Below are positions 1-64,000 of a stretch of 64,000 nucleotides of DNA, piece after piece. The stretch spans positions 1 to 64,000 of the forward strand of contig DATMBG010000004.1 of NCBI GenBank assembly GCA_035559535.1, read 5' to 3'. The first letter of the stretch is position 1; every line of letters starts with the position of its first letter. Source of the stretch: Candidatus Limnocylindrales bacterium (lineage in GTDB: Bacteria; Moduliflexota; Moduliflexia; Moduliflexales; JAUQPW01). The translations under genes and the position numbers were made by a program. The notes under the pieces were generated by a model. That model was not told the origin of the DNA. It did no database searches and worked only from the letters and a program-made list of their open reading frames with translations.

Positions 1-2589
1 ATCTACCGGATCATAATCCAGTGCATGAAAAGCCAAAGTACCCACAGAACTCCCAGCAGGTTGGGTTTGCATAATTCGACTTGCCCAGGTCTTGGTAAGG
101 GGATTGTAGGCATAGAAGACTCCGTTTGCAACCCCACCTCCAATGATTTGATTCACCGAATCATAGGCCCAGCCAGATTCCTGTGAATTAGGAATATCTC
201 CTGTCATATCGGTCACTTCTTTAATTTTGGATGCACTCCAATTCTTACGATTAAGAGTTATCTCAAACACTCTGGTCGGATTTCCTCGAGCAAGGTAATA
301 CATTTTTTGATTGGGTGGATAATAGATCAGATTATTTGCATATCCCAGAGCGCCATCTGCGTAGCTGAGAACCGGCGTTCTTTTATTTGTTATAGGATTA
401 TAGGTCCAGAGACCATACTGGCTCATAATAACAACTAATCCAGACACCGGATCATATTCGGCAGCAGCCGTAGGATCCATGGCATCTACAGAAGTATAAG
501 ACCAGGTTTTGGCTACAGGGTCATAAATTGCAACTTTACTGTTTTTTTGGTATAAGGGTTCATTCTTCGTTACTGGGTCTACCCGAGGAGTACAGCGACC
601 TGTCCCATTGGCATACCCTAACAGCAATAGCTTCTTGGTATTATCCGGAATAACGAGCATATCATATGTATGACGAGCCAGAGGATGACCCGTCGTTATC
701 CACTTTCCATTCACTTTATCCATATTCGCCAGGTTGGTCATCTCTGAACAGAGGGTAGAAGGATAGGCACTTTGCCAGGTAAGCGTATTAAAGTTGAACA
801 CACTGACATCATCTCTAAAGGTAGAGGCATGCCCGCCTCCAAACATAAGTAGCTGATGGTTAAATTTATCGTAGATCAGTCTGCTATAATCGGTGATAGC
901 TTCACACCAGGAAGGGTCGTCGGCCGGTTGATCGCAGGTATACTTTCCCAAATCGAGGGCCGTATTATCGGGAAGATTTTGTAAAAGTGACTTTAGATTG
1001 GTTATAACCTCGGGTGAATTTTCTTTATCGAGCTTAATCTGAGGGTTGTGAGAAACACTTGGGGGGGTTTGAACAAGAGCCTGAGTCGTTGCACTAATAC
1101 CCGGGGATTGTGGCGAGTCATTTCCTGCTCCATCATAGGCAGATACCGTATACGTATAGGTCGTTGAGGGCTCTAGAGTAGTATCTGAAAAAACAGTGGA
1201 GTGCGTGGTAGAGAGTAGCTTACCATTTCGGTAAATCTTGTATCCGACAACTCCCATGTTATCAGTTGCCGGGAGCCATGAAAGATCAATCTGGGATGAA
1301 GAAATTACAGTTGCCGTAAGATGAGAAGGAACGGAAGGGGGAATCTTATCAGAGAAGCTGGGGGTTCCAAATTCATAAGCACCTATATCGATGGCACTCC
1401 CTACCATGGTCCGCGGTTCTCGGTTCGCCAAATGAACATATTGCCATATCGGGGTTAGGTCTACATTATTGGCTTTACCTGGATTAACTCCGGCATCGAT
1501 CGCCGGTGAACCCTTGACAAGATGATAATCAAAATTAGCCCTATCGACAAAAGGTGAATCCTGGGTAACAAGATTGGCTATTTGTTGACCTTTCCCCCAT
1601 AAAACGGTGCCTGGCCCCACAAAAAGATTATTTATTAAGGTTACCTTTGGATTTCCAAAAATCTGAACAAAAATACCTCCGGATGGATAATCATTAACAA
1701 ACGTGTTATTAACCACATAAAGCTGTTGAACTGGATTCGTACCGCCCTCTGCGGCATAGGCTATTATGCTAAAGTTATCGGTATCGGGTCCCTGCTGAAT
1801 CAAATTACCAATCAGATAAGAAGCTCCCCCGTTGGGTAGATCAATGGCATAACTGGAAGCACCTGTTTGCTCATCCATAATCCGATTGTAAAGGATATAA
1901 TTTTCCTGCGCCCGACTCTTTACATTATGCCCAATTCTCGCATGATGGATATAACTATAACGCAGGGTAAAGCTTCGGATCTTGCCAACATAAATATTAT
2001 GAGCATGAACACTCGAGTCATCCCCTCTATAATAATTATTGGCAAACTCCGAGTATTCAATGAGGAGGTCGCTTTTAGGATTAGCTCCGGTAAGAATACC
2101 CATTTCATTATCATGGAAATAGCAATTTCTAACTGTAAGCCCGGAACCTTCCAGACGGATTCCAGCCCCATTATGATCGGGAACTACTGCGTCTGAGAAT
2201 TCGATATTTTCAATGGTGGTATTATCTCCTGCAATAACCCAGATTCCTTTACCCTGAGCACTGGCTCCATTTGCCTTAAGATGAGCTTTACCCCCAACCC
2301 CTCGAATGGTTAAATTATTTGCATGCCAGACGGCTACATCGGCCGTATAGATACCAGCATCGATTTCAATTATGTCCTTATCCTTGGCTACTGCGGCTGC
2401 TTGACTTGGCTTCGCATAGGGCTTTCCAGGTCCAACCCGGAGTATTGAAGCCGCATTTACCTTACCCGTACAGGAGGAAAATAAAGGGATCAAAATTAGA
2501 ATCAACAGGATTGACCGAGCTACTATGACCTTTGGTGTAAAGTTGTAAATCCAATTCCCTATAGAGCTGATGGGATAACTTTTATACAT
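1..2589 (-). CDS. Secreted lipoprotein with beta-helix, FnIII and propeller-like region (C-terminus outside window)
   Basis: Open frame from the ATG at 2587-2589 to the window edge without a stop, so at least 863 residues and C-terminally truncated here. The N-terminus has a hydrophobic stretch ending in a lipobox-like LFSSC (Cys about residue 40), suggesting a lipoprotein. Residues about 50-400 show short right-handed parallel beta-helix style repeats (TIENIEFSDA, LTVRNCYFHDNEMGI, LIEYSEFANN) and end in the AIDAGVNPG / DIGAYEFG signature common in such proteins. A fibronectin type III domain follows (about 415-505: PPSVPSHLTATVISS, IDLSWLPATDN), then a kelch/propeller-like region (LLMFGGGHA, YDPVAKTWSYT, AYNPLTKTWAS). 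Likely surface-exposed and polysaccharide-related because it borders the EPS locus; substrate unknown. The + strand frame 1867-2196 is a shadow. Confidence 0.8.
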   Translation of the reverse strand, partial: MYKSYPISSIGNWIYNFTPKVIVARSILLILILIPLFSSCTGKVNAASILRVGPGKPYAKPSQAAAVAKDKDIIEIDAGIYTADVAVWHANNLTIRGVGGKAHLKANGASAQGKGIWVIAGDNTTIENIEFSDAVVPDHNGAGIRLEGSGLTVRNCYFHDNEMGILTGANPKSDLLIEYSEFANNYYRGDDSSVHAHNIYVGKIRSFTLRYSYIHHARIGHNVKSRAQENYILYNRIMDEQTGASSYAIDLPNGGASYLIGNLIQQGPDTDNFSIIAYAAEGGTNPVQQLYVVNNTFVNDYPSGGIFVQIFGNPKVTLINNLFVGPGTVLWGKGQQIANLVTQDSPFVDRANFDYHLVKGSPAIDAGVNPGKANNVDLTPIWQYVHLANREPRTMVGSAIDIGAYEFGTPSFSDKIPPSVPSHLTATVISSSQIDLSWLPATDNMGVVGYKIYRNGKLLSTTHSTVFSDTTLEPSTTYTYTVSAYDGAGNDSPQSPGISATTQALVQTPPSVSHNPQIKLDKENSPEVITNLKSLLQNLPDNTALDLGKYTCDQPADDPSWCEAITDYSRLIYDKFNHQLLMFGGGHASTFRDDVSVFNFNTLTWQSAYPSTLCSEMTNLANMDKVNGKWITTGHPLARHTYDMLVIPDNTKKLLLLGYANGTGRCTPRVDPVTKNEPLYQKNSKVAIYDPVAKTWSYTSVDAMDPTAAAEYDPVSGLVVIMSQYGLWTYNPITNKRTPVLSYADGALGYANNLIYYPPNQKMYYLARGNPTRVFEITLNRKNWSASKIKEVTDMTGDIPNSQESGWAYDSVNQIIGGGVANGVFYAYNPLTKTWASRIMQTQPAGSSVGTLAFHALDYDPVD

Positions 2590-2857
2590 TTTTTCAATTT
2601 CTATTTGCCTGATTGCCGAAGAATCTACCGGATCCTTGTAGATTCGGACCGGCTTGAGGCTGATATAAAGAATGTAACTTAAATGTAAAACACCCTATAC
2701 CTGCCAGGCTGCCTGGGTGCCCGTAATACCTCTTCATTTTGAAATTTAAAGATATATTCATTAATATGACCCCTTAGAGGTCAAGTAGGTTTAAAAAATT
2801 TAACCCTAAAAAACTGATTTTTCTTTTTGGACCTGGGTTTGTTGATGAAGTTTGAAC
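2590..2857. other. Divergent intergenic region, left part
   Basis: No gene seen between the lipoprotein (minus) and the amidotransferase-like gene (plus). It contains a hairpin around 2629-2656 with arms GAATCTAC / GTAGATTC separated by nine bases. No T-run follows, so it could be an operator rather than a terminator. The rest is AT-rich and featureless. Confidence 0.4.
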
Positions 2858-2887
2858 TTGACAATTCTAACATTTTAAATCTATATT
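2858..2887 (+). promoter_or_regulatory. Putative sigma-70 promoter
   Basis: TTGACA at 2858-2863 and TATATT at 2882-2887 with 18-base spacing, about 100 bases upstream of the gene starting at 2991. It would drive the three-gene + strand block 2991-6757. Confidence 0.5.
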
Positions 2888-2990
2888 TGTTATTCAATTG
2901 GATCTGTGATCTGTCCTGATTGAATCGATGGGCTGAATGTTTTGGAGTTTTTAGAGAGATTGTGCAGGTAATTTTATTATTTCAAACGAG

Positions 2991-4874
2991 TTGTTCATTG
3001 GACTTGATAAAAGTTTCGATGGACAGATAGAAGACGACCCCTTGGGAAATTTTCTGGTTATTATCTCCTCAAAGGATTTTCAAAGTGAAGCTAACCAATT
3101 ATTTCGTTCCAGCTTAGAGATCGCTCGCTATATAAAATTTCCACCTCCTGGTAGGATTGTAGAAACAGAATGGGCTTATGCTGCATCCTTTGCACGTCAA
3201 AACGGTTCTGGCACATCCCTTGTTTATGATCCGGAGACAGAAAGCTGGTTGCTTGCTATGGGGGTCTGGTTTCATGCAGACGGTTATGGAAGTGGTGAAG
3301 AATCTCGTTTGCTGGCCCGATATCTGGAGTTAGATCCTCTTCTACTTGGAAGAGAGTTGGAAGGATTCTTTGTCATTGTTATTGGGGATGGGAGGACCCG
3401 AGAAACGATTGTCCTTACAGATATTGTGGGTAGCTGTCATGGTTTCTTTCGATCCTGGAAGCAGGGTATCGCTTTATCCGGCTCTTCCTTACTCCTGGCA
3501 GGTTTGGGGAATTTTAACCTGGACCCCGTTGGTTGCCAGGAATTTCTCTGTACCGGGATCATTTACGAAGATCGAACTTTTTACCAAGAGGTACGTAAAC
3601 TAGAGCCTGCTTCGGTCTTCCGATTTGCAAAAGGTGCGCTGGTATCTAAGCAGCGATACTGGCAGATTACAGATATTGTCCCCGAATCCTTAGATGGGCA
3701 GTTTGCCGTAAGAAGATTGGGAGAAACTCTCATAGGCACTGCACAGAAGGTTGGACGTATTTTCACGCGTCCTGTTTGTGATCTGACAGGTGGTTATGAT
3801 TCTCGAGCCCTTGTATCCGCCTTCTTATCATCCGGTGTAAAATTTACAACCGTCGTATCCGGGCCAGCCGAGAGCCCCGATGTGATGGTATCGCGTAATC
3901 TGGCTCAACTTATAGGACTCCCCCACTTACATATCGAGCCGCCTGGGTCGATATCCTTGGATTATATTCGGCAGGCTCTTGGATTGACGGATGGGGAGTA
4001 TGATCTTGTAGAATATGCGCGAATTTTGAGGATTCATCAAGTTCTATCGGAGCAATTCGATATCAGCATTAATGGTTCGTTCGGGGAGTTAGCTCGTGGT
4101 TATTGGTGGGAATTACTTTTTCCGTACACAGGAGCCTATCGTAAACTGGATTCCCAAAAACTCGCAAAATTGCGCTATGCGGCCCAAAGTTTTGATGCTT
4201 CATTATTTCCACCTGAAACTAAGCTAGATCTTGTTTCCCATTTTGCCGACGTCATTGAACGAACTAACAGGGGTCTTTCTCAACTTCCTAATACCTTGCA
4301 GATGGATCACGTTTACCTGATGATGCGAATGCAACGATGGCAGGGGCGGATTGCAAGCAGTACCAATCGACTTTGGCCCTGTTTATCACCCTTTCTTTTC
4401 CGTCCGGTTCTGGAAACAGTGCTTCAAACCCGCGCCCATCTTCGCCAACGAAGTTTACTAATTCGACGGATGTTAGCCGAGTTTCAACCCCAGATGGCAG
4501 AATTTCCACTTGAACATGGTTATCCGGCCCTGCCGGCTACGTGGAAAAATTTCTACCGCTTCTGGCCCCTGTTGGGGTATTATGGAACAAAAGTTCTGTC
4601 CAAGATGGCTCACCGGATAGGCAAGAATTGGTTATCACAAACCTCACCCATTGACTACGATCTCATACGATTACAACTCTGGAGTGAAGAAGAAGTTCAG
4701 GAACTGTTACGACCTACCACCATGGAACTTGGTTGCCTGGTTGATCCGGCTGCCTTAAATAATTTCATCCAACGATCGCGGCAAAAAAACTTCCCTTTCA
4801 ACAAGCAATGGGTATGGATATTCAGTCTGGAATACACCTTACGGATTTTAAAAGGTAAGAAAACTCAACTCTAG
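2991..4874 (+). CDS. Asparagine-synthase-like protein lacking the catalytic N-terminal Cys
   Basis: 627 residues with the two-domain layout of asparagine synthetase B-like proteins. The C-terminal ATP-pyrophosphatase (AANH) domain is marked by LTGGYDSR (residues 265-272), a variant of the usual SGGxDS loop. The N-terminal part resembles a class II glutaminase fold (GFFVIVIGDG, SGSSLLLAGL) but has no Cys2, so glutamine hydrolysis is unlikely; this resembles the beta-lactam synthetase / McjC style of asparagine synthase homologue. The first codon of the frame is TTG with no clear ribosome site; an upstream in-frame stop lies at 2952-2954, so the true start is uncertain by a dozen codons. First gene of a + strand block with two methyltransferases; probably makes an amide or amide-like bond on a polysaccharide or small-molecule decoration. 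Substrate inferred only from context. Confidence 0.75.
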   Translation: MFIGLDKSFDGQIEDDPLGNFLVIISSKDFQSEANQLFRSSLEIARYIKFPPPGRIVETEWAYAASFARQNGSGTSLVYDPETESWLLAMGVWFHADGYGSGEESRLLARYLELDPLLLGRELEGFFVIVIGDGRTRETIVLTDIVGSCHGFFRSWKQGIALSGSSLLLAGLGNFNLDPVGCQEFLCTGIIYEDRTFYQEVRKLEPASVFRFAKGALVSKQRYWQITDIVPESLDGQFAVRRLGETLIGTAQKVGRIFTRPVCDLTGGYDSRALVSAFLSSGVKFTTVVSGPAESPDVMVSRNLAQLIGLPHLHIEPPGSISLDYIRQALGLTDGEYDLVEYARILRIHQVLSEQFDISINGSFGELARGYWWELLFPYTGAYRKLDSQKLAKLRYAAQSFDASLFPPETKLDLVSHFADVIERTNRGLSQLPNTLQMDHVYLMMRMQRWQGRIASSTNRLWPCLSPFLFRPVLETVLQTRAHLRQRSLLIRRMLAEFQPQMAEFPLEHGYPALPATWKNFYRFWPLLGYYGTKVLSKMAHRIGKNWLSQTSPIDYDLIRLQLWSEEEVQELLRPTTMELGCLVDPAALNNFIQRSRQKNFPFNKQWVWIFSLEYTLRILKGKKTQL

Positions 4875-4940
4875 CCGGTGAGTTAAGGTTTATATGTCAA
4901 TCAACTCGCTTTAATTATACCTTCCTAACAGGAGAGGCCC

Positions 4941-5906
4941 ATGCAATCCCAAATCAAATTATCGACGGCCATTGAAGAGTTACTTCGTTGCCCGATTTGT
5001 AGAGCGAGATTTGAGCGAATAACTGATCAGTATATCTGTACCGGCTCTGAATGCCATGCCCGTTTTCCCATTATAAATGGCATTCCTGTGTTACTTAATG
5101 AGAACGCCAGTCTGTTTTCCATTCAGGATCTTGTCTCCCAGAGTAATAGGACTTCTACTTTCCAAGAAAATAAGATCCAGAAAGTGTTAAGGCAATTAAT
5201 ACCGGGTATCGGTCAAAATGTGAAGGGTAAGCAGAATTACAGTAAGTTTGCTAAACTACTGCTTGATCAATCCACTACTCCAAAGGTTTTGGTAGTTGGC
5301 TGTGGAACGCTGGGTGAAGGAATGGAATCTCTTCTGATTCATTCCTCTATTGAGTTAATAGAAACGGATATCTTGTTTGGGCCCCGTACCATGCTGATAT
5401 GTGACGCGCATGATCTCCCCTTTGAAAGCGACTCATTTGATGGGGTAATTGTACAGGCAGTTCTTGAACATGTTGTGGATCCCTATCGATGTGTTGAAGA
5501 GATTCATCGGGTTCTTAAGAAACAGGGTTTAGTCTATGCCGAAACTCCCTTCATGCAACAAGTGCACATGGGTCGCTATGACTTTACGAGGTTTACTTAT
5601 TTGGGGCATCGCCGCTTGTTTCGAAGATTTGAAGAAATCGATAGTGGGGCAACCTGCGGTCCAGGGATGGCCTTAGCATGGGCCTATCGATACTTCCTTT
5701 TGAGCTTTACAGAATCAAACCTCTTAAGAAGTTTTATCAAAGTGTTTGCCAGCTTTACATCTTTTTACTTGAAATACCTGGATCGTTATTTGATTGAGAA
5801 GGCAGGTACACTGGACGCTGCTTCAAGCTATTACTTTATAGGCAAAAAGAGTCATTATACCCTATCTGATCGAGAGCTAATCAAACTCTATAAAGGGGCA
5901 TTTTAG
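4941..5906 (+). CDS. SAM-dependent methyltransferase with Trm112-like zinc ribbon
   Basis: 321 residues. The first 55 residues form a Trm112-like domain: CPICRARF ... CTGSEC, then FPIINGIPVLL. A class I SAM methyltransferase follows (VLVVGCGTLGEG about residues 115-126; DAHDLPFESDSFDGVIVQAVLEHV, the typical post-motif II/III region). Ribosome site AGGAGAGG lies just before the ATG. Next gene begins 11 bases downstream, so they are co-transcribed. Likely a sugar or nucleotide-sugar methyltransferase for the EPS; the acceptor cannot be told. Confidence 0.8.
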   Translation: MQSQIKLSTAIEELLRCPICRARFERITDQYICTGSECHARFPIINGIPVLLNENASLFSIQDLVSQSNRTSTFQENKIQKVLRQLIPGIGQNVKGKQNYSKFAKLLLDQSTTPKVLVVGCGTLGEGMESLLIHSSIELIETDILFGPRTMLICDAHDLPFESDSFDGVIVQAVLEHVVDPYRCVEEIHRVLKKQGLVYAETPFMQQVHMGRYDFTRFTYLGHRRLFRRFEEIDSGATCGPGMALAWAYRYFLLSFTESNLLRSFIKVFASFTSFYLKYLDRYLIEKAGTLDAASSYYFIGKKSHYTLSDRELIKLYKGAF

Positions 5907-5917
5907 GAGAAGAAATT

Positions 5918-6757
5918 ATGAACGATGAAAAGGAATCCGGCCTACCCTCACAACCCCATCTATCCAGTTGGGATTACTCCAGCGATGAAAGATTTTACAA
6001 TTACTATGCAGAGGAGAGCCAGAGCGAGAAAGCACGAGAACGTTTTAGTTCCATATGTAATCTTATATTAAGGATGATAGGAACGGATAAAGCAGCCGCT
6101 CGTCCCCTTGAGGTGGCTGAAATTGGCTGTGGTGCAGGAACTATGTCTATTATGTGGGCTGAGATGGGTCATCATGCCCACGGTTTGGATATCAACAAAC
6201 CTCTTTTGGAGCTGGGTAAAAAGCGCGCGGCCGAAGCCGGTTACAAAATAGATTTCCAGGTTGGGTCTGCTGTGGAACTACCTTGGGCCGATGAGTCGAT
6301 GGATGTCTGTATCGCTCTTGGGCTCCTTGAACATGTGGCCGATTGGGAAACCTGTTTGAAGGAATTTACCAGAATCCTGCGAAAGGGAGGTATTCTCTGT
6401 CTGATGACTACCAACAAACTCTGCCCTATACAAGAGGAATACAATTTACCTTTATATAGCTGGTATCCCCCGTTCCTTAAGCATTACTTCGAGCGTCTTG
6501 CCATGACGAAACGTCCGGATCTTGTTAACTTTACAAGGTATCCTGCCGTGAATTGGTTCAGTTTCTATAGCTTACGAAAGGTATTAACGGCTCAAGGATT
6601 TCGTTGTTTTGACCGGTTTGATGTGATAGACACTTCCAAAAAGGGTACTTTGACAAAATGGCTGGTAGCTTCTATACGTACCATACCTATACTCAGGTGG
6701 CTTGCCCATACTGCCACATCGAGCACCATAGTTGTTGCGATAAAAGGCCTAAATTAA
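5918..6757 (+). CDS. Class I SAM-dependent methyltransferase
   Basis: 279 residues. Motif I VAEIGCGAGTMS (about residues 67-78), acidic loop HGLDINKP, and AVELPWADESMDVCIALGLLEHVADW typical of UbiG/UbiE-type small-molecule methyltransferases. Ribosome site GGAGAAG precedes the ATG. Last gene of the + strand block; it converges with the minus-strand amidotransferase at 6795 with only 37 bases between. Probably methylates a sugar or sugar-linked group; no specific substrate can be assigned. Confidence 0.8.
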   Translation: MNDEKESGLPSQPHLSSWDYSSDERFYNYYAEESQSEKARERFSSICNLILRMIGTDKAAARPLEVAEIGCGAGTMSIMWAEMGHHAHGLDINKPLLELGKKRAAEAGYKIDFQVGSAVELPWADESMDVCIALGLLEHVADWETCLKEFTRILRKGGILCLMTTNKLCPIQEEYNLPLYSWYPPFLKHYFERLAMTKRPDLVNFTRYPAVNWFSFYSLRKVLTAQGFRCFDRFDVIDTSKKGTLTKWLVASIRTIPILRWLAHTATSSTIVVAIKGLN

Positions 6758-6794
6758 CCAGATTAAATTGATCAAATCAAGGGGTTTCACATCT

Positions 6795-8669
6795 TTATTG
6801 GAATTCCTGTTGCCACATTTTAAACATCAGTAAGGTCCAGAGCTCTGTCGAACGATCACGAAGACCGCTCTGATGTTCCTTCCAAATTTGCCGGATGGTC
6901 CTATCATTAAGTAAATCATTACCGCCTGGCCGGAAGATCACATTGTGGGCCATATCTTTCAGCTCATTCCGAAACCATCGCGCCAGCGGGACGGCAAATC
7001 CCATTTTCCTTCTATAAAGGATCTCCTTCGGGAGAAGATTTTCTAAGGACTTTTTAAAAATATATTTGCCTGTTCTTCCTCGAAGTTTCAGGTGGGAGGG
7101 AATTGTTGCAACTAATTCCATGAATTTATGATCCAGTATGGGTGCACGAACTTCCAGGGAATTGGCCATACTTGCTCGATCAACCTTGACCAGAATATCA
7201 TCGGTTAGATAGGTCTTAATGTCCACATATTGAATCCGGGAAAGGGGATCTTGTGTATCGGCTTTGTCGTAGTAATATCGAAACACATCGAGGGTATTAT
7301 ATCCGGCCAGTTTCTGTTTGATATCCGGATGAAGGAGTTTTTCTTTCAGAGCCGGTCGAAAAGCTGACATGGATAGGAAGTAACCCTCGATAGGGGAGCA
7401 GGCCAGGCTTTCAAAAGTGGCCTTTCCTCTAAAAATACGGGGAGCCCAGTCTGCCTTTGGGTAAAGACTGGCCAATGTCCCAAAGAGGGGTCGACGGATA
7501 CGATAGGGTAAGAGGGTACGGAGGTTATTTTCTCGCTTATCAAAGTAATAACGACGATAGCCTGCAAAATTTTCGTCCCCCCCATCACCTGAAAGTGCAA
7601 CCGTCACGTGCTCCCGTGCAGCTTTGGAAACATAATAGGTTGGAATAGCCGAGGAGTCTGCGAATGGCTCGTCATAATGCCAGGCGAGTTTATCGAGAAT
7701 TCCAACAGCATCGGGGCGAACAATTTGCTCGTGGTATTCAATATTGAATTTAGAGGCCACAATCCTGGCATAATTTAGCTCATTATATTCTTCTTCCTCA
7801 AACCCTATGGAGGAGGTAATGACAGGTCCTCCCATCAGTTGACTCATAAGGGCAACAACTGAAGATGAGTCAATTCCACCTGAGAGAAAAGCACCCAGGG
7901 GCACATCACTGATCAAACGGATACGAACGGCTTCCCGATAGGTTTCAAGAATATGTGCGCACCATTCTTCCTCGGTCAAATCCCTGGGATGAGCAAAGCT
8001 GATATCCCAGTATTCAACTTCTCGCAGGGTGTTATTGGATACAACTAAATAATGACCGGGGCGTACCTTACGAATATGCTTAAAAATAGATTTTGGGACC
8101 GGGATATAGAGGAGTGAGAAGTAATCAGAGAGGGCTTCCAGATCAATCTCACGAGGGAGGTTTGGCACTTTTAAGATGGCTTTCATTTCAGAAGCGAAAA
8201 TAATTCGAGAGCCATCATAAAAATAAAATATAGGCTTTTTACCCACCCTATCCCGTGCCAGGAGAAGCTTTTTTTCTCGTTCGTCCCAAATAGCAATGGC
8301 AAACATCCCGCGCATATATCGAAAGCACTGCTCTCCATACTCCTCATAGAGATGAACGATAACTTCCGTATCAGACCGGGTTTTAAAGATATGACCTTTC
8401 TTCATCAGGTCATCCTGTAATTCATCAAAATTGTAAATCTCTCCGTTGAAGACAACCCATACCGTCTGATCTTCGTTGGTCATGGGTTGATGCCCACCCG
8501 ACAGGTCAATAATGGAAAGCCTTCGATGACCCAGTCCAACAGGTCCCGATATATAATATCCATCATCATCCGGCCCTCGATGGGTCATGGTATCGGTCAT
8601 ACTTTTCAGTAAATCCCAAGAAACCGGATTATTCGTTCTAAAATTATAAATACCACTAATACCGCACAT
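6795..8669 (-). CDS. Asparagine synthase-type amidotransferase (XrtA-associated family)
   Basis: 624 residues with both asparagine synthetase B domains intact. The N-terminal glutaminase has the nucleophile Cys2 (MCGISGIY), RGPDDDG (31-37) and NGEIYN (75-80); the synthetase domain has FLSGGIDSSS (261-270). Ribosome site GGGAGAAACT before the ATG. From family knowledge, glutamine-dependent amidotransferases like this (TIGR03108-like) are standard members of exosortase-A EPS loci, where they are thought to amidate sugar acids. It is the last gene of the long minus-strand EPS array, 17 bases after the glycosyltransferase at 8687. It is the only one of the three asparagine-synthase homologues in the window with a complete glutaminase site. 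Confidence 0.88.
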   Translation of the reverse strand: MCGISGIYNFRTNNPVSWDLLKSMTDTMTHRGPDDDGYYISGPVGLGHRRLSIIDLSGGHQPMTNEDQTVWVVFNGEIYNFDELQDDLMKKGHIFKTRSDTEVIVHLYEEYGEQCFRYMRGMFAIAIWDEREKKLLLARDRVGKKPIFYFYDGSRIIFASEMKAILKVPNLPREIDLEALSDYFSLLYIPVPKSIFKHIRKVRPGHYLVVSNNTLREVEYWDISFAHPRDLTEEEWCAHILETYREAVRIRLISDVPLGAFLSGGIDSSSVVALMSQLMGGPVITSSIGFEEEEYNELNYARIVASKFNIEYHEQIVRPDAVGILDKLAWHYDEPFADSSAIPTYYVSKAAREHVTVALSGDGGDENFAGYRRYYFDKRENNLRTLLPYRIRRPLFGTLASLYPKADWAPRIFRGKATFESLACSPIEGYFLSMSAFRPALKEKLLHPDIKQKLAGYNTLDVFRYYYDKADTQDPLSRIQYVDIKTYLTDDILVKVDRASMANSLEVRAPILDHKFMELVATIPSHLKLRGRTGKYIFKKSLENLLPKEILYRRKMGFAVPLARWFRNELKDMAHNVIFRPGGNDLLNDRTIRQIWKEHQSGLRDRSTELWTLLMFKMWQQEFQ

Positions 8670-8686
8670 AGTTTCTCCCAGGATGT

Positions 8687-9817
8687 TTAGTTATTTTTTG
8701 TTTCCATCATCAAATGGGTATAGAATGACTCATAATTAGCAACCATTCTATCCAGGCTAAACCTATTTACCACCCTTTGCCGACCCGCCATTCCATGTTC
8801 CTTCATAATGGCTGGATTTAAAATATAACCCTCCAATACCTTTAACAGGGTAGCCAGGTCTTCTTTTGGAAACAGGTACCCTGTTTCCCCATTTACGACC
8901 AGTTCGGGATTCCCCCCTACGTGGGTTGCAACGACCGGTATTCCTGTAGCCATTGCCTCAAGAATGGTATTAGAAATACCTTCTGCCAGAGAGGGAAGTA
9001 CAAATATATCCAGTAATTTGAGAAGCTCGGCTACATCCATTCTGGCTCCCAAAAAACGAACACTTTTGCGAATTCCCAGATCATTCGCTAACTTTTCCAA
9101 ATCTCTCCAACAAGGACCATCGCCGATAATTAGTAAAGTTGAGTTATAATACCGGGCATTGAGTTGCGCAAAGGCTTTTATGAGAAGTTGCTGATCCTTG
9201 ATCGGGTCTAATCTCCCGACCGTACCCAATATGATATCTCTATCTGTATAGTTATACTTTGCTCGAATGAGGCCCTTATCATAAGGGTTAAATTTGACTG
9301 TATCCACGCCGTTATAAATAACATGGACCTTTTCCCCCTTGATCCCAACTTTATCTACCAGCCACTCCTTTAGCTCCTTAGAGACAGTAATATAACCATC
9401 TACAAAACAGGATAAACCTTTTCGGATAAGATTTTTCTTTTTATTCGTACCATAAGGGTCTGTTATATCTCTCCCATGTTCTCCATGTACAACAATGGGA
9501 ATTCCTGCTAATTTTGCCCCTATAATGCCATCGATAGCCCCCCAGTTTCTGGTATGGACAATATCTACCTTCACTTTCCTGAACAAACGTGCGACTCTTA
9601 GCGGAAGAAGCAACTCCCGGGCTTCACCTTTTTTCATTTCAAAGATTTCTACATCCTTTCTAATCAATTTTTCAGCACTTTGCCCGGATCGAGAAATGCA
9701 GCAGATCATATGCTTAAATTTATCTGGATCCATCTTATTAATAAGATTTACAACTCCATTTTCTAACCCTCCGATATTTAAAGAGGTTAAAACATGCATG
9801 ATTTTAATAGATTTCAT
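8687..9817 (-). CDS. GT4 glycosyltransferase, XrtA/PEP-CTERM-associated (TIGR03088-like)
   Basis: 376 residues with GT-B fold. The N-terminus HVLTSLNIGGLENGVVNLIN and the stretch VDIVHTRNWGAIDG ... HGEHGRDI are characteristic of the TIGR03088 family as I recall it. The C-terminal donor-binding part shows LGTVGRLDPIKDQ, VRFLGARMDV and the E-x7-E motif region SLAEGISNTILEAMATGIPVVAT. Cytosolic enzyme adding a sugar to the lipid-linked repeat unit. 155 bases separate it from the ligase gene upstream; no promoter is evident there. Confidence 0.85.
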   Translation of the reverse strand: MKSIKIMHVLTSLNIGGLENGVVNLINKMDPDKFKHMICCISRSGQSAEKLIRKDVEIFEMKKGEARELLLPLRVARLFRKVKVDIVHTRNWGAIDGIIGAKLAGIPIVVHGEHGRDITDPYGTNKKKNLIRKGLSCFVDGYITVSKELKEWLVDKVGIKGEKVHVIYNGVDTVKFNPYDKGLIRAKYNYTDRDIILGTVGRLDPIKDQQLLIKAFAQLNARYYNSTLLIIGDGPCWRDLEKLANDLGIRKSVRFLGARMDVAELLKLLDIFVLPSLAEGISNTILEAMATGIPVVATHVGGNPELVVNGETGYLFPKEDLATLLKVLEGYILNPAIMKEHGMAGRQRVVNRFSLDRMVANYESFYTHLMMETKNN

Positions 9818-9972
9818 GAGAGTCTCTTAAAATTAACGAATCAAGATTCAAAGGGAAGATCAGGAATTTTGAGTTCAACCCCCCCAGGTAGAATAATAGA
9901 CGTAAAAGGTAAGCAAAACTAAGGAAACAAAATACTAAGCAAATTTCTCAGGTAAGGATAATCTGGACTATT

Positions 9973-11289
9973 TTATAGGGCTTGCGTAGAAACTCCCGAA
10001 ACTTGCCTAGACATCTCCTTACCGGCTTGAATTCTTTTTTCTTTATCGGCTAGAAGTTTAAGCTCTTTTTTTGCCAATGCTTTTAAAATGATAACAAGCG
10101 ATATGATATGATAAGAAAGATCAAAATAAGCAAGGCCTAAGAAGGCGCCACTTACAATATAAGCATACAAACTCAACTCTAACATGTCGGAGTAATTGCC
10201 TATCCACTCCAAGGAAGGAATATGCTTGACGGTCTTTTTTAATTTCCTGGTACTAAGAAACGATGAGGTAAGAAGCGTGAGAAATAGAACTAACCCGGTA
10301 AAACCCTGTTCTCCTAACATTTCAAAATATATACTATGGGCATCGTGAAAGTTATAAGGCTCTGGCGCATAAATTATAAAAAGCCGAGGGTCAAAAACAC
10401 CAAAACCGCCCCCAAAAAAGGGTCTCTCACGGGCAATATTCCAGGCAAAGTACCAGGCATTAATACGTCCCATGGCCGAGGCATCCTGTTCATAGGTTTT
10501 GATGGTACTCATACGTTCAAACCATTGCTCTGGAATAAATGCAAAAAGTAAGCATGCCCCTATCAGAATACCTATAACGAGTGAGATCTTCCTTATCTTA
10601 ATAAGAAACATAGCGGTAATAGCTATTAATCCTAATAAGGCCCCTCGGGAGTAAGAGAGTATGATAGAAAGAATGGAGAGGAAGAAAGTAATTCGTAAAG
10701 CGAGTTTCAATTTCCAGTTCTTTTCTTCTCTGGCAAGGTAAAAAGTAATAGGAGCGACGACGAGTAAGGCCAGAGCCAAAGCATTGTTATCTTCGATAAA
10801 GGTATAGGGCGGACCCCATACACGGAATTCACCGCCGGTCAGAAGACCAAAAATACCTCCTTTAAGTCCATAGAAACCTATAGAAAAGGCTATGGTCAGT
10901 AGAAGATTCCGTAGCCTGGCTCTATCTGTGATAAGACAGGTGGTAATGATGGTCATTAACAGAATTTTAGACGTCTGATTCCAATGATCCCATGCTTTAT
11001 CGGGATAGAAAGCCAAAATAGAAGACACGGTAAATACCGTCCAGAGAAGAAAGATCAGGATAGTTTCTCTTACGAGAGGAAGCTTCTTTTGTTCACTTGT
11101 AAAAATAAACCCCAGCAGAGTTGCTAAACCAACATATTTGGCTACCGGGAAAAAAAATGCGGGGCCCCACGTCAGCCTATGGGGATTCATATAACTTATC
11201 CAGGACCATACTAAGATACCTATGTAAGGTCTTATAATACATATCGGCAAACTACCGAATATAATAGCTAAAACTAAGTAGTCACGCAT
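9973..11289 (-). CDS. O-antigen ligase/polymerase family membrane protein (TIGR03097-like)
   Basis: 438 residues, about ten or eleven predicted membrane helices. The N-terminus (IIRPYIGILVWSWISYMNPHRLTWG) and the segment GLKGGIFGLLTGGEFRVWGP ... IEDNNALALAL are hallmarks of the family annotated as exosortase-A-associated putative O-glycosylation ligase. A Wzy_C-like region follows with YSRGALLGL and a large periplasmic loop (GGGFGVFDP). Likely polymerises or transfers the polysaccharide in the inner membrane. Ribosome site AAAGGTCAACC precedes the ATG. Confidence 0.85.
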   Translation of the reverse strand: MRDYLVLAIIFGSLPICIIRPYIGILVWSWISYMNPHRLTWGPAFFFPVAKYVGLATLLGFIFTSEQKKLPLVRETILIFLLWTVFTVSSILAFYPDKAWDHWNQTSKILLMTIITTCLITDRARLRNLLLTIAFSIGFYGLKGGIFGLLTGGEFRVWGPPYTFIEDNNALALALLVVAPITFYLAREEKNWKLKLALRITFFLSILSIILSYSRGALLGLIAITAMFLIKIRKISLVIGILIGACLLFAFIPEQWFERMSTIKTYEQDASAMGRINAWYFAWNIARERPFFGGGFGVFDPRLFIIYAPEPYNFHDAHSIYFEMLGEQGFTGLVLFLTLLTSSFLSTRKLKKTVKHIPSLEWIGNYSDMLELSLYAYIVSGAFLGLAYFDLSYHIISLVIILKALAKKELKLLADKEKRIQAGKEMSRQVSGVSTQAL

Positions 11290-11305
11290 GGTTGACCTTT
11301 AAGCC

Positions 11306-12571
11306 TTACCTAAGGAATGAATCAAGTAATTTTACAAGTTCTCGTGTTCTAGATTCTCTAGAATGGCTTTGGATTTCCTTAATACTGATTATGGGGGCAT
11401 GATGTTGACGTACTTGGGTCAGAAAATCAAGTAAGCCCTGCATTATCTGCTCTTTTGAGTCCAAGGGTACTATGGTATTTATTCCTACTGATTTTAATAC
11501 CTGGGCAGTATCCCCCGCGGGGTCTGTCATAGCAAATATAGGACGCCGCGCCCGCAGATATTCATAAATTTTTGCCGGTATTTGGTGATTACAGTTCGAA
11601 GCTTGAAAAATCAATAAGCCATCAGCTCGCAACATTTCTACCAAAGCGTCTTGGTAAGAAAGGGGAGGTTCAAGAAAAACAAGGTCTTCGATGCCCATTT
11701 TGCGAAGGTTCTGACGGTAATAGTCTTCATAGCCACTGGCACGAAGGATAATCCTCAGATTTGAAGAAGAAATCTTACCGGCCTGACGTAACTCGGCCAG
11801 GGCCGCAAAAAAAGCACCTGGATCCCGTTCCCATGGATACAATAATCCACTATGCACAAGGGTTATGCGATGATTCGAGGAGGGCTGATTGACAACGAGT
11901 TTTTCTGCCGCTATAAAATTCTCCTCATCATACCCATTGGCGATAATCGCCCAGCGATCCTGGGGGATTTCGGGATAACGTTCAACATACAGGCGCAGGG
12001 TTCCGGGCGTGGTAAATACTGCCCGTGCACAGTGTTTTACAGTATAACGCTCAATCCAGCGATAAGCCCGCCAGGTGGCAAAGTCTGGTGGATAATTATC
12101 TTCCGTCATAGAATCTCTAAAGTCGGCAATCCAGGGAATCCCTGTCAGACGATGTAAAGTCCATCCAATGAGATGGGCCGTAGCTATGGGAAAAGTGGAC
12201 CAAATCACCCTGGGCCGATATTTATAAATTAAACCCAGTCCCACAGGTACTGCACCCAACCACCAGCTAACCCATCGATCCGGCAGCGCCAACCACCTGG
12301 GATAAGAACCTCGTATTGCTAAATGTCGGGCGGCATCCAAAGCAAAAACCCTCTTAACTACAGCATTCTCTGGAATTTCCCCAAGTTGATCCTTACCTAT
12401 TTGAGAATAAGCTCTTGGATGCGCTGTTAAAACAAGGGGTTGCCAATTATAATCAGGAAGATAGCGGCAAAATTTAAGTGTACGTTGAATGCCACTACTG
12501 CCACGAAACGGCGGATAATGAAAAGCTATCATCAGGATTTTCCTAGAGTACATCATGGGAAAGATCTTCAT
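11306..12571 (-). CDS. GT4-type glycosyltransferase
   Basis: 421 residues. GT-B fold: N-terminal KILMIAFHYPPFRGSSGIQRTLKF, WIADFRDSM acceptor-side motif, ANGYDEENF hinge region and the donor-side EYLRARRPIFAMTDPAGDT. The frame overlaps the 3' end of the decarboxylase gene by 29 bases. Alternative ATGs at 12556, 12553 and 12532 exist; the one at 12553 would put the start close to the usual family N-terminus, while GGGGAACTT precedes the ATG at 12571. Cytosolic sugar transfer during repeat-unit assembly; sugar unknown. Confidence 0.8.
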   Translation of the reverse strand: MKIFPMMYSRKILMIAFHYPPFRGSSGIQRTLKFCRYLPDYNWQPLVLTAHPRAYSQIGKDQLGEIPENAVVKRVFALDAARHLAIRGSYPRWLALPDRWVSWWLGAVPVGLGLIYKYRPRVIWSTFPIATAHLIGWTLHRLTGIPWIADFRDSMTEDNYPPDFATWRAYRWIERYTVKHCARAVFTTPGTLRLYVERYPEIPQDRWAIIANGYDEENFIAAEKLVVNQPSSNHRITLVHSGLLYPWERDPGAFFAALAELRQAGKISSSNLRIILRASGYEDYYRQNLRKMGIEDLVFLEPPLSYQDALVEMLRADGLLIFQASNCNHQIPAKIYEYLRARRPIFAMTDPAGDTAQVLKSVGINTIVPLDSKEQIMQGLLDFLTQVRQHHAPIISIKEIQSHSRESRTRELVKLLDSFLR

Positions 12572-13847
12572 AAGTTCCCCGACGACGGATCAATCTAACC
12601 TCTCCATTCTGGACCAAAACCTCCGCGGGGGTAGGATGACTCAAAAAACCCAAGGGACTGGCCGTCCTGGCGTAAGCTCCCGATTGAAAGATTCCTACCA
12701 GGTCTCCAACTTCTGCAGAAGGGAGTTGTACCTCCCTGGCAAGGACATCCAGAGGGGTACAGAGCGGACCGACTACCTCCACAGTCTCAAGGACCTTCTC
12801 GTTGAGCTTATTCAAAATGGCAACCGGAAAATTCCGTTTAATGGTTTGACCCAGATTTCCCGACGCGGCTAAATGATGATTCATCCCCCCATCCACAATG
12901 AGAAATTTTTTACCCCGTGAGACCTTGATATCATTGACCCGGGTGATATAAAGGCCTGCCTCTCCAACCAGATAACGACCGGGTTCTATGACAAACTGGG
13001 TTCCGGTAAAAAGTTCCTCCCCTTTAATTTCGGTCATCAAGATCCCCAATTCTTCACGTAACTTCTCCATGTCAAGCTCCCGCTCATTGGCAAAGTAGGG
13101 AATACCCAGACCCCCGCCAAAATCCAGTGTGTGCAAAGGTTGTTTCAGATACCCGGCCACCCGTCTGGCGATTTCCAGCCCTTTACGATACTGGCGTATC
13201 AAAGTCATAGGATCCAGGATCTGGGTTCCGGTAAAGAGGTGAACGCCTCGAAATTCCAGGGACGGAATCGATAAGAGTTTTTCCAACACTATGGGGAGAC
13301 TTTCCTCATCAACCCCAAAGGGGGCTGGTTTTCCTCCCATACGCATGGCCCCACCTTGGGCTTCTCCACCTGGATTAACGCGGATTGCTACTTTGGCCTG
13401 TATCCCCAATCGACGACTGATCGTTCCTATCCGCTCGATTTCCAGAAGTGATTCCGCATGAATTTCTCCGATCCCCCGGGCTAAAACCAGCTCCAACTCG
13501 GCTTCTGTTTTACCAGGTCCAGCAAATAGCATTTTCTCTGGCGGACATCCGGCGCCCAGGGCCTGGTAAAATTCACCCCCGGAGGCTATTTCAAGGCCAC
13601 ACCCTTTAGCCAGAAAATGCTTGAGAATGGCACGGTTGGGATTAGCCTTCACAGAATAGCTGATGGCAAATTCCAGAGGAAAAGTGCTCCGCAGAAGTTC
13701 CCATTTTCGATCCAACACGTGACCGTCGTAAACGAACAGAGGAGTTCCATGACTCGCCGTAATGGCACCGATGGATACGCCGCCTATTTGGAGCTCTCCA
13801 TTGGATAAATTGAAATATTTATGAATCAGGGTCGTAACAGAATCCAT
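12543..13847 (-). CDS. PLP-dependent decarboxylase, exosortase-A-associated (TIGR03099-like)
   Basis: 434 residues, fold type III (LysA/ornithine decarboxylase-like). The Schiff-base lysine lies in YSVKANPN (Lys67), with LDFGGGLGIPY as the phosphate-binding glycine loop and VIEPGRYLVGEAG in the C-terminal barrel. Family members are recalled beside acyl-CoA ligase and ACP genes in XrtA loci. It presumably decarboxylates an amino-acid-like precursor, giving an amine used in an EPS decoration or small molecule. Followed with overlap by the glycosyltransferase at 12571 and preceded by the ligase gene 27 bases upstream, so the three are translationally close. Confidence 0.85.
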   Translation of the reverse strand: MDSVTTLIHKYFNLSNGELQIGGVSIGAITASHGTPLFVYDGHVLDRKWELLRSTFPLEFAISYSVKANPNRAILKHFLAKGCGLEIASGGEFYQALGAGCPPEKMLFAGPGKTEAELELVLARGIGEIHAESLLEIERIGTISRRLGIQAKVAIRVNPGGEAQGGAMRMGGKPAPFGVDEESLPIVLEKLLSIPSLEFRGVHLFTGTQILDPMTLIRQYRKGLEIARRVAGYLKQPLHTLDFGGGLGIPYFANERELDMEKLREELGILMTEIKGEELFTGTQFVIEPGRYLVGEAGLYITRVNDIKVSRGKKFLIVDGGMNHHLAASGNLGQTIKRNFPVAILNKLNEKVLETVEVVGPLCTPLDVLAREVQLPSAEVGDLVGIFQSGAYARTASPLGFLSHPTPAEVLVQNGEVRLIRRRGTYEDLSHDVL

Positions 13848-13874
13848 AATTTACCTGACAGGTTCGTTTAAAAA

Positions 13875-15446
13875 TCAAAGTCCTTCACGACGACGCAGGG
13901 CCGGATAGTCTACTTTACCACTGGGGGTCTTAGGCAATTCAGGGAGGATCTCCACAGTTTTGGGTATCATATGGCGTGGCATTTTCTCTGCGCAAAAGGC
14001 CAGGAGTTCCTCAACGTTTAAGGTGACCCCCTCTTTGGGAACTACAAAGGCTTTAATAGATTGTCCAAGAATCTCATCGGGAATTCCGATGACGGCGGCT
14101 CCTCTGAGCTTACCGCTCTGGAAAAGCACTTCCTCCACTTCGGTGGGGCTTATCCGGAATCCCGAGGATTTAATCATGGTATCTCGACGGCCTACAAAAT
14201 AAAGAAATCCTTCTTCATCCATCTTCACAAGATCTCCGGAGTAACAAACCTTTTCGCTATCACCCAACTCCGGAGGTAATAAAGGATGAGGCCGTAAGAC
14301 TTTCGCGGTAAGTTCCGGTTGTCCCCAATAACCCATAGACACCGTGGGTCCTCGATGAACCAACTCACCCACTTCCCCAGGTTTACAGAGCTGTCCTTGC
14401 TCATTGATGACCAGGATCTCGGTGTTAGGAATGGCTTTCCCCATGGAAGTCGGACGACGGTCCAATTCCTCAGGAGGAAGATAGGTTGATCGAAAAGCCT
14501 CGGTCAACCCGTACATCAAGAAGATCTGGGTCGTTGGAAGCGCCTGACGGAGTATGGCTAAGACACTCTGGGGCATGGCTCCTCCGGTGTTGGTGATATA
14601 TCGCAGGTGGGGAAATTGATGTTTCTGCAGCGAGGAATTAGGCTGAACCATCAGACTCCAGAAGGTAGGAACGCCAGCCAGGCCTGTGATCCGTTCTTTC
14701 AGCAACATCTGGACAACCTCTCGGGCAAAGGTAAAATTTATCAAGACAGCGGTACCTCCCTGCTGAAACGCCGTCATAATCTGGTTGAGGCCGGCATCAA
14801 AGCTGAAAGGCAAAACACATAAAATTCGATCGGCTTCTGTGATCTTGAGGTAGGTGGACACGATGGAACTTCCTGCCATAATCTGGGCATGGTTCAACAT
14901 GACCCCTTTGGGTTTTCCCGTCGAGCCTGAAGTATACAAAATGGCGACCAGATCTTTTTCAATTCCCACCTCACGCCAGTTCTGTGGAGGAGTTAACCGA
15001 CAAAACTCCTCAAAACGGTGAACGGGAAGAGGAACATCTGGAATCTCACCCTCTCCAGTTATTACAAGGAATTCTAAAGATTTTATCTCTCTAAGAACCG
15101 GAGATAGAGAGTTCAATTTGGTTGGACTGGTAATGAGACCTTTCATCTGACAGTCCTTTGCAATATGGGCTACCTGATCGGGAAACAGAAGGGAATTGAT
15201 AGGAACAAAGACCCCACCCCCATAAGAAATACCAAAGATAGAAAGGGCCTGAGGTACCGAGGGGTCCAGATAAATACCTATTCTATCCCCTCGCTGCAAA
15301 CCGGCACTTCGCAGGCCATAAGCCAGACCTGCGAGTCTCTTCATTACCTCTGCATAAGTTAAGCGTTGATCTCCATGGACTAAAGCTTCTTTTTCAGGTA
15401 AGCGTTGGGCACTGGTTCGTGGCATATGGTGAATCAGAAAATCCAT
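13875..15446 (-). CDS. Acyl-CoA ligase (AMP-forming), exosortase-A-associated (TIGR03098-like)
   Basis: 523 residues from the ATG at 15446, preceded by the strong ribosome site GGGAGGAATAAGT; a GTG nine codons upstream is less likely. ANL superfamily: P-loop YTSGSTGKPKG (about 171-181), YGLTEAFRST, YSGDLVKMDEEGFLYFVGRRD hinge and the catalytic Lys in PKTPSGKVDY near the C-terminus. It would adenylate a carboxylic acid and load it onto CoA or the nearby acyl carrier protein. It works with the decarboxylase (12543), ACP (16578) and the two GNAT-like proteins as a decoration module. Confidence 0.87.
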   Translation of the reverse strand: MDFLIHHMPRTSAQRLPEKEALVHGDQRLTYAEVMKRLAGLAYGLRSAGLQRGDRIGIYLDPSVPQALSIFGISYGGGVFVPINSLLFPDQVAHIAKDCQMKGLITSPTKLNSLSPVLREIKSLEFLVITGEGEIPDVPLPVHRFEEFCRLTPPQNWREVGIEKDLVAILYTSGSTGKPKGVMLNHAQIMAGSSIVSTYLKITEADRILCVLPFSFDAGLNQIMTAFQQGGTAVLINFTFAREVVQMLLKERITGLAGVPTFWSLMVQPNSSLQKHQFPHLRYITNTGGAMPQSVLAILRQALPTTQIFLMYGLTEAFRSTYLPPEELDRRPTSMGKAIPNTEILVINEQGQLCKPGEVGELVHRGPTVSMGYWGQPELTAKVLRPHPLLPPELGDSEKVCYSGDLVKMDEEGFLYFVGRRDTMIKSSGFRISPTEVEEVLFQSGKLRGAAVIGIPDEILGQSIKAFVVPKEGVTLNVEELLAFCAEKMPRHMIPKTVEILPELPKTPSGKVDYPALRRREGL

Positions 15447-15525
15447 ACTTATTCCTCCCGTAGTTTTTATCACCTTCGAAGCAAACTGATAAATAAGTTA
15501 AAAGTTGTAGAAGGCAATCTAGGGT

Positions 15526-16572
15526 TTAGGCTAAAATATCTACATAATTAAAAGACCATTTGGGTTGTTTACTTAGCAAAGTTTGTACCCGATTATTCGG
15601 CTGTGCATAGGCAACCACGTTGGCTGCTTTACAGCGATAATAAAAATGAGCTTTTTGAAAAATCGGAAACAAGCTGCTTTCCTGAGAGATAATGGCATAG
15701 AGCACCTGGCTGGATTCTTTTTTTAGGTACTCCACAACGGCCTCAAGAAGCTGGAGCCCCACTTCAGGGGAAACAAATCCAAACAGGTCAATGATATAAG
15801 CCTCCTGATCCGATATGGAAAAAACGACGAAGGCCTGTAACTCGCCGCCTCGACGGGCTGTAATGACCGAGTATTGGTGCAAGGGATCCTCTCTATAACG
15901 CCAATTTAGATCTTCGGCCTTGCGTCGACTGCGTATCCCATCACCTCCTCCAACTTGTTCATCGAGTCGTGAAAATTCCTCACCAAAACCATGGGGATGG
16001 AAGGAAATTTCAAGACCTTTCACCCTATGCCTTCGAAGAGTCCAGAGATCAAGTAAAAGATTTCCCAAAACCGCAACAGGAACCAATAATTTTCCCGAAC
16101 TTAGATATTTTGCCAGTTGTCGATCTGTTTTCAACAGTCTGGCATAGCGTTGCATCTGACAATTGGCCGGTATACCTAACCGACGAAAGGTCGACATGCC
16201 TTGATCATGGGGAGGACAATCGTAACAAAGCGCCAGGATTCCTCGATTGACCGGTTCAAAGGTTGCACGTTGCAACATAAGGGCCGGCCCCAGAGTCCGA
16301 TGCGTAGCCTCAATAGCAAAATCCCCCACCTGACCACAAAGCTTTATCTCCCTTCCTATCCACAGGGCACGGGGAAACACTGAAGCGACCCCCACAATTT
16401 TTTTGGTTTCATGTTCGTAAGCAAACCAGGACCAGGCCTGCCCTGCAGGATTATTACGATAAAGCCAATTAAAACGACGGGTGTGGGGCAACTCTTTCAG
16501 GTTCCTCTCCAGAATGCCCAAAAGTATTTCCTTATCAGAATCAAAATTAACCGAGCGTGTCTTGATGATCAT
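15526..16572 (-). CDS. GNAT-like acyltransferase, paralogue of 16861-17901
   Basis: 348 residues. The architecture resembles acyl-CoA N-acyltransferase folds: RFNWLYRNNPAGQAWSWFAYE, then GQVGDFAIEATHRTLGPALMLQRATF as the likely cofactor-binding segment, and a second half with LNWRYREDPLHQYSVITARRGGELQAFVVFS. Clearly homologous along its length to the protein encoded at 16861-17901, with the ACP gene between them and only five bases to the ACP stop. Likely transfers an acyl group, possibly from the ACP, to an amino-sugar or amine. Substrate not known; I recognise the fold but not a named family. Confidence 0.65.
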   Translation of the reverse strand: MIIKTRSVNFDSDKEILLGILERNLKELPHTRRFNWLYRNNPAGQAWSWFAYEHETKKIVGVASVFPRALWIGREIKLCGQVGDFAIEATHRTLGPALMLQRATFEPVNRGILALCYDCPPHDQGMSTFRRLGIPANCQMQRYARLLKTDRQLAKYLSSGKLLVPVAVLGNLLLDLWTLRRHRVKGLEISFHPHGFGEEFSRLDEQVGGGDGIRSRRKAEDLNWRYREDPLHQYSVITARRGGELQAFVVFSISDQEAYIIDLFGFVSPEVGLQLLEAVVEYLKKESSQVLYAIISQESSLFPIFQKAHFYYRCKAANVVAYAQPNNRVQTLLSKQPKWSFNYVDILA

Positions 16573-16577
16573 GGAAG

Positions 16578-16844
16578 TTATCCGGAATTAGCCTTACTTT
16601 TTCCTTCAACAAACGCCGCTATGTGCCCAATGGTTTGGAAATTCTCCGGAACAAGGTCTTCATCGGATATGCTGATCCCGAATTCCTTTTCCAGATAAGT
16701 TACCAAATCCAGGACTCCCAGCGAATCGAGAATCCCATTTTCCAATAATGGATCGTCGTTATGGATGTTACGATTCCGGGCTAACGGAAAATGCTTTACA
16801 ATGAAATTTTTAAGCTGCTCACTGATTACCTGCATCGGCAACAT
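16578..16844 (-). CDS. Acyl carrier protein (XrtA-associated type)
   Basis: 88 residues. The phosphopantetheine attachment site is ILDSLGVLDLV with Ser41; helices flank it as in ACPs (LKNFIVKHFPLARN; TYLEKEFGISISDEDLVPENFQT). Gaps of 5 and 16 bases to the flanking GNAT-like genes show operon structure. Carries an acyl intermediate loaded by the ligase at 13875-15446; a dedicated ACP argues for a specialised acyl decoration rather than housekeeping fatty-acid synthesis. Confidence 0.85.
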   Translation of the reverse strand: MLPMQVISEQLKNFIVKHFPLARNRNIHNDDPLLENGILDSLGVLDLVTYLEKEFGISISDEDLVPENFQTIGHIAAFVEGKSKANSG

Positions 16845-16860
16845 AATCTCTCCTTAAAGA

Positions 16861-17901
16861 TTAACTGTCACGATCCCCCTGGATTAAAAACCAATTTCCA
16901 GGATCGAACGTCATGGGTTCTAAAGTAAATAGGGAAGAGGTATATACCACGACCGGACTTGCTTCCCGGGCTTTAAAGCCTGAATCTTGGAGTAAAGCAA
17001 CCCACGGATGTGACGCTAACAGGGAGATACTTACAGTTATTACGCCTCGTTTTCTCAAGAGAACTCCTGCGTAGTTAACTAAACTCTTTATAACTTTATG
17101 GTCTTGAATCCCAAACAAATCTACCAGGGCAGCATCCTCACCGGTATGGGCAAAAATGACATAGGCCAACAGAGCCTCTCCCTGACGGGCTGTTAACACT
17201 TCATAATGACCAAGGGGATTAGCCAGATATCGCCAGTTAAGATACTCTGCCGAACGCTGAAGGCACACTTCATACCTGCTTCCTACCTCTTGAGCAAGCA
17301 GGGAGAATTCCTCGCCAAACTTACCATCCAGGAACGAAATGGTTAAGGCCGGGTTGACCCCGGGATAGGGGTCGTAGAGCCGCAGTAAAAGATTACCTGC
17401 TTTACTTAACCCTTGAGCCAGTATGGGAATTTTTACCATCTCCCTGACTTTCCGATCCACCCGTAGGGGTCTGGCCAAACGAACCATCTGACCGAAGGGA
17501 TGGATCTGAAGTCGTTGATAAATTGCCGTCATACTTAGACTGGGAAAATCATAACAGAAGGCAACCCTTGCCGAATCAGCCGCCGCAAAACAGGCCCGTT
17601 GCAACTGTAGAGCAGGACCCAGGCTGCGATACTTTTCGTGGATACAAAAATCTCCCAACACCCAACCCAATTCCTCACGTCCCCTTATATAAATACGACG
17701 GGGAAAAGCACTTACCATCCCTACAGCCGACCGGGTCTGTATATCGGTAGCTATCCAGACCCGAGCCTGTCCAAATGGGTTATTTAGATAAAGCCAGTCA
17801 AAACGATAACCGTCGGACTGTCTGGTTAAATGTCGGTAGAGTAACTCAATGATTAACCGACGATCTGAATGAAGATCGGCTTCTCGAATATGAACGGCCA
17901 T
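16861..17901 (-). CDS. GNAT-like acyltransferase, paralogue of 15526-16572
   Basis: 346 residues. Aligns with its neighbour: YRFDWLYLNNPFGQARVWIATD, LGWVLGDFCIHEKYRSLGPALQLQRACF, FCYDFPSLSMTAIYQRLQI and LNWRYLANPLGHYEVLTARQGEALLAYVIFA correspond to matching stretches of the 348-residue paralogue. Tandem duplication around the ACP gene suggests two acylation steps or two acceptors. ATG start preceded by AGAGAAACC. Function inferred from fold and context only. Confidence 0.65.
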   Translation of the reverse strand: MAVHIREADLHSDRRLIIELLYRHLTRQSDGYRFDWLYLNNPFGQARVWIATDIQTRSAVGMVSAFPRRIYIRGREELGWVLGDFCIHEKYRSLGPALQLQRACFAAADSARVAFCYDFPSLSMTAIYQRLQIHPFGQMVRLARPLRVDRKVREMVKIPILAQGLSKAGNLLLRLYDPYPGVNPALTISFLDGKFGEEFSLLAQEVGSRYEVCLQRSAEYLNWRYLANPLGHYEVLTARQGEALLAYVIFAHTGEDAALVDLFGIQDHKVIKSLVNYAGVLLRKRGVITVSISLLASHPWVALLQDSGFKAREASPVVVYTSSLFTLEPMTFDPGNWFLIQGDRDS

Positions 17902-17923
17902 AAAGGTTTCTCTTTTTCTTGAT

Positions 17924-19030
17924 CTAATTTGGGTAAAGCTTATACCAATTCAACTTCACGGCAAAGGTAGGAAGGTGGTTCTCCCAGGGCATCCCCCTTC
18001 GTAATTCGAACAAATCCTGGTCATGCTCATTGGTACCGAATATCATGGTGACGGCACACCCATAGCCGGCTTCTTTTAAGATATTTTTGGTAATTTCTGT
18101 AAAGTCCTGTTTTCTTCCACTGGGATAAGCAAAGGTTCTTACAGGTACCCCCAACTGTGCTTCGAGGATTTTTTTTGATTTTAAGACTTCTTCTCTGACC
18201 TTATCAGCCGGCAATCTGGATAAAATAGGATGGGTTACCGTATGGGATCCAAAAGATATTCCCTGTTGCTGCATGATTCTTACTTCTTCCCAGCTCAGCA
18301 TAAGATCAGTCGCATCTTTTTTACCGGTAACCTTAAGTTTTTCGATCAGACGTTGAATCCACAAAGATCGTTCATGATCCTCCAGGGCACGTAAAAAATT
18401 CAAGACTTGTCCATGGGCAAAACGCTTTTCCTCGATGGTTCTCAAGGGATAATCTTTTAAATTAATTCCATATCCTGCCAGAAAAGGTTCTTGGGTTTCT
18501 CGAAAAGCGGCGAAAACCACATCATGCCATAAAACTTTTCCAGAACCAATATAGTCGGTGGCTAAAAAGATGGTGGCCGGCAGCGACAGTTTCTTAAGGA
18601 TCGGAAAGGCATTCCAGTAGTTATCCTTATAGCCATCATCAAAGGTGATAACTACGGTATTATCGGGAATATCTTTTTTCTTAGCCATTTCAATTACATT
18701 CTCCAAAGAGCATACCCGAAAATGCGTGGCCAGATACTCCATTTGCTTTTCAAAAATTTCTGTGGGAACAGCCGGAAAAAAGGGATCATATTCGTTATTT
18801 ACCCTATGATAAACCAGGATCTGAAAGTTTCTGAACTGCCGTTTTTTAATAAAAGGAAATGCAAATCGGGTATCTTTCCTGAATTGAAAGTGATTACTTA
18901 AACGATTCATCCACCCCAGCATAGGGGAATAGAAGCAGAAAGCCGCCACTAGTTTCCACATCTGTTTTTTACATCTGGATAGAAATTTCTGCATATCCGG
19001 AATCGGGTTACCTACCAGAGACCATCTCAA
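17924..19030 (-). CDS. Polysaccharide deacetylase (CE4 / NodB domain)
   Basis: 368 residues as an open frame beginning with TTG; an ATG at residue 13 (position 18994) is an alternative. The NodB fold shows TFDDGYKDN (Asp131-Asp132), the metal-binding SHTVTHPILS (His263, His267) and FAYPSGRK. The first 70 residues contain a hydrophobic patch that could be a membrane anchor. Likely removes acetyl groups from the EPS in the periplasm or at the inner membrane. Such deacetylases are regular members of XrtA EPS loci. 66 bases follow the upstream amidotransferase. Confidence 0.82.
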   Translation of the reverse strand: MRWSLVGNPIPDMQKFLSRCKKQMWKLVAAFCFYSPMLGWMNRLSNHFQFRKDTRFAFPFIKKRQFRNFQILVYHRVNNEYDPFFPAVPTEIFEKQMEYLATHFRVCSLENVIEMAKKKDIPDNTVVITFDDGYKDNYWNAFPILKKLSLPATIFLATDYIGSGKVLWHDVVFAAFRETQEPFLAGYGINLKDYPLRTIEEKRFAHGQVLNFLRALEDHERSLWIQRLIEKLKVTGKKDATDLMLSWEEVRIMQQQGISFGSHTVTHPILSRLPADKVREEVLKSKKILEAQLGVPVRTFAYPSGRKQDFTEITKNILKEAGYGCAVTMIFGTNEHDQDLFELRRGMPWENHLPTFAVKLNWYKLYPN

Positions 19031-19096
19031 AAATAAAAGACCTTCTCCAGATACCTTCCTGAGAGTTAAAACTACAAAGGTTCAAGGGTTCTAGCT

Positions 19097-20983
19097 TCAT
19101 GACCCTATGTTTTTTCGATGCCATAACTCCAGGATCATTAAATTCCAGAGAGCCGTTCCATAAAAAGAGGTTTCATCGGTTTTATGGAGTTCGACCATCT
19201 TTTCCAAAGTTCTTTTCTTAAAATAACCTCGCTGGATGCTTCGGGGACTCAGGACCAGGTCCTGCATCATCTCATTAAGTCTCTTATCTGTTCGGAGCCA
19301 AACAGGAATAGGAAGTCCAAAGCCATGTTTTTTCTTGGCCCGGGTTTCTGGAGGAAGCAAATCCGAATAAGCTTTCTTAAAGAAAGATCGAAGTTGTCTT
19401 CCCCGCATTTTGACAGAGGCAGGGATCCTCATGGCAAATTCGGCCAGAATATGATCCAGGAAGGGAAAACGTACGGTTATTCCAACGGCTTCCGTCATTC
19501 GCGTGACCTTAAAAAGATCGTTATCGGAGATGGCCAATTTCAAATCGATATAGAGTTGGCGATCCAGCTCACTTCGTGCAGGTGCCTGAAAATAACAGGA
19601 GTTAACGGTTGCTGAAAGATCATAATCTCTTCCAACCGCTTCCAGCAGGCTATCTTCCAGCAGTTCTGCCAACGGAATAACCTGGAAAAATCCATAGGAG
19701 GAGAGGCGGGCCGGGTAAGGGATACTGGCCCGTTGAATATACTTTTTTCCTTTTAAAAAAAGATCCCACTTCCATCTATCGGCCAATGCGAAGACCAGCG
19801 GTTTTATCAGGAATTCCCGGAACCCTCCTGGAATCATAGAATAGTACTCGAAGAGGCGTTGGGTGGCATAGCGCTCATTTCCGGCAAAGAGCTCATCTCC
19901 TCCATCTCCGGCATACAGGATATCAACTCCCTGTTCCCGAGCCATTTTAGCACAAAAGTAGGTTGGGATGGCAGAGGCATTGCCATAGGGTTCATCAAAT
20001 CCTTCCAGCAGAATGGGAATCGCATCGTAAGCATCCCGAGGGGATACAAAATATTCATAATGTTTGGCTCCAAAGGCCCTGGCCGCAATCCGGGCATAAT
20101 TGATTTCATTAAACCGTTGCTCTTCAAATCCGATGGAAAAACTCTTAACCGGATGCTGAATCAGTTGGGTCAGGACCCCCGTGACCGTGCTACTATCTAC
20201 CCCTCCACTCAAAAAGGTTCCAATCTGATTTGACATTCCGTCTACCTCCAAACGAACAGAGACGGCTTCTGTAAAACGGGTTTTGAGTTCTTTGGCCAGC
20301 TCTGATTCGATGGCTGTGGAAGGAAGCCGAAAGTGAATCTCCCAATAGGGTTCTAAGTAGACTTCTCCTCTCTGATAGGTCAGGAAGTAGCCTGGGGGAA
20401 GCTTTTTTACTTCTCGGAAAATCGTCTTCGGAGTCGGAATGATGGAAGCACCGGTTACCTCTACAATGGCTTCGGGATGTATGGTCCGTTTTATAGGAAA
20501 AGGACAGGCTAAGATCCCTTTCATTCGAGAGGCAAAGACCAGCTTGTCTGAATCCTGATAGTAAAGTAAGGGGTGAACCCGAAAGCGATCGGTAGCCAGG
20601 TACAAAGCCTCTTTGCGGCCATCCCAGATAGCCAAGGAAAACTCTCCACGAAGCCCTTGTAAAAAGTCCATTCCTTTTTTTGTATATAACATCAGTAATT
20701 CTGAAATAACTTCAGTACTCTGGTTCTTTGCAGGAACCCAATCCTTTAGATTGTAAAGGGTTCCATGAAAAGCCATTACAAGGGGTTGACCCTGTAACTC
20801 CCTTTCCGCTATTCCCGTCAGACGTCCTGGAAACCCTTGAGCTCCTATCCCTACGGATTCTAAAGTTGTTGCAAAGCTATCCCCCTGTTCCGACACTTTT
20901 AACGCCTGAACCAGGGATAATACATCTCCTTGGCTCAAACGGTTATTTTTATCATTAAAAACAATTCCGCAGATTCCACTCAT
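19097..20983 (-). CDS. Asparagine synthase-like protein with degenerate glutaminase site
   Basis: 628 residues. The synthetase domain is intact (FLSGGVDSST, SGGVDS at 259-264; LYAGDGGDELFAG). The glutaminase half is degenerate: it starts MSGICGIVF, so position 2 is Ser not Cys (a Cys sits at 5), the RGPD motif is absent around residues 35-45, and the usual NGEIYN reads HGTLYN. It probably uses free ammonia or another nucleophile, or a partner glutaminase. Lies 19 bases from the TPR protein gene upstream. Likely an amide-forming step in EPS decoration. Confidence 0.82.
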   Translation of the reverse strand: MSGICGIVFNDKNNRLSQGDVLSLVQALKVSEQGDSFATTLESVGIGAQGFPGRLTGIAERELQGQPLVMAFHGTLYNLKDWVPAKNQSTEVISELLMLYTKKGMDFLQGLRGEFSLAIWDGRKEALYLATDRFRVHPLLYYQDSDKLVFASRMKGILACPFPIKRTIHPEAIVEVTGASIIPTPKTIFREVKKLPPGYFLTYQRGEVYLEPYWEIHFRLPSTAIESELAKELKTRFTEAVSVRLEVDGMSNQIGTFLSGGVDSSTVTGVLTQLIQHPVKSFSIGFEEQRFNEINYARIAARAFGAKHYEYFVSPRDAYDAIPILLEGFDEPYGNASAIPTYFCAKMAREQGVDILYAGDGGDELFAGNERYATQRLFEYYSMIPGGFREFLIKPLVFALADRWKWDLFLKGKKYIQRASIPYPARLSSYGFFQVIPLAELLEDSLLEAVGRDYDLSATVNSCYFQAPARSELDRQLYIDLKLAISDNDLFKVTRMTEAVGITVRFPFLDHILAEFAMRIPASVKMRGRQLRSFFKKAYSDLLPPETRAKKKHGFGLPIPVWLRTDKRLNEMMQDLVLSPRSIQRGYFKKRTLEKMVELHKTDETSFYGTALWNLMILELWHRKNIGS

Positions 20984-21002
20984 GGCAGCCCTTTCAATTA
21001 AA

Positions 21003-21767
21003 TCAATTCTGTTGTTCGGACTTTTTCTTTTGATCCGGTTTACCCTTTTTACCTTCTTCGGGTTTGGTTTTCTCGGATGAAGTTCCCTCCGGTTGAATTT
21101 TCAGAGATTGAATGTCTTCTGACTGGATCTTTATGGACTGAGTTTTCACCGGCATATCGGCTCTATAGCCCAGCTCTTTGGCCTGCTGCTCAGCCTGACG
21201 GCCCAGTTCCATATTACCACTTTTATAGTAGGCTTTGGATAACCACGCATAGGCCGGCGCCAGCTTTGGGTCCATTTTTATGGCCTGTTTCAATTCGGCT
21301 ATCCCCTCCTCAATTTTGCCAATATCTACCAGGTACGATCCATACTGAGCATGGGTAAAAGCATATTGCGGATATAAGCTAAGTGCCTTTTTGTAATAGA
21401 CAATGCCCAAGGTCGGAGCATTAGTTAATTTAGCTACAGATCCTAGAAGTTGGAGTGCAACCGGATGATTAGGAAATTTTTCCAAGGTATATTCAAGATC
21501 TGTAATTGCAGGTCCAAAATATCCCGTGCGAATATTACTAAAGACCTTCTCATCGAGATGAAAACGCTCAACTAAATTAAGCAGACCTTTGACTTCAGGA
21601 TAGAAATTAGCGGTGTAATAATCCTGATTTATCAAAGTTCCGGTGGCGTTACGATCACTCCTTATCCCCTGGGCTTGAACCAAAGGGAAACCCGAGAGGA
21701 CAATAACGAGTATCTCCACCAGGGAGAGGATAGAAATCTTTGTAAGGAAAGTTTTACTCATGACCAT
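21003..21767 (-). CDS. Exported TPR-repeat protein
   Basis: 254 residues. N-terminal signal peptide (hydrophobic ILSLVEILVIVLSGFPL, then VQAQG). Three or so TPR units between about residues 85 and 200 (HPVALQLLGSVAKL, AFTHAQYGSYLVDIGKIEEG, APAYAWLSKAYYKSGN). The tail is a charged, repetitive sequence (SIKIQSEDIQSLKIQPEG, ending KKGKPDQKKKSEQQN). Only 10 bases from the flippase gene, so an EPS operon member, probably a periplasmic scaffold for polymerisation or export. Shorter than the multi-TPR PrsT-type proteins recalled from XrtA loci. Confidence 0.7.
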   Translation of the reverse strand: MVMSKTFLTKISILSLVEILVIVLSGFPLVQAQGIRSDRNATGTLINQDYYTANFYPEVKGLLNLVERFHLDEKVFSNIRTGYFGPAITDLEYTLEKFPNHPVALQLLGSVAKLTNAPTLGIVYYKKALSLYPQYAFTHAQYGSYLVDIGKIEEGIAELKQAIKMDPKLAPAYAWLSKAYYKSGNMELGRQAEQQAKELGYRADMPVKTQSIKIQSEDIQSLKIQPEGTSSEKTKPEEGKKGKPDQKKKSEQQN

Positions 21768-21777
21768 CCCTCCTTCT

Positions 21778-23247
21778 TTAGAGTTTAGGTTGCGAACCGG
21801 TCCATCTCAGGGAATCATAAATATCGCGAACTTCCTCTATAATAGACTTATGAAACCAGAGAAGAAAAGTCAAATAACTTGTGACTCCCAGTATACAACT
21901 TCCGATCAGGGTAAAATGGGCACTTCTATTGTAAAGGGTTTTATCAGCCAACTGGAAAATTAAAACTACCAGGACCATCCCTGCGGAAGTAAAGATGGCC
22001 GGAAATAAACTTTGCATATAATGGGCCACAGAGAGATCCAGCTCAGTCAATCCCTGTTTGAATAGATAGATGGATAAGAGGGGATATACGCTTATCCATA
22101 CAAAGGCAACTCCTGCGATACTATATCTGGCTCCGATTAAAAATGAAAGGGGTAAGAAAATGAAACAAAGGAAGGTGTACTTAAATAAAATCTGAGGTTT
22201 ACCCTTTGCCATGAGAAGAGACGGAATGATGGCATCTACAGATTTTAGTAATCCCATAAGGCACAAGATCCTAAAGGGGGTCAGGATGGGTAACCATTTT
22301 TCCGTTAAAATTACTTTGATTAAACTCTCCGACACCAAAAACAGGCCCACGGAGCAGGGAAAGGTTATTAAAGAAATAAACCGGGTGATTTTTAAGAAAT
22401 AAACTCTCAAATTTTCCTTATCATCTTGAAGTTTAGAAAAAACTGAGAAGGTGACCTGATTAACGACGGCGGTTATCTTCTGAACCGGCATGGTAGACAA
22501 TTGAAACGCCATAGCATAGAACCCTAGAAGCTTATCTCCTAAAAACTTACCGATGATCAGAGAATCCGAACTGGTATAAAAATACCAGAGCACGCGAGAG
22601 CCTGCGATAGAGACCCCAAAGCTTAATAACTGTTTAACTTTCTCCAAAAGAAAGACAGGTTTTGGCTTCCAAGGAGCGAAATAAAAGGCTAGAGCACTTA
22701 GAATCAAATTTTGTAAAAGAGTTCCGTATACAATGCTCCATACACCCCCTCCTAAGAGAGCTAAGGTAGCCGAGAAAATCCCTCCTATCAGCACGGATAA
22801 GAATTCTGCGATGGATCTTTTAGCAAAGGCTAATTCTTTGGTAAGCAAGTTGAAAGGAATAGTTTTAAGGGCGCCGATAATAAAGACCAGGGACAATACC
22901 CGTAAAACGGAAGTTAATTTATCATTATTAAAAAAGATGGCAACCCCAGGTGCCAAAAGAAAGGCCGTTAAGTAAAAGAACAGACCTGAAAGAACAGAAA
23001 TCCAAAAAGTACTGTTCAAATCATCTTCATCCAGATTTTTCTTCTGAATAATAGCCGCGCCAACGCCCAGTTCGTTCATTAAGTCTAAAAATCCTATGAA
23101 GATCCAGGCCATCCCGATTAATCCAAAATCACTGGGTAGCAAAAGACGGGCAAGAAGAACCGTAACCAGCCATGAAACCAGTTGATTAACAATTTTGGCT
23201 GAAGATACCCACAGAAAGGCGTTTATGGTCTTAGTTTTTAAACCCAT
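21778..23247 (-). CDS. Polysaccharide flippase, Wzx-like (MOP superfamily)
   Basis: 489 residues with about 12-14 hydrophobic segments. The N-terminus (FLWVSSAKIVNQLVSWLVTVLLARLLLPSDFGLIGMAWIFIGFLDLMNELGVGAAIIQ) is typical of the PST/WzxC branch of lipid-linked oligosaccharide flippases. It would flip the undecaprenyl-linked repeat unit across the inner membrane. No other Wzx candidate or ABC exporter is present, so the locus is Wzx/Wzy type together with Wzz and the ligase-like membrane protein. Confidence 0.87.
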   Translation of the reverse strand: MGLKTKTINAFLWVSSAKIVNQLVSWLVTVLLARLLLPSDFGLIGMAWIFIGFLDLMNELGVGAAIIQKKNLDEDDLNSTFWISVLSGLFFYLTAFLLAPGVAIFFNNDKLTSVLRVLSLVFIIGALKTIPFNLLTKELAFAKRSIAEFLSVLIGGIFSATLALLGGGVWSIVYGTLLQNLILSALAFYFAPWKPKPVFLLEKVKQLLSFGVSIAGSRVLWYFYTSSDSLIIGKFLGDKLLGFYAMAFQLSTMPVQKITAVVNQVTFSVFSKLQDDKENLRVYFLKITRFISLITFPCSVGLFLVSESLIKVILTEKWLPILTPFRILCLMGLLKSVDAIIPSLLMAKGKPQILFKYTFLCFIFLPLSFLIGARYSIAGVAFVWISVYPLLSIYLFKQGLTELDLSVAHYMQSLFPAIFTSAGMVLVVLIFQLADKTLYNRSAHFTLIGSCILGVTSYLTFLLWFHKSIIEEVRDIYDSLRWTGSQPKL

Positions 23248-23299
23248 GGAAGCCTCTTTTTTTAAGTTAAATAAAGATGATCGGGATTAAGGTTTCTTT

Positions 23300-24001
23300 T
23301 TAAGTCGAAGATAAAGATGCCTTTCTAGCCCTCAGGACCAGATAGTTATGCCCAAAGGATTCAACTGAAAGGAGTGTATCCACCTTAAAATAATTGCTGA
23401 CCAGGTCTTGTAAGCTTCGGGCATTAAACGAAGCTACGTGCTCATCGAACTCTTCGGGTTTCATAGAATCATTTGGAACTGCGATAACAAGATAGCCATC
23501 TTCTTTTAGAAGTCTATAAAGGCTTTTAAGCGTTTCCTGGGGATTGGAGAGATGTTCCAGTGTTTCTATAATGGTACAGACATCAAAGCTATTTTCTTCA
23601 AGATCCGATGGAAGATTTGGAAGCTCACACTTGAAACCTTGAAATCCTTTTTTTTTGATCATTTGCATAGAAACCTCAGATATATCAATTCCTATACAGT
23701 TACAAAGTTTTTGATTCCTGAGCATTTCCATGAAGGTACCGGTTCCACATCCTGCATCCAGCACTCTGGATTTTATAGGGATTAAGTTTATGATCTCCCG
23801 ACGCAAGGGCCCATATTTTTCTTCGTCATATCCCCCGGATTTATATCTTTTGTTCCAATAAGCTTCAGTATTGGGATTATATCGACCATACAACAAGAAA
23901 CGGGCCAGGGTTGGTGAAATCTTTCTAATGAACGACAATAAAAAGAACGGAAAGTGAGGCTCTTTGATGAAATGAATTATTTTATTCCAGATCCTACCCA
24001 T
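23300..24001 (-). CDS. Class I SAM-dependent methyltransferase
   Basis: 233 residues. Motif I VLDAGCGTGTF (about residues 90-100), GIDISEVSM acidic loop, and NSFDVCTIIETLEHLSNP followed by LKEDGYLVIAVPND. The N-terminal 60 residues are basic and hydrophobic, perhaps membrane-associated. Third methyltransferase of the EPS region; acceptor sugar unknown. Confidence 0.78.
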   Translation of the reverse strand: MGRIWNKIIHFIKEPHFPFFLLSFIRKISPTLARFLLYGRYNPNTEAYWNKRYKSGGYDEEKYGPLRREIINLIPIKSRVLDAGCGTGTFMEMLRNQKLCNCIGIDISEVSMQMIKKKGFQGFKCELPNLPSDLEENSFDVCTIIETLEHLSNPQETLKSLYRLLKEDGYLVIAVPNDSMKPEEFDEHVASFNARSLQDLVSNYFKVDTLLSVESFGHNYLVLRARKASLSST

Positions 24002-24092
24002 TTTTAAATCTCCTCATTAAGTGATTTTATCTATCCTGTCCTGGGATTATCCAGCCAAACGCTGAACTGTGATTTTCTCAAGGCTTTCATTT

Positions 24093-25346
24093 TCATAGGT
24101 GAACGTAAATTTTAGTCATTTTTCTCTCCCCATTGATCAATCCTTTTAATATCTCTTCCAAATGATTCATGCTTTGAGTCCAATCATATTGGGCTTCAAT
24201 AGTCTCCCTTGCCCGAAGGGATATCTTTTCCCGTAAAAGAGGATCTTTTATGAGTCGGATAACCTTACTGGCAAATTCTTGAGGGTCATCTTCCACAAAA
24301 AGGGCCTCACCCGGAATCGCCTTTATCCCATCGAAGGCCACCGAGGTGGCCACCACGGGAATACCCATAGCCATGGCTTCCAGAACCTTATTTTGAATAC
24401 CTCTGGCGATTCGTAGGGGAGCTACAAACACCGTTGCTTTGGAAAGATATTGTCGTGTATCCTTCACAAATCCCGTCACCACGATGTTTTGATCTTCTTT
24501 TTCGAGTCTCCGTATTTTTCGAACGGGATTCATGCCCACGATATAAAATCGGACTTCGGGAATTTCCTTTTTTATCCTGGGCAAGATTTCGTTCCGAAAA
24601 TAAAGGACTCCATCGACATTAGCCAGGTAATCCATAGCTCCCGTAAACACCAGGGAAGCTGCTTCACGATGTTCCGGCATGGGTTTGAAATAATGATAAT
24701 CTAAGCCATTGGAAATAGCAGAGATGGCCGGGATAGAATCCGATGAGGTAGAGGTGGCTCCTACCGGGCCGAAAAAGCTCCTGAACAAATTGGCCTCACT
24801 TTCCGATACGAAAATACTCTGCTGGAATTGTTGGGCAATGAACTTTTCATAATCTCGCAAGCGTTTTCCCTCAAGTTTATAAATGGCCGAGAAGGGAAAG
24901 GGGGTATACCGGGCATATTGTAGCCATTTTTCAGAATCTACATCGACAAAGTCCATTATTTTCGGGATATGGCAGACAGGCAGGACATATTGCGCCATGG
25001 CAGAAGAAAACACAAAGATCAGATCGTAGGAGTTATCCCTCAGTTCTCGGTCAATCTTCTGTTGCAATGTTTTAGAGAAGAAATACGGTAAAGATAACGG
25101 TTTTCCCAAAGGCAAGGAAATCAGACTTTTAAGCCTGGCATAACGCTTATTCAAAAACACAACCTCTACGTTTTCACAATATTTTTTTAGCTCATCCTTA
25201 TAGGTAAGATCGCTGGCTTCATCTGCCAGACACATCAAGGAGATGGAATGCCTTTCGGATAAATACTTGATTTCGTTGAAGGATCGGATCTTGTCCCCTT
25301 TATTAGGGGGATAAGGTATCCGATGGGCAATAAACAAAATCTTCAT
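24093..25346 (-). CDS. GT4 glycosyltransferase, XrtA/PEP-CTERM-associated (TIGR03087-like)
   Basis: 417 residues. N-terminus MKILFIAHRIPYPPNKGDKIRS, the central FSSAMAQYVLP and KIMDFVDVDSEKW ... SIFVSESEANLFR are diagnostic of the family recalled as TIGR03087. Donor-binding half: ISNGLDYHYFKP, LVFTGAMDYLANVDG, APLRIARGIQNKVLEAMAMGIPVVAT. Cytosolic transferase for EPS assembly. A 91-base gap separates it from the methyltransferase downstream. Confidence 0.87.
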   Translation of the reverse strand: MKILFIAHRIPYPPNKGDKIRSFNEIKYLSERHSISLMCLADEASDLTYKDELKKYCENVEVVFLNKRYARLKSLISLPLGKPLSLPYFFSKTLQQKIDRELRDNSYDLIFVFSSAMAQYVLPVCHIPKIMDFVDVDSEKWLQYARYTPFPFSAIYKLEGKRLRDYEKFIAQQFQQSIFVSESEANLFRSFFGPVGATSTSSDSIPAISAISNGLDYHYFKPMPEHREAASLVFTGAMDYLANVDGVLYFRNEILPRIKKEIPEVRFYIVGMNPVRKIRRLEKEDQNIVVTGFVKDTRQYLSKATVFVAPLRIARGIQNKVLEAMAMGIPVVATSVAFDGIKAIPGEALFVEDDPQEFASKVIRLIKDPLLREKISLRARETIEAQYDWTQSMNHLEEILKGLINGERKMTKIYVHL

Positions 25347-25387
25347 GGATTCTTTACCTTTTATTATTTATAAAGGCTATTCGACGG

Positions 25388-26413
25388 TTAGGGGATATAT
25401 TTCACAATCAACGGACCCAGGGCTTTGGTTACAGATAAAGGAAGTTTTTTCCAAAGGTCGATTTTCCTTTGATATTTAGGATTCAAGGGATTAATATCGG
25501 GAATCTGCTGAGAGCGATTCAGGTAATACTGATAATGAAGCGGTTGGGGGACCATTCCCCAGTGTTTTTTAAAGTCAAAAGACCCAGACCCTTTCTTACT
25601 CCGCCCAAAATCAAAGATCTTATAGCCGTGCTCACTTCCATATTTCATGAGCTCCCAATACATAAAATTGTTGACTTTAAGGTCATAGGCTTCCTTGAGA
25701 GCCCCGCCGTAATAGGGAAGGACCTGGTTCTTAAAAAGGAAGGTCATCACCCCGGAGAGGATTTTACCCTCATGTTTAACTACCAGAATCTTGCAGGTCT
25801 CGGGAAATTCTTCCAGGAGAATTTTAAACAGGCGGAGGGGATAAACCGGCGACCCCAGGTTATGATAGCTGGAGGCAAAAATATGATAAAACTCTTCCAG
25901 ATGGTCTCTTCCAATTTCCGATTGCAGATTATTTTTAATACCCTGACGAATCATCGTTCGGGTTTTTCTGTAGATACTTTCCATGTTTTTCTCAGGATCT
26001 GGGTACAACTCCTGTTGAAAAGTGACATAGAGATCTTTAGTTGGAAGATCGGCGTGTTTCAGTTCTATATTCCTTAACTCCAGGTAATCGACTCCTTCCC
26101 GTTGGGTCAATTTTTTGGCTTCTTCCAGAAGTAGATTTTCTGTATCCTTATCATCGGCACAAATGCCTCCATAAGCGGCATGGGGAAGGGATATAAGGGC
26201 CTTATGAAAGGAAAGGTTCCTGGTTAAGAACAAAGGCAGAATTCCCTTTATTTGACCGTTAACCTCTGCCAGGAGATAAAAAGACCGGTAACCAAAAGTC
26301 CTCTCCATAGCCCGTTTCCATCCTGTCAGGTGAAAAAAAGTGGCCTTATCTGATCTTTGGACATACTCGTCCCATAGGACTTTTTTGGATTCTGTATAGA
26401 ATTCTATCTTCAT
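25388..26413 (-). CDS. FemAB/GNAT-like protein, XrtA-associated (TIGR03019-like)
   Basis: 341 residues from the ATG at 26413, which overlaps the TGA of the upstream gene in an ATGA arrangement; the longer frame to 26536 would run 127 bases into that gene and is rejected. Double GNAT fold typical of FemAB-like proteins: FFHLTGWKRAMERTFGYRSFYLLAE, LISLPHAAYGGICADD, LILEEFPETCKILVVKHEG..., LPYYGGALKEAYDLKVNNFMYWELM, FDFGRSKKGSGSFDFKKHWG. FemAB homologues use aminoacyl-tRNA or acyl donors to form amide bonds; in XrtA loci the acceptor is unknown. Confidence 0.87.
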   Translation of the reverse strand: MKIEFYTESKKVLWDEYVQRSDKATFFHLTGWKRAMERTFGYRSFYLLAEVNGQIKGILPLFLTRNLSFHKALISLPHAAYGGICADDKDTENLLLEEAKKLTQREGVDYLELRNIELKHADLPTKDLYVTFQQELYPDPEKNMESIYRKTRTMIRQGIKNNLQSEIGRDHLEEFYHIFASSYHNLGSPVYPLRLFKILLEEFPETCKILVVKHEGKILSGVMTFLFKNQVLPYYGGALKEAYDLKVNNFMYWELMKYGSEHGYKIFDFGRSKKGSGSFDFKKHWGMVPQPLHYQYYLNRSQQIPDINPLNPKYQRKIDLWKKLPLSVTKALGPLIVKYIP

Positions 26414-27588
26414 ATAGCTTTTTGAACAAGCTGGATGACCTTTTTTGCATTCTCTTTCCAGAGATATTTTCTCTCGAAGATTTGCTCCCGAGCCCTGCTG
26501 CCGATTCGTCTTCGGAAGGAGGCATCCTGTACACATTTCAGGATAGCTTCTTCCAGAGCTTTTTTATTAGAAGGTTCAAAGAGTATTCCGCTTTCATTGT
26601 GAATCAGAATTTCTTCGATATTTTCTTGCTTAGGGGCCACAATAGCTTTTCCCATGCCCATATATTCAAATAATTTCATAGGAGAGGCATAAGGGGTGGC
26701 ACTGGGTTGTAGCGCAACATCCATAGCAGCCATATAGGCAGCAACCTGTTGATGAGGAATCGGTCCTGTGAAGGTAACCCGATCGGACAGAGCATGCACC
26801 TTCACATATTTTTGAAGAGAGTCGTAGGCCGGACCCTCCCCGATGAGAAGAAGATGAACAGGGGTTTGTTTAAAAGAATCTTCGGCCATGACTTCCAGTA
26901 ACATTTCAAGCCCATGCCATTTTCTAAACCAGCCTATAAAGCCAAGGACTACTTTACCTGCCAGATGATATTTTTTACGTACCCCTTCACCCGAAATACC
27001 AGGATGAATCTGCTCCGGGTCTATTCCATTGGGAATCACCTCTAGATGAGAGGCTGGAACCCCTAAACCAGTTAAATGCTTCTTGAGGGGGGTTGAAACC
27101 ACCACAGTTTTTGTCGTATGGGAAGTGATCCAGCGCTCCAGGGACTCTGCAAGCTTAGGGAAAATCAACTTTCCATATACCTTTTGCTCATAGGCCAGGG
27201 GAGCATTCACTTCTAAGATGATAGGAATCCCATATCGTTTAGCGGCCAGAACTCCGGCAAAGGTATAGAGGGCATATCTTTCGTAAATGAAATCGGGTTG
27301 GAACTTCTGGATCGCCTGGGAGAGTTTTTGATAGCCGATCAGATTGTAAGCGATCTCCATGGCTTCATACAGGGCCTTGGGAGAAAACCGGGTTAAAAAA
27401 CTCCAAAAATCACTTCTTCTTGACATGGGCAATTTAAGATTGGGAGCCTGAACCTCCTTACTTTTTATTTTGACGAGCGAAACCTCTTCGACTTCATGGC
27501 CCAGATTTCGAAAGGCTTTTATAATCTCCGCAATATGGATACCTTGGGCATCCTCTGCCTGGGTACGATGGTGATATAAAATTTTCAT
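26410..27588 (-). CDS. GT4 glycosyltransferase
   Basis: 392 residues. N-terminus MKILYHHRTQAEDAQGIHIAEI, then IYERYALYTFAGVLAAKRYGIPIILEVNAPL. Donor-side motifs VIPNGIDPEQIHP, VVLGFIGWFRKWHGLE, and ATPYASPMKLFEYMGMGKAIVAP with the E-x7-E glutamates. N-termini of this kind recur in XrtA EPS clusters. Translationally coupled to the FemAB-like gene (ATGA overlap) and 17 bases after the ExeA-like ATPase gene. Confidence 0.85.
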   Translation of the reverse strand: MKILYHHRTQAEDAQGIHIAEIIKAFRNLGHEVEEVSLVKIKSKEVQAPNLKLPMSRRSDFWSFLTRFSPKALYEAMEIAYNLIGYQKLSQAIQKFQPDFIYERYALYTFAGVLAAKRYGIPIILEVNAPLAYEQKVYGKLIFPKLAESLERWITSHTTKTVVVSTPLKKHLTGLGVPASHLEVIPNGIDPEQIHPGISGEGVRKKYHLAGKVVLGFIGWFRKWHGLEMLLEVMAEDSFKQTPVHLLLIGEGPAYDSLQKYVKVHALSDRVTFTGPIPHQQVAAYMAAMDVALQPSATPYASPMKLFEYMGMGKAIVAPKQENIEEILIHNESGILFEPSNKKALEEAILKCVQDASFRRRIGSRAREQIFERKYLWKENAKKVIQLVQKAI

Positions 27589-27605
27589 CGGTCCGATCTG
27601 GATTT

Positions 27606-29390
27606 CTAGATTTGCTTTTGGGCTTTCAAGACCTTGTTCAGTCCATACAGGACTCCTAAGATAAAGAGGGCTTCAATCAAGTAAGCAGAAATCGGATCTT
27701 TAAAAAGTTCCATTACTACTTCTTGAAATCGCTTAAAAGCTTCTGTTAGAGAGTTTTGTTCGGCGAAGAATTCCTGAAGTGCGCTCCATGTAATACTCCC
27801 TCTCCTCCGCTCTACTTCGTAAAAGATATAAAACGCAGGGATCAAAGCCAACCGTAGGAGGATCTCAAAGAACTTGACGACCTTCTGGCCCTCTTTTCCG
27901 ACCTGGATACGCAGGGCCTGTAAGAAGCCATTAATCACAGAATATATCCAGAATATTAAAGACTCGGCCCGTTGGATAAACGAAAGCCCCTGGAGAATAA
28001 TCCCAACCCCCGAGTAAATAAACGGCGAAATAAAGTTGCCCAGGAATTTGTGTAGGGGACGATCCGAAGAACCTAAAAACCAGGCTTGTGCAAGGGTTCC
28101 AATCCACATAACCAGGTTAGCCCTATTTTTTAAATACTCCGGGAATCCATATACATTGGTTTTCAACAAGAGAGCAAACAGAGGGAAGTGGGCACTGTTG
28201 GTTATAAGCTCTTGCGCAATTCTGGGCATCCGGTCCGTCATTGAAATGTCTTCCCGGACAGGGGTTTTTTCCCTGGCTTCAAGATCTATTAACTCATCTT
28301 CTCCTAAATCGTCTTTCCAGGTCCATGGGGTTTTCGACAGATTTCTTTGTTCTTGAAGGGATTCTGTTTCCGGGGCCGGTTCTAAACGATGCGTTTGTTC
28401 TATTTTTTCAACCGCTCTCTGAACCGATTCCAGTTTACTCCCCAATTCTTCCAGTTTTTTCTCAAGTAAAGATGTTACCGGCAAAGCTTCCAGGCCGGTT
28501 TTAACGGATTCTCCTGAAGGTTCCGGAGAGTATTTCGGGGTATTGGAAGTGGAGAGTTCTCGGGTCTCCTTAAGGGGACTTTGAACGGCCTTTAACTCTT
28601 CGATGACTTCCAGGACAATGGCTTCGTCGATCTGCCTTTTTTCGCTGACAAAGCCGGTAAGCAGAGCGGCGTCACAGATATTGTTAATCATTCGGGGAAT
28701 TCCTCTAGAAAATTCGGCAATATGATCGATCGCTTCCGATGTGAAGAGATTTTTATTTTGGCAGCCGGCTACCTGTAAGCGGTAGTGAATATAGCCTTCG
28801 GTTTCTTTTCGATCTAAACCGGTCATATGGAAAGTGACGGTAATCCGCTGAGCCAACTGTCTCAATTCGGGTTGCCTCAATTTATGGGCTAACTCGGGTT
28901 GTCCGGACAAAATGATTTGTAACAACTTCTCCTTGCTGGTTTCTAAGTTAGAGAGGAGTCGAATTTCTTCCAGCAGAGCTGTTGTGAAATTTTGAGCTTC
29001 ATCGACGATCAGTAGCGCATAATTCCCCAAGGCATGTTGTTCCAGCAAGAACCGATTCAAACTTTCTAGCAATTCTGTTTTTGAGCCCCCTTTGATAGTC
29101 AAACCGAAATCCCGAACGATCATCTCCAAAAGCTGAAGGGAGGTTAGATCATTGGTATTATTAATCTTAGCGACTTTAGTGGTATCCTTTAAGCTATTTA
29201 AAAGAACCTGAATAACCGTTGTCTTTCCAGAGCCCACCTCTCCGGTCAAAGCAATAAACCCTTGTTTATCTTCCAGCCCGTAAGTCAGATAAGCCAGAGC
29301 CTGTCTATGAACGGAGCTATGGTAAAAAAAATCTGGATCTGGGGTTAATTTAAAAGGTTTTTCTTTAAAGCCATAAAATTGATTATACAT
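27606..29390 (-). CDS. ExeA-like AAA ATPase, XrtA-system type (TIGR03015-like) with hydrophobic C-terminus
   Basis: 594 residues. N-terminal ExeA/GspA-type ATPase (MYNQFYGFKEKPFKLTPDPDFFYHS; Walker A GEVGSGKTT at 50-58; Walker B YALLIVDEAQN about 124-134; arginine-containing RLLSNLET region). A linker rich in charged residues with a short coiled coil (LEKKLEELGSKLESVQRAVEKIEQ) follows. The last 190 residues contain several hydrophobic segments (LGNFISPFIYSGVGIILQ, FEILLRLALIPAFYIFY, YLIEALFILGVLYGL), longer than the usual family member. Probably couples ATP hydrolysis to EPS assembly at the inner membrane. 36 bases from the BY-kinase gene. Confidence 0.85.
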   Translation of the reverse strand: MYNQFYGFKEKPFKLTPDPDFFYHSSVHRQALAYLTYGLEDKQGFIALTGEVGSGKTTVIQVLLNSLKDTTKVAKINNTNDLTSLQLLEMIVRDFGLTIKGGSKTELLESLNRFLLEQHALGNYALLIVDEAQNFTTALLEEIRLLSNLETSKEKLLQIILSGQPELAHKLRQPELRQLAQRITVTFHMTGLDRKETEGYIHYRLQVAGCQNKNLFTSEAIDHIAEFSRGIPRMINNICDAALLTGFVSEKRQIDEAIVLEVIEELKAVQSPLKETRELSTSNTPKYSPEPSGESVKTGLEALPVTSLLEKKLEELGSKLESVQRAVEKIEQTHRLEPAPETESLQEQRNLSKTPWTWKDDLGEDELIDLEAREKTPVREDISMTDRMPRIAQELITNSAHFPLFALLLKTNVYGFPEYLKNRANLVMWIGTLAQAWFLGSSDRPLHKFLGNFISPFIYSGVGIILQGLSFIQRAESLIFWIYSVINGFLQALRIQVGKEGQKVVKFFEILLRLALIPAFYIFYEVERRRGSITWSALQEFFAEQNSLTEAFKRFQEVVMELFKDPISAYLIEALFILGVLYGLNKVLKAQKQI

Positions 29391-29426
29391 AGGGGGTATC
29401 CATTCTTTAAGTTTTTGATAAAAAAG

Positions 29427-30224
29427 TTAATAGTAATAGTAATAATAATTGGGAGAAATGACGTCCAGGCTGTTCAGCACAACTCCCAGAACGTTAATGC
29501 CTTCCAGGAGTTTTAAAGCGGAAACTACATCCGCTCGGGGTGTTCGACCGGCCTGGGCAACCAGGATGACCCCATCCACCTGCCTGGCCAGGATACTGGG
29601 GTCTGTGGTCGGTAACAGGGGTGCCGAATCGAAAATGATATAGCGATCCTGGTATCTGTTTTTGATCTCTTTAACCAGATTTTTCATTTTCTCTGAGGCC
29701 AGCAACTCAGAAGGATTAGGGGGCATTTGACCCGCTGGAAGAATGGTTAGCTTGTTAATTTCCGTTTTCACCAGGAGTTTAGCCAGATCAATATTCTTGG
29801 TTAAGTAATCCGACAAACCATACCTGGATTCAATATCCAGGAGTTTATGGATACAAGGCCTGCGAAAATCACAATCTACCAGGAGAACGGTCTCGTGAAC
29901 CCCTTGAGCAATGGTAATGGCCAGATTAAAGGCGGTAAGGGTCTTTCCTTCACCGGCGATGGCACTGGTAACCATAAGGGTATTTTGAAAATTAGATTTT
30001 GTACGCTGAAGGATTTGAGTACGCAGCTTTTTATATTGCTCGGCCTCGATGGATTGGGGAGCCGTCAGGGTCACCAGTCGATTACGTAAAAGGAGAGATT
30101 TCTCCAGGGGTTTTTTAGAAGGCGGCATTACCTGTATAGATTCCGGATCGGTTAAGGTAGAATCAATTCTTTGGAGTTGTCTGGCTTGGGCTGCTTTTTT
30201 TAAGGCCTCTTCGATTTTGCTCAT
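29427..30224 (-). CDS. BY-kinase / tyrosine autokinase (CpsD-like, TIGR03018-like)
   Basis: 265 residues. N-terminal MSKIEEALKKA helix, Walker A SAIAGEGKT (87-95), Walker A' VLLVDCDFRRP (113-123), Walker B YIIFDSAPLLP, and a C-terminal tyrosine cluster of six Tyr following SPN. This is a stand-alone cytosolic kinase partner for the Wzz-type protein encoded 12 bases upstream (30237-31976); phosphorylation of the Tyr tail regulates chain-length control. Low-complexity Tyr codons give the visible ATA/GTA repeat at 29427-29450. Confidence 0.9.
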   Translation of the reverse strand: MSKIEEALKKAAQARQLQRIDSTLTDPESIQVMPPSKKPLEKSLLLRNRLVTLTAPQSIEAEQYKKLRTQILQRTKSNFQNTLMVTSAIAGEGKTLTAFNLAITIAQGVHETVLLVDCDFRRPCIHKLLDIESRYGLSDYLTKNIDLAKLLVKTEINKLTILPAGQMPPNPSELLASEKMKNLVKEIKNRYQDRYIIFDSAPLLPTTDPSILARQVDGVILVAQAGRTPRADVVSALKLLEGINVLGVVLNSLDVISPNYYYYYY

Positions 30225-30236
30225 AATTCAAGCTCC

Positions 30237-31976
30237 TTATTTAGAAGAAATTTTTCTAAGCGGTTCCAACGCATCCTGAATAAATCCAGGTAAATTCTGA
30301 TAGTTTTTCTGAATAGCTTCCCGATAGGAAGAATTCTTGTAAAAAGTCTGCCAGGCGATAGCCGTTCCCGTTAATAAAATATAAAGACTGCATAACATAG
30401 CCATGATCCGATAGGATCTCTTTTTCCATCGAATATCCTCATCGGTAAGGATCCGGGGAATGGTAGCCAGAACCGGAACTCCTAAATAACTTTCTGCTTC
30501 CTTTTGATCGTTGAAAGGACGGTAAGTCACCTCTGTTAGAACAATGGCTCCCAAACCGGTTCCTAACCCCCCTATAAGCCCCATCAGGATAACCAGTAAC
30601 TGACTCGGACTACTGGGTTTTAGAGGAACAACGGCGGGTTCAATGATCTTAAAGGTAGTCCCTTTTTCCTTAACTTCCAGTTCCTTGGAGATACGAGCCT
30701 CCTCCAAACGCCGCAGAAGCATCTGGTAGATATCCTCATTTACCTTATAATCTCTGGTTAATCTTATATATTCCTGTTCTATGGTAGGAATGGTTTTGAC
30801 CTTCACATTATACTCTTCGATTTTCTTCTGAAGATCATCCCGACGTCTTTCGAGGGTATTGATCTCCAGTTCCGTCTTGCTTATCTCTTGAGAGAGATTC
30901 TGATAAACGGGGTTGAATTGAGCCGTACTCCAATTTATGGTAGGGCTTTTATCAGGCCTTGTATTCCGCACCTGTTTTTTAACTTCCTCAATCTCACTCC
31001 TTACCCGGATAACATCGGGATGTTGATCTTTGTACTTGGTTAGCAGGGTAGCCAATTCATTTTCCAATTCCTTCAATCGGATCTGAGCAGGATCTGATAT
31101 AGCTGGAGACGCCGAGGTAGATGGGGTAATAATGACAGGGTCTTCCATTGCAAGCTGTTTTTTCAACGTCTCCAGCTTTGTGTAAAGAGGCTTAAGGGAC
31201 ATTTCCACTTCATTTAAGCTGTTTTGATATTGCTCTAACTTAGCCAGATTAGCGTTTTGGGCTCCCCCACCCAGTAACCCTCCAACTACAGGACCACTGT
31301 TGACCTGTACTTCTTTGGATCCCCCTTCGGACTGGGTCACCGAAGTTACCGAAGTTCTATACTGCAAATCTTTAAGGTTTGCTTCTTTAAATTCCCGAAG
31401 GGTTTTTTCGGATTCTTCCAGCTTTTTCTTATATATTTGCAATTGCTCATTGATAAAATCAAAGGCCTGATAAGTATCCGATCGCTTTGCACTGATATTT
31501 TCCTCAATATACAGGGTCGTTAAGGTATCGATTAACTGTTTCACCATAACCGGATCGCTTCCCGTATAACTGACGGTAAACAAATCACTCCCCCGAATGT
31601 TAATATCTAAATGCTTTTGTATCTTTTTGATTAAAGCATCCAGCTCTTCAGGCGTGTGAACTTCCTTATCCAGATCTAATTTCTTGATCACCTTTTCAAT
31701 GATAGGGCGACTTAAAATTCCCTGGCGGATTGTACGTAACCGCTCCTGCATTTCCGAGGTTGTGGCTAAACCCCTTGTTAAGGGGTTAATAATTGAATCC
31801 CTTTCGATAAGGATCGTCATACTGGTTTGATAAGCCTCCGGGATAAAAAAACTTACTCCGGTAGCCAGGCAAAGTACTGAGAGAAAAGACCAGAAAAATA
31901 ACCAGCGACGACGGGAAAGGATCGAAAGACCGTATTGAAGATAATATTGGAGGTTAAATTGTTCTAACTTATCCAT
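30237..31976 (-). CDS. Polysaccharide chain-length determinant (Wzz/GumC family, TIGR03007-like)
   Basis: 579 residues. Two membrane segments bracket a long periplasmic coiled coil: TM1 about 23-45 (RWLFFWSFLSVLCLATGVSFFI), central helices (residues 160-420, including YRTSVTSVTQSEGG and the ELENELATLLTKYKDQHPDV coil) and TM2 with the Pro-rich PSSPSQLLVILMGLIGGLGTGLGA. A third hydrophobic segment lies near residue 530. It sets EPS chain length and activates the BY-kinase. Gap of 123 bases from the sugar transferase gene contains no recognisable promoter. Confidence 0.88.
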   Translation of the reverse strand: MDKLEQFNLQYYLQYGLSILSRRRWLFFWSFLSVLCLATGVSFFIPEAYQTSMTILIERDSIINPLTRGLATTSEMQERLRTIRQGILSRPIIEKVIKKLDLDKEVHTPEELDALIKKIQKHLDINIRGSDLFTVSYTGSDPVMVKQLIDTLTTLYIEENISAKRSDTYQAFDFINEQLQIYKKKLEESEKTLREFKEANLKDLQYRTSVTSVTQSEGGSKEVQVNSGPVVGGLLGGGAQNANLAKLEQYQNSLNEVEMSLKPLYTKLETLKKQLAMEDPVIITPSTSASPAISDPAQIRLKELENELATLLTKYKDQHPDVIRVRSEIEEVKKQVRNTRPDKSPTINWSTAQFNPVYQNLSQEISKTELEINTLERRRDDLQKKIEEYNVKVKTIPTIEQEYIRLTRDYKVNEDIYQMLLRRLEEARISKELEVKEKGTTFKIIEPAVVPLKPSSPSQLLVILMGLIGGLGTGLGAIVLTEVTYRPFNDQKEAESYLGVPVLATIPRILTDEDIRWKKRSYRIMAMLCSLYILLTGTAIAWQTFYKNSSYREAIQKNYQNLPGFIQDALEPLRKISSK

Positions 31977-32099
31977 ATGCTTACCTCAATTAAAAAGATG
32001 AAAGCAAGTTGATTTAAAAAGTGTGTATAAGACCCTGGAGAAGAATATTTAACACCAGCAGTTAATTTAAAGATATAAAATCCATGGGTCAAAAGCAAA

Positions 32100-33560
32100 T
32101 TATTTTGCGCCTTTCCCCAGCAAGACCACGCCTATGGTTTTTAGAATGATAACAAGATCTAGAAACAAAGACCGATTTTTTATATAAAACAGATCATACT
32201 GAAGTTTTTCTACGGCATCTTCCACAGAGGATCCGTAGTGGAAACTAACCTGGGCCCAACCGGTAAGCCCGGGTTTTACCGTTGAACGGACTGCATAGTA
32301 AGGGGTTTCTTTTCTGAGAATTTCTACAAAGTAGGCTCTTTCCGGTCTCGGTCCCACCAGGCTCATATCCCCTTTGAGAATGTTAAAGAGTTGGGGTAAC
32401 TCATCAATCCGATACTTACGAATGAACTGGCCAATCCGGGTAATCCGCGGATCTTTATCGGTTGCCCAGACAGGGCCTGTGGTAGCTTCTGCTTCTTGAA
32501 TCATAGAACGAAATTTATGAATGGTGAAAGATCGATCCCATTGTCCTACCCGTTCCTGGGAAAAGATGATAGGTCCGCGACTTTCCAATTTTATCAAAAT
32601 GGCTACAATGAACATGAGCGGGGACGCCAGAATAAGCCCTAAAGTAGCCATCACGATGTCTAAACCTCGCTTGGAAGTCTCATTGAGTTTGGATTTTTTA
32701 AATCCATCGGAAAATATCAACCAGCCGGGTCGAAGTCCCTGAACCAGAATTTTACCGGTGAGCTGTTCGTAAAAATCTATGGAATCATAGATTTTCATAC
32801 CCCGTAGCTTATAATCCAGTAGGGTTTCCATTGGAAAAAATTTTCTCCGTTCCGCCAAAGCCACCACGATCACATCCGGGGTCGTATTCTTGATAACCTG
32901 ATTCAACTCGGTCAGGGTTCCCAGGGTAGGGGCCATCCAGGCGGTGTTAAATCGATTCCCCTTGATATCAGGCTTATTTTCCTGATCCGCATAACCCTGC
33001 ATGGAGAATTCATCTACAAAACCTATGAGTTGATAGCCCATATCCGGATTTGAAAGAATTTCCCGTGCAATGGTTTCTCCGATCTCCGAGGAACCTACAA
33101 TCAAAATTCGTTGAGGGACCCGTATGGTTTTATCGTAGATCAACCACCAAGAGCTGATCAAAATGATGGTAAATAGACCGGATAAAGCTAAAAGACTTTT
33201 ACTCTGGTTTAAAGAAGGGATAAAGTAATAACCTACTCCCAGAATACCTAAAGCAATGATAATGGAAGTAGAAATACCCAGAATTAAACTAAGGGTACCC
33301 AGTTTGACCCTGAAATTATACAAACTCAGGGTGCTGAGTTTTATCCTGAAATTATAAAGGTCAAATAAATAGAAAAAATACTGACTTAATAAGGTAAAAA
33401 GAATGGCATTCTGGAGGATAGATCCCTTCGGCACATAGGGCGAGGAAGAGATCTTGCTTCTCATCCATATGGCCATGTAAAAGGACAGGATGGGAATAAG
33501 GGTATTGACCAACCACAGGATTAAAAATCCATTCTTGGTATAGATCTTTTGGAATTTCAT
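32100..33560 (-). CDS. Polyprenyl-phosphate sugar-1-phosphate transferase (WcaJ/TIGR03013-like)
   Basis: 486 residues. N-terminal four to five membrane helices, then a nucleotide-binding-like middle (LIVGSSEIGETIAREI) and the C-terminal bacterial sugar transferase domain: KRGLDIVMATLGLILASPLM, SQERVGQWDRSFTIHKFRSM, RKYRIDELPQLFNILKGDMSLVGPRPE, YAVRSTVKPGLTGWAQV. It starts repeat-unit synthesis on undecaprenyl phosphate. A sigma-54-type element sits 63-78 bases upstream of the ATG. There is a 12-residue tandem duplication in the membrane region (separate entry). Confidence 0.9.
   Translation of the reverse strand: MKFQKIYTKNGFLILWLVNTLIPILSFYMAIWMRSKISSSPYVPKGSILQNAILFTLLSQYFFYLFDLYNFRIKLSTLSLYNFRVKLGTLSLILGISTSIIIALGILGVGYYFIPSLNQSKSLLALSGLFTIILISSWWLIYDKTIRVPQRILIVGSSEIGETIAREILSNPDMGYQLIGFVDEFSMQGYADQENKPDIKGNRFNTAWMAPTLGTLTELNQVIKNTTPDVIVVALAERRKFFPMETLLDYKLRGMKIYDSIDFYEQLTGKILVQGLRPGWLIFSDGFKKSKLNETSKRGLDIVMATLGLILASPLMFIVAILIKLESRGPIIFSQERVGQWDRSFTIHKFRSMIQEAEATTGPVWATDKDPRITRIGQFIRKYRIDELPQLFNILKGDMSLVGPRPERAYFVEILRKETPYYAVRSTVKPGLTGWAQVSFHYGSSVEDAVEKLQYDLFYIKNRSLFLDLVIILKTIGVVLLGKGAK
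33288..33359 (-). repeat. In-frame 36-bp tandem duplication inside the sugar transferase gene
   Basis: Encodes LYNFRIKLSTLS (residues 68-79) followed directly by LYNFRVKLGTLS (80-91). The two copies differ at two residues and several synonymous bases. It lies in the loop or edge between the second and third membrane helices. Confidence 0.85.
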
Positions 33561-33622
33561 TCTATATGCCTCCGTACCACGATAACCTGATTTTTAGCTT
33601 CCATTTCTCTGTTCTGATCTAA

Positions 33623-33638
33623 GGCAATCTTAATGCCA
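33623..33638 (-). promoter_or_regulatory. Sigma-54-type (-24/-12) promoter for the sugar transferase operon
   Basis: Minus strand reads TGGCATTAAGATTGCC, matching TGGCAY-N5-TTGC with correct GG-to-GC spacing. The start codon of the sugar transferase at 33560 lies 63 bases beyond the -12 end. It sits immediately after the gene for a sigma-54-activator-like protein. Basis: motif match; not tested. Confidence 0.65.
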
Positions 33639-33745
33639 AGGTTTTTCTAATTTCAAATCAGCTTAATTATTCTTAACTTACAGGAGTTTTTTCTTATTTT
33701 TCATCTCTAGGGATTCATAGATGGAAGTCGGGAAGTGTCCAATTT

Positions 33746-35662
33746 CTAGACGCTTTCTTCAAATCCTGGAAGACCATACTCTTTCCCTTTGTTATAAAGG
33801 GTTTGTTTTGAAATTCCTAGGATATGACCGGCTTTTTCCTTATTTCCCTGAGTGTATTCCAGCACGCGTAGAATATGTTCCTTTTCTACTTCCCTTAAGG
33901 ATTTAGGCTTGGTCTCTTTCTTAACCTTGAAATCAAAGAACTCTGGAGTGATGACTGACTTATCTGTGAGAATTATCGCTCTTTCGATGGCATTTTTTAA
34001 TTCCCGAATATTTCTCGGCCAGTCATATAAGGTGAGGGATTTCATGCAGGAGTTGGAAAAGCGGGAGATCCTCTTGGCGTATTGTTGTCGTAATTTATAA
34101 AGAAAATAACCGGCTAAAAGCGGAATATCTTCTTTCCTTTCCCTCAGGGGGGGTAAATGAAGGGGGAAGGTATTTAACCGTTCATAAAGATCTTCTCTAA
34201 AACGGCCCTCTCGGACCTCCTGTTGGAGGTTTCGATTGGTGGCTGCCAGGATTCTTATATCCACAGGAATCGGATGAGTACCTCCTAACGGCCAAATTTT
34301 CTTTTCTTCCAAAACGGTAAGGAGTTTGGCCTGGAGTTTTGGCGGAAGCTCGCCAATCTCATTAAGAAACACAACCCCTCCATGGGCCAGTTCAAATTTT
34401 CCCTTAAGGGCCTCCTTGTTGTGAAGTCCAGGATAGTTGGCTATAACTCCAAATAATTCACTCTCCAGGAGGGTTTCCGGGATGGCGGCACAGTTTACGT
34501 CTATAAAGGGTTTTCCTCTTCTTTTAGAACTCTGATGGATAGCTTTGGCAACCAAATCCTTCCCGGTCCCTGTTTCCCCGGTTATTAAAACGTTGACATC
34601 GGTATCTGCAAGTTTTTCAATAGTTTTCAAAATGTTCCTGATCCCCGGGCTTACCCCGATGATGGTACCTTCCATTTCAAGTTTATTCTCAAGCCGGGCT
34701 TTTTCATCTCGGATGGCTCGATAATCTAAATCCTTCTCTATCAGAGCAGAAATATCTGCACTGATCAGGTTTAAAAGGTTTAAGTCCCTTTCTCCAAATA
34801 GACCCTTTTGTGAGCTGGACAAATAGAGGAATCCCTGGATTTCTTTATCCCATTCCAGAGGAATGCAAATTACAGATTTTATCTGTAAACCCAGGATACT
34901 TCCGGCGGGGAGAACCCCATTTGTTTTAAATCTTTCATCTACCGAGGCATCCATCACCATCAGAGCCTTCCTTTCATCGAGAAGACGTCGAATAATGGTC
35001 TGACTGACTTTTATTTCGCCTTCCTCGGAAGGAAATTTTGCCAGACAGGTCAGGTTAGCCCCTCCCGGCTCCAATAAGACAATAAATATCCGAAGGGAAG
35101 GGTCGTGATCGGCACCCGGGTGAAGGAATTTAGCCAGCTCTTCAACGATCCCCTGTAAAGCTTCTTCCATATCCAGGGTCAGGTTTGCAAAACGACTGAG
35201 TCGGTAAAGTAGTAAAAGCCCTTCGGGATCCCCCTTTAACATTTCTACCTCTTCTTGTCTTTCGGGAGAAAGGGCATAAAAATGAACCGTTTTCATAAGA
35301 TCATTCTCATTTTCATCGGCCATAATGGTTAAGTAAGACTTCTCTACCCGGCTTTTTTTCCCCTGCTTTTGAAAAATCACCGTATAATTTCCTACACCGA
35401 TCCGGTCTTCTTCATTTACGATCCCATAATCTCTCTTCTTTCCATTGATATAGGTACCATTTTGACTGCCCAGATCCTGGAAATAATAATGACCCTCTGG
35501 ATTCGGAAAGAATATCACATGAAATCTTGAAACCGAGGGATCTGGAAGATGAATGTCGTTAAAATCATGTCTTCCGATGGAGATGGGTTTTCGTGGATCT
35601 ATCGAGATAACATTCTCGGCTTTATTAAGGTTATCCCCTTTATAAACGAACACATAATCCAT
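33746..35662 (-). CDS. FHA-GAF-AAA+-Fis transcriptional regulator, sigma-54-activator-like but lacking GAFTGA
   Basis: 638 residues. FHA domain (GRHDFNDIHLPDPSVSRFH 30-48; GSQNGTYING 65-74), GAF-like sensor (about 160-310), AAA+ domain with Walker A GETGTGKD (362-369), sensor-type FREDLYERLNTFPL, and a C-terminal Fis-type helix-turn-helix (GNKEKAGHILGISKQTLYNKGKEYGL). The loop that should carry GAFTGA reads NYPGLHNKEALKG (409-421), and Walker B is FLNEIG with Asn434 in place of Asp. The FHA domain suggests control by phosphothreonine on a partner kinase. Likely regulator of the EPS locus, but direct sigma-54 remodelling is doubtful from the motif loss. Confidence 0.88.
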   Translation of the reverse strand: MDYVFVYKGDNLNKAENVISIDPRKPISIGRHDFNDIHLPDPSVSRFHVIFFPNPEGHYYFQDLGSQNGTYINGKKRDYGIVNEEDRIGVGNYTVIFQKQGKKSRVEKSYLTIMADENENDLMKTVHFYALSPERQEEVEMLKGDPEGLLLLYRLSRFANLTLDMEEALQGIVEELAKFLHPGADHDPSLRIFIVLLEPGGANLTCLAKFPSEEGEIKVSQTIIRRLLDERKALMVMDASVDERFKTNGVLPAGSILGLQIKSVICIPLEWDKEIQGFLYLSSSQKGLFGERDLNLLNLISADISALIEKDLDYRAIRDEKARLENKLEMEGTIIGVSPGIRNILKTIEKLADTDVNVLITGETGTGKDLVAKAIHQSSKRRGKPFIDVNCAAIPETLLESELFGVIANYPGLHNKEALKGKFELAHGGVVFLNEIGELPPKLQAKLLTVLEEKKIWPLGGTHPIPVDIRILAATNRNLQQEVREGRFREDLYERLNTFPLHLPPLRERKEDIPLLAGYFLYKLRQQYAKRISRFSNSCMKSLTLYDWPRNIRELKNAIERAIILTDKSVITPEFFDFKVKKETKPKSLREVEKEHILRVLEYTQGNKEKAGHILGISKQTLYNKGKEYGLPGFEESV

Positions 35663-36106
35663 AAAAATTTTAAACTTGTAGATTTTTTCCCAGAAAGGAT
35701 CCAGTTAGATAGCAGGGAATCGACGAATTCCTTTCTACTTTCTAACTTTTTACTTTCTGTTCCTATCCTCCGTATCTTTATCCTAAATCGGGATGATTGA
35801 TTTAAACAATCTCCAAAGGTCACAATAAAAACTTATACAGGAAGAATGACGGTAATATTTTCTTTCTCATCGGATTGAGACTCAAGTTATCCTTTAAGAA
35901 TAATAATACATGAAAAAATTTCATTTACCCACTTTAATTTCGTATAGAAGCACCCTTTGTGATAAAATACCAGCTTAAAGAAATTTTTAAGCCTATCTTT
36001 AGAGCTGGATTTGTTTTAAAATTTAAATTTACATATATATTTTTTATATTTTGGTATTTTTTTGTATTTTTTCGCAGGTTATAGATTTTTTCCCACAAAG
36101 ATGAGG

Positions 36107-36149
36107 AAAAAAAAGCAGAAGGCCCCTCGCTTTCTCCACTCCTTCTGCT
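36107..36149 (-). terminator. Intrinsic terminator on the minus strand
   Basis: Perfect 9-bp stem AGCAGAAGG / CCTTCTGCT (36114-36122 and 36141-36149) with 18-base loop, followed on the minus strand by a run of seven T after the stem (plus-strand A run 36107-36113). It faces transcripts coming from the right. Confidence 0.65.
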
Positions 36150-36383
36150 TTCCTTGATTCTTCATCCCCCTTCTCAGATTAACCGTTAAAAACTGTAAAA
36201 ATAGAGTAATTCTTTAACCAATTTGGTCTTCTATCTCTTAAATTTAATTTGTTGAGGAATTTATTAAATTCATAAACCTGCCTGAAATGCTAAAATTCCT
36301 GTCTCTTATCGGATTTACAGGGGTCCGGGCCTCCTGGCGAGTTAGCAGTTTCCTCCCTTCCTCCCCACCGGGAAAGGAATCAA
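36107..36383 (-). ncRNA. Candidate sigma-54-dependent small RNA (about 275 nt)
   Basis: Inferred transcript from about 12 bases past the -12 element at 36394-36409 to the intrinsic terminator at 36107-36149. No ORF longer than about 28 codons with a plausible start is inside. The 5' part is GC-richer than its surroundings and self-complementary (CAGG ... CCTG around 36312-36335; CCTTTCCC opposite GGGAGGAAGG around 36340-36380). Alternatively a leader of the regulator gene at 35662 with an attenuator. Confidence 0.4.
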
Positions 36384-36393
36384 GGTTTTTGAA

Positions 36394-36409
36394 AGCAATA
36401 ACCATGCCA
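36394..36409 (-). promoter_or_regulatory. Sigma-54-type (-24/-12) promoter
   Basis: Minus strand TGGCATGGTTATTGCT: TGGCAT-N5-TTGC with GG and GC ten bases apart. Same TGGCAT half as the element at 33623-33638. Nearest downstream sequence is the candidate small RNA; the next gene on that strand starts 730 bases away. Confidence 0.55.
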
Positions 36410-36682
36410 GTTTTTAAGAGCCATAACCTGTTCAGTACTCGTTCTCAGACTCCGATCTCAAAGGGGCTAACCTAAGCCCTGAAGTAATTGTTTTACAGGC
36501 AAGATGCCCACACTTTTATAAAGACAAACAGGGGAAAAGTTACAAAAACAGTTTGTCAAAGATTTGAGGTAGATTTGAATGAAGGAAGGAGGCACTTTAT
36601 CCAATTTTTATACCGGACATGGGAAATTTTCTTCCCTCTAAGAATTCCTCGAAACCGCAAAATCTACCTCGACCCATTCCCC

Positions 36683-36706
36683 TTTTGTCTTTAAAAAAAG
36701 ACAAAA
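36683..36706. repeat. Perfect 10-bp stem hairpin
   Basis: TTTTGTCTTT (36683-36692), four-A loop, AAAGACAAAA (36697-36706). A related inverted copy of the words lies near 36527-36540. No gene nearby; role unknown. Confidence 0.6.
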
Positions 36707-37056
36707 AGAAATCTTTTTATGATATTTTCCGGGAAAGCTCTTTCTCCCAGAGTAAAAAAATTCCTAACGTTATGTAACGTATTTCATAAGAAGTTCCCCA
36801 CTGAAATTCAGTTAAATTTCTTAGGACTTTTCTTATTTTTTTACAAAATCTTCCTTATTACCTTATAGGGAAATTTTATTTTATGGATTTATATTCCAAT
36901 AATGGGCTTCTCATCTACATTAATTCCTATAAAAGAAAAGTATGTTAAATTTTCTATAAGAAATTTCTATTTCTATTGAAACCCCCTGACGGGCAAAAGA
37001 GAGTACTTAGGATTTTAATAAAAAATAGAAAAGACCTTGAAAGGTGCGAAAAGAGC

Positions 37057-37086
37057 TTGACACCTTTTATTTCCATGGTGTAAACT
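37057..37086 (+). promoter_or_regulatory. Putative sigma-70 promoter upstream of the membrane iron-sulfur protein
   Basis: TTGACA (37057-37062), 18-base spacer, TAAACT (37081-37086) with TG just before the hexamer. About 125 bases upstream of the GTG at 37211. Confidence 0.45.
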
Positions 37087-37210
37087 TTGGGTAGTTTTTT
37101 AAGCATCTAACCTAAATTGTATATGAATTGTATACGGTAATCTTAACAGTTTAGACGTAGATGGTTAAGATAAGTTGCTTAATTTATCTCCTTAAGATTT
37201 TACGACTATT

Positions 37211-39814
37211 GTGAAGTTTATATCGGCAAATAGATCCGGACCTTTTTGGTTGGCTATCTATGGGATAGCTCTGATGGTCTTTGTGGGTCTTATTCCTTTA
37301 ACGCTCTTATCACCGGACGGGCCACGCCTGGTCTGGACGGTGGTTATTGCCTCACTACCTTTTTTTATTGTCCTGGTAGGGTACCACACCTGGCGAGATA
37401 TTTGCCCCCTTGCCTTCTTTACCAAACTAGGCCAGAAAATTCCTCGCAGTAAAAGGCCGAAAGTTCCTCCCTGGTTTGAGGAAAATTACTACTACCTTAC
37501 CTTTGGATTTATGTTTCTGGCCCTAACCCTTCGACTTCTCTTTACCAATGCAGATATTTATTGGCTTTCCGGCTTTCTGATTTTTATGGCCGTCGCAGCC
37601 TTTCTAACCGGGCTGTTTTATACCGGAAAAACCTGGTGTAATTTTATCTGTCCGGTGGGGTTGATCGAGAAGATTTACTGTGAACCCAATAACCTGAAAG
37701 ATCAGCCCAATTCAGCTTGCAGACCGTGTACAGCTTGTAAGAAGGATTGTCCCGATATTGACCTGGAGAATAACTATTGGAAGGAAAAAACCAAAACCTC
37801 AAAAAGGTTTGCTTACTTTGCCTTTCCAGGCCTCGTACTGGGATTTTATACATACTATTATTTATATGTGGGAACCTGGACGTATTATTTTAGCGGACGT
37901 TGGACGCAAGAATTTAATCTGGCAGATCAAATAACCGATCCGGGCTTGTTCTTTTTCCCCTATATTCCTAAATGGTTGGCAGCCCCTTTAACCCTCCTGG
38001 TTTTTTCCCTGGTAAGTTTCGGAATTTTCCTGGCTCTAGAGAGTTTGCTCCTTAAAGGGAAGTCCAATCCTGAAAAAGCTGAGGAGAAGAAGGATCCGAT
38101 TCGACATAAATTACTCTGCCTGGCCTCTTTCTGTGCTTTTAACCTCTTCTACACCTTTGCCGGAGCTCCCACATTCAAAAACTATCCGTTTTTTTATCAA
38201 ATTCTCAAATTCGCTATCCTTGTAACCTCTACCGCCCTGCTATGGAAAGGACTTAACCGTCAAGAAAAAGATTTTATCCAGGAGCGTTTCGGTAAGGGAT
38301 TCCTACGGCGATGGACCTGGGGAGATACTCCCCCCCCTGAGGATTTAAGAGAGGTCTATTTTGTTCATACCGAGCGAGAAAAAGAATTTAAACAGCGTCT
38401 CAATGCCTATAAGGAAGCGATTCGAGAGATGGTTCAGGATGGGATCGCAACCAAGGAGGATCTCAATTTGTTAAAGCGACTACGAGAACAGTTAGGGATC
38501 TCACAAAGTGATCATGATCGCGTCATAGCCTCCCTCAGCCAGGAAGATCGAAGGTTATTTGATCCCAATTATGAGCATTCTATCGAAAAGAATTTCCAGT
38601 TGGAGAACTATCGAACTATTCTGGAAGGCTACATCCTGAGTGGTACCGGGAATGAAAGCCTCTTTAAAGAGGTTCGACAACGTTATGGAATATCTCAAGA
38701 GGACCATCTCCGTATTTTAAAGCAGATCACCGATAAAGGGGGAACGCTGTGGACCCAAATTTGGGAACATGTTCATAAGGCTCAGAATTTAAATCAATGG
38801 CGGCAAGATCTTCCCCACCCGCACCATGTCTCCACAGAGTACCTGCGCTATATTCTAAGTGTAGAAATCTTTCGGGAGATTGAAAATATCCTGGAAACAC
38901 TCTCCCTGTTAGGCCACGAGTCTAAAGTTGAGCGCTTACGAGATCTCATAACCAATAGAAATCTGGATAATACCCGAGATGTTCTTCAAGATTTGCGAGG
39001 AATCGAAGATGAAAAACTCCTTCTGGATCTTGATACTATTCTGGAAAACCTGACCCCAGGTACCACTCCTCAAAGTACCGGGATCCCGTTGGAAACCACT
39101 TTATCGGCTATACTGGCTGAAGCTCAGGGGAATCTTCTATCTACAGCTCTTTATGCCTGTGGCTTCATAGAAAATAAGACTTTTGCTGAATTTCTGATCC
39201 CGGCCCTCAAGAATCCGGACCCGAAAGTTCGACAGACGGCTTTGGGTATCCTTCGGAAGAAGGGTCTGTTAACCGGGGAATATTTACAACAAGGTCTTCA
39301 AGATGACCATCCCCTCGTGCAAAACTGGGTTAAGCAGGTTATCGCTTCCCAAAGGGATCCCTTAGTCATACCTCCTCTTATTCTGGTCGAGCGGATGGCA
39401 CTTTTGTATCAGGTTCCGCTCTTTGCCCAGTTGAGACCCGAAGATTTAGAGGAACTGGCCATACGAGCAGAAGAACGAATCTACCCCAGGGGGACAGATT
39501 TATGTAAAGAAGGAGAACCCGGAGACGAAGTTCATATTGTAATTAGCGGCAAGGTGGAAGTCCATACTTCCCAAAATGGGCTGAAGAAAGTCCTTAATGT
39601 GTTGAAGGAAGGAACCTGTATCGGAGAGATCGGGGTCCTCGGAGAAGTTCCTCGAACGGCAACGGTTACTGCTTTAGAAGGCCCCGTTTATGTTTTGGTT
39701 CTACAGGGTTCCGCCTTCCAGCATGTCCTCATGGATCGCCCGGCCATTGGACTTCAGGTTATTAAAGTGATCAGTTCCCGACTTCTCCAAATCAAAACCG
39801 TTAAAAATCTATAA
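37211..39814 (+). CDS. Composite membrane iron-sulfur protein with helical repeats and a C-terminal cyclic-nucleotide-binding domain
   Basis: 867 residues, GTG start. Residues 1-350 hold about eight membrane helices with cysteines in NosR/NapH/RdxA style: DICP (Cys65), CNFICPVG (Cys143, Cys147) and a full 4Fe-4S motif CRPCTACKKDCP (Cys170, 173, 176, 180). Residues about 395-560 carry two related helical units (KEAIREMVQDGIATKEDLNLLKRLREQLGISQSDH; YRTILEGYILSGTGN...YGISQEDHLRIL). HEAT-like repeats follow (about 640-715), then a cNMP-binding domain (about 725-860; YPRGTDLCKEGEPGDEVHIVISGKVEV, GEIGVLGEVPRTATVTAL). Probably an inner-membrane electron-transfer protein gated by a nucleotide ligand. 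Stands alone between a long gap and a convergent cob cluster. Partner and electron donors unknown. Confidence 0.8.
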   Translation: MKFISANRSGPFWLAIYGIALMVFVGLIPLTLLSPDGPRLVWTVVIASLPFFIVLVGYHTWRDICPLAFFTKLGQKIPRSKRPKVPPWFEENYYYLTFGFMFLALTLRLLFTNADIYWLSGFLIFMAVAAFLTGLFYTGKTWCNFICPVGLIEKIYCEPNNLKDQPNSACRPCTACKKDCPDIDLENNYWKEKTKTSKRFAYFAFPGLVLGFYTYYYLYVGTWTYYFSGRWTQEFNLADQITDPGLFFFPYIPKWLAAPLTLLVFSLVSFGIFLALESLLLKGKSNPEKAEEKKDPIRHKLLCLASFCAFNLFYTFAGAPTFKNYPFFYQILKFAILVTSTALLWKGLNRQEKDFIQERFGKGFLRRWTWGDTPPPEDLREVYFVHTEREKEFKQRLNAYKEAIREMVQDGIATKEDLNLLKRLREQLGISQSDHDRVIASLSQEDRRLFDPNYEHSIEKNFQLENYRTILEGYILSGTGNESLFKEVRQRYGISQEDHLRILKQITDKGGTLWTQIWEHVHKAQNLNQWRQDLPHPHHVSTEYLRYILSVEIFREIENILETLSLLGHESKVERLRDLITNRNLDNTRDVLQDLRGIEDEKLLLDLDTILENLTPGTTPQSTGIPLETTLSAILAEAQGNLLSTALYACGFIENKTFAEFLIPALKNPDPKVRQTALGILRKKGLLTGEYLQQGLQDDHPLVQNWVKQVIASQRDPLVIPPLILVERMALLYQVPLFAQLRPEDLEELAIRAEERIYPRGTDLCKEGEPGDEVHIVISGKVEVHTSQNGLKKVLNVLKEGTCIGEIGVLGEVPRTATVTALEGPVYVLVLQGSAFQHVLMDRPAIGLQVIKVISSRLLQIKTVKNL

Positions 39815-39830
39815 GGGATCACCCAGAAAC

Positions 39831-39850
39831 CAGGGGAATTTTATCCCCTG
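39831..39850. terminator. Hairpin between convergent genes, possible bidirectional terminator
   Basis: Stem CAGGGGA (39831-39837) / TCCCCTG (39844-39850), six-base loop. Lies between the end of the iron-sulfur gene and the end of cobS. The following T-run is weak on either strand. Confidence 0.45.
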
Positions 39851-39890
39851 TGCAGAGGTCTTTTCGATTATTTAAAAATTTCCAATCTAC

Positions 39891-40628
39891 CTAACCGAAT
39901 ATCTCATATCCCAATAACACGGCAACTTCTACAATTTCCCCTAAGGCTCCGTAAGTATCCCCCGTCATACCCCCCAATTTTCTGGATATAAAGTGAAAAA
40001 GGATTCCGGCCAGAATCGCAACAGATATAAAAACAAGTATCCCCCGGATTCTCCCTACCAGAACCACACCTAAAAAGGTGAGACCGGTGGTTATTATAAA
40101 TTCCCGAAGTCCGGCATATTCTGTATAAGGCTTCCCAACTCCTCCATCGGACCGGGCATACTTTGCCAGGCTGGCACTTGCAGCCATTCCCCAGCGTCCT
40201 AGCAGAGGCATGAGCAGAAGCGCGGCATTGATTCCCTTACCCGAAAGGGTATATAACAACTGGTATTTCAGGAGAAGGAGAATAATCAAACCCAGGACCG
40301 CCATGGTTCCCAACCGGCTATCTCGCATGATCTGTAACATTTCCTCCCGGCTTTTCCGGCTGAAAAGCCCATCTAACGTATCGGCAAATCCGTCCAGGTG
40401 TAGAGCTCCGGTAAGGAGGATAAGGATGAGTAGTAAAAATACGCAAACGATATTCTCCGGTAGGAAAAGAGCCAGAACAAAATGAGATCCCACTAAGATA
40501 CCCCCTAATAGAATCCCTACCAGGGGAAAGTAAACCAGGGATTCTCCCAGCATTTTATCGGTTATCTCTCCTCTTACAGGAAGGGGGATGATAGTTAGAA
40601 ATTGGAGTGCCAGCAGGAATCGTATCAT
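39891..40628 (-). CDS. cobS: Adenosylcobinamide-GDP ribazoletransferase
   Basis: 245 residues from the ATG at 40628 (MIRFLLALQFLTIIPLP), the usual family N-terminus; a longer frame to 40676 would add 16 residues encoded by an intergenic hairpin. Integral membrane protein with several helices; the Asp-rich HLDGFADTLDGLFSRKSREEMLQIMRDSRLGTMAVL is the CobS signature. Joins alpha-ribazole or its phosphate with adenosylcobinamide-GDP to finish cobalamin. Next to cobU and cobC on the same strand, giving the three late steps of nucleotide-loop assembly; cobT is not in the window. Confidence 0.93.
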   Translation of the reverse strand: MIRFLLALQFLTIIPLPVRGEITDKMLGESLVYFPLVGILLGGILVGSHFVLALFLPENIVCVFLLLILILLTGALHLDGFADTLDGLFSRKSREEMLQIMRDSRLGTMAVLGLIILLLLKYQLLYTLSGKGINAALLLMPLLGRWGMAASASLAKYARSDGGVGKPYTEYAGLREFIITTGLTFLGVVLVGRIRGILVFISVAILAGILFHFISRKLGGMTGDTYGALGEIVEVAVLLGYEIFG

Positions 40629-40639
40629 GGATATTCTGA

Positions 40640-40694
40640 GACACGGGGACAAGCCTCTCTCAGTGATTTTTTCCATGTCCTGCGTCCCCGCGTC
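40640..40694. repeat. Intergenic inverted repeat between cobU and cobS
   Basis: Left GACACGGGGAC (40640-40650) pairs with right GTCCCCGCGTC (40684-40694), ten of eleven positions. Word-like repetition (GACACGGGGAC / CGTCCCCGCGTC). Fills the cobU-cobS gap. Different sequence from the other intergenic hairpins listed here. Confidence 0.6.
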
Positions 40695-40696
40695 CC

Positions 40697-41215
40697 TTAT
40701 TTTATCTTGACCGGTATTCCAGCGACCATCCAGTAAACCGAATCGGCATACTGGGCTGTTAACTGATTGGCCAGTCCGGCCAGGTCCCTGAATTTCCGTG
40801 CCAGTGCATTCTCCGGGACGATTCCCCCCCCGACCTCATTGGAAACAACCAAGACCGTTGGTGAAATTTTTTTAGTTGTTTCGCAGAGACGTTTTACCTG
40901 AGATAAAACCTCTGTTTCGTTTGGATAAATTTCCATAAGGTTAAAAATAAATAACGTCAAGCAGTCTAATAGAATCACTTCGGAATCTAGAGACTCTTTT
41001 TCAAGAACCGGGATAACTTCCGTGGCTTCCTCAACAGTTTTCCAATGGGAAGGGCGATTTTTTCGATGCCAGAGAACCCGCTGCCGCATCTCTTCATCCC
41101 CTGGGATACAGGTAGCCAGATAGCAAACCTTCTGCCCGTGGGCTTCTGCTAATTTTTGAGCCTGTTGACTCTTTCCACTTCGAGCACCACCTAAAATAAG
41201 AATTAACTCACCCAT
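40697..41215 (-). CDS. cobU: Bifunctional adenosylcobinamide kinase / adenosylcobinamide-phosphate guanylyltransferase
   Basis: 172 residues from the ATG at 41215 (MGELILILGGARSGKSQQAQ), which matches family length; the longer open frame begins inside a low-complexity repeat (GVWKCGSVEVW...) and is rejected. P-loop GGARSGKS (9-16), RKNRPSHW and the C-terminal VVSNEVGGGIVPENALARKFRDLAGLANQ are CobU/CobP hallmarks. Phosphorylates and guanylylates adenosylcobinamide upstream of CobS. Confidence 0.93.
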   Translation of the reverse strand: MGELILILGGARSGKSQQAQKLAEAHGQKVCYLATCIPGDEEMRQRVLWHRKNRPSHWKTVEEATEVIPVLEKESLDSEVILLDCLTLFIFNLMEIYPNETEVLSQVKRLCETTKKISPTVLVVSNEVGGGIVPENALARKFRDLAGLANQLTAQYADSVYWMVAGIPVKIK

Positions 41216-41377
41216 AGAAATAGGTATGGGAGTATGGGGGTGTGGGAGTAGGAGTATGGGAGTGTGGAAGGGAGAATATACCTCCATACTCCCACACCTC
41301 CATACTCCCACACTTCCATACTCCCACACTTCCACACTCCCACACTTCCACACTCCCCACACTCCCACACCCGCCTT
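41216..41377. repeat. Low-complexity inverted repeat (GTGTGGGAGTATGGGAG words)
   Basis: Left half (about 41222-41271) is a plus-strand run of imperfect GGGAGTATGGG / GTGTGGGAG words; right half (about 41280-41371) is their complement (CTCCCACACTTCCATACTCC). The halves can fold into a long imperfect hairpin. It sits between cobC and cobU and makes the upstream cobU reading frame look longer than it is. Confidence 0.75.
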
Positions 41378-41998
41378 CTACCGAAGATGACAGGTATCAT
41401 TTAAGGTATGAACCACACAGGTATTTTCATAGTAAGTCAATCTGCTGACGGAAGCAGGACCCAATTCCATACGCCAGAATGAAGTCAGGCTCAAGTTGAG
41501 GGCTTCAAATAAGATCATTTTAAGCGAACCAGAATGCCCGACCAGAAGGACGGTTTCATCTGGATTATGGGTTTTTAGCATGGCATAAAACCAGGTCAAC
41601 ACCCGGTTCTTTAATTCCTTCAGGCTTTCACCCTTTGGAGGTCGAATCTGCAGAGGCCTCTGCAACCACCTCTCATAGGTCTCAGGATCTCTCTCCAGAA
41701 GCTCCTGATAAGTTAATCCGGTCCACTCACCGAAATGGAGTTCTCTAAGAGCGGGGGTAGTTTGCAGGGTTAAACCCCGAACCCGGGCGATGGGTTCGGC
41801 GGTTTGTATAGCTCTCTGGAGGTCACTGGTATAGATCCCATGAAATTTAAAATTTTGAAGGCCTCTAACCAATTTTTCAACTTGTTGGAGACCTGCGGTA
41901 TTTAAAGGCATATCTTTCTGTCCCCAGTAAGGTTGTGATCCTGAGGACCCTATAGCTCCGTGGCGAACAAGAATCAGATGAATACCCTGATCGTTCAT
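41378..41998 (-). CDS. cobC: Histidine phosphatase family protein, alpha-ribazole phosphatase-like
   Basis: 206 residues. Phosphohistidine motif LVRHGAIG (about residues 10-17), SDLQRAIQTAEPIA, RELHFGEWTGLTYQEL and VGHSGSLKMIL near the C-terminus, as in the phosphoglycerate mutase superfamily. Context with cobU and cobS supports alpha-ribazole-5'-phosphate dephosphorylation. The 3' end is 162 bases from the cobU start. Its 5' flank is shared with the divergent cstA-like gene; no cobalamin riboswitch was recognised there. Confidence 0.82.
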   Translation of the reverse strand: MNDQGIHLILVRHGAIGSSGSQPYWGQKDMPLNTAGLQQVEKLVRGLQNFKFHGIYTSDLQRAIQTAEPIARVRGLTLQTTPALRELHFGEWTGLTYQELLERDPETYERWLQRPLQIRPPKGESLKELKNRVLTWFYAMLKTHNPDETVLLVGHSGSLKMILFEALNLSLTSFWRMELGPASVSRLTYYENTCVVHTLNDTCHLR

Positions 41999-42114
41999 GG
42001 CGGGTTTGTAAGGGAAGTATACGGTCCATCTGCCATTACAGGCAAATGACCCTGATTCCCCTTTCCCCCTGGAAATATCTTATAAATTGTCGGAGCAAGC
42101 CTGGAGCTACTTGC

Positions 42115-42158
42115 GGGTAATTAGATATCCTTAAAGCGAAGGGATATAAAAATTACCC
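42115..42158. repeat. Hairpin in the cobC/cstA divergent region
   Basis: GGGTAATT-AG-ATATCC (42115-42130), ten-base loop, GGGATAT-AAA-AATTACCC (42141-42158). Stem of 8 + 6 pairs with a small internal loop. Its role could be regulatory for either flanking gene. The rest of 41999-42362 is AT-rich with no gene. Confidence 0.6.
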
Positions 42159-42229
42159 TTACTGGGACAGTAATTTATAAAAATTTCTTTAAAGAGTCAA
42201 TTAAATCTTTCAAATCTCCTTAGTTTTGC

Positions 42230-42257
42230 TTGACATGATGACAAACCAGGTGATAAG
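42230..42257 (+). promoter_or_regulatory. Possible promoter of the cstA-like gene
   Basis: TTGACA (42230-42235), 16-base spacer, GATAAG (42252-42257). The -10 is weak. About 105 bases upstream of the ATG, which has a very strong ribosome site (GCAGGAGGGAGGGAT). Confidence 0.35.
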
Positions 42258-42362
42258 TTTTATATCATAAATTTCTGAAATTTCTTGTTAAGATAGGGGA
42301 GGGAAACCGGTTAGGTTATTTAATAAATAACTAAAGCCAAACCTTAAGCAGGAGGGAGGGAT

Positions 42363-44156
42363 ATGGCCAGTTATCCTTTCATATTTGTTGTCCTTGCAAT
42401 CATTGCCTATGGGATTGCATTTCGGGTGTATGGGAAGTGGTATGATCGGACGGTATGGAAACCGGATCCAAAGCGGACGACTCCGGCCCATATGTATATG
42501 GATGGGGTTGAATACTTCCCGGTTAGCAAGTATGTGTTGTGGGGGTATCAATTTAAGAGTATAGCCGCTCTGGGTCCAATTTTAGGTCCTTTTGTAGCTT
42601 TATCGTTCGGATGGTTACCGGCCTTAATCTGGATTATCCTGGGGAATTTTTTCATTGGATGGCTCCAGGATTATGGGGCAATTATGGTTTCAGTTCGAAA
42701 CGAAGGTCGGTCTTTTGGACCTATCAGCTACGAGTTAACGGGACCTAAGGGACGAAATACTCTACTGGGTTTTCTGCTCTTTTACATGATCATTATCTCC
42801 GCCGTGTTTATCTACCTGATTGCGACCTTTTGGAATATCTTTCCGACCACCTTTGTAGCGACCCTTGGCATCTTTGCAACGGGGATTTTAGCTGGAAGAC
42901 TCCTTTACAAATATCGAATCAACGTGGTTCGGGTAACGATTCTTGCGCTGGCTCTTATCGTGGTAAGCATCTTTCTGGGACGACTGTTACCCATACCCTC
43001 AAACTTCCTAGGGAGCTGGACCATTGCTTTCTGGGCTGTGGTAGTCTGTGGGATTTTATTTGCTGGTTCTATCCTTCCTATGCCGGTCTTTATCCAGCCA
43101 GTTAATTACGTATCCTTTTTCCCCACTTACTTAGCCATTATTCTGATTTTGATCGGAGCTCTTCTTTCTCCGATAACGAATATTTCCCTGGTACAGGCCG
43201 CTTTTAAAGGATTTTACCCGGACCCCAATGTAGGACCTTTGTGGCCTATTCTCTTTGTGGCTATTGCCTGTGGAGCCATATCGGGCTGGCATAGTCTGGT
43301 TGGGAGCTCGACCACCTCCAAACAGTTGGATATCGAGACGGACGCCCATCCGGTGGGAGCAGGTTCTATGCTTTCAGAAGGATTACTGGCCCTGGCCTCG
43401 GTAGCCTGTTATATGGTATTAACCAACGATGAAATGAAGGTAGCGGCTGCGGCGGCAGGGGGAGTTCGTAACATCGGATCTTGGGTTTATGGAGCTGTTA
43501 AATTAACCTCGGCTTATTTTGGAGGCGGAGAGGCCGTAAGGAATTTTCTTACCACCTATTTTGGTGTGGTTCTGGTCATTTATGCTTTAACCGTCCAGGC
43601 TTTAGTAACCCGATTCTGGCGACTCATTTCGGCAGAAGTTTTTGGCCAAAATATACTGGGACAAAAATATCCGGCCACTTTTGTCGGACTCCTCATCCCC
43701 TGGATCTTCGCCATTACGGGAAGCTGGATCAACCTCTGGTTATATTTTGGAGGGGCTAACCAACTCCTGGCTGGATTGGCCATTATGCTTATTACCATTC
43801 ATCTTGCCAGAGTCAAAAGCCCAAGTATTTACACTTTAATTCCGGCAACCTTTATGATTGTAACAACCCTGGCCGCACTTCTCTGGGAAATTTACGATTT
43901 CACCCGAGCCGTGCTGGGCTATCTGGGAATAGAGGAATTTGCCAAATTTGGGCTGAAAGTAGCCGGACCTTTAGCAAAACCCTCCCCGGATGCACCCTAT
44001 CCCTATCCGACCATATCGGTTTTGTTAAATAGCGTCTTTATCCTCGTAGGTGTTATGTTGTTCCTTTTAGGGTTAAGAATGGCTTACTATACTTATAAGG
44101 CGTACTTTCGGTTCAAGGCAGAACCCACGCCGGCCATGGCAAGGGAAAGTGCTTAA
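42363..44156 (+). CDS. CstA-family carbon starvation / transport protein
   Basis: 597 residues with about 15 hydrophobic segments. N-terminus YGIAFRVYGKWYDRTVWKPDPKRTTP and the core SYELTGPKGRN, AGSILPMPVFIQPVNYVS, ISGWHSLVGSSTTSKQLDIETDA match the CstA family (COG1966); shorter than E. coli CstA (about 700 residues). E. coli relatives (CstA, BtsT/YjiY) move peptides or pyruvate. First gene of a + strand block with a small protein and two ArsA-like ATPases. Substrate here unknown. Note the abundance of glycine and no clear accessory DUF466 gene next to it. Confidence 0.88.
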   Translation: MASYPFIFVVLAIIAYGIAFRVYGKWYDRTVWKPDPKRTTPAHMYMDGVEYFPVSKYVLWGYQFKSIAALGPILGPFVALSFGWLPALIWIILGNFFIGWLQDYGAIMVSVRNEGRSFGPISYELTGPKGRNTLLGFLLFYMIIISAVFIYLIATFWNIFPTTFVATLGIFATGILAGRLLYKYRINVVRVTILALALIVVSIFLGRLLPIPSNFLGSWTIAFWAVVVCGILFAGSILPMPVFIQPVNYVSFFPTYLAIILILIGALLSPITNISLVQAAFKGFYPDPNVGPLWPILFVAIACGAISGWHSLVGSSTTSKQLDIETDAHPVGAGSMLSEGLLALASVACYMVLTNDEMKVAAAAAGGVRNIGSWVYGAVKLTSAYFGGGEAVRNFLTTYFGVVLVIYALTVQALVTRFWRLISAEVFGQNILGQKYPATFVGLLIPWIFAITGSWINLWLYFGGANQLLAGLAIMLITIHLARVKSPSIYTLIPATFMIVTTLAALLWEIYDFTRAVLGYLGIEEFAKFGLKVAGPLAKPSPDAPYPYPTISVLLNSVFILVGVMLFLLGLRMAYYTYKAYFRFKAEPTPAMARESA

Positions 44157-44170
44157 ATCAGTGAGTGGCA

Positions 44171-44222
44171 GGCAGTGAGCAACAGGTAGTGAATGACTTC
44201 TAGCTGTCCACAGTTTACTGCC
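44171..44222. repeat. Intergenic low-complexity repeat with GGCAGT/ACTGCC arms
   Basis: GGCAGT at 44171-44176 opposite ACTGCC at 44217-44222, with word-like AGTGAG/CAGGCAGT/CAGGTAGTGAA repeats between. Imperfect pairing. Lies between the cstA-like gene and the small-protein gene. Confidence 0.45.
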
Positions 44223-44243
44223 CAGAGCCTATTTCTACTAAAC

Positions 44244-44552
44244 ATGTTTTGGAAAAAGAAAGATAAAGAAAAAGAACAGGAAAAGGAACAAGGTTCTGAA
44301 AAAACAAGTTTTAAAAAAGCTGCAAAAGGTGTTCTTTATGGGATGGCTTCCCACGGCCATGTCATGTCGGCCCTGAGAACCCGCATGTATTTAGAACATT
44401 TGTTCATGTTTATTACTTTGGGCGATATGCTCGGTATCCCCGTCTTACCTCCCTACTACTCACTGCGCATTTTGCCCTACGCGGTTCCTAATATTAAATC
44501 CTGGAAGATGCGTGTGTTTCGGGAAAGAGATTTTACAGATGCCATATTTTAA
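44244..44552 (+). CDS. Small protein A, paralogue of 48065-48334
   Basis: 102 residues from the ATG at 44244; an upstream ATG at 44193 lies in the repeat and is rejected. Lys/Glu-rich N-terminus (MFWKKKDKEKEQEKEQG), then HGHVMSALRTRMYLEHLFMFITLGDMLGIPVLPPYYSLRILPYAVP and the end KSWKMRVFRERDFTDAIF. The second half matches the 89-residue protein at 48065-48334 (LGDMLGIPVLP...LRILPY...RERDFTD versus LGELLGIPLMN...LRLLPY...RERDVTE). Position after CstA recalls YbdD/YjiX (DUF466) in enterobacteria, but it is longer and lacks their C-terminal Cys-Cys. Function unknown; possibly membrane-associated. Confidence 0.72.
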   Translation: MFWKKKDKEKEQEKEQGSEKTSFKKAAKGVLYGMASHGHVMSALRTRMYLEHLFMFITLGDMLGIPVLPPYYSLRILPYAVPNIKSWKMRVFRERDFTDAIF

Positions 44553-44554
44553 TC

Positions 44555-44706
44555 TGTTGTCCGCTGTCCGTTATTCGTTGTAAGAAAAGAAAGAATAAGT
44601 TCACAGCCTCTTTCCCGAATCGGTTGGTGATATTCCGATTATGAGCGATGGGAACCGGCTTTGACTTTTAGGATTAAAAACAACGGACGACAGACAACGG
44701 ATAACA
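44555..44706. repeat. Imperfect inverted repeat, 26-base arms
   Basis: Left arm 44555-44580 (TGTTGTCCGCTGTCCGTTAT...) and right arm 44681-44706 (CAACGGACGACAGACAACGG...) are reverse complements at about 20 of 26 positions. They flank a 100-base insert. The words are of the CCGTTGTCCGTTG type. Sits between small protein A and the first ArsA-like gene. Confidence 0.65.
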
Positions 44707-44718
44707 AACGGATTCTTA

Positions 44719-45714
44719 ATGAAAGGACTTGGTGAGTTTTTTGATCGGCGTAGGGATGTGGAAATTGTCATTTTCGCCGGTAAAGGAGGACTGGGTAAAA
44801 CAACCAGCAGTTCGTCTCTGGCCTACTATATGGCCACGGTTAAAAACAAAAAAACCCTTCTCTTCAGCACAGATCCCCAGGCTTCTTTGTCGGACATCTT
44901 TGAAAGGGATTTCTTCGGTAAGGGAGTTATAGAAATTATACCGAACTTGTATGTAGTTGAAATTGATGCCGACCGGCGGGTGGCCGATTATCAAAACGAG
45001 GTTAAGCAAAAGATTAAGGACATGTATGGTTTAGAGGAAGTCCCTGCAGAAATAGAAGAGTATATTGACTCCACCTCTGCGGAACCGGCCATGTATGAAT
45101 CGGCTACTTACGACGCCATGGCCGAACTGGTAGCGCAGAAAAACTTCGATATCTACATCTTTGATATGCCTCCCTTTGGACATGGCGTTCGAATGGTCGC
45201 CATGGCCGATATCCTCTCCAAATGGATTGAGAAAATTACAGAAGCTCGAGAAAAGGTCGTTGAATATGACGAAGTGGCCGCGACTCTGAAAGGTGGTGGA
45301 CAGGCCTCCGAAGATATGGTCATGAAGGAACTCCTGGATATTCGAAACAAAATAAAAAACTTTACCGACTTAATCACAGACCGAAAGCGGACGGCTTTTT
45401 TTATGGTGTTGATCCCGGAAAGCATGGCCATTGTAGACACGGAAAGGGCCCTGAAAATGTTTAACGACCTGGGTATTGAAATGTCTGGTCTGGTAGTTAA
45501 CCAGATTTATCCCGTTGAGCTTTTACAGAATCCTAATCTGAGCGAGTTCCTGAAAAATAGAATTCTTATGCAACAACAATACTTAAAAGTTATCAAGGAA
45601 AAGTTTGGAGATTATATTGTCGCGGCGGTACCCATGTTCACCCGGGAACCTAAAGGACTCGAAATGATCAAAATTGCTTCAGAAGACTTAATCCACTCAA
45701 AAATCAAATTCTAA
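44719..45714 (+). CDS. ArsA/Get3-like ATPase 1, cysteine-free
   Basis: 331 residues. Deviant Walker A GKGGLGKT (21-28), FSTDPQASLSDIF switch region, DIYIFDMPPFGHGVRMVAM (ArsA family: DTAPTGHT-type), and ALKMFNDLGIEMSGLVVNQIYP near the adenine site. No cysteine anywhere in the protein, so the arsenite-binding triad of ArsA is absent. A single domain like Get3 or half-ArsA. Next to a second, divergent homologue at 45796. Presumably a homo- or heterodimeric ATPase driving delivery or folding of a membrane or small-protein partner, not arsenite efflux; no arsB or arsR is nearby. Confidence 0.85.
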   Translation: MKGLGEFFDRRRDVEIVIFAGKGGLGKTTSSSSLAYYMATVKNKKTLLFSTDPQASLSDIFERDFFGKGVIEIIPNLYVVEIDADRRVADYQNEVKQKIKDMYGLEEVPAEIEEYIDSTSAEPAMYESATYDAMAELVAQKNFDIYIFDMPPFGHGVRMVAMADILSKWIEKITEAREKVVEYDEVAATLKGGGQASEDMVMKELLDIRNKIKNFTDLITDRKRTAFFMVLIPESMAIVDTERALKMFNDLGIEMSGLVVNQIYPVELLQNPNLSEFLKNRILMQQQYLKVIKEKFGDYIVAAVPMFTREPKGLEMIKIASEDLIHSKIKF

Positions 45715-45720
45715 GGTTCG

Positions 45721-45776
45721 AGATCAGACATCAGGGATCAGAATGATTCTCCCTTCTGACCCCTGATGTTTGATGT
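45721..45776. repeat. Stem-loop of about 22 paired bases between the ArsA-like genes
   Basis: Arms 45721-45743 (AGATCAGACATCAGGGATC...) and 45754-45776 (TTCTGACCCCTGATGTTTGA...) pair with three mismatches around a ten-base loop TGATTCTCCC. Repeating word ATCAGACATCAGGG. No T-run follows, so not a standard terminator. Confidence 0.75.
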
Positions 45777-45795
45777 TGGACCCCGATATGGATAG

Positions 45796-46818
45796 ATGGC
45801 CTCACTGGAACAATTGCTTGCTGAAAAACCGAATCTTAAATTTATCTTTACAGGCGGGAAAGGAGGAGTTGGTAAAACCGTCTCAGCCGCGGCCATCGCC
45901 TACAAATCCACCCTGCAAGGTAAAAAAACACTTCTTGCTTCCCTCAACCCGGTTCATTCTCTGGCCAGTGTCTTTAATCAGGATCTAACCGGAGGTACTA
46001 TCAAAAGGGTTGAAGGTACTTCGCATCTCTATGCCATAGAAGTAGATGCCAAGGATATTGTTGAACGGTATCGAGAGAATATTGGAAAACGGGTTCGGGA
46101 GTTTCTCAAATGGTCGGATATTCCGGTAGATGCAGGTCCTTTTATCGATATTGCGGTGACGAATCCGGCTTTTGAAGAATCGGCCATGTTCGATAAAATG
46201 ATGGATATCATGTTACAGCAGGGATCTGAGTATGACCGCATCGTCTTTGATACGGCCGCCGTAGCAAACGCCGTCCGTCTCATCGGTCTCAGCAAAATTT
46301 ATGGACTATGGCTAGGCCGTATGATCGAGAGCCGAAAAGAAGCCCTTTCCATGAGGGTCCAGTTATCTTTTCGCAAAGAAAAAGTCATGGAAGAGGTCAA
46401 AAAGGATCCGTTGATGGCAGATCTCATCTCGATGAACGAGCGGTTTTTAAAAGTCAAAAACGTTTTGATCGATTCCCATATAACTGCCTTCTTTTTCGTT
46501 ACCCTCCCTCTGGCCCTCCCCATTGCTGTTGTCAAAAGATTCATTACCATGGTTAAAGCCTACGATATTCCGGTGGGCGGGGTCATTGTAAACGGAATCT
46601 TGAGCCGGGAAACCGTCGAAGCCAGCCAGGGAGAAGAATATCTTAAGAATAAATACGAAGAGCAGATACAGTATATGAGAACCATTAAGAAGGATCTCGG
46701 TGACTTAGTTCGGGCCTATATCCCTCTGTATCCCCGGGAGGTTGTTGGATTAGAAATGATTAAAAAAGTCTCTGAGGATATGTTCAACTATGTGCCCTCC
46801 TTCTGGAATGAATTATAA
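45796..46818 (+). CDS. ArsA/Get3-like ATPase 2, cysteine-free
   Basis: 340 residues. GKGGVGKT (21-28), LASLNPVHSLASVF (the usual DPAHSL has Asn for Asp), YDRIVFDTAAVANAVRLIGLSK (DTAPTGHT region altered), PVGGVIVNGIL near the adenine site. Also lacks any cysteine. Its differences from ATPase 1 in both switch regions suggest the two have distinct roles, perhaps as a heterodimer. 81-base spacer with a stem-loop separates them; the RBS is weak. Confidence 0.85.
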   Translation: MASLEQLLAEKPNLKFIFTGGKGGVGKTVSAAAIAYKSTLQGKKTLLASLNPVHSLASVFNQDLTGGTIKRVEGTSHLYAIEVDAKDIVERYRENIGKRVREFLKWSDIPVDAGPFIDIAVTNPAFEESAMFDKMMDIMLQQGSEYDRIVFDTAAVANAVRLIGLSKIYGLWLGRMIESRKEALSMRVQLSFRKEKVMEEVKKDPLMADLISMNERFLKVKNVLIDSHITAFFFVTLPLALPIAVVKRFITMVKAYDIPVGGVIVNGILSRETVEASQGEEYLKNKYEEQIQYMRTIKKDLGDLVRAYIPLYPREVVGLEMIKKVSEDMFNYVPSFWNEL

Positions 46819-46820
46819 GC

Positions 46821-46848
46821 CAGAAGTCAGAAGAAATTCCGACTTCTG
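46821..46848. repeat. Short hairpin between ArsA-like gene 2 and the 162-residue gene
   Basis: CAGAAGTC (46821-46828), 12-base loop, GACTTCTG (46841-46848); perfect 8-bp stem. Repeats the CAGAAGTCAGAAG word. Confidence 0.6.
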
Positions 46849-46864
46849 AGGGTCGGTTTCCAGG

Positions 46865-47353
46865 GTGAAAAAACATCTCTTAGCTGCCAACAATTTCTTT
46901 CTCGGGGTTACCAACTTCCTCATCTTACCTCTACCTGATTCCTGGCAATTGGTAGATATCCTGACCCCCCCGGATGTGGACGCCAGTTTTACCTCTCAAA
47001 ATATTTCCTGGGTTACCTCGGGAAGTGTTAACTATCTTCTGGCAGATCCCCAGCGATCTTTAAGTCTGGAGCTTCTTCTACAGATCAAAAAAGGAAATAC
47101 ACAACGGTTTAAGCCGGTTCTGAAACCTATTGAATCTCAAGGTATCCTATGGATTGGTAAACATGCTGCCACCCAAACCTTTGGAAAAATTACCCGGGGG
47201 GTCTTTAAAAAAAGATGGGAAGAGGGACTTCAGATTCTCCTTCCCTGTGAGGTACTTCAGAGGACCCTCTGTTTAACCTTTACCGGAAATTGTTCCCGCG
47301 AGGTCTTACAAGAAATCTTGAAGGTTATCCCCTACGCCCAATGCCATACCTGA
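46865..47353 (+). CDS. Unrecognised 162-residue protein
   Basis: GTG start, last gene of the + strand block after the second ArsA-like ATPase. No signal peptide or membrane segment. The sequence contains two beta-rich parts: NNFFLGVTNFLILPLPDSWQLVDI and GNTQRFKPVLKPIESQGILWIGKHAATQTFGKI. It includes a cluster of cysteines near the C-terminus (LPCEVLQRTLCLTFTGNC, and CHT at the end). I do not recognise the family. Its position, 46 bases after the ATPase, suggests a partner or client of the pair. Confidence 0.6.
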   Translation: MKKHLLAANNFFLGVTNFLILPLPDSWQLVDILTPPDVDASFTSQNISWVTSGSVNYLLADPQRSLSLELLLQIKKGNTQRFKPVLKPIESQGILWIGKHAATQTFGKITRGVFKKRWEEGLQILLPCEVLQRTLCLTFTGNCSREVLQEILKVIPYAQCHT

Positions 47354-47404
47354 TCTCCCTTTGTGAGGAAGAAGAGCCCAACCAATTTATTTTTTTTCCT
47401 TTCC

Positions 47405-48052
47405 TTATTCCTGCACCAGCCTTCCAAGCTCCTTTAGAAAACTAAAGAAATCTTCGGCTTTCTTCTTTTTCAATTCAGAAAGAGAAAAGCTTGCCAGCAG
47501 GTGGGGAAAGTTCTTTCGGATAGAAAAACGGAGAAGATGAGAAAACCAGGGTTGAAAGATTGAAGAAAGTCTATGAAGCCGTTCCTGGTGACTCCCCTGC
47601 TGGAAGGCTAATAGGAAAGAAGTATTTTCCAATTCTTGAGAGATCCAGTTTTCCTGGATTACGGTTTGTAGAGCTTCTTTTCCGATTCGATTTTGGGGAT
47701 CAAAAACTTCAAATTCTAAATCCGGTTCCCTGAGAAGGTTTCCTCGAATACTGAGTAAGCCCTTTCGCCCCATCAACCGATGAAAGAGCCAGGCCAACAA
47801 CATACTCCTTGGTTCCAGGATCACCATAAGGGCCATACCTTTAAAAGGGGGAAGAGGCTTTTCTACCACAATTTGAAAACCGGAAATACTTAACCAGCGG
47901 ACCGATATTCCCTCACCGACACTATCCAAACCTCCCTGAATCCATCGGACAATTTGATGACTTTGCCTTTGGTTTAAATAGGATCCAATAAAGTACCAGA
48001 TTAAAAACAGAAAAGATAAATATACAACGACCTGGAAAGCAACGCTATTCAT
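47405..48052 (-). CDS. Unrecognised membrane-anchored protein, 215 residues
   Basis: N-terminal membrane segment (VAFQVVVYLSFLFLIWYFIGSYL, about residues 4-26), then a basic-charged soluble region. GISVRWLSISGFQIVVEKPLPPFKGMALMVILEPRSMLLAWLFHRLMG suggests a beta-rich domain lying along the membrane. C-terminal half is helical (QTVIQENWISQELENTSFLLAF, FSLSELKKKKAEDFF). Minus strand, 12 bases after small protein B, so the last gene of a convergent three-gene block. No family recognised. Confidence 0.6.
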   Translation of the reverse strand: MNSVAFQVVVYLSFLFLIWYFIGSYLNQRQSHQIVRWIQGGLDSVGEGISVRWLSISGFQIVVEKPLPPFKGMALMVILEPRSMLLAWLFHRLMGRKGLLSIRGNLLREPDLEFEVFDPQNRIGKEALQTVIQENWISQELENTSFLLAFQQGSHQERLHRLSSIFQPWFSHLLRFSIRKNFPHLLASFSLSELKKKKAEDFFSFLKELGRLVQE

Positions 48053-48064
48053 GAGGATTTTATC

Positions 48065-48334
48065 TTAATGGACCTCTGGAACGAATTCGGTAACATCCCT
48101 TTCTCGAAGCTGATTTTGTTTCCACTTTTTCAATTTTGGAAATAAATAGGGTAATAACCGAAGCGTCACCGTGGAATTCATAAGGGGAATCCCTAGCAAT
48201 TCCCCCAGAAGAACAATATTCATGACCTCTTCATATTTAACTTTTTCTTCAAGAGTGATCCGATAGAGATCAAAGATAAAAAGACCCCAGAAGAAATCTT
48301 TGAAGTTTTTCCACCACTTTTTGACCCACTGCAT
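48065..48334 (-). CDS. Small protein B, paralogue of 44244-44552
   Basis: 89 residues from the ATG at 48334, preceded by AAGGAGCGAAGAA; the longer frame to 48439 would overlap the upstream gene by 89 bases and lacks a site. Starts MQWVKKWWKNFKDFFWGLFIFDLYRITLEEKVKYEEVMNIV, amphipathic with Trp/Lys. The rest, LLGELLGIPLMNSTVTLRLLPYLFPKLKKWKQNQLRERDVTEF, lines up with small protein A. Second member of a two-gene paralogue set, one on each side of the ATPases. Function unknown. Confidence 0.7.
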   Translation of the reverse strand: MQWVKKWWKNFKDFFWGLFIFDLYRITLEEKVKYEEVMNIVLLGELLGIPLMNSTVTLRLLPYLFPKLKKWKQNQLRERDVTEFVPEVH

Positions 48335-48350
48335 TTCTTCGCTCCTTGTA

Positions 48351-48731
48351 TCACACCTTCCCCATAGCCAGTTCTTCCTGAACGGCATATTTAAGGGTTG
48401 GATAATCAAAGGGCTCTTTGAGTATTCGTTTGTTATCAATGATAACGGCCAGATCTCCTCCTAATCGATACTTTAAAGTAAGCCAGAAGCCCCGCAGTGA
48501 AATGGACCCCGTTACCAGAGGCTTAACCCCTTCACCAAAGTCACGGAGAAGTTGATGGTATAGGGCCGCGACCTTTTCCTGGTTTTTTATAACTTCCGGT
48601 GGGTAATCCTGGAGTTGATCCAGGTCGGTATTGATACCGCAGGCTTTAAAGTAGTCGGTGGAACAACAATGGGCAGTTGTGCGATAAAAGGTTGGAAGTA
48701 GCCCAACGAATTCAACCTGGATTGGATACAT
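48351..48731 (-). CDS. Small CC-motif protein, possibly thioredoxin-fold / metallochaperone-like
   Basis: 126 residues. It opens with a beta strand (IQVEFVG) and has HCCSTDYFKACGI (Cys22, Cys23, Cys31), then a helix and the second half VKPLVTGSISLRGFWLTLKYRLGGDLAVIIDNKRILKEPFDYPTLKYAVQEEL, whose VIIDNKRIL... segment resembles the last strands and helix of a thioredoxin fold. ArsD, the arsenite chaperone of ArsA, has a vicinal CC and a thioredoxin-like fold of similar size; the resemblance is suggestive but sequence identity is not established. First gene of a minus-strand block with small protein B. Confidence 0.65.
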   Translation of the reverse strand: MYPIQVEFVGLLPTFYRTTAHCCSTDYFKACGINTDLDQLQDYPPEVIKNQEKVAALYHQLLRDFGEGVKPLVTGSISLRGFWLTLKYRLGGDLAVIIDNKRILKEPFDYPTLKYAVQEELAMGKV

Positions 48732-48836
48732 ATGCTAACCTCCCTGGGTTTAAAAAAACTTTGAAAGGTTTTTTTCTGATAAAACTACTTGATCCCTCTG
48801 AGGGAGTCAATAGGATAAATATTTAGATTTACCGGC

Positions 48837-49616
48837 CTATCCCCGGGTCCAAAATCCGGTCGGATCATAGGCCCGGATAAAATTCAATTCTTCCCGGGTC
48901 GGGGGTGGAGTTTCCTTCAGATCGGAAGCCACCTTAAGGTCCCATCCGGTGTTAGCTAAAATTTCTTCCACCGGGATACCCGGATGGTTGGAAGCCAGGT
49001 ACATTTCTTTGGTAACCGGATCGAATCTAAGAATCCCTCGGGTCGTGATGACCGCCCCGGGGCCTCCCCGGGGTAGTCCGACGGTTTCTCGCCAGTTTCC
49101 TCCCGTTCCATAGCCGGGTGAGGTGATATAATCCACCCGATTTTTGAATCGCCGTTTTTCATGGGGCATGATGATAAGTAAACGTCGGGCTAAGGCGGCA
49201 ATATCGCAAGCTCCCCCACTGCCTGGAAGGCGAGTAAAGTCAGGGTTCGGATGGTCGGAATGGGGTTTACCGCCGATATAAGAAGTATTTAGATTTCCAT
49301 ATTTATCTATTTCGGCCCCTCCTATAAATCCCGCATCGACCCAACCCCGTTGCATCATACCCATGAGATCCAATGTACTCCCACACTGTATGGCTCCTAA
49401 AATATTAGGAGAATCTCCCATGGTATACAAGACTTCCTGAGCCGGTGTATCTCGAATAATCCCGCTCTCGAAAAACCCTATGGCCCGCGGAGCATGGGTT
49501 TTTTTAGCCAGGGCAAAGGCTAACAGGGGAAGCCTTGTACCCACAAAAATAATCTCTCCATCTCTAATCTCCCGGGCGGCTGCCGCAACCATAAGTTCTG
49601 GTAAAGTATAATTCAT
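48837..49616 (-). CDS. CoA-transferase family I, beta subunit
   Basis: 259 residues from the ATG at 49616; the open frame starts further up at a TTG, but residues before MNYTLPEL come from the junction repeat. Catalytic glutamate in GFFESGIIRD (Glu50), matching the glutaconate/ IpdAB-type beta subunit. GTRLPLLAFALAKKTHAPRAIG and GGACDIAALARRLLIIMPHEKRRF are typical. Works with the alpha subunit (49762-50679) to swap CoA between acids; substrate not predictable. 145 bases after the alpha stop codon. Confidence 0.83.
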   Translation of the reverse strand: MNYTLPELMVAAAAREIRDGEIIFVGTRLPLLAFALAKKTHAPRAIGFFESGIIRDTPAQEVLYTMGDSPNILGAIQCGSTLDLMGMMQRGWVDAGFIGGAEIDKYGNLNTSYIGGKPHSDHPNPDFTRLPGSGGACDIAALARRLLIIMPHEKRRFKNRVDYITSPGYGTGGNWRETVGLPRGGPGAVITTRGILRFDPVTKEMYLASNHPGIPVEEILANTGWDLKVASDLKETPPPTREELNFIRAYDPTGFWTRG

Positions 49617-49683
49617 GCATTGTGCCTGAAAATGGAAAATTGCAACCGGCAGATTTAAAGGCTTCAACTTCCCATTTTCAGCT

Positions 49684-49792
49684 CCCCTCTCAATACCCAA
49701 AGTTGGCCGGTGCTGATAAGCATACTGGATAATTCTGGGTCCTTGAACATACTGACCCCTCTCAATACCCAAAGTTGGCCGGTGCTGATAAG
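49684..49792. repeat. Two identical 37-bp direct repeats at the CoA-transferase subunit junction
   Basis: CCCCTCTCAATACCCAAAGT... occurs at 49684-49720 and 49756-49792, period 72 bp. The right copy (upstream in transcription) encodes the alpha C-terminus APANFGY-stop; the left copy lies in the alpha-beta spacer. Confidence 0.9.
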
Positions 49793-50679
49793 GCCTCCTT
49801 TTTAACCTTTAACTCCTGAATACGCTCCTCCCCCAGCAGTTGCAAATAAGAATGTCGGGTTTCTACACCTTTAACCCATCGATTTAACCATTTTTGAAAG
49901 CCTTCCAGGGTTTTAGTTTCTTCATGATAGTCTTTATAGAATCCATGATCCCGATTGTAATAACCCTGTACCGGAGAAGGATGGGCGCCCCAGGGTTCTT
50001 CAACTACAGCCGAGACCAGAAAACCTGGAATGAGAGTACGATTCGGATCGCTTCGGATAATGTCGGGAGACACAATTTCTTCTGTAACTAAAATAAGGGA
50101 TCGGCTGGCCCGGGCTGCATCGCCAGTGATTCCCGTATTTCCCCAAATATGGGCGTTACCCTCCGGGTCGCAACGCTGGACCTGGATGATGGCGATATCG
50201 GGGTGAATGGCCTGAACGGCCAGAAGCTTCTCACCGGTAAAGGGGCAGCCTATTTCCTTCATCCCGGGATGATTTACAGGAAGATCAGATCCCAGAGCCG
50301 TTTTAGTGGGTAGATAAGGGACCCCCAAGGCAGCGGCATGGAGAGCCAGGGCTATGGTAAAATTAGAATGATCCTCCACGTCTATAGGATGAGGAATTCC
50401 TTCTTCAACCGCCCGACGAAAATTATAACCGGATCCCATCATGACATTTCCCACCCAGGCTGCTACAACTTTTCGTACACATCCTGCACCTATCAACAAG
50501 TCGAAGAGAATATCGGAGATAGGTCCGATGAGGGTAAGATCCCTCCGACCCTGGCGGATAATCTCATGTCCTGCTGAAAACGGAATAAGGGATTCCAACG
50601 CCGTTCCCGCAACAATACTCATTCCATCACGGACAAATCGGGCAATAGCCTCTTGCATGGATAAAATTTTACGGTTCAT
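49762..50679 (-). CDS. CoA-transferase family I, alpha subunit
   Basis: 305 residues. MNRKILSMQEAIARFVRDGMSIVAGTALESLIPF, GIPHPIDVEDHSNFTIALALHAAALGVPYLPTKTALGSDL and GNAHIWGNTGITGDAARASRSLILVTEEIVSPDIIRSDP are alpha-subunit signatures of the glutaconate CoA-transferase type. The C-terminus is the site of the 37-bp direct repeat. No ring-cleavage or glutamate fermentation genes are near, so the substrate is not clear. Start at the ATG at 50679. Confidence 0.85.
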   Translation of the reverse strand: MNRKILSMQEAIARFVRDGMSIVAGTALESLIPFSAGHEIIRQGRRDLTLIGPISDILFDLLIGAGCVRKVVAAWVGNVMMGSGYNFRRAVEEGIPHPIDVEDHSNFTIALALHAAALGVPYLPTKTALGSDLPVNHPGMKEIGCPFTGEKLLAVQAIHPDIAIIQVQRCDPEGNAHIWGNTGITGDAARASRSLILVTEEIVSPDIIRSDPNRTLIPGFLVSAVVEEPWGAHPSPVQGYYNRDHGFYKDYHEETKTLEGFQKWLNRWVKGVETRHSYLQLLGEERIQELKVKKEALSAPANFGY

Positions 50680-50984
50680 AACTTATCTCTATCTGTTCTT
50701 ATCAAACTCTTTGATTTTCTCTCCTCCTTTTATAAAATAGGTTGACGACCGCATCTCTTTCAGTTTAACTGATGGAGAGGTCAAAAATCAAATACGAAGT
50801 ATGAAAAGAAAAAATTTTTAAAGTCCTGGAACCGATTTGCGTTTTATACGGCTGGTCACTAAACGAATTCGGAATTACTTTAGGTCAGACCCCTTTCCCT
50901 GAGATGAGGTTCCCCGGACTTTTAAGTTATTAAACAAAGTTTAAGGAGAAAACCTCTCTTTTATAAGATTATGGGGGTTGCTAT

Positions 50985-51143
50985 AAGTAACTATACCAAT
51001 TTAGTAGGTGTCACTTTTTCTGTCTGAACACCTCCCATCCCCCCTCCAGGGGGGACTGACATAGGGTGGCTGCAGCTGAATCCCCTCTGGAGGGGGGATG
51101 GGAGGTGTTTCTTTTTCCACCTACTAAATGAATACGGATACTT
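50985..51143. mobile_element. ~160-bp inverted-repeat element (MITE/REP-like) 1
   Basis: Outer arms AAGTA...ATTTAGTAGGTG (50985-51010) and CACCTACTAAAT... (51118-51143) are reverse complements at about 20 of 26 positions, with the inner 12 bases perfect. Inside is a second, longer inverted pair (AACACCTCCCATCCCCCCTCC at about 51027-51047 opposite GGAGGGGGGATGGGAGGTGTT at about 51089-51109). No ORF. Structure suggests a non-autonomous element or folded RNA. The rest of 50680-51266 shows no gene. Confidence 0.6.
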
Positions 51144-51266
51144 GCTATAATTAAAAATTGGCTTTATCCTGGAAGGTTAGATATAAATAAAACTGAAAAT
51201 CTAGACCTCAGGATATAAGACTCTTTAGGATAACCTCGTAACGCTTCTTTTTGAAACCTTTAAGGT

Positions 51267-52274
51267 ATGGAATCAGGTCAGAAATTGGTTCAGGAACTAC
51301 TTAATCTCGCGACAGGAGAAAGGAACAAAGCTGCTTTTGCCTTAGAAGTTGCTCTTTTGCTAAAAAAAGTCGATCCAGCAGAAATAGAGCCGATTGTCAT
51401 TAAACTACTGGAAGATCCGGACAGCTCGGTACGATGGTTTGTAACGCACATCCTCGGGGAGATAAAGACCAGTATGGCTCTGAAGTATCTGGCCAAAATG
51501 TTAAAGGATCCCAGCAAAGAAGTCCGGGCTGAGGCTGCTGAAGTTCTGGAGGAATTACATCCGGAAGAAGTTATACCTGAGCTGGTGGAAGCTCTCCGTG
51601 ATGAAGATTATCTAGTTCGCTCGCGGGTAGCTTCGGCCTTGAAAAGAATAGATCCGGTAAGTGTCCTTCCCCATCTTATAGTCGGATTACATCACGAAGA
51701 CCGATATATTCGACGACAGGTGGTGAGTCTACTGGGTGAGATCAAGCCTCCCGAAGCTGTTCCTTTGCTTATAGAGGCTTTAAAGGATCCAGACCATATT
51801 GTTCGAAGTGCAGCGATTTCTGCTTTGAGCAGCCTGAAGGCCATAGAGAGTCTGGATTATCTTATTGAAGCCTTACAAGATAACAACAGTTGGGTCCAAA
51901 TTGCCGCAGCGAAAGCTTTAGGAGAAATGGGGAATCGTAAGATTGCCGAAAAACTCCAGCCTCTCCTAAAGGCAGAAAGGCCAGAAGTTCGAGAGGCCGC
52001 TTATACAGCCCTCACGGAAATTAACCGGCGAGAAGATAGAAGTTTTGTTCGTAAAATGAAGGTATCGGATCTCCTCAACGATGTAGCGGCCAATATGGGA
52101 GTTACCCCTCAAGTTTTATTAAACCTTACGGCTAAAGGGGATGAAGAGTTTCGAGAAATGGTAAAGGAAATTTTAAAGGTCCTCCCTAAGGAGGACCTTC
52201 ACCAAATCGCCGATAATCCCGGCCTGCATCCTCAGCTTCAACAATTTGTACAAACTTTACTTAAAGAGCCTTGA
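51267..52274 (+). CDS. HEAT-repeat protein
   Basis: 335 residues. About six HEAT/PBS-lyase-type repeats between residues 30 and 245 (PEEVIPELVEALRDEDYLVRSRVASALKRI, PPEAVPLLIEALKDPDHIVRSAAISAL, AIESLDYLIEALQDNNSWVQIAAAKALGEM). The C-terminal 100 residues are not repeats and include DLLNDVAANMGVTPQVLLNLTAKGDEEFREM, possibly a small helical domain. Cytosolic scaffold by composition. No neighbours on its strand; function unknown. Confidence 0.8.
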   Translation: MESGQKLVQELLNLATGERNKAAFALEVALLLKKVDPAEIEPIVIKLLEDPDSSVRWFVTHILGEIKTSMALKYLAKMLKDPSKEVRAEAAEVLEELHPEEVIPELVEALRDEDYLVRSRVASALKRIDPVSVLPHLIVGLHHEDRYIRRQVVSLLGEIKPPEAVPLLIEALKDPDHIVRSAAISALSSLKAIESLDYLIEALQDNNSWVQIAAAKALGEMGNRKIAEKLQPLLKAERPEVREAAYTALTEINRREDRSFVRKMKVSDLLNDVAANMGVTPQVLLNLTAKGDEEFREMVKEILKVLPKEDLHQIADNPGLHPQLQQFVQTLLKEP

Positions 52275-52291
52275 GAATAAGGTATTGTTTT

Positions 52292-52732
52292 TTAAAGCTC
52301 TCCACAACAATCTTTAAGCTTTAATCCACTTCCACAGGGGCATAAATCGTTTCTTGTAACACTCTTTCGACTTTTACTAATTTTCCTTAAAAACTCGTTA
52401 AGATCCTTTTCGTCATCATAGATATCTTCATCCTCGCTATATTCTTCGTAATCCTCTCCTTCGGTTTCTTCAGAATCCTCCAGTTGTAGTACCGAGAAAT
52501 GCTCGATGGTCTTTTTTAAATTTCTCGCCAGAAAAACGATGGAAAGTGTTAATCCGGAAAAGCAGGTAATCATTAAAGAGACAATAACTCCCTGGAAAAG
52601 AGAGAGCGAAAAAAGGGTGTGTAATCCGTAACCAACTCCCACGACCCCCAGGGAAACCAGAAGTATACTTGCACAAATAGCTGACCCAATCAACAGTCCC
52701 GGATAAATGAAGGATCTAAAGTCTTTATACAT
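52292..52732 (-). CDS. Membrane protein with C-terminal SEC-C motif
   Basis: 146 residues. Two membrane helices (about 12-38 and 45-70), an acidic linker (EEYSEDEDIYDDEKDL) and a C-terminal SEC-C zinc motif NDLCPCGSGLKLKDCCG (residues 128-144; Cys-x-Cys-x7-9-Cys-Cys). SEC-C binds zinc and, in SecA, SecB and the ribosome. Position next to secG might reflect a shared theme in secretion, but no direct evidence. Confidence 0.75.
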   Translation of the reverse strand: MYKDFRSFIYPGLLIGSAICASILLVSLGVVGVGYGLHTLFSLSLFQGVIVSLMITCFSGLTLSIVFLARNLKKTIEHFSVLQLEDSEETEGEDYEEYSEDEDIYDDEKDLNEFLRKISKSRKSVTRNDLCPCGSGLKLKDCCGEL

Positions 52733-52810
52733 AAATAAAATCTCCTTTTAAAGATCGGTTAATAGCTCAATCAGGTTACTTAAGGTTTCAATCTCCATCC
52801 CCTCACGTGG

Positions 52811-53293
52811 TTAATGTTCCTGAGATCCTGAAGGGGAAGGCTCTGAAGTTCCTTTACTCTCTGGACCGGTAGAGGTTGAACCCCTACTTTCCTGAGAAGT
52901 AGAGGGTTGGGTAACCGGTTTCTCCTCAATAGGAACCGCCTTATTGGAAGGATTTTCCAGAGGCGGCTGCTCCCCTTGAGTACTCGATTGAGGTGGAGTT
53001 GAGGGTTGTTCTGGAGCAGGACTCTGCTGCGTTTGCCGTGCCCTATCAACGATGGAAGAAGCAGATCTGTGGGTCGAAAGCAGGGTGAGTCCAAGGGAAG
53101 TCAACATAAAGACCACAGCCGCTACGGTTGTTACCCGATTTAAAAAATTGGCGGGACCAGCACCACCGAATAAGGTCTGACTGGCTCCACCAAAAGCAGC
53201 TCCGATATCCGCTCCTTTACCTGTTTGTAACAGTACAATAGCTATCAAAATGATACACATCAATACATGAATAATTGTAATAAACGTAATCAT
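52811..53293 (-). CDS. secG: Preprotein translocase subunit SecG
   Basis: 160 residues. Two membrane helices (residues 1-23 and about 52-73) with the conserved LLQTGKGADIGAAFGGASQTLFGGAGPANFL between them. The C-terminal 85 residues are Pro/Ser/Gln/Glu-rich (SSASIVDRARQTQQSPAPEQPSTPPQ...), longer than usual. Five bases downstream of tpiA, the common tpiA-secG order. Confidence 0.92.
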   Translation of the reverse strand: MITFITIIHVLMCIILIAIVLLQTGKGADIGAAFGGASQTLFGGAGPANFLNRVTTVAAVVFMLTSLGLTLLSTHRSASSIVDRARQTQQSPAPEQPSTPPQSSTQGEQPPLENPSNKAVPIEEKPVTQPSTSQESRGSTSTGPESKGTSEPSPSGSQEH

Positions 53294-53298
53294 AAAAT

Positions 53299-54057
53299 TT
53301 ATTCCTTAAACTTTACAATTTTGGCGAATGAATTGGCATCCAAACTGGCTCCTCCTACCAAAACCCCATCGATATCTTTTTGACTCATAAGAGATTTAAT
53401 ATTATCCGGCCTTACACTACCACCATATTGAATTCGGATCTCAGAGGCCACCGTTTCATTAAAATTCTTAGCCAGTAAGGAACGTATAAACGCATGAACT
53501 TCATTTGCCTGTTCCGGGGTAGCGGTTTTACCCGTACCAATGGCCCATACCGGCTCATAAGCAATGATAAGCCGTAGAACCTGTGAATGGGTTAATCCAA
53601 CCAACCCCTCTTTTATTTGACGTTCAATAATTTCAAAGGTTTGATTCTTTTCTCGTTCTTCGAGGGTTTCACCTACACAAACAATAGGGATAAGCCCGTG
53701 GTCCAGCGCTGCAAAAATTTTTTTATTAACCGTTGAGTTAGTTTCGCAAAAATAAGTACGACGTTCCGAATGTCCTATAATAACATAACTACATCCTACG
53801 TCTTTTAACATCAAGGCAGAAATTTCCCCGGTGAAGGCGCCACTTTTTTCCCAATGAAGATTTTGTGCACCCAGCTTGATCGGACTGGATTTGATAACGT
53901 CAAATACGACTTTCAATCCGGTAAAAGGGGGGCAAAGAACTACTTCTCTATCATCGGTAAGGTCTGTGAGGTGGTCGACAAGAGCTTTTGCGAGTTCTTC
54001 GGCTTCGGCTGAAGTTTTATGCATTTTCCAATTTCCAGCAATAACAGGTCTTCGCAT
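53299..54057 (-). CDS. tpiA: Triosephosphate isomerase
   Basis: 252 residues. AGNWKMHKT (Lys13), SERRTYFCE with catalytic His in IGHSERR (about 95-101), and the catalytic Glu in YEPVWAIGTGKTATPEQ; loop GGSVRPDN and DGVLVGGASLD. Interconverts DHAP and glyceraldehyde-3-phosphate. ATG start after AAAGCATT on the minus strand; upstream gap of 198 bases to the ferredoxin gene contains no clear promoter. Confidence 0.96.
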   Translation of the reverse strand: MRRPVIAGNWKMHKTSAEAEELAKALVDHLTDLTDDREVVLCPPFTGLKVVFDVIKSSPIKLGAQNLHWEKSGAFTGEISALMLKDVGCSYVIIGHSERRTYFCETNSTVNKKIFAALDHGLIPIVCVGETLEEREKNQTFEIIERQIKEGLVGLTHSQVLRLIIAYEPVWAIGTGKTATPEQANEVHAFIRSLLAKNFNETVASEIRIQYGGSVRPDNIKSLMSQKDIDGVLVGGASLDANSFAKIVKFKE

Positions 54058-54255
54058 GGATTTCCTTGGGGGCTCTCTCCTTATCTTTGTCTTTTTCTTG
54101 TCTTACCACTTACAGTGTATTTGAAAATAAATTAAAAATCAAGAAAAAAATATTCAAAATATTCTGATAGAGATTTTTCTTGCAGGATCCTCCCTTCCCC
54201 GATTAAAATAAAGATAATTGATGTGGAGAAGAACAGATAAGCAGGAGCGTAAGGA

Positions 54256-54462
54256 ATGGGTTTATTTATAACGGTTCATCTTGATAACACCAAATGTCCC
54301 TCGGATTGTAAGAAATGCGTTACGATCTGCCCGGTAGATATCTTTCATATGAAATCGGGTAAAGTTTTCAGTAATGAAATGGCAGAGGATGAGTGTACGC
54401 TGTGTGACCTCTGCCTGGAGGTTTGTCCCATAGATAATATTGAGATTCAAAAGCATTATTAA
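54256..54462 (+). CDS. Ferredoxin with two 4Fe-4S motifs
   Basis: 68 residues. Motif 1 CPSDCKKCVTICP (C-x3-C-x2-C-x3-CP; unusual first spacing) and motif 2 CTLCDLCLEVCP (C-x2-C-x2-C-x3-CP). Basic ferredoxin fold. Upstream GCAGGAGCGTAAGGA contains a good ribosome site. Probable single-electron carrier; partners unknown. Confidence 0.88.
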   Translation: MGLFITVHLDNTKCPSDCKKCVTICPVDIFHMKSGKVFSNEMAEDECTLCDLCLEVCPIDNIEIQKHY

Positions 54463-54600
54463 ACTAAATAAATAAAACGTGACCCCGAAGAACACGAAGT
54501 TATCCCCCTACGAATATAGATAACCACCGGTTCGATGCCTATTTACCCATTTACCTACGGTTACAGCTTTGGGGGCTTCGGGATCGTTGGGGTTAAAGAT

Positions 54601-55413
54601 ATGAATTTACAAAATCCCCTTGCCGACCATTGGGCCCTTATTTTAGGCGCCTCTAGTGGATTTGGAGAAGCTACCAGTTTGGAACTCGCCAGGAACGGGA
54701 TGCATATCTTTGGGGTTCACCTGGATAGAAAAGCGACGTTACCTAATGTGGAGCGGATTATCGGTCAAATTAAAGAAATGGGACGTGAGGCCGTATTCTT
54801 TAATGTAAATGCCGCAGATGCAGAGAAACGCAAAGAGGTCCTTGACCAAATTCAGGAGAAACTCAAGGAAAGTGGAGGATCTGCTACGATTAAAGTTCTC
54901 CTTCATTCCCTGGCGTTTGGAACCCTGAAAGCCTTTATTGCTCCTTCCCCTCAAGATACAGTAACCCAGGCCCAGATGGATATGACCCTGGATGTGATGG
55001 CCCATAGCTTGGTTTACTGGGTTCAGGATTTGATGGCCCGGAAACTTATGACCCAGGGTGGGCGGATTTTTGCCATGACCAGTGCAGGGGGGCATCGGGT
55101 TTGGCGCACCTACGGACCCGTTTCTGCCGCCAAGGCCGCCTTAGAATCTCACATCCGTCAATTGGCTCTGGAGCTGGCTCCTATGGGAATTACGGCTAAT
55201 GCCATCCAGGCAGGGGTTACCGATACACCTGCCTTGCGAAAAATTCCAGGTAACGAAGAAATGATTAAAATCGCCCAGGAGCGAAATCCGGGGGGACGGT
55301 TGACAACCCCTGCTGATGTCGCAGCCGCGATTGCAGTCCTCAGCCAGCCAGGTACCTACTGGATGACCGGAAATGTGATTCGGGTGGATGGGGGGGAGGA
55401 TATTGTCGGCTAG
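54601..55413 (+). CDS. SDR enoyl-ACP reductase-like protein (FabI/FabL type)
   Basis: 270 residues from the ATG at 54601 (the frame opens 66 bases earlier with residues not resembling SDR). Rossmann motif ILGASSGFGEATSLEL; active-site motif YGPVSAAK is Y-x6-K, the spacing of enoyl-ACP reductases, not the Y-x3-K of most SDRs. HSLAFGTLKAF, GITANAIQAGVTDTPALRKIPG and the C-terminal MTGNVIRVDGGEDI fit this class. NAD(P)H-dependent reduction of enoyl-ACP in fatty-acid synthesis is likely; 54535 as start cannot be excluded. Confidence 0.82.
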   Translation: MNLQNPLADHWALILGASSGFGEATSLELARNGMHIFGVHLDRKATLPNVERIIGQIKEMGREAVFFNVNAADAEKRKEVLDQIQEKLKESGGSATIKVLLHSLAFGTLKAFIAPSPQDTVTQAQMDMTLDVMAHSLVYWVQDLMARKLMTQGGRIFAMTSAGGHRVWRTYGPVSAAKAALESHIRQLALELAPMGITANAIQAGVTDTPALRKIPGNEEMIKIAQERNPGGRLTTPADVAAAIAVLSQPGTYWMTGNVIRVDGGEDIVG

Positions 55414-55921
55414 CCTCTTCCCGGAGGGTGGATCCCAGGCCATAAAGATTGGAAACCCGATCTCTATCCTCCTTACCGATACAGGAGTGAAAAGACGATT
55501 CCAGGGCACCCGGTTTGTAACTCCATCCGGGAGCTCAAGCATCTTGCCTGCTATATCCCATGAAGATAAATTTCCAGCCGTCTTCCACCCCCTCCCTTAA
55601 TGGCATTGGCTTACGACCCCTGCTTTTCCTTACATACCTTCCGGCTCCTTCAAGGCTTCAAGGAAGAACCTATAACGAAACACTCTGCAAATCCCCCCCC
55701 TGGAGGGCCATGACCTTAGGTGAAGATCCCTTCCTGACCTTCCCCTGCCAGAACTAGGAAAAGGAATCTTGCAGCCAAAATCCTTTCCCCTGCGGAGAGG
55801 GACCGGGTGGGGGACGCCTCCAGCAGAGGCTTTCGCCTTAATTTAATACCCTTGCCCTTGAGGAAGGCAGGGGAATGTTTCTTAAATTCACATTCCTGTT
55901 GTTCTTGTAAAGTTCAACGAT
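55414..55921. other. 508-bp intergenic region with degenerate repeats
   Basis: No gene. It contains a hairpin GCCTC (55816-55820) / GAGGC (55826-55830) and a CCTGCGGAGAGGGACCGGGTGGGG-like word (about 55789-55812), similar to common GC-rich intergenic palindromes. The + strand frame at 55388-55600 has no domain and no ribosome site. Confidence 0.5.
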
Positions 55922-57565
55922 TTATTTAACAAAATTCAATCCGTGGGGAACCAGTTGTGGAAAAACGTAAGCATACATCATAACGATAAGTCCTACTATA
56001 GCTCCTAATACCACACTATGCCAGAGAACGAATCGAAAGATTTTACCCTCATTTCCGACCTGATTGGTCGCAGCAGTGGATACTACAATACTTTGAGCAT
56101 CGATCATCTTGCCCATAACCCCCCCGGCGCTGTTAGAAGCGGCCATCAAGATGGGATCCATGCCGAGTCGCTCGGCCGTAATCCTTTGAAGACTTCCAAA
56201 GAGCGCATTGGAGGCCGTATCGCTGCCGGTCAGAGCTACACCTAACCATCCCAGCATGGCACTGAAGAATGGAAATAGCCAACCGGTCCGGGTAAAAGCA
56301 AGACCCAGTACAGCATCCAGTCCGGAGTATCGTGTCACAAATCCCAGTCCCAACATCGAGGAAATGGCAATCAAGGGCATTTTCATACGCCTTGCCGTCT
56401 TTTTAAAGATCCTCCCCAGTTGGGCCGGAGAACAGCCTAATACGAATCCGGATATAATGGCCGCGATAAAGCATCCGGTGCCGGTGGCAGATAGCCAGTT
56501 GAAATCATAGATCGCCTTTTCTTTAGTTAACTTAGGGACTACCGGTGTGGTTCTGGCCACCGCTTCGTTAAGCCCTGGCCAGGGAAATACGTAGGTTACC
56601 TTATTGAGTTGCGCCTTGATGGAAGGAAGCCCCCAAATCAACACCATAATAGATAGAATGAAAAAGGGGAGCCAGGCCACCAGAACTTCTCCGGTAGTAT
56701 ATTTATGCGGAGATACTTCCATATGCCTTTCATGTTCGAAGCGCCAGAGGGTTCTCGGTTGCCAAAACCGGAGAAAAATAATCATGGCAGCCAGGGAAAC
56801 AATGGCCCCTATAATATCTACCAGGTTACTGTCCACATAGTTAGACCAGTAGAACTGGGTCGCTGCAAAGGAGACGCTGGTTACAAAAATAGCAGGGAAA
56901 ACTTCAAAGGTCTCTTGCCAGGATACCATGGTCTTTACAAGCCAGAAAGGGACGATGAGTCCGGTGATAGGGAGAATTCGACCGACCATAGCGTTCAGGT
57001 CAGACTCTGGAAGTCCGGAGACGGCTGCCAAGGTATGAACCGGGGTTCCGATGGCTCCCCAGGCTACCGGAGCCGTGTTGGCGATGAGGCAGAGGGCCGC
57101 TGCATAAAAAGGCTCAAAACCAAGCCCCACCATAAAAGCTGCCGAAATAGCTACCGGAGCTCCGAATCCGGCGGCCCCTTCAATAAAAGCCCCGAAGGAA
57201 TAAGCCACCAACAGAGCCTGTAACCTCCGATCTGCAGAAATACCTCCTACCGATTCCTTCATAATTTCAAACTTACCTGTTTCTACCGAAATATCGTAAA
57301 GATAAACCGCTGCAAAGACAATCCAGGCGATTTTGACTAAACCGAAAGCAGCACCGTAAAAAAACGTAGAAATGGATAAGTGCCAGGGCATCCCAAAGGC
57401 TACGCTGGCCGCTAAAATAGCCGTAATGGCGCCACCAAAAGCAGCCAGAGCGGCTGAAGTCCTTATGACAGCCAGTAAAAAAAATAAAACGACGACCGGT
57501 AAAGCCGCGATAACGGTGGATAAAATCCAATTATTAAAAGGATCGTAATTTTGTATCCAGGGCAT
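55922..57565 (-). CDS. L-lactate permease family transporter
   Basis: 547 residues, about 13-14 membrane helices. The family hallmarks FIEGAAGFGAPVAISAAFMVGLGF, APVAWGAIGTPVHTLAAVSGL, GVALTGSDTASNALFGSLQRITAE and NSAGGVMGKMIDAQSIVVSTAATNQVGNEG are all present. Likely proton-coupled uptake of lactate or glycolate. Single gene; no lactate dehydrogenase beside it. ATG start at 57565. Confidence 0.92.
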   Translation of the reverse strand: MPWIQNYDPFNNWILSTVIAALPVVVLFFLLAVIRTSAALAAFGGAITAILAASVAFGMPWHLSISTFFYGAAFGLVKIAWIVFAAVYLYDISVETGKFEIMKESVGGISADRRLQALLVAYSFGAFIEGAAGFGAPVAISAAFMVGLGFEPFYAAALCLIANTAPVAWGAIGTPVHTLAAVSGLPESDLNAMVGRILPITGLIVPFWLVKTMVSWQETFEVFPAIFVTSVSFAATQFYWSNYVDSNLVDIIGAIVSLAAMIIFLRFWQPRTLWRFEHERHMEVSPHKYTTGEVLVAWLPFFILSIMVLIWGLPSIKAQLNKVTYVFPWPGLNEAVARTTPVVPKLTKEKAIYDFNWLSATGTGCFIAAIISGFVLGCSPAQLGRIFKKTARRMKMPLIAISSMLGLGFVTRYSGLDAVLGLAFTRTGWLFPFFSAMLGWLGVALTGSDTASNALFGSLQRITAERLGMDPILMAASNSAGGVMGKMIDAQSIVVSTAATNQVGNEGKIFRFVLWHSVVLGAIVGLIVMMYAYVFPQLVPHGLNFVK

Positions 57566-57739
57566 AGCAGGACCTCTTCGTGATCAATCCCCTGTTCCAT
57601 AAGTTCATATCGGGTTCTTCTGGGCAAGGACCAGAACCTCGTCTACTACAAAAAATCAGATACGAACTTTTGAAAGGGGTTGACGGTTAATTAAACCATT
57701 AAGAAACAAAGTGAAGGAAGACAAAGACCTTATTCGAAG

Positions 57740-58174
57740 CTAAGGGATGTCTTCAGGAGAAGGAATTTTACGGATAATGCTACAAGTATTGGAACTTATG
57801 GAGGAAATAACCAATCGGGGAGGTAGAAAAGGCGGGATATTTAAGCTGATAGATAAGATAATCGTTGGAACAGATAACCCGACCAGGTTTGTGAAAGCCG
57901 TCAATTTCCTTTGTACGGAAGGTTGGCGAATAGGATTTTTTTTCTCTTTCCATAACGACGGGAGTAATTCATGATCTTCTATGGAAGACATATAGTAAAA
58001 CAAGCTTTGGGGGAAAAAGAGAATATCCTTCTCAAAGGATAATTTGAAATAAAAATAAGTAAGGGAATCTAACGAGTCCTCTATTCTTTCTATAAAAAGA
58101 AAGAAAAGGTTTCCCAGGGCAAGCAAGGATACGATTAATGGAATGATAAGAAAGTTGACCCTTCTATCCCTCAT
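57740..58174 (-). CDS. Possible small membrane-anchored protein, low support
   Basis: 144-residue frame, N-terminal hydrophobic helix (FLIIPLIVSLLALGNLFFLFI) after basic residues, then a polar C-terminal part with Pro/Ser. No recognisable domain and a weak ribosome site. A competing plus-strand frame covers 57747-57974. May be real because the helix sits where a signal anchor would; equally may be chance. Confidence 0.3.
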   Translation of the reverse strand: MRDRRVNFLIIPLIVSLLALGNLFFLFIERIEDSLDSLTYFYFKLSFEKDILFFPQSLFYYMSSIEDHELLPSLWKEKKNPIRQPSVQRKLTAFTNLVGLSVPTIILSISLNIPPFLPPRLVISSISSNTCSIIRKIPSPEDIP

Positions 58175-58610
58175 TTTAAATAATCAGGAACCGATTTTCC
58201 CCTCTTACATAAAAAACTGACCCCTACAGGTTTATCAACGAGTATAAAGTAAAGTCTACCCCTCCATGCAAGCAAGTGAGACAAAGAAATTTGTTGACAA
58301 AAATTCTATCGGCCAACTAAAGTCAGTTTAGACCCACAAGACCACAATAAATACTATATTTTGCCGTTTTTAACTCTTAATCTCTGAGGGATTACGAAGA
58401 ACTATGAAAAGCAGGGGAGTATGGGAGAGTTTATGCCTGTACTTTCCTAATCTCCTGTTTTTATACTCTTTGCGGACAAACCAAATCCACAGCGAAGATT
58501 TAATGCAGATATCGATAACTAAAAAGAAGTCCTTAAAAGTAACGGGAACTTATAGAGCCAAAAATAAGGTTCGAGTTCTTTTGTTTATTTGAGAGGGCAA
58601 AACTTCTATT
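58175..58610. other. Intergenic region upstream of the Nramp-like gene
   Basis: TTGACA occurs at 58294-58299 with a weak CTAAAG 17 bases on, a poor promoter candidate. The + strand frame 58404-58592 has no recognisable content. No other signal. Confidence 0.35.
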
Positions 58611-60089
58611 ATGGCTAAAGAAGATAAGGGAATTACCGAACAAATCAGACCGGTTGAAGCCGGAGAATTACCCCCTTATGAAGTAGCCGAATTACCCGCT
58701 CCTCCGCCCTTCGGTTTGAAGGGTATTTTAGAGGTTATAGGACCGGGGGCTATTATCCTAGGAGCTTCCATTGGAAGTGGAGAGTGGCTGGTAGGTCCTG
58801 CTGCTACCGTAAAATACGGGGTAGAACTTATCTGGATCACAACGGTCGCTTCTATCTTACAGGGGCTTTTCAATATGGAAGCTATACGGTATACCTTGTA
58901 CACTGGAGAGCCTATTTACACCGGTTTCATGCGACTAAAACCGGGTAAATTTTGGGGGGTTTTTTACACCATCTTAGGCTTTTTCCAAATTGGGTGGCCG
59001 GGATGGGCTTTGTCTGCGGCAACAGCATTGGCAGCCATTGCCTTGGGTAGAGCTCCAGGGAAAGAAGATAGTGGAACGGTTCTATTTTGGGGCTATGTAA
59101 CCTTTTTTATTGTTATTATTACTTTAGCCGTAGGAGGAAAAATAGAAAAGACCCTTGAAAAAGTCTCCTGGTTTTTTCTGTTCATGATTTTTGCCTTTTT
59201 GCTTGCGGTCAATCTCCTGGTTGCTGCCCCGCGTGCCCAGTTGGGAGAGACTTTTTTATCCCTATTCAAATTCGGGACGATTCCACCTGGTGCAGATTGG
59301 GTTTTATTGGGGGCCTTTGCAGCTTACTCTGCAGCAGGAGGTGTTATAAACTGTGCTATCACCAACTGGTTTCGGGATAAAGGTTTTGGAATGGGAGGTG
59401 TTGTCGGTTTTATCCCGGGGGCCGTAGGGGGAAGAAGGATTAATCTTTCTCCCTTTGGTAAAATCTTCAGAATCACTCCCGAAAATCTCCGCAAATGGAA
59501 CGATTGGTGGAAATATGCCACTACCGATCAATGGGTTATCTTCGTCGGAGGTTCCTTAATGGGAATGTTTTTAACCATCAATATGGCTACCGCCTTAATT
59601 CCTAGAGGTACGGAAATAGGAGGCTGGTCGGTCGCCAACTTCCAGGCTGTCGAACTGGCAAAGATCGGTGGAAAAATCCTTTGGATTCTGACGGCTTTGA
59701 ACGGGTTCTGGATTCTCTTCAGTACCCAACTATCGGTTTCCGATGGCTATATCCGCCAATCCACAGACGCTCTCTGGGTGAGTGATCGTGTTAGAAGATG
59801 GTGCCGGGGAGATGTTCGGATTTTGTACTATGCCCTCCTCGCCCTTTTCACCCTTTGGGGATGTATCGCCATCAATTTGGCCCAACCTTTCATTTTAATT
59901 TTGATCGGAGCGAACACAGCCGGACTTGTATTTGTTATTGCTTCGATCCATATCCTTCTGGTTAATAGAAAGCTCTTACCTAAAGAGCTCAGACCCCCCC
60001 TGTGGCGAGAAATAGGGGTTTTATTCTGTGCTCTTTTTTATGGCTTTTTCGTAACGATGTTGGCAGGTAGACAGGCCGGATTATGGTAA
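58611..60089 (+). CDS. Nramp-related membrane protein lacking metal-binding residues
   Basis: 492 residues, about 11 membrane helices. The N-terminal GPGAIILGASIGSGEWLVGPA aligns with Nramp TM1 (GPGFL...DPGN), but DPGN is replaced by GSGEW; TM6 reads AYSAAGGVINCAITNWFRDKG where Nramp has MPHNLY. So the Asp, Asn and Met ligands of the metal site are absent. It may carry another substrate. The gene's stop overlaps the next start (TAAATG). Confidence 0.75.
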   Translation: MAKEDKGITEQIRPVEAGELPPYEVAELPAPPPFGLKGILEVIGPGAIILGASIGSGEWLVGPAATVKYGVELIWITTVASILQGLFNMEAIRYTLYTGEPIYTGFMRLKPGKFWGVFYTILGFFQIGWPGWALSAATALAAIALGRAPGKEDSGTVLFWGYVTFFIVIITLAVGGKIEKTLEKVSWFFLFMIFAFLLAVNLLVAAPRAQLGETFLSLFKFGTIPPGADWVLLGAFAAYSAAGGVINCAITNWFRDKGFGMGGVVGFIPGAVGGRRINLSPFGKIFRITPENLRKWNDWWKYATTDQWVIFVGGSLMGMFLTINMATALIPRGTEIGGWSVANFQAVELAKIGGKILWILTALNGFWILFSTQLSVSDGYIRQSTDALWVSDRVRRWCRGDVRILYYALLALFTLWGCIAINLAQPFILILIGANTAGLVFVIASIHILLVNRKLLPKELRPPLWREIGVLFCALFYGFFVTMLAGRQAGLW

Positions 60090-60482
60090 ATGAAGGGGGT
60101 AAAAGGTAACAGGCAAGAGCAGGTCCGGGCCATTCTAGAATTTTCCAAAAAACCCGTATCGCTGGATATGCCGACGGTAGAAGACGAAAACGCCACGTTA
60201 ATGAACCTCATCGCCAGCAAGGAAAGCCCGGCCCCGGACAAAGCCGTCGTTGATCAAACCCTTATTGAGGAACTCCAGGAACTTTTAGACGAACTGGACC
60301 CTCGAGGAGCCCTGATTTTGCGGTTACGTTTTGGCATCGATGGAGAAGGTCCCCTGATGTTAGAAGAGATCGGAAAGCGTTTAAACCTGAGTCGGGAGAG
60401 GGTTTGGCAGCTTGAAAAACGGGCCAAGGCCAGGCTGAGGAAACTGGCCAACGCCAGAAGTCTGGGGGATTATTTAAATTAA
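60090..60482 (+). CDS. Stand-alone sigma-70 region 4-like protein
   Basis: 130 residues. Segment VSLDMPTVEDENATLMNLIASKES aligns with region 3-4 linker of RpoD-type sigma factors (SLDTPVGEDEDS...), followed by LDPRGALILRLRFGIDGEG and the helix-turn-helix LMLEEIGKRLNLSRERVWQLEKRAKARLRKL. Regions 1 and 2 are missing, so it cannot bind -10 DNA. Could be a decayed sigma factor or a small regulator. Overlaps the Nramp-like stop by one base. Confidence 0.7.
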   Translation: MKGVKGNRQEQVRAILEFSKKPVSLDMPTVEDENATLMNLIASKESPAPDKAVVDQTLIEELQELLDELDPRGALILRLRFGIDGEGPLMLEEIGKRLNLSRERVWQLEKRAKARLRKLANARSLGDYLN

Positions 60483-60560
60483 TTTTTCTCTCTTACTCGT
60501 GCTATTCGCAAACGTATTAAGTAATTGACAGGGCCAAAGTGTTATATTAAATTTCATGTA

Positions 60561-60723
60561 ATGAATAGCTATACTTTTGCAAAAATATCCTTCTGAGAAT
60601 AGAAAATCCCGAATTTTCAACCTCCTCCGGCCCCTCCTTGCTAGGGAGGGGCGCTTTTAAGTCTCCCCTTGGTAAGGAGAGATTTAGAGGGGTGACAAAA
60701 AACGGCAAAAGTATAGTGAATAG
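60561..60723. mobile_element. ~160-bp inverted-repeat element (MITE/REP-like) 2
   Basis: Outer arms TATACTTTTGC (60570-60580) and GCAAAAGTATA (60705-60715) perfect, extended by GAATAG-like words outside. Inside, CCCCTCC...GGAGGGG (about 60631-60652) and TCCCCTT...AAGGAGA form smaller hairpins. Size and layout parallel the element at 50985-51143 though sequence differs. No ORF. Confidence 0.55.
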
Positions 60724-60772
60724 TTTAATTCGATAAAGAGAAAGTTAGATCTGAATACAGGAGTGTTATTTA

Positions 60773-61840
60773 ATGGCTTTTACCATTCAAGAATATCTGG
60801 ACTTAGTACGACTTCTGGGTGAACATCCAGAATGGCGTTCGGAACTGCGACGTTTGCTCCTGTCCGATGACCTACTGGCCTTGCCGGAGATTGTTCGTGC
60901 ATTAGCTGAAGCGCAGCAGCGGACTGAAGAACAATTAAGAGCTTTAGCCGAGGCCCAGCGGCGGACTGACGAACGCCTGGAAGCTTTAACGGAAGCCCAA
61001 AGACGAACCGAAGTGCGCCTGGAAGCATTAGCCGAGGCGCAGCAGCGGACTGAAGAACAATTAAGAGCTTTAGCCGAGGCCCAGCGGCGGACTGAGGAGC
61101 GGTTGGAAGCTTTAGCGGCGGCTCAGCAGCGAAGTGAGGAGCGGCTGGAACGTCTGGAAGCGATCGTGCGGGAATTAGCCGAGGCCCAGCGACGGACTGA
61201 GGAGCGGCTGGAAGCATTAGCCGAGGCCCAGCGACGGACTGACGAACGCCTGGAAGCTTTAACGGAAGCCCAAAGACGAACCGAAGTGCGCCTGGAAGCA
61301 TTAGCCGAGGCCCAGCGGCGGACTGAGGAGCGGCTGGAACGTCTGGAAGCGGTTGTACATGAACTGGTGGAGGTGCAACGACGAACGGTGGATACAGTGG
61401 GCGATCTTAAAGGCCGTATGCTGGAAATCACCTATCGTGAAAAAGCCGGGGCTTACTTCGGTCTCCTGCTGAAACGCGTTCAGGTGGTTATGCCTCAAAC
61501 CCTGGAAGAAGTACTGGAAGCCCATTTATCGCCTGAAGCATTCAAAGAATTACTGCTTCTGGACTTATTGATTAACGGTCAGCCTCGCTATCATCCCGAT
61601 ATACCGGAAGTGTGGCTGGCAGTGGAAATCTCTGCTGTCGTGGATCAGCAAGATGTAACCCGTGCCCGACAGCGAGCCTTGCTGCTACGTCAGGCCGGCT
61701 ATCGCGTTATTCCTGTTGTTGCCGGAGAGCGAACCACCCTTGGGGCGGAAGATGAAGCGCGTTTTCATAAAGTGGCCATACTGCAGGATGGGCGTACCTA
61801 CCTTTGGGAAGAAGCTTTACAGGCCTGGGCCGCTCAATAA
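60773..61840 (+). CDS. Coiled-coil protein with tetradecad repeats and a nuclease-like C-terminal domain
   Basis: 355 residues. Residues 43-208 are about eleven 14-residue repeats of the form ALAEAQRRTEERLE, interrupted twice by RLEAIVR / RLEAVVH heptads. The C-terminal 145 residues (RMLEITYREKAGAYFGLLLKRVQ...EVWLAVEISAVVDQQDVTRARQRALLLRQAGYRVIPVV) resemble the DUF3782-type PD-(D/E)XK-like domain found in cyanobacteria and Chloroflexi, but the ExK lysine reads Ser, so activity is uncertain. GC-richer than the flanking DNA, possibly acquired. Confidence 0.75.
   Translation: MAFTIQEYLDLVRLLGEHPEWRSELRRLLLSDDLLALPEIVRALAEAQQRTEEQLRALAEAQRRTDERLEALTEAQRRTEVRLEALAEAQQRTEEQLRALAEAQRRTEERLEALAAAQQRSEERLERLEAIVRELAEAQRRTEERLEALAEAQRRTDERLEALTEAQRRTEVRLEALAEAQRRTEERLERLEAVVHELVEVQRRTVDTVGDLKGRMLEITYREKAGAYFGLLLKRVQVVMPQTLEEVLEAHLSPEAFKELLLLDLLINGQPRYHPDIPEVWLAVEISAVVDQQDVTRARQRALLLRQAGYRVIPVVAGERTTLGAEDEARFHKVAILQDGRTYLWEEALQAWAAQ
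60899..61396 (+). repeat. 42-bp tandem repeats encoding the coiled coil
   Basis: About eleven units of GCCGAGGCCCAGCGGCGGAC-type words, several nearly identical at DNA level. Two larger internal duplications are visible (units 2-4 and 8-10). Confidence 0.85.
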
Positions 61841-61863
61841 TAGGGAAGACTGGCTGGTCGCCC

Positions 61864-62967
61864 TCATGTACCAACTACTTTCCTTAAAAACTTAATCACC
61901 CGCTCTTTGGTCCGATCCTCCTCCGGAATGGTCTCCCACAGATGCTCAAAATCGAGAAAGAACCGCAACACCGTATATTCATCCGACCAGAGGAAATAGC
62001 GAGGCCCCCACGGCAGGCACGGGTACTTTTCACAGTTATCTAAAGGAGATCGCACCATAGCCCCGACCGTGCTCTTGATCTTCAACTCAAAATAAGGAAA
62101 GGTCTCTATCAGACCCACCTGATAATGTTCATAACTCTCCAGCAAGGTGATCCAGTGCTCAATCTGCTTCTTCCGCTGCTCCCACTGGGTGCGGGACAGG
62201 TGCTTCTCCCTCAGGTAATTTTTCAAAACCGATTTCGAATGAATGCTTCGTTCGCCATACGTCGCCAGGTTAAAGAGAAATCCCTCTAATCGTTGTTCGT
62301 TCATCGCCAGCCATCTCTGTCGCCCCTTTTTGCTGATAATTGGAAATCGGATAAGCTCCCCGCTGGCGTGCAGTTCCGGGGGGTGAACCAGATGCGAGGG
62401 GTGTTGGATGATCATAAAAGACTGGCCGGGTTCCTGCTCCATACGGAGAAGTTCGGCATAGGCCTCCAGCTCTTCGTGCTCACCGCCCGAAGGGATCACC
62501 TTAACCGGCTGTCTCTTTATCCTGTCTGATCTGGCATAATCGGTAAGTATCTTTTCCAGTTGCTGGAGCACCAGGTGGCGAAGTTCCGCAAACGTATAGT
62601 TCTTAGGGGTAGCTTCAGGCAGGTAACCCCGGATGTACCGCCGGATCTCTTCTTCGGTAAGGGGTTGGCCGTCGTAGAGCCACAGGATGGGATCTATGCA
62701 CTCCTGTTGAAGTTCCAGTCCCCAGGTAAGGACCTTGATAAGTTCTTCCCGGTTTGGGCATCGTTTGGGATCTTTGAACGATGTGGCCAGGTTCTCGAGG
62801 TTACTGATGGTCGGTTGACAAACATACGCTCTTTGAGCGAGCACCGTCTGTTTGATTCCCACCTCACCCGTTTCTGGAATACGACAGGTTTCCCGGGCCC
62901 ATCTGACCAGCTTTTCGATGATCCGATACCGGTCTATCTTTGCCGGATACAGGCGAGGAAGTGACAT
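61864..62967 (-). CDS. HTH (XRE-like) protein with unrecognised C-terminus
   Basis: 367 residues from the ATG at 62967; a GTG 13 codons upstream (63006) is possible. Residues about 25-75 look like an XRE helix-turn-helix (VGIKQTVLAQRAYVCQPTISNLENLATSFKDP). The rest has QPLTEEEIRRYIRGYLPEA and a C-terminal FELKIKSTVGAMVRSPLDNCEKYPCLPWGPRYF with no recognised domain. Adjacent convergent gene encodes a nuclease-like protein, so a pair from an accessory island is possible. Regulator by HTH only. Confidence 0.65.
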   Translation of the reverse strand: MSLPRLYPAKIDRYRIIEKLVRWARETCRIPETGEVGIKQTVLAQRAYVCQPTISNLENLATSFKDPKRCPNREELIKVLTWGLELQQECIDPILWLYDGQPLTEEEIRRYIRGYLPEATPKNYTFAELRHLVLQQLEKILTDYARSDRIKRQPVKVIPSGGEHEELEAYAELLRMEQEPGQSFMIIQHPSHLVHPPELHASGELIRFPIISKKGRQRWLAMNEQRLEGFLFNLATYGERSIHSKSVLKNYLREKHLSRTQWEQRKKQIEHWITLLESYEHYQVGLIETFPYFELKIKSTVGAMVRSPLDNCEKYPCLPWGPRYFLWSDEYTVLRFFLDFEHLWETIPEEDRTKERVIKFLRKVVGT

Positions 62968-63006
62968 GGCTTTCTTCAGATTAAGGCTTAAAAGATACCA
63001 TTTCAC

Positions 63007-63367
63007 TTTTTTTCATTTTTTTAAGCGTAAACAGGTTTTACCCTGAGAGAGAAAATTCGTCAACAAAAAAATGAGTTAACCGTGCCCATCCTTACCGCTT
63101 GCGGATGGGTTACCGATAGGCCCGGGAACTACTTCTGATTGACGCCCTTTGGACCCATCCTTTTAGGTGAAGATAAAAGCAATTATATTAGCTTATAATA
63201 ATTTTGGAATTTATTTAACTTGCGATAAAAAACAAGTCGATTTAAGGTAATTGTGAATTTATAATCTGTTCGGTCTCAGGATGGCCTAAGGTAAGGTAAA
63301 AATCAGGCTACTAACTATTGAGAGCCTTGACTCAGTAGGATAGTAAATAGGTGAGAGGGTTTTACCC
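63007..63367. other. Intergenic region, 361 bp
   Basis: Contains a hairpin CCCATCC (63085-63091) / GGATGGG (63103-63109). TATAAT-like boxes at 63194-63199 and 63260-63265 lack a clear -35 partner. No gene. Confidence 0.4.
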
Positions 63368-63913
63368 ATGAAAGGTGTAAAGGATTTGTCGAAGGCTGGC
63401 CGGGTCTTCCTTTTTGGATTCCTGATAGGGTTTCTGTTTTTTCAGGATCCGGTTTGGGGTCAGGTCCTATTTGGAGCGCAAGTGAGTGTTGCGGATGATG
63501 TCGACGTTGGGGTAGGAGTCCGTGTTGTCTGGGATTTGGCCCAATATCAAAAAGGGCTCGGGGTAATAGGATCTTTCGATTATTTCTTTCCCGGTGGTGA
63601 GTCTCCTTTTTTTCCGGTTGCCACTGGGGATTTGAGCTATTTTGAAGTCAATGCAAATTTGACTTATACGTTTGAAACAGGCAGAAACATAGCGCCTTAT
63701 GTGGGGGGAGGTCTGAATATCGCCCATGCGTCCATCGAATTCGTGGGTGTAGAGGCTGTAGAGGCTTCAGACACCGAAGTGGGGGTCAATTTTCTCGGAG
63801 GGGTGATGTTCAACCTAGCGGGAAGGTTGATGCCGTTTGCAGAGCTCCGGATCGAAGCTAACGGGGGCGAGCAGTTTATGGTTACAGGAGGTATCCTCTT
63901 CCCGATCCGATAG
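63368..63913 (+). CDS. Small outer-membrane beta-barrel-like protein
   Basis: 181 residues. Signal peptide (FLFGFLIGFLFF, then DPVWGQ). Mature part alternates as in OmpA/OprF-type barrels: GAQVSVADDVDVGVGVRVVWDL, GVIGSFDYFFPG, FEVNANLTYTFETG, NIAPYVGGGLNIAHAS, VGVNFLGGVMFNLAG, LMPFAELRIEANGGEQFMVTGGI, ending in IR. ATG after GAGAGGG. Supports an outer membrane in this organism. Function unknown; single gene. Confidence 0.75.
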   Translation: MKGVKDLSKAGRVFLFGFLIGFLFFQDPVWGQVLFGAQVSVADDVDVGVGVRVVWDLAQYQKGLGVIGSFDYFFPGGESPFFPVATGDLSYFEVNANLTYTFETGRNIAPYVGGGLNIAHASIEFVGVEAVEASDTEVGVNFLGGVMFNLAGRLMPFAELRIEANGGEQFMVTGGILFPIR

Positions 63914-64000
63914 TCGTTTAAAAATTTTAATCCCATAAGTTCATTCCGCGTAAGGAGGCCATAGTTTAGTTAATTGTGTAGAGCCTTTGCGCCCTTATCC

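Follow-up and report, generated by a model that had tools for sequence, protein, structure and literature searches.

Does the noncoding stretch upstream of the EPS regulator in this Candidatus Limnocylindrales genome encode a sigma-54-dependent small RNA (sRNA)? Qrr, GlmY, and CrcZ are sigma-54-dependent sRNAs, and a sequence-only reading of this DNA had proposed another here. We analyzed the whole 64-kb stretch of DNA (the window) and compared the locus in two genomes, the source genome (G000) and a same-genus relative, G001 (record JAUQPW010000013). We found no DNA matches to the locus outside the genus in the other genomes searched; the order has only four genomes. The following features define the predicted RNA.

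36395-36409, minus strand: -24/-12 element TGGCATGGTTATTGC, a sigma-54 motif match (TGGCAT-N5-TTGC)
36383-36384, minus strand: transcription start predicted from sigma-54 geometry, ~12 nt downstream of the -12 box
36207-36383, minus strand: single-copy sequence (~177 nt) forming the 5' half of the predicted RNA, without a second copy in the source genome (BLAST)
36107-36149, minus strand: hairpin AGCAGAAGG/CCTTCTGCT followed by T8, the inner palindrome of a repeat (folding, shuffles, and repeat alignment)

As the earlier reading had reported, there is a -24/-12 element at 36409-36395 on the minus strand, and its GG-to-GC spacing is that of a canonical -24/-12 site. In Markov shuffles of its own intergenic region, TGGCAT-N5-TTGC is expected 0.0003 times. 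Genome-wide, we found TGGCAY-N5-TTGC at 64 sites versus 12 for a reversed-pattern control, an approximately 5-fold enrichment; 46 of the 64 sites are intergenic, and most of these 46 lie within ~340 nt of a same-strand gene start, mostly just upstream of it. The source genome has an rpoN gene and many homologues of AAA+ enhancer-binding proteins (EBPs). In G001, the element at this promoter is TGGTATGGTTATTGC, with TGGTAT. Absence of the element in close relatives had been named as grounds for refutation. We found that the TGGTAT-N5-TTGC variant is itself enriched over the control in both genomes of the genus (47 versus 2 and 46 versus 5) and that 26 of the 30 variant sites examined are intergenic. 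This suggests that the promoter was kept rather than lost in G001 and that, in this genus, the variant very probably works as a sigma-54 element. We concluded that the assignment of 36409-36395 as a genuine sigma-54 promoter, conserved in one same-genus relative, is well supported by these comparisons.

The promoter lies 720 nt upstream of the EBP gene that heads this XrtA-type EPS locus, and its leader would be far longer than those of most sigma-54 sites elsewhere in the source genome. We looked for an upstream activating sequence common to both sigma-54 promoters in the window and found none that was convincing. There are two candidate activator sites upstream of this promoter, a dyad, GGGGCTAACCTAAGCCC, at 36463-36479 (~54 to 70 bp upstream of the element) and, farther upstream, a long inverted repeat, GAGGTAGATTT...AAATCTACCTC, at 36566-36576/36660-36670. 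The relative differs by a ~70-bp insertion/deletion between the dyad and the promoter.

The hairpin that had been described as a 9-bp stem with a T-run 250 to 290 bases downstream is real. Its arms lie at 36149-36141 and 36122-36114, a run of seven to eight T's extends to 36107, and the distance from the -12 box to the stem and T-run is ~245 to 288 nt. It is the sole perfect hairpin of at least 9 bp with T6 in the 64-kb window, where 0.05 are expected, and such a terminator is expected 0.003 times in shuffles of its intergenic region. The fold is about -16 to -17 kcal/mol in the source genome and -11 to -12 kcal/mol in G001, where the hairpin has one compensatory change from A-U to G-C and two G-U pairs, has lost pairing next to the loop, and is followed by fewer T's. 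Given the motif enrichment, the shuffle expectations, and the presence of rpoN, we regard the observation of this promoter and hairpin as confirmed and not a product of chance.

Where did the hairpin come from? Searching the source genome by BLAST with the putative RNA, we obtained a 42-bp match on contig C37 (E = 1.6e-6). The matched place is the arm of a palindromic element, 140 bp in length, that carries terminal inverted repeats and has the consensus left arm CTATACTTTTGCAGTTTTTAACTGTTTATCC..GAAGG. We built a profile of the repeat from six other copies, and it matched 36206-36062 end to end (E = 3.6e-7). The same profile detects a second copy in the window, at 58354-58508 on the plus strand, and the full-length alignment of the two window copies scores 68, versus a maximum of 40 in 3,000 shuffles. 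The left-arm signal is partly circular, since a window-derived pattern was used to gather the copies; noncircular support comes from the C37 match and from matches to the inner part and the right arm, the last weak on its own (5.2 bits). Two adjoining features follow.

36062-36206, minus strand: dispersed palindromic MITE-like repeat, a degraded copy comprising a left arm, the inner palindrome, and a weak right arm (profile, pairwise comparison, and BLAST)
35663-36061, minus strand: spacer from the repeat to the regulator gene, with 94% ungapped identity to G001 versus 87% for the predicted RNA region

The family is MITE-like in that it has terminal inverted repeats, a length of about 140 to 200 bp, many copies, and no ORF. 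A flanking direct repeat of 7 bp (ATCTATA) is present in one copy of six (L129). We counted 82 matches in one member of the genus and 88 in the other, many of them to the inner palindrome only, and none in the order's two other genomes (G002 and G003); by these counts, the family is genus specific. The BLAST match, the end-to-end profile match, and the pairwise alignment together indicate that an old MITE-like insert supplied the terminator-like hairpin, as its inner palindrome, and that repeat sequence makes up about half of the proposed sRNA. Among the other copies inspected, most have no long T-run downstream of the palindrome. Elsewhere in the window, a stretch at about 41224-41400 matches the inner part of the family only. 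It is fused to the 5' end of the ORF at 40697-41368 (MGVWGVWKCGSVEVWEYGS...), and the listed start of that ORF is therefore probably too far upstream.

We then considered whether the predicted RNA itself looks like an sRNA. Conserved structure had been proposed as support, but folding revealed no excess; the energy is average (z of -0.09 in the source genome and -0.33 in G001), and no window of the RNA has strong excess structure in both species. Rfam gave no match at the gathering score, and its matches at E of ≤10 were only subthreshold, eukaryotic-type or unrelated ones. Neither Hfq (PF17209) nor CsrA (PF02599), with which the sRNAs named as precedents work, was found in the source genome, which is 95.8% complete. 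In an antisense screen against 38 translation starts in the window, the EPS and EBP starts were not outstanding. Two further candidates were rejected. One was a CsrA sponge: there are 11 GGA motifs in the source RNA and 5 in that of the relative, neither above the dinucleotide expectation, and CsrA was not found. The other was a trans-target, a 42-nt match (C37:196833) that lies antisense to a dienelactone-hydrolase-like gene in its 5' region; this match is the arm of the dispersed repeat.

The gene context described earlier, an EPS locus, was right.

33746-35662, minus strand: sigma-54 EBP with FHA, GAF, AAA+, and Fis helix-turn-helix domains, the EPS regulator (domain matches)
33624-33638, minus strand: another perfect -24/-12 element, TGGCATTAAGATTGC, whose predicted start is about 51 nt before the ATG of the first EPS gene
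32100-33560, minus strand: EpsB_2-type sugar transferase (TIGR03013, above cut-off), the first gene of the EPS operon

Along with EpsB_2, a chain-length protein (TIGR03007), an ATPase (TIGR03015), and a tyrosine kinase (TIGR03018) all scored above their cut-offs, and these four are XrtA/PEP-CTERM-associated families. The regulator scored 314.9 bits against PrsR (TIGR02915), short of the curated cut-off of 502.6, and has FHA-GAF instead. Because the perfect site at 33638-33624 immediately precedes the EPS operon and has the same sequence in G001, the operon is a likely RpoN target, and sigma-54 control of the locus is therefore coherent. Since RpoN is known to control PEP-CTERM systems (PMC9850573), finding sigma-54 promoters here is no surprise. 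The systems of that study share with this one an XrtA-type EPS locus, an adjacent EBP, and sigma-54 promoters. In Aquincola, however, the EPS biosynthesis genes appeared to be RpoN independent (PMC9850573), whereas here the site at 33638 directly precedes EpsB_2 and the regulator is an FHA-GAF-AAA+-Fis protein below the PrsR cut-off. Four-fold sites of the neighboring genes are 74 to 82% identical between the source genome and G001. The spacer at 35663-36061 probably holds the regulator's own leader or promoter; its part at 35663-36000, which contains a near-perfect AT-rich palindrome (ATGAAAAAATTTCAT, 35910-35924), is likely the promoter/operator region of the regulator.

What, then, would the promoter at 36409 produce? 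One reading is that it is a bystander, either a chance match or a place where RpoN binds without productive transcription. Some motif matches must be chance, as the 12 control sites show against the 64, and in Escherichia coli 8 of 50 intergenic sigma-54 sites are oriented away from the neighboring genes (PMC4591121). We consider this very unlikely here, given the intergenic position, the conservation as a variant that is itself enriched, and the matching second site at the EPS operon. It is still less probable that the region encodes a small protein. The claim that no ORF of useful length lies between promoter and hairpin was nearly right: a 53-codon ORF exists at 36405-36244 on the minus strand, and G001 preserves its frame despite a 12-nt in-frame deletion, with a pN/pS of 0.38. 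Its ATG, however, is within the -24/-12 element and so would precede any sigma-54 start, and a start at the CTG at ~36349 would be unusual. The substitution pattern is not frame specific, since a noncoding frame gives a similar ratio (0.34), and the translation has no family match. Judged by sequence, the locus shares with sigma-54-dependent sRNAs of the Qrr/GlmY/CrcZ/Pxr kind an intrinsic-terminator-like end within a few hundred nucleotides and no credible ORF before it.

A short noncoding sigma-54 transcript is thus plausible and likely enough, and that part of the original proposal stands. A dedicated trans-acting sigma-54-dependent sRNA of ~275 nt, with a terminator recruited from the MITE and a role in regulating EPS or the regulator, is another matter. 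The promoter and the terminator-like end are kept in two species, no coding gene lies between them, and the locus is coherent. There are also precedents. In Coxiella burnetii, CbsR3 and CbsR13 are QMITE1-derived sRNAs with promoters upstream of QMITE1 copies and ends inside them (PMC5896051), and Pxr has a predicted sigma-54 promoter (PMC5684412). Against this, the RNA has neither excess nor conserved structure, its 3' half and terminator derive from a repeat, the region is less conserved than the adjacent spacer, Hfq and CsrA were not found, and no complementarity to the EPS or EBP translation starts stands out. For these reasons, a dedicated sRNA gene is not supported by the present comparisons, and we hold this reading to be doubtful; in its full form, a trans-acting sigma-54 sRNA of the EPS locus that took its 3' half and terminator from a MITE and works without Hfq or CsrA in a poorly sampled lineage, it is unlikely. 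Less likely again is that the promoter drives an ordinary, unattenuated leader of the regulator gene and that the hairpin is a nonterminating relic. The hairpin does come from a dispersed repeat whose other inspected copies mostly lack the long T-run, and the regulator gene is on the promoter's strand, but no other terminator-like site in the window is as strong as the stem with T8, which is still recognizable in G001.

What the DNA shows is a conserved promoter motif, a repeat, a hairpin, and an EBP and EPS context; we lean with moderate confidence toward a sigma-54 promoter upstream of the FHA-GAF-AAA+-Fis EBP gene whose transcript is cut short, or attenuated, by a repeat-derived terminator to an ~275-nt noncoding RNA. 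According to this model, an EBP, possibly the protein encoded at 33746-35662, would activate RNA polymerase-sigma54 at 36409. Transcription would pass through ~177 nt of unique noncoding sequence and then into the old, degraded MITE-like repeat. We propose that the repeat's inner palindrome and T6 to T8 act as an intrinsic terminator, and thus that most transcripts would end as an untranslated RNA of ~275 nt; only read-through, if any, would reach the EBP gene 720 nt downstream. The promoter would then be an attenuated sigma-54-dependent input to the regulator, possibly an autoregulatory one. We infer promoter activity, termination, read-through, the regulatory effect, and the absence of a dedicated trans-acting role from the DNA. 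At -16 to -17 kcal/mol with T8, the hairpin may block all read-through, which would leave a sigma-54 transcript unrelated to the EBP gene.

The source genome is rich in sigma-54 sites (64 TGGCAY and 47 TGGTAT). A second EPS locus (L090, G000:C35), with a chain-length protein 59% identical, has a sigma-54 element at 9907-9921 on the minus strand (locus coordinates), upstream of its first gene in the gap before the next upstream gene. Several closely spaced divergent pairs of elements occur at L106, L013/L014, and L023/L024 (G000 contigs C41, C21, and C33). At L022, L103, and L010, intergenic sites have no ORF of at least 90 amino acids within 600 nt; some are then followed by terminator-like hairpins or repeats, and these are candidates for the same situation.

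The predicted RNA resembles CbsR3 and CbsR13 of Coxiella in having a promoter upstream of a MITE insert, an end within the insert, and an element that is repeated genome-wide. It differs in that the promoter is of the sigma-54 type, the copy is much degraded, the transcript is only predicted, and the repeat family and organism are unrelated. Like Qrr, GlmY, CrcZ, and Pxr, the locus has a -24/-12 element followed by a short noncoding stretch and an intrinsic-terminator-like end; unlike them, it has no conserved fold, no Rfam family, a repeat-derived 3' half, no Hfq or CsrA found, and no known target. MITE-derived terminators have been named as a possibility in a review (PMC10969869). If the short transcript is real, it would be a further case of a transposon-derived palindrome giving a bacterial noncoding RNA its 3' end, here under sigma-54 control and beside an EPS regulator. 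If it is not, the locus is a caution that a promoter and a terminator in an intergenic region are insufficient for an sRNA call if a repeat supplies the terminator. In both cases, the pair of sigma-54 sites indicates that the EPS locus and the regulator region of this organism are under the control of RpoN.
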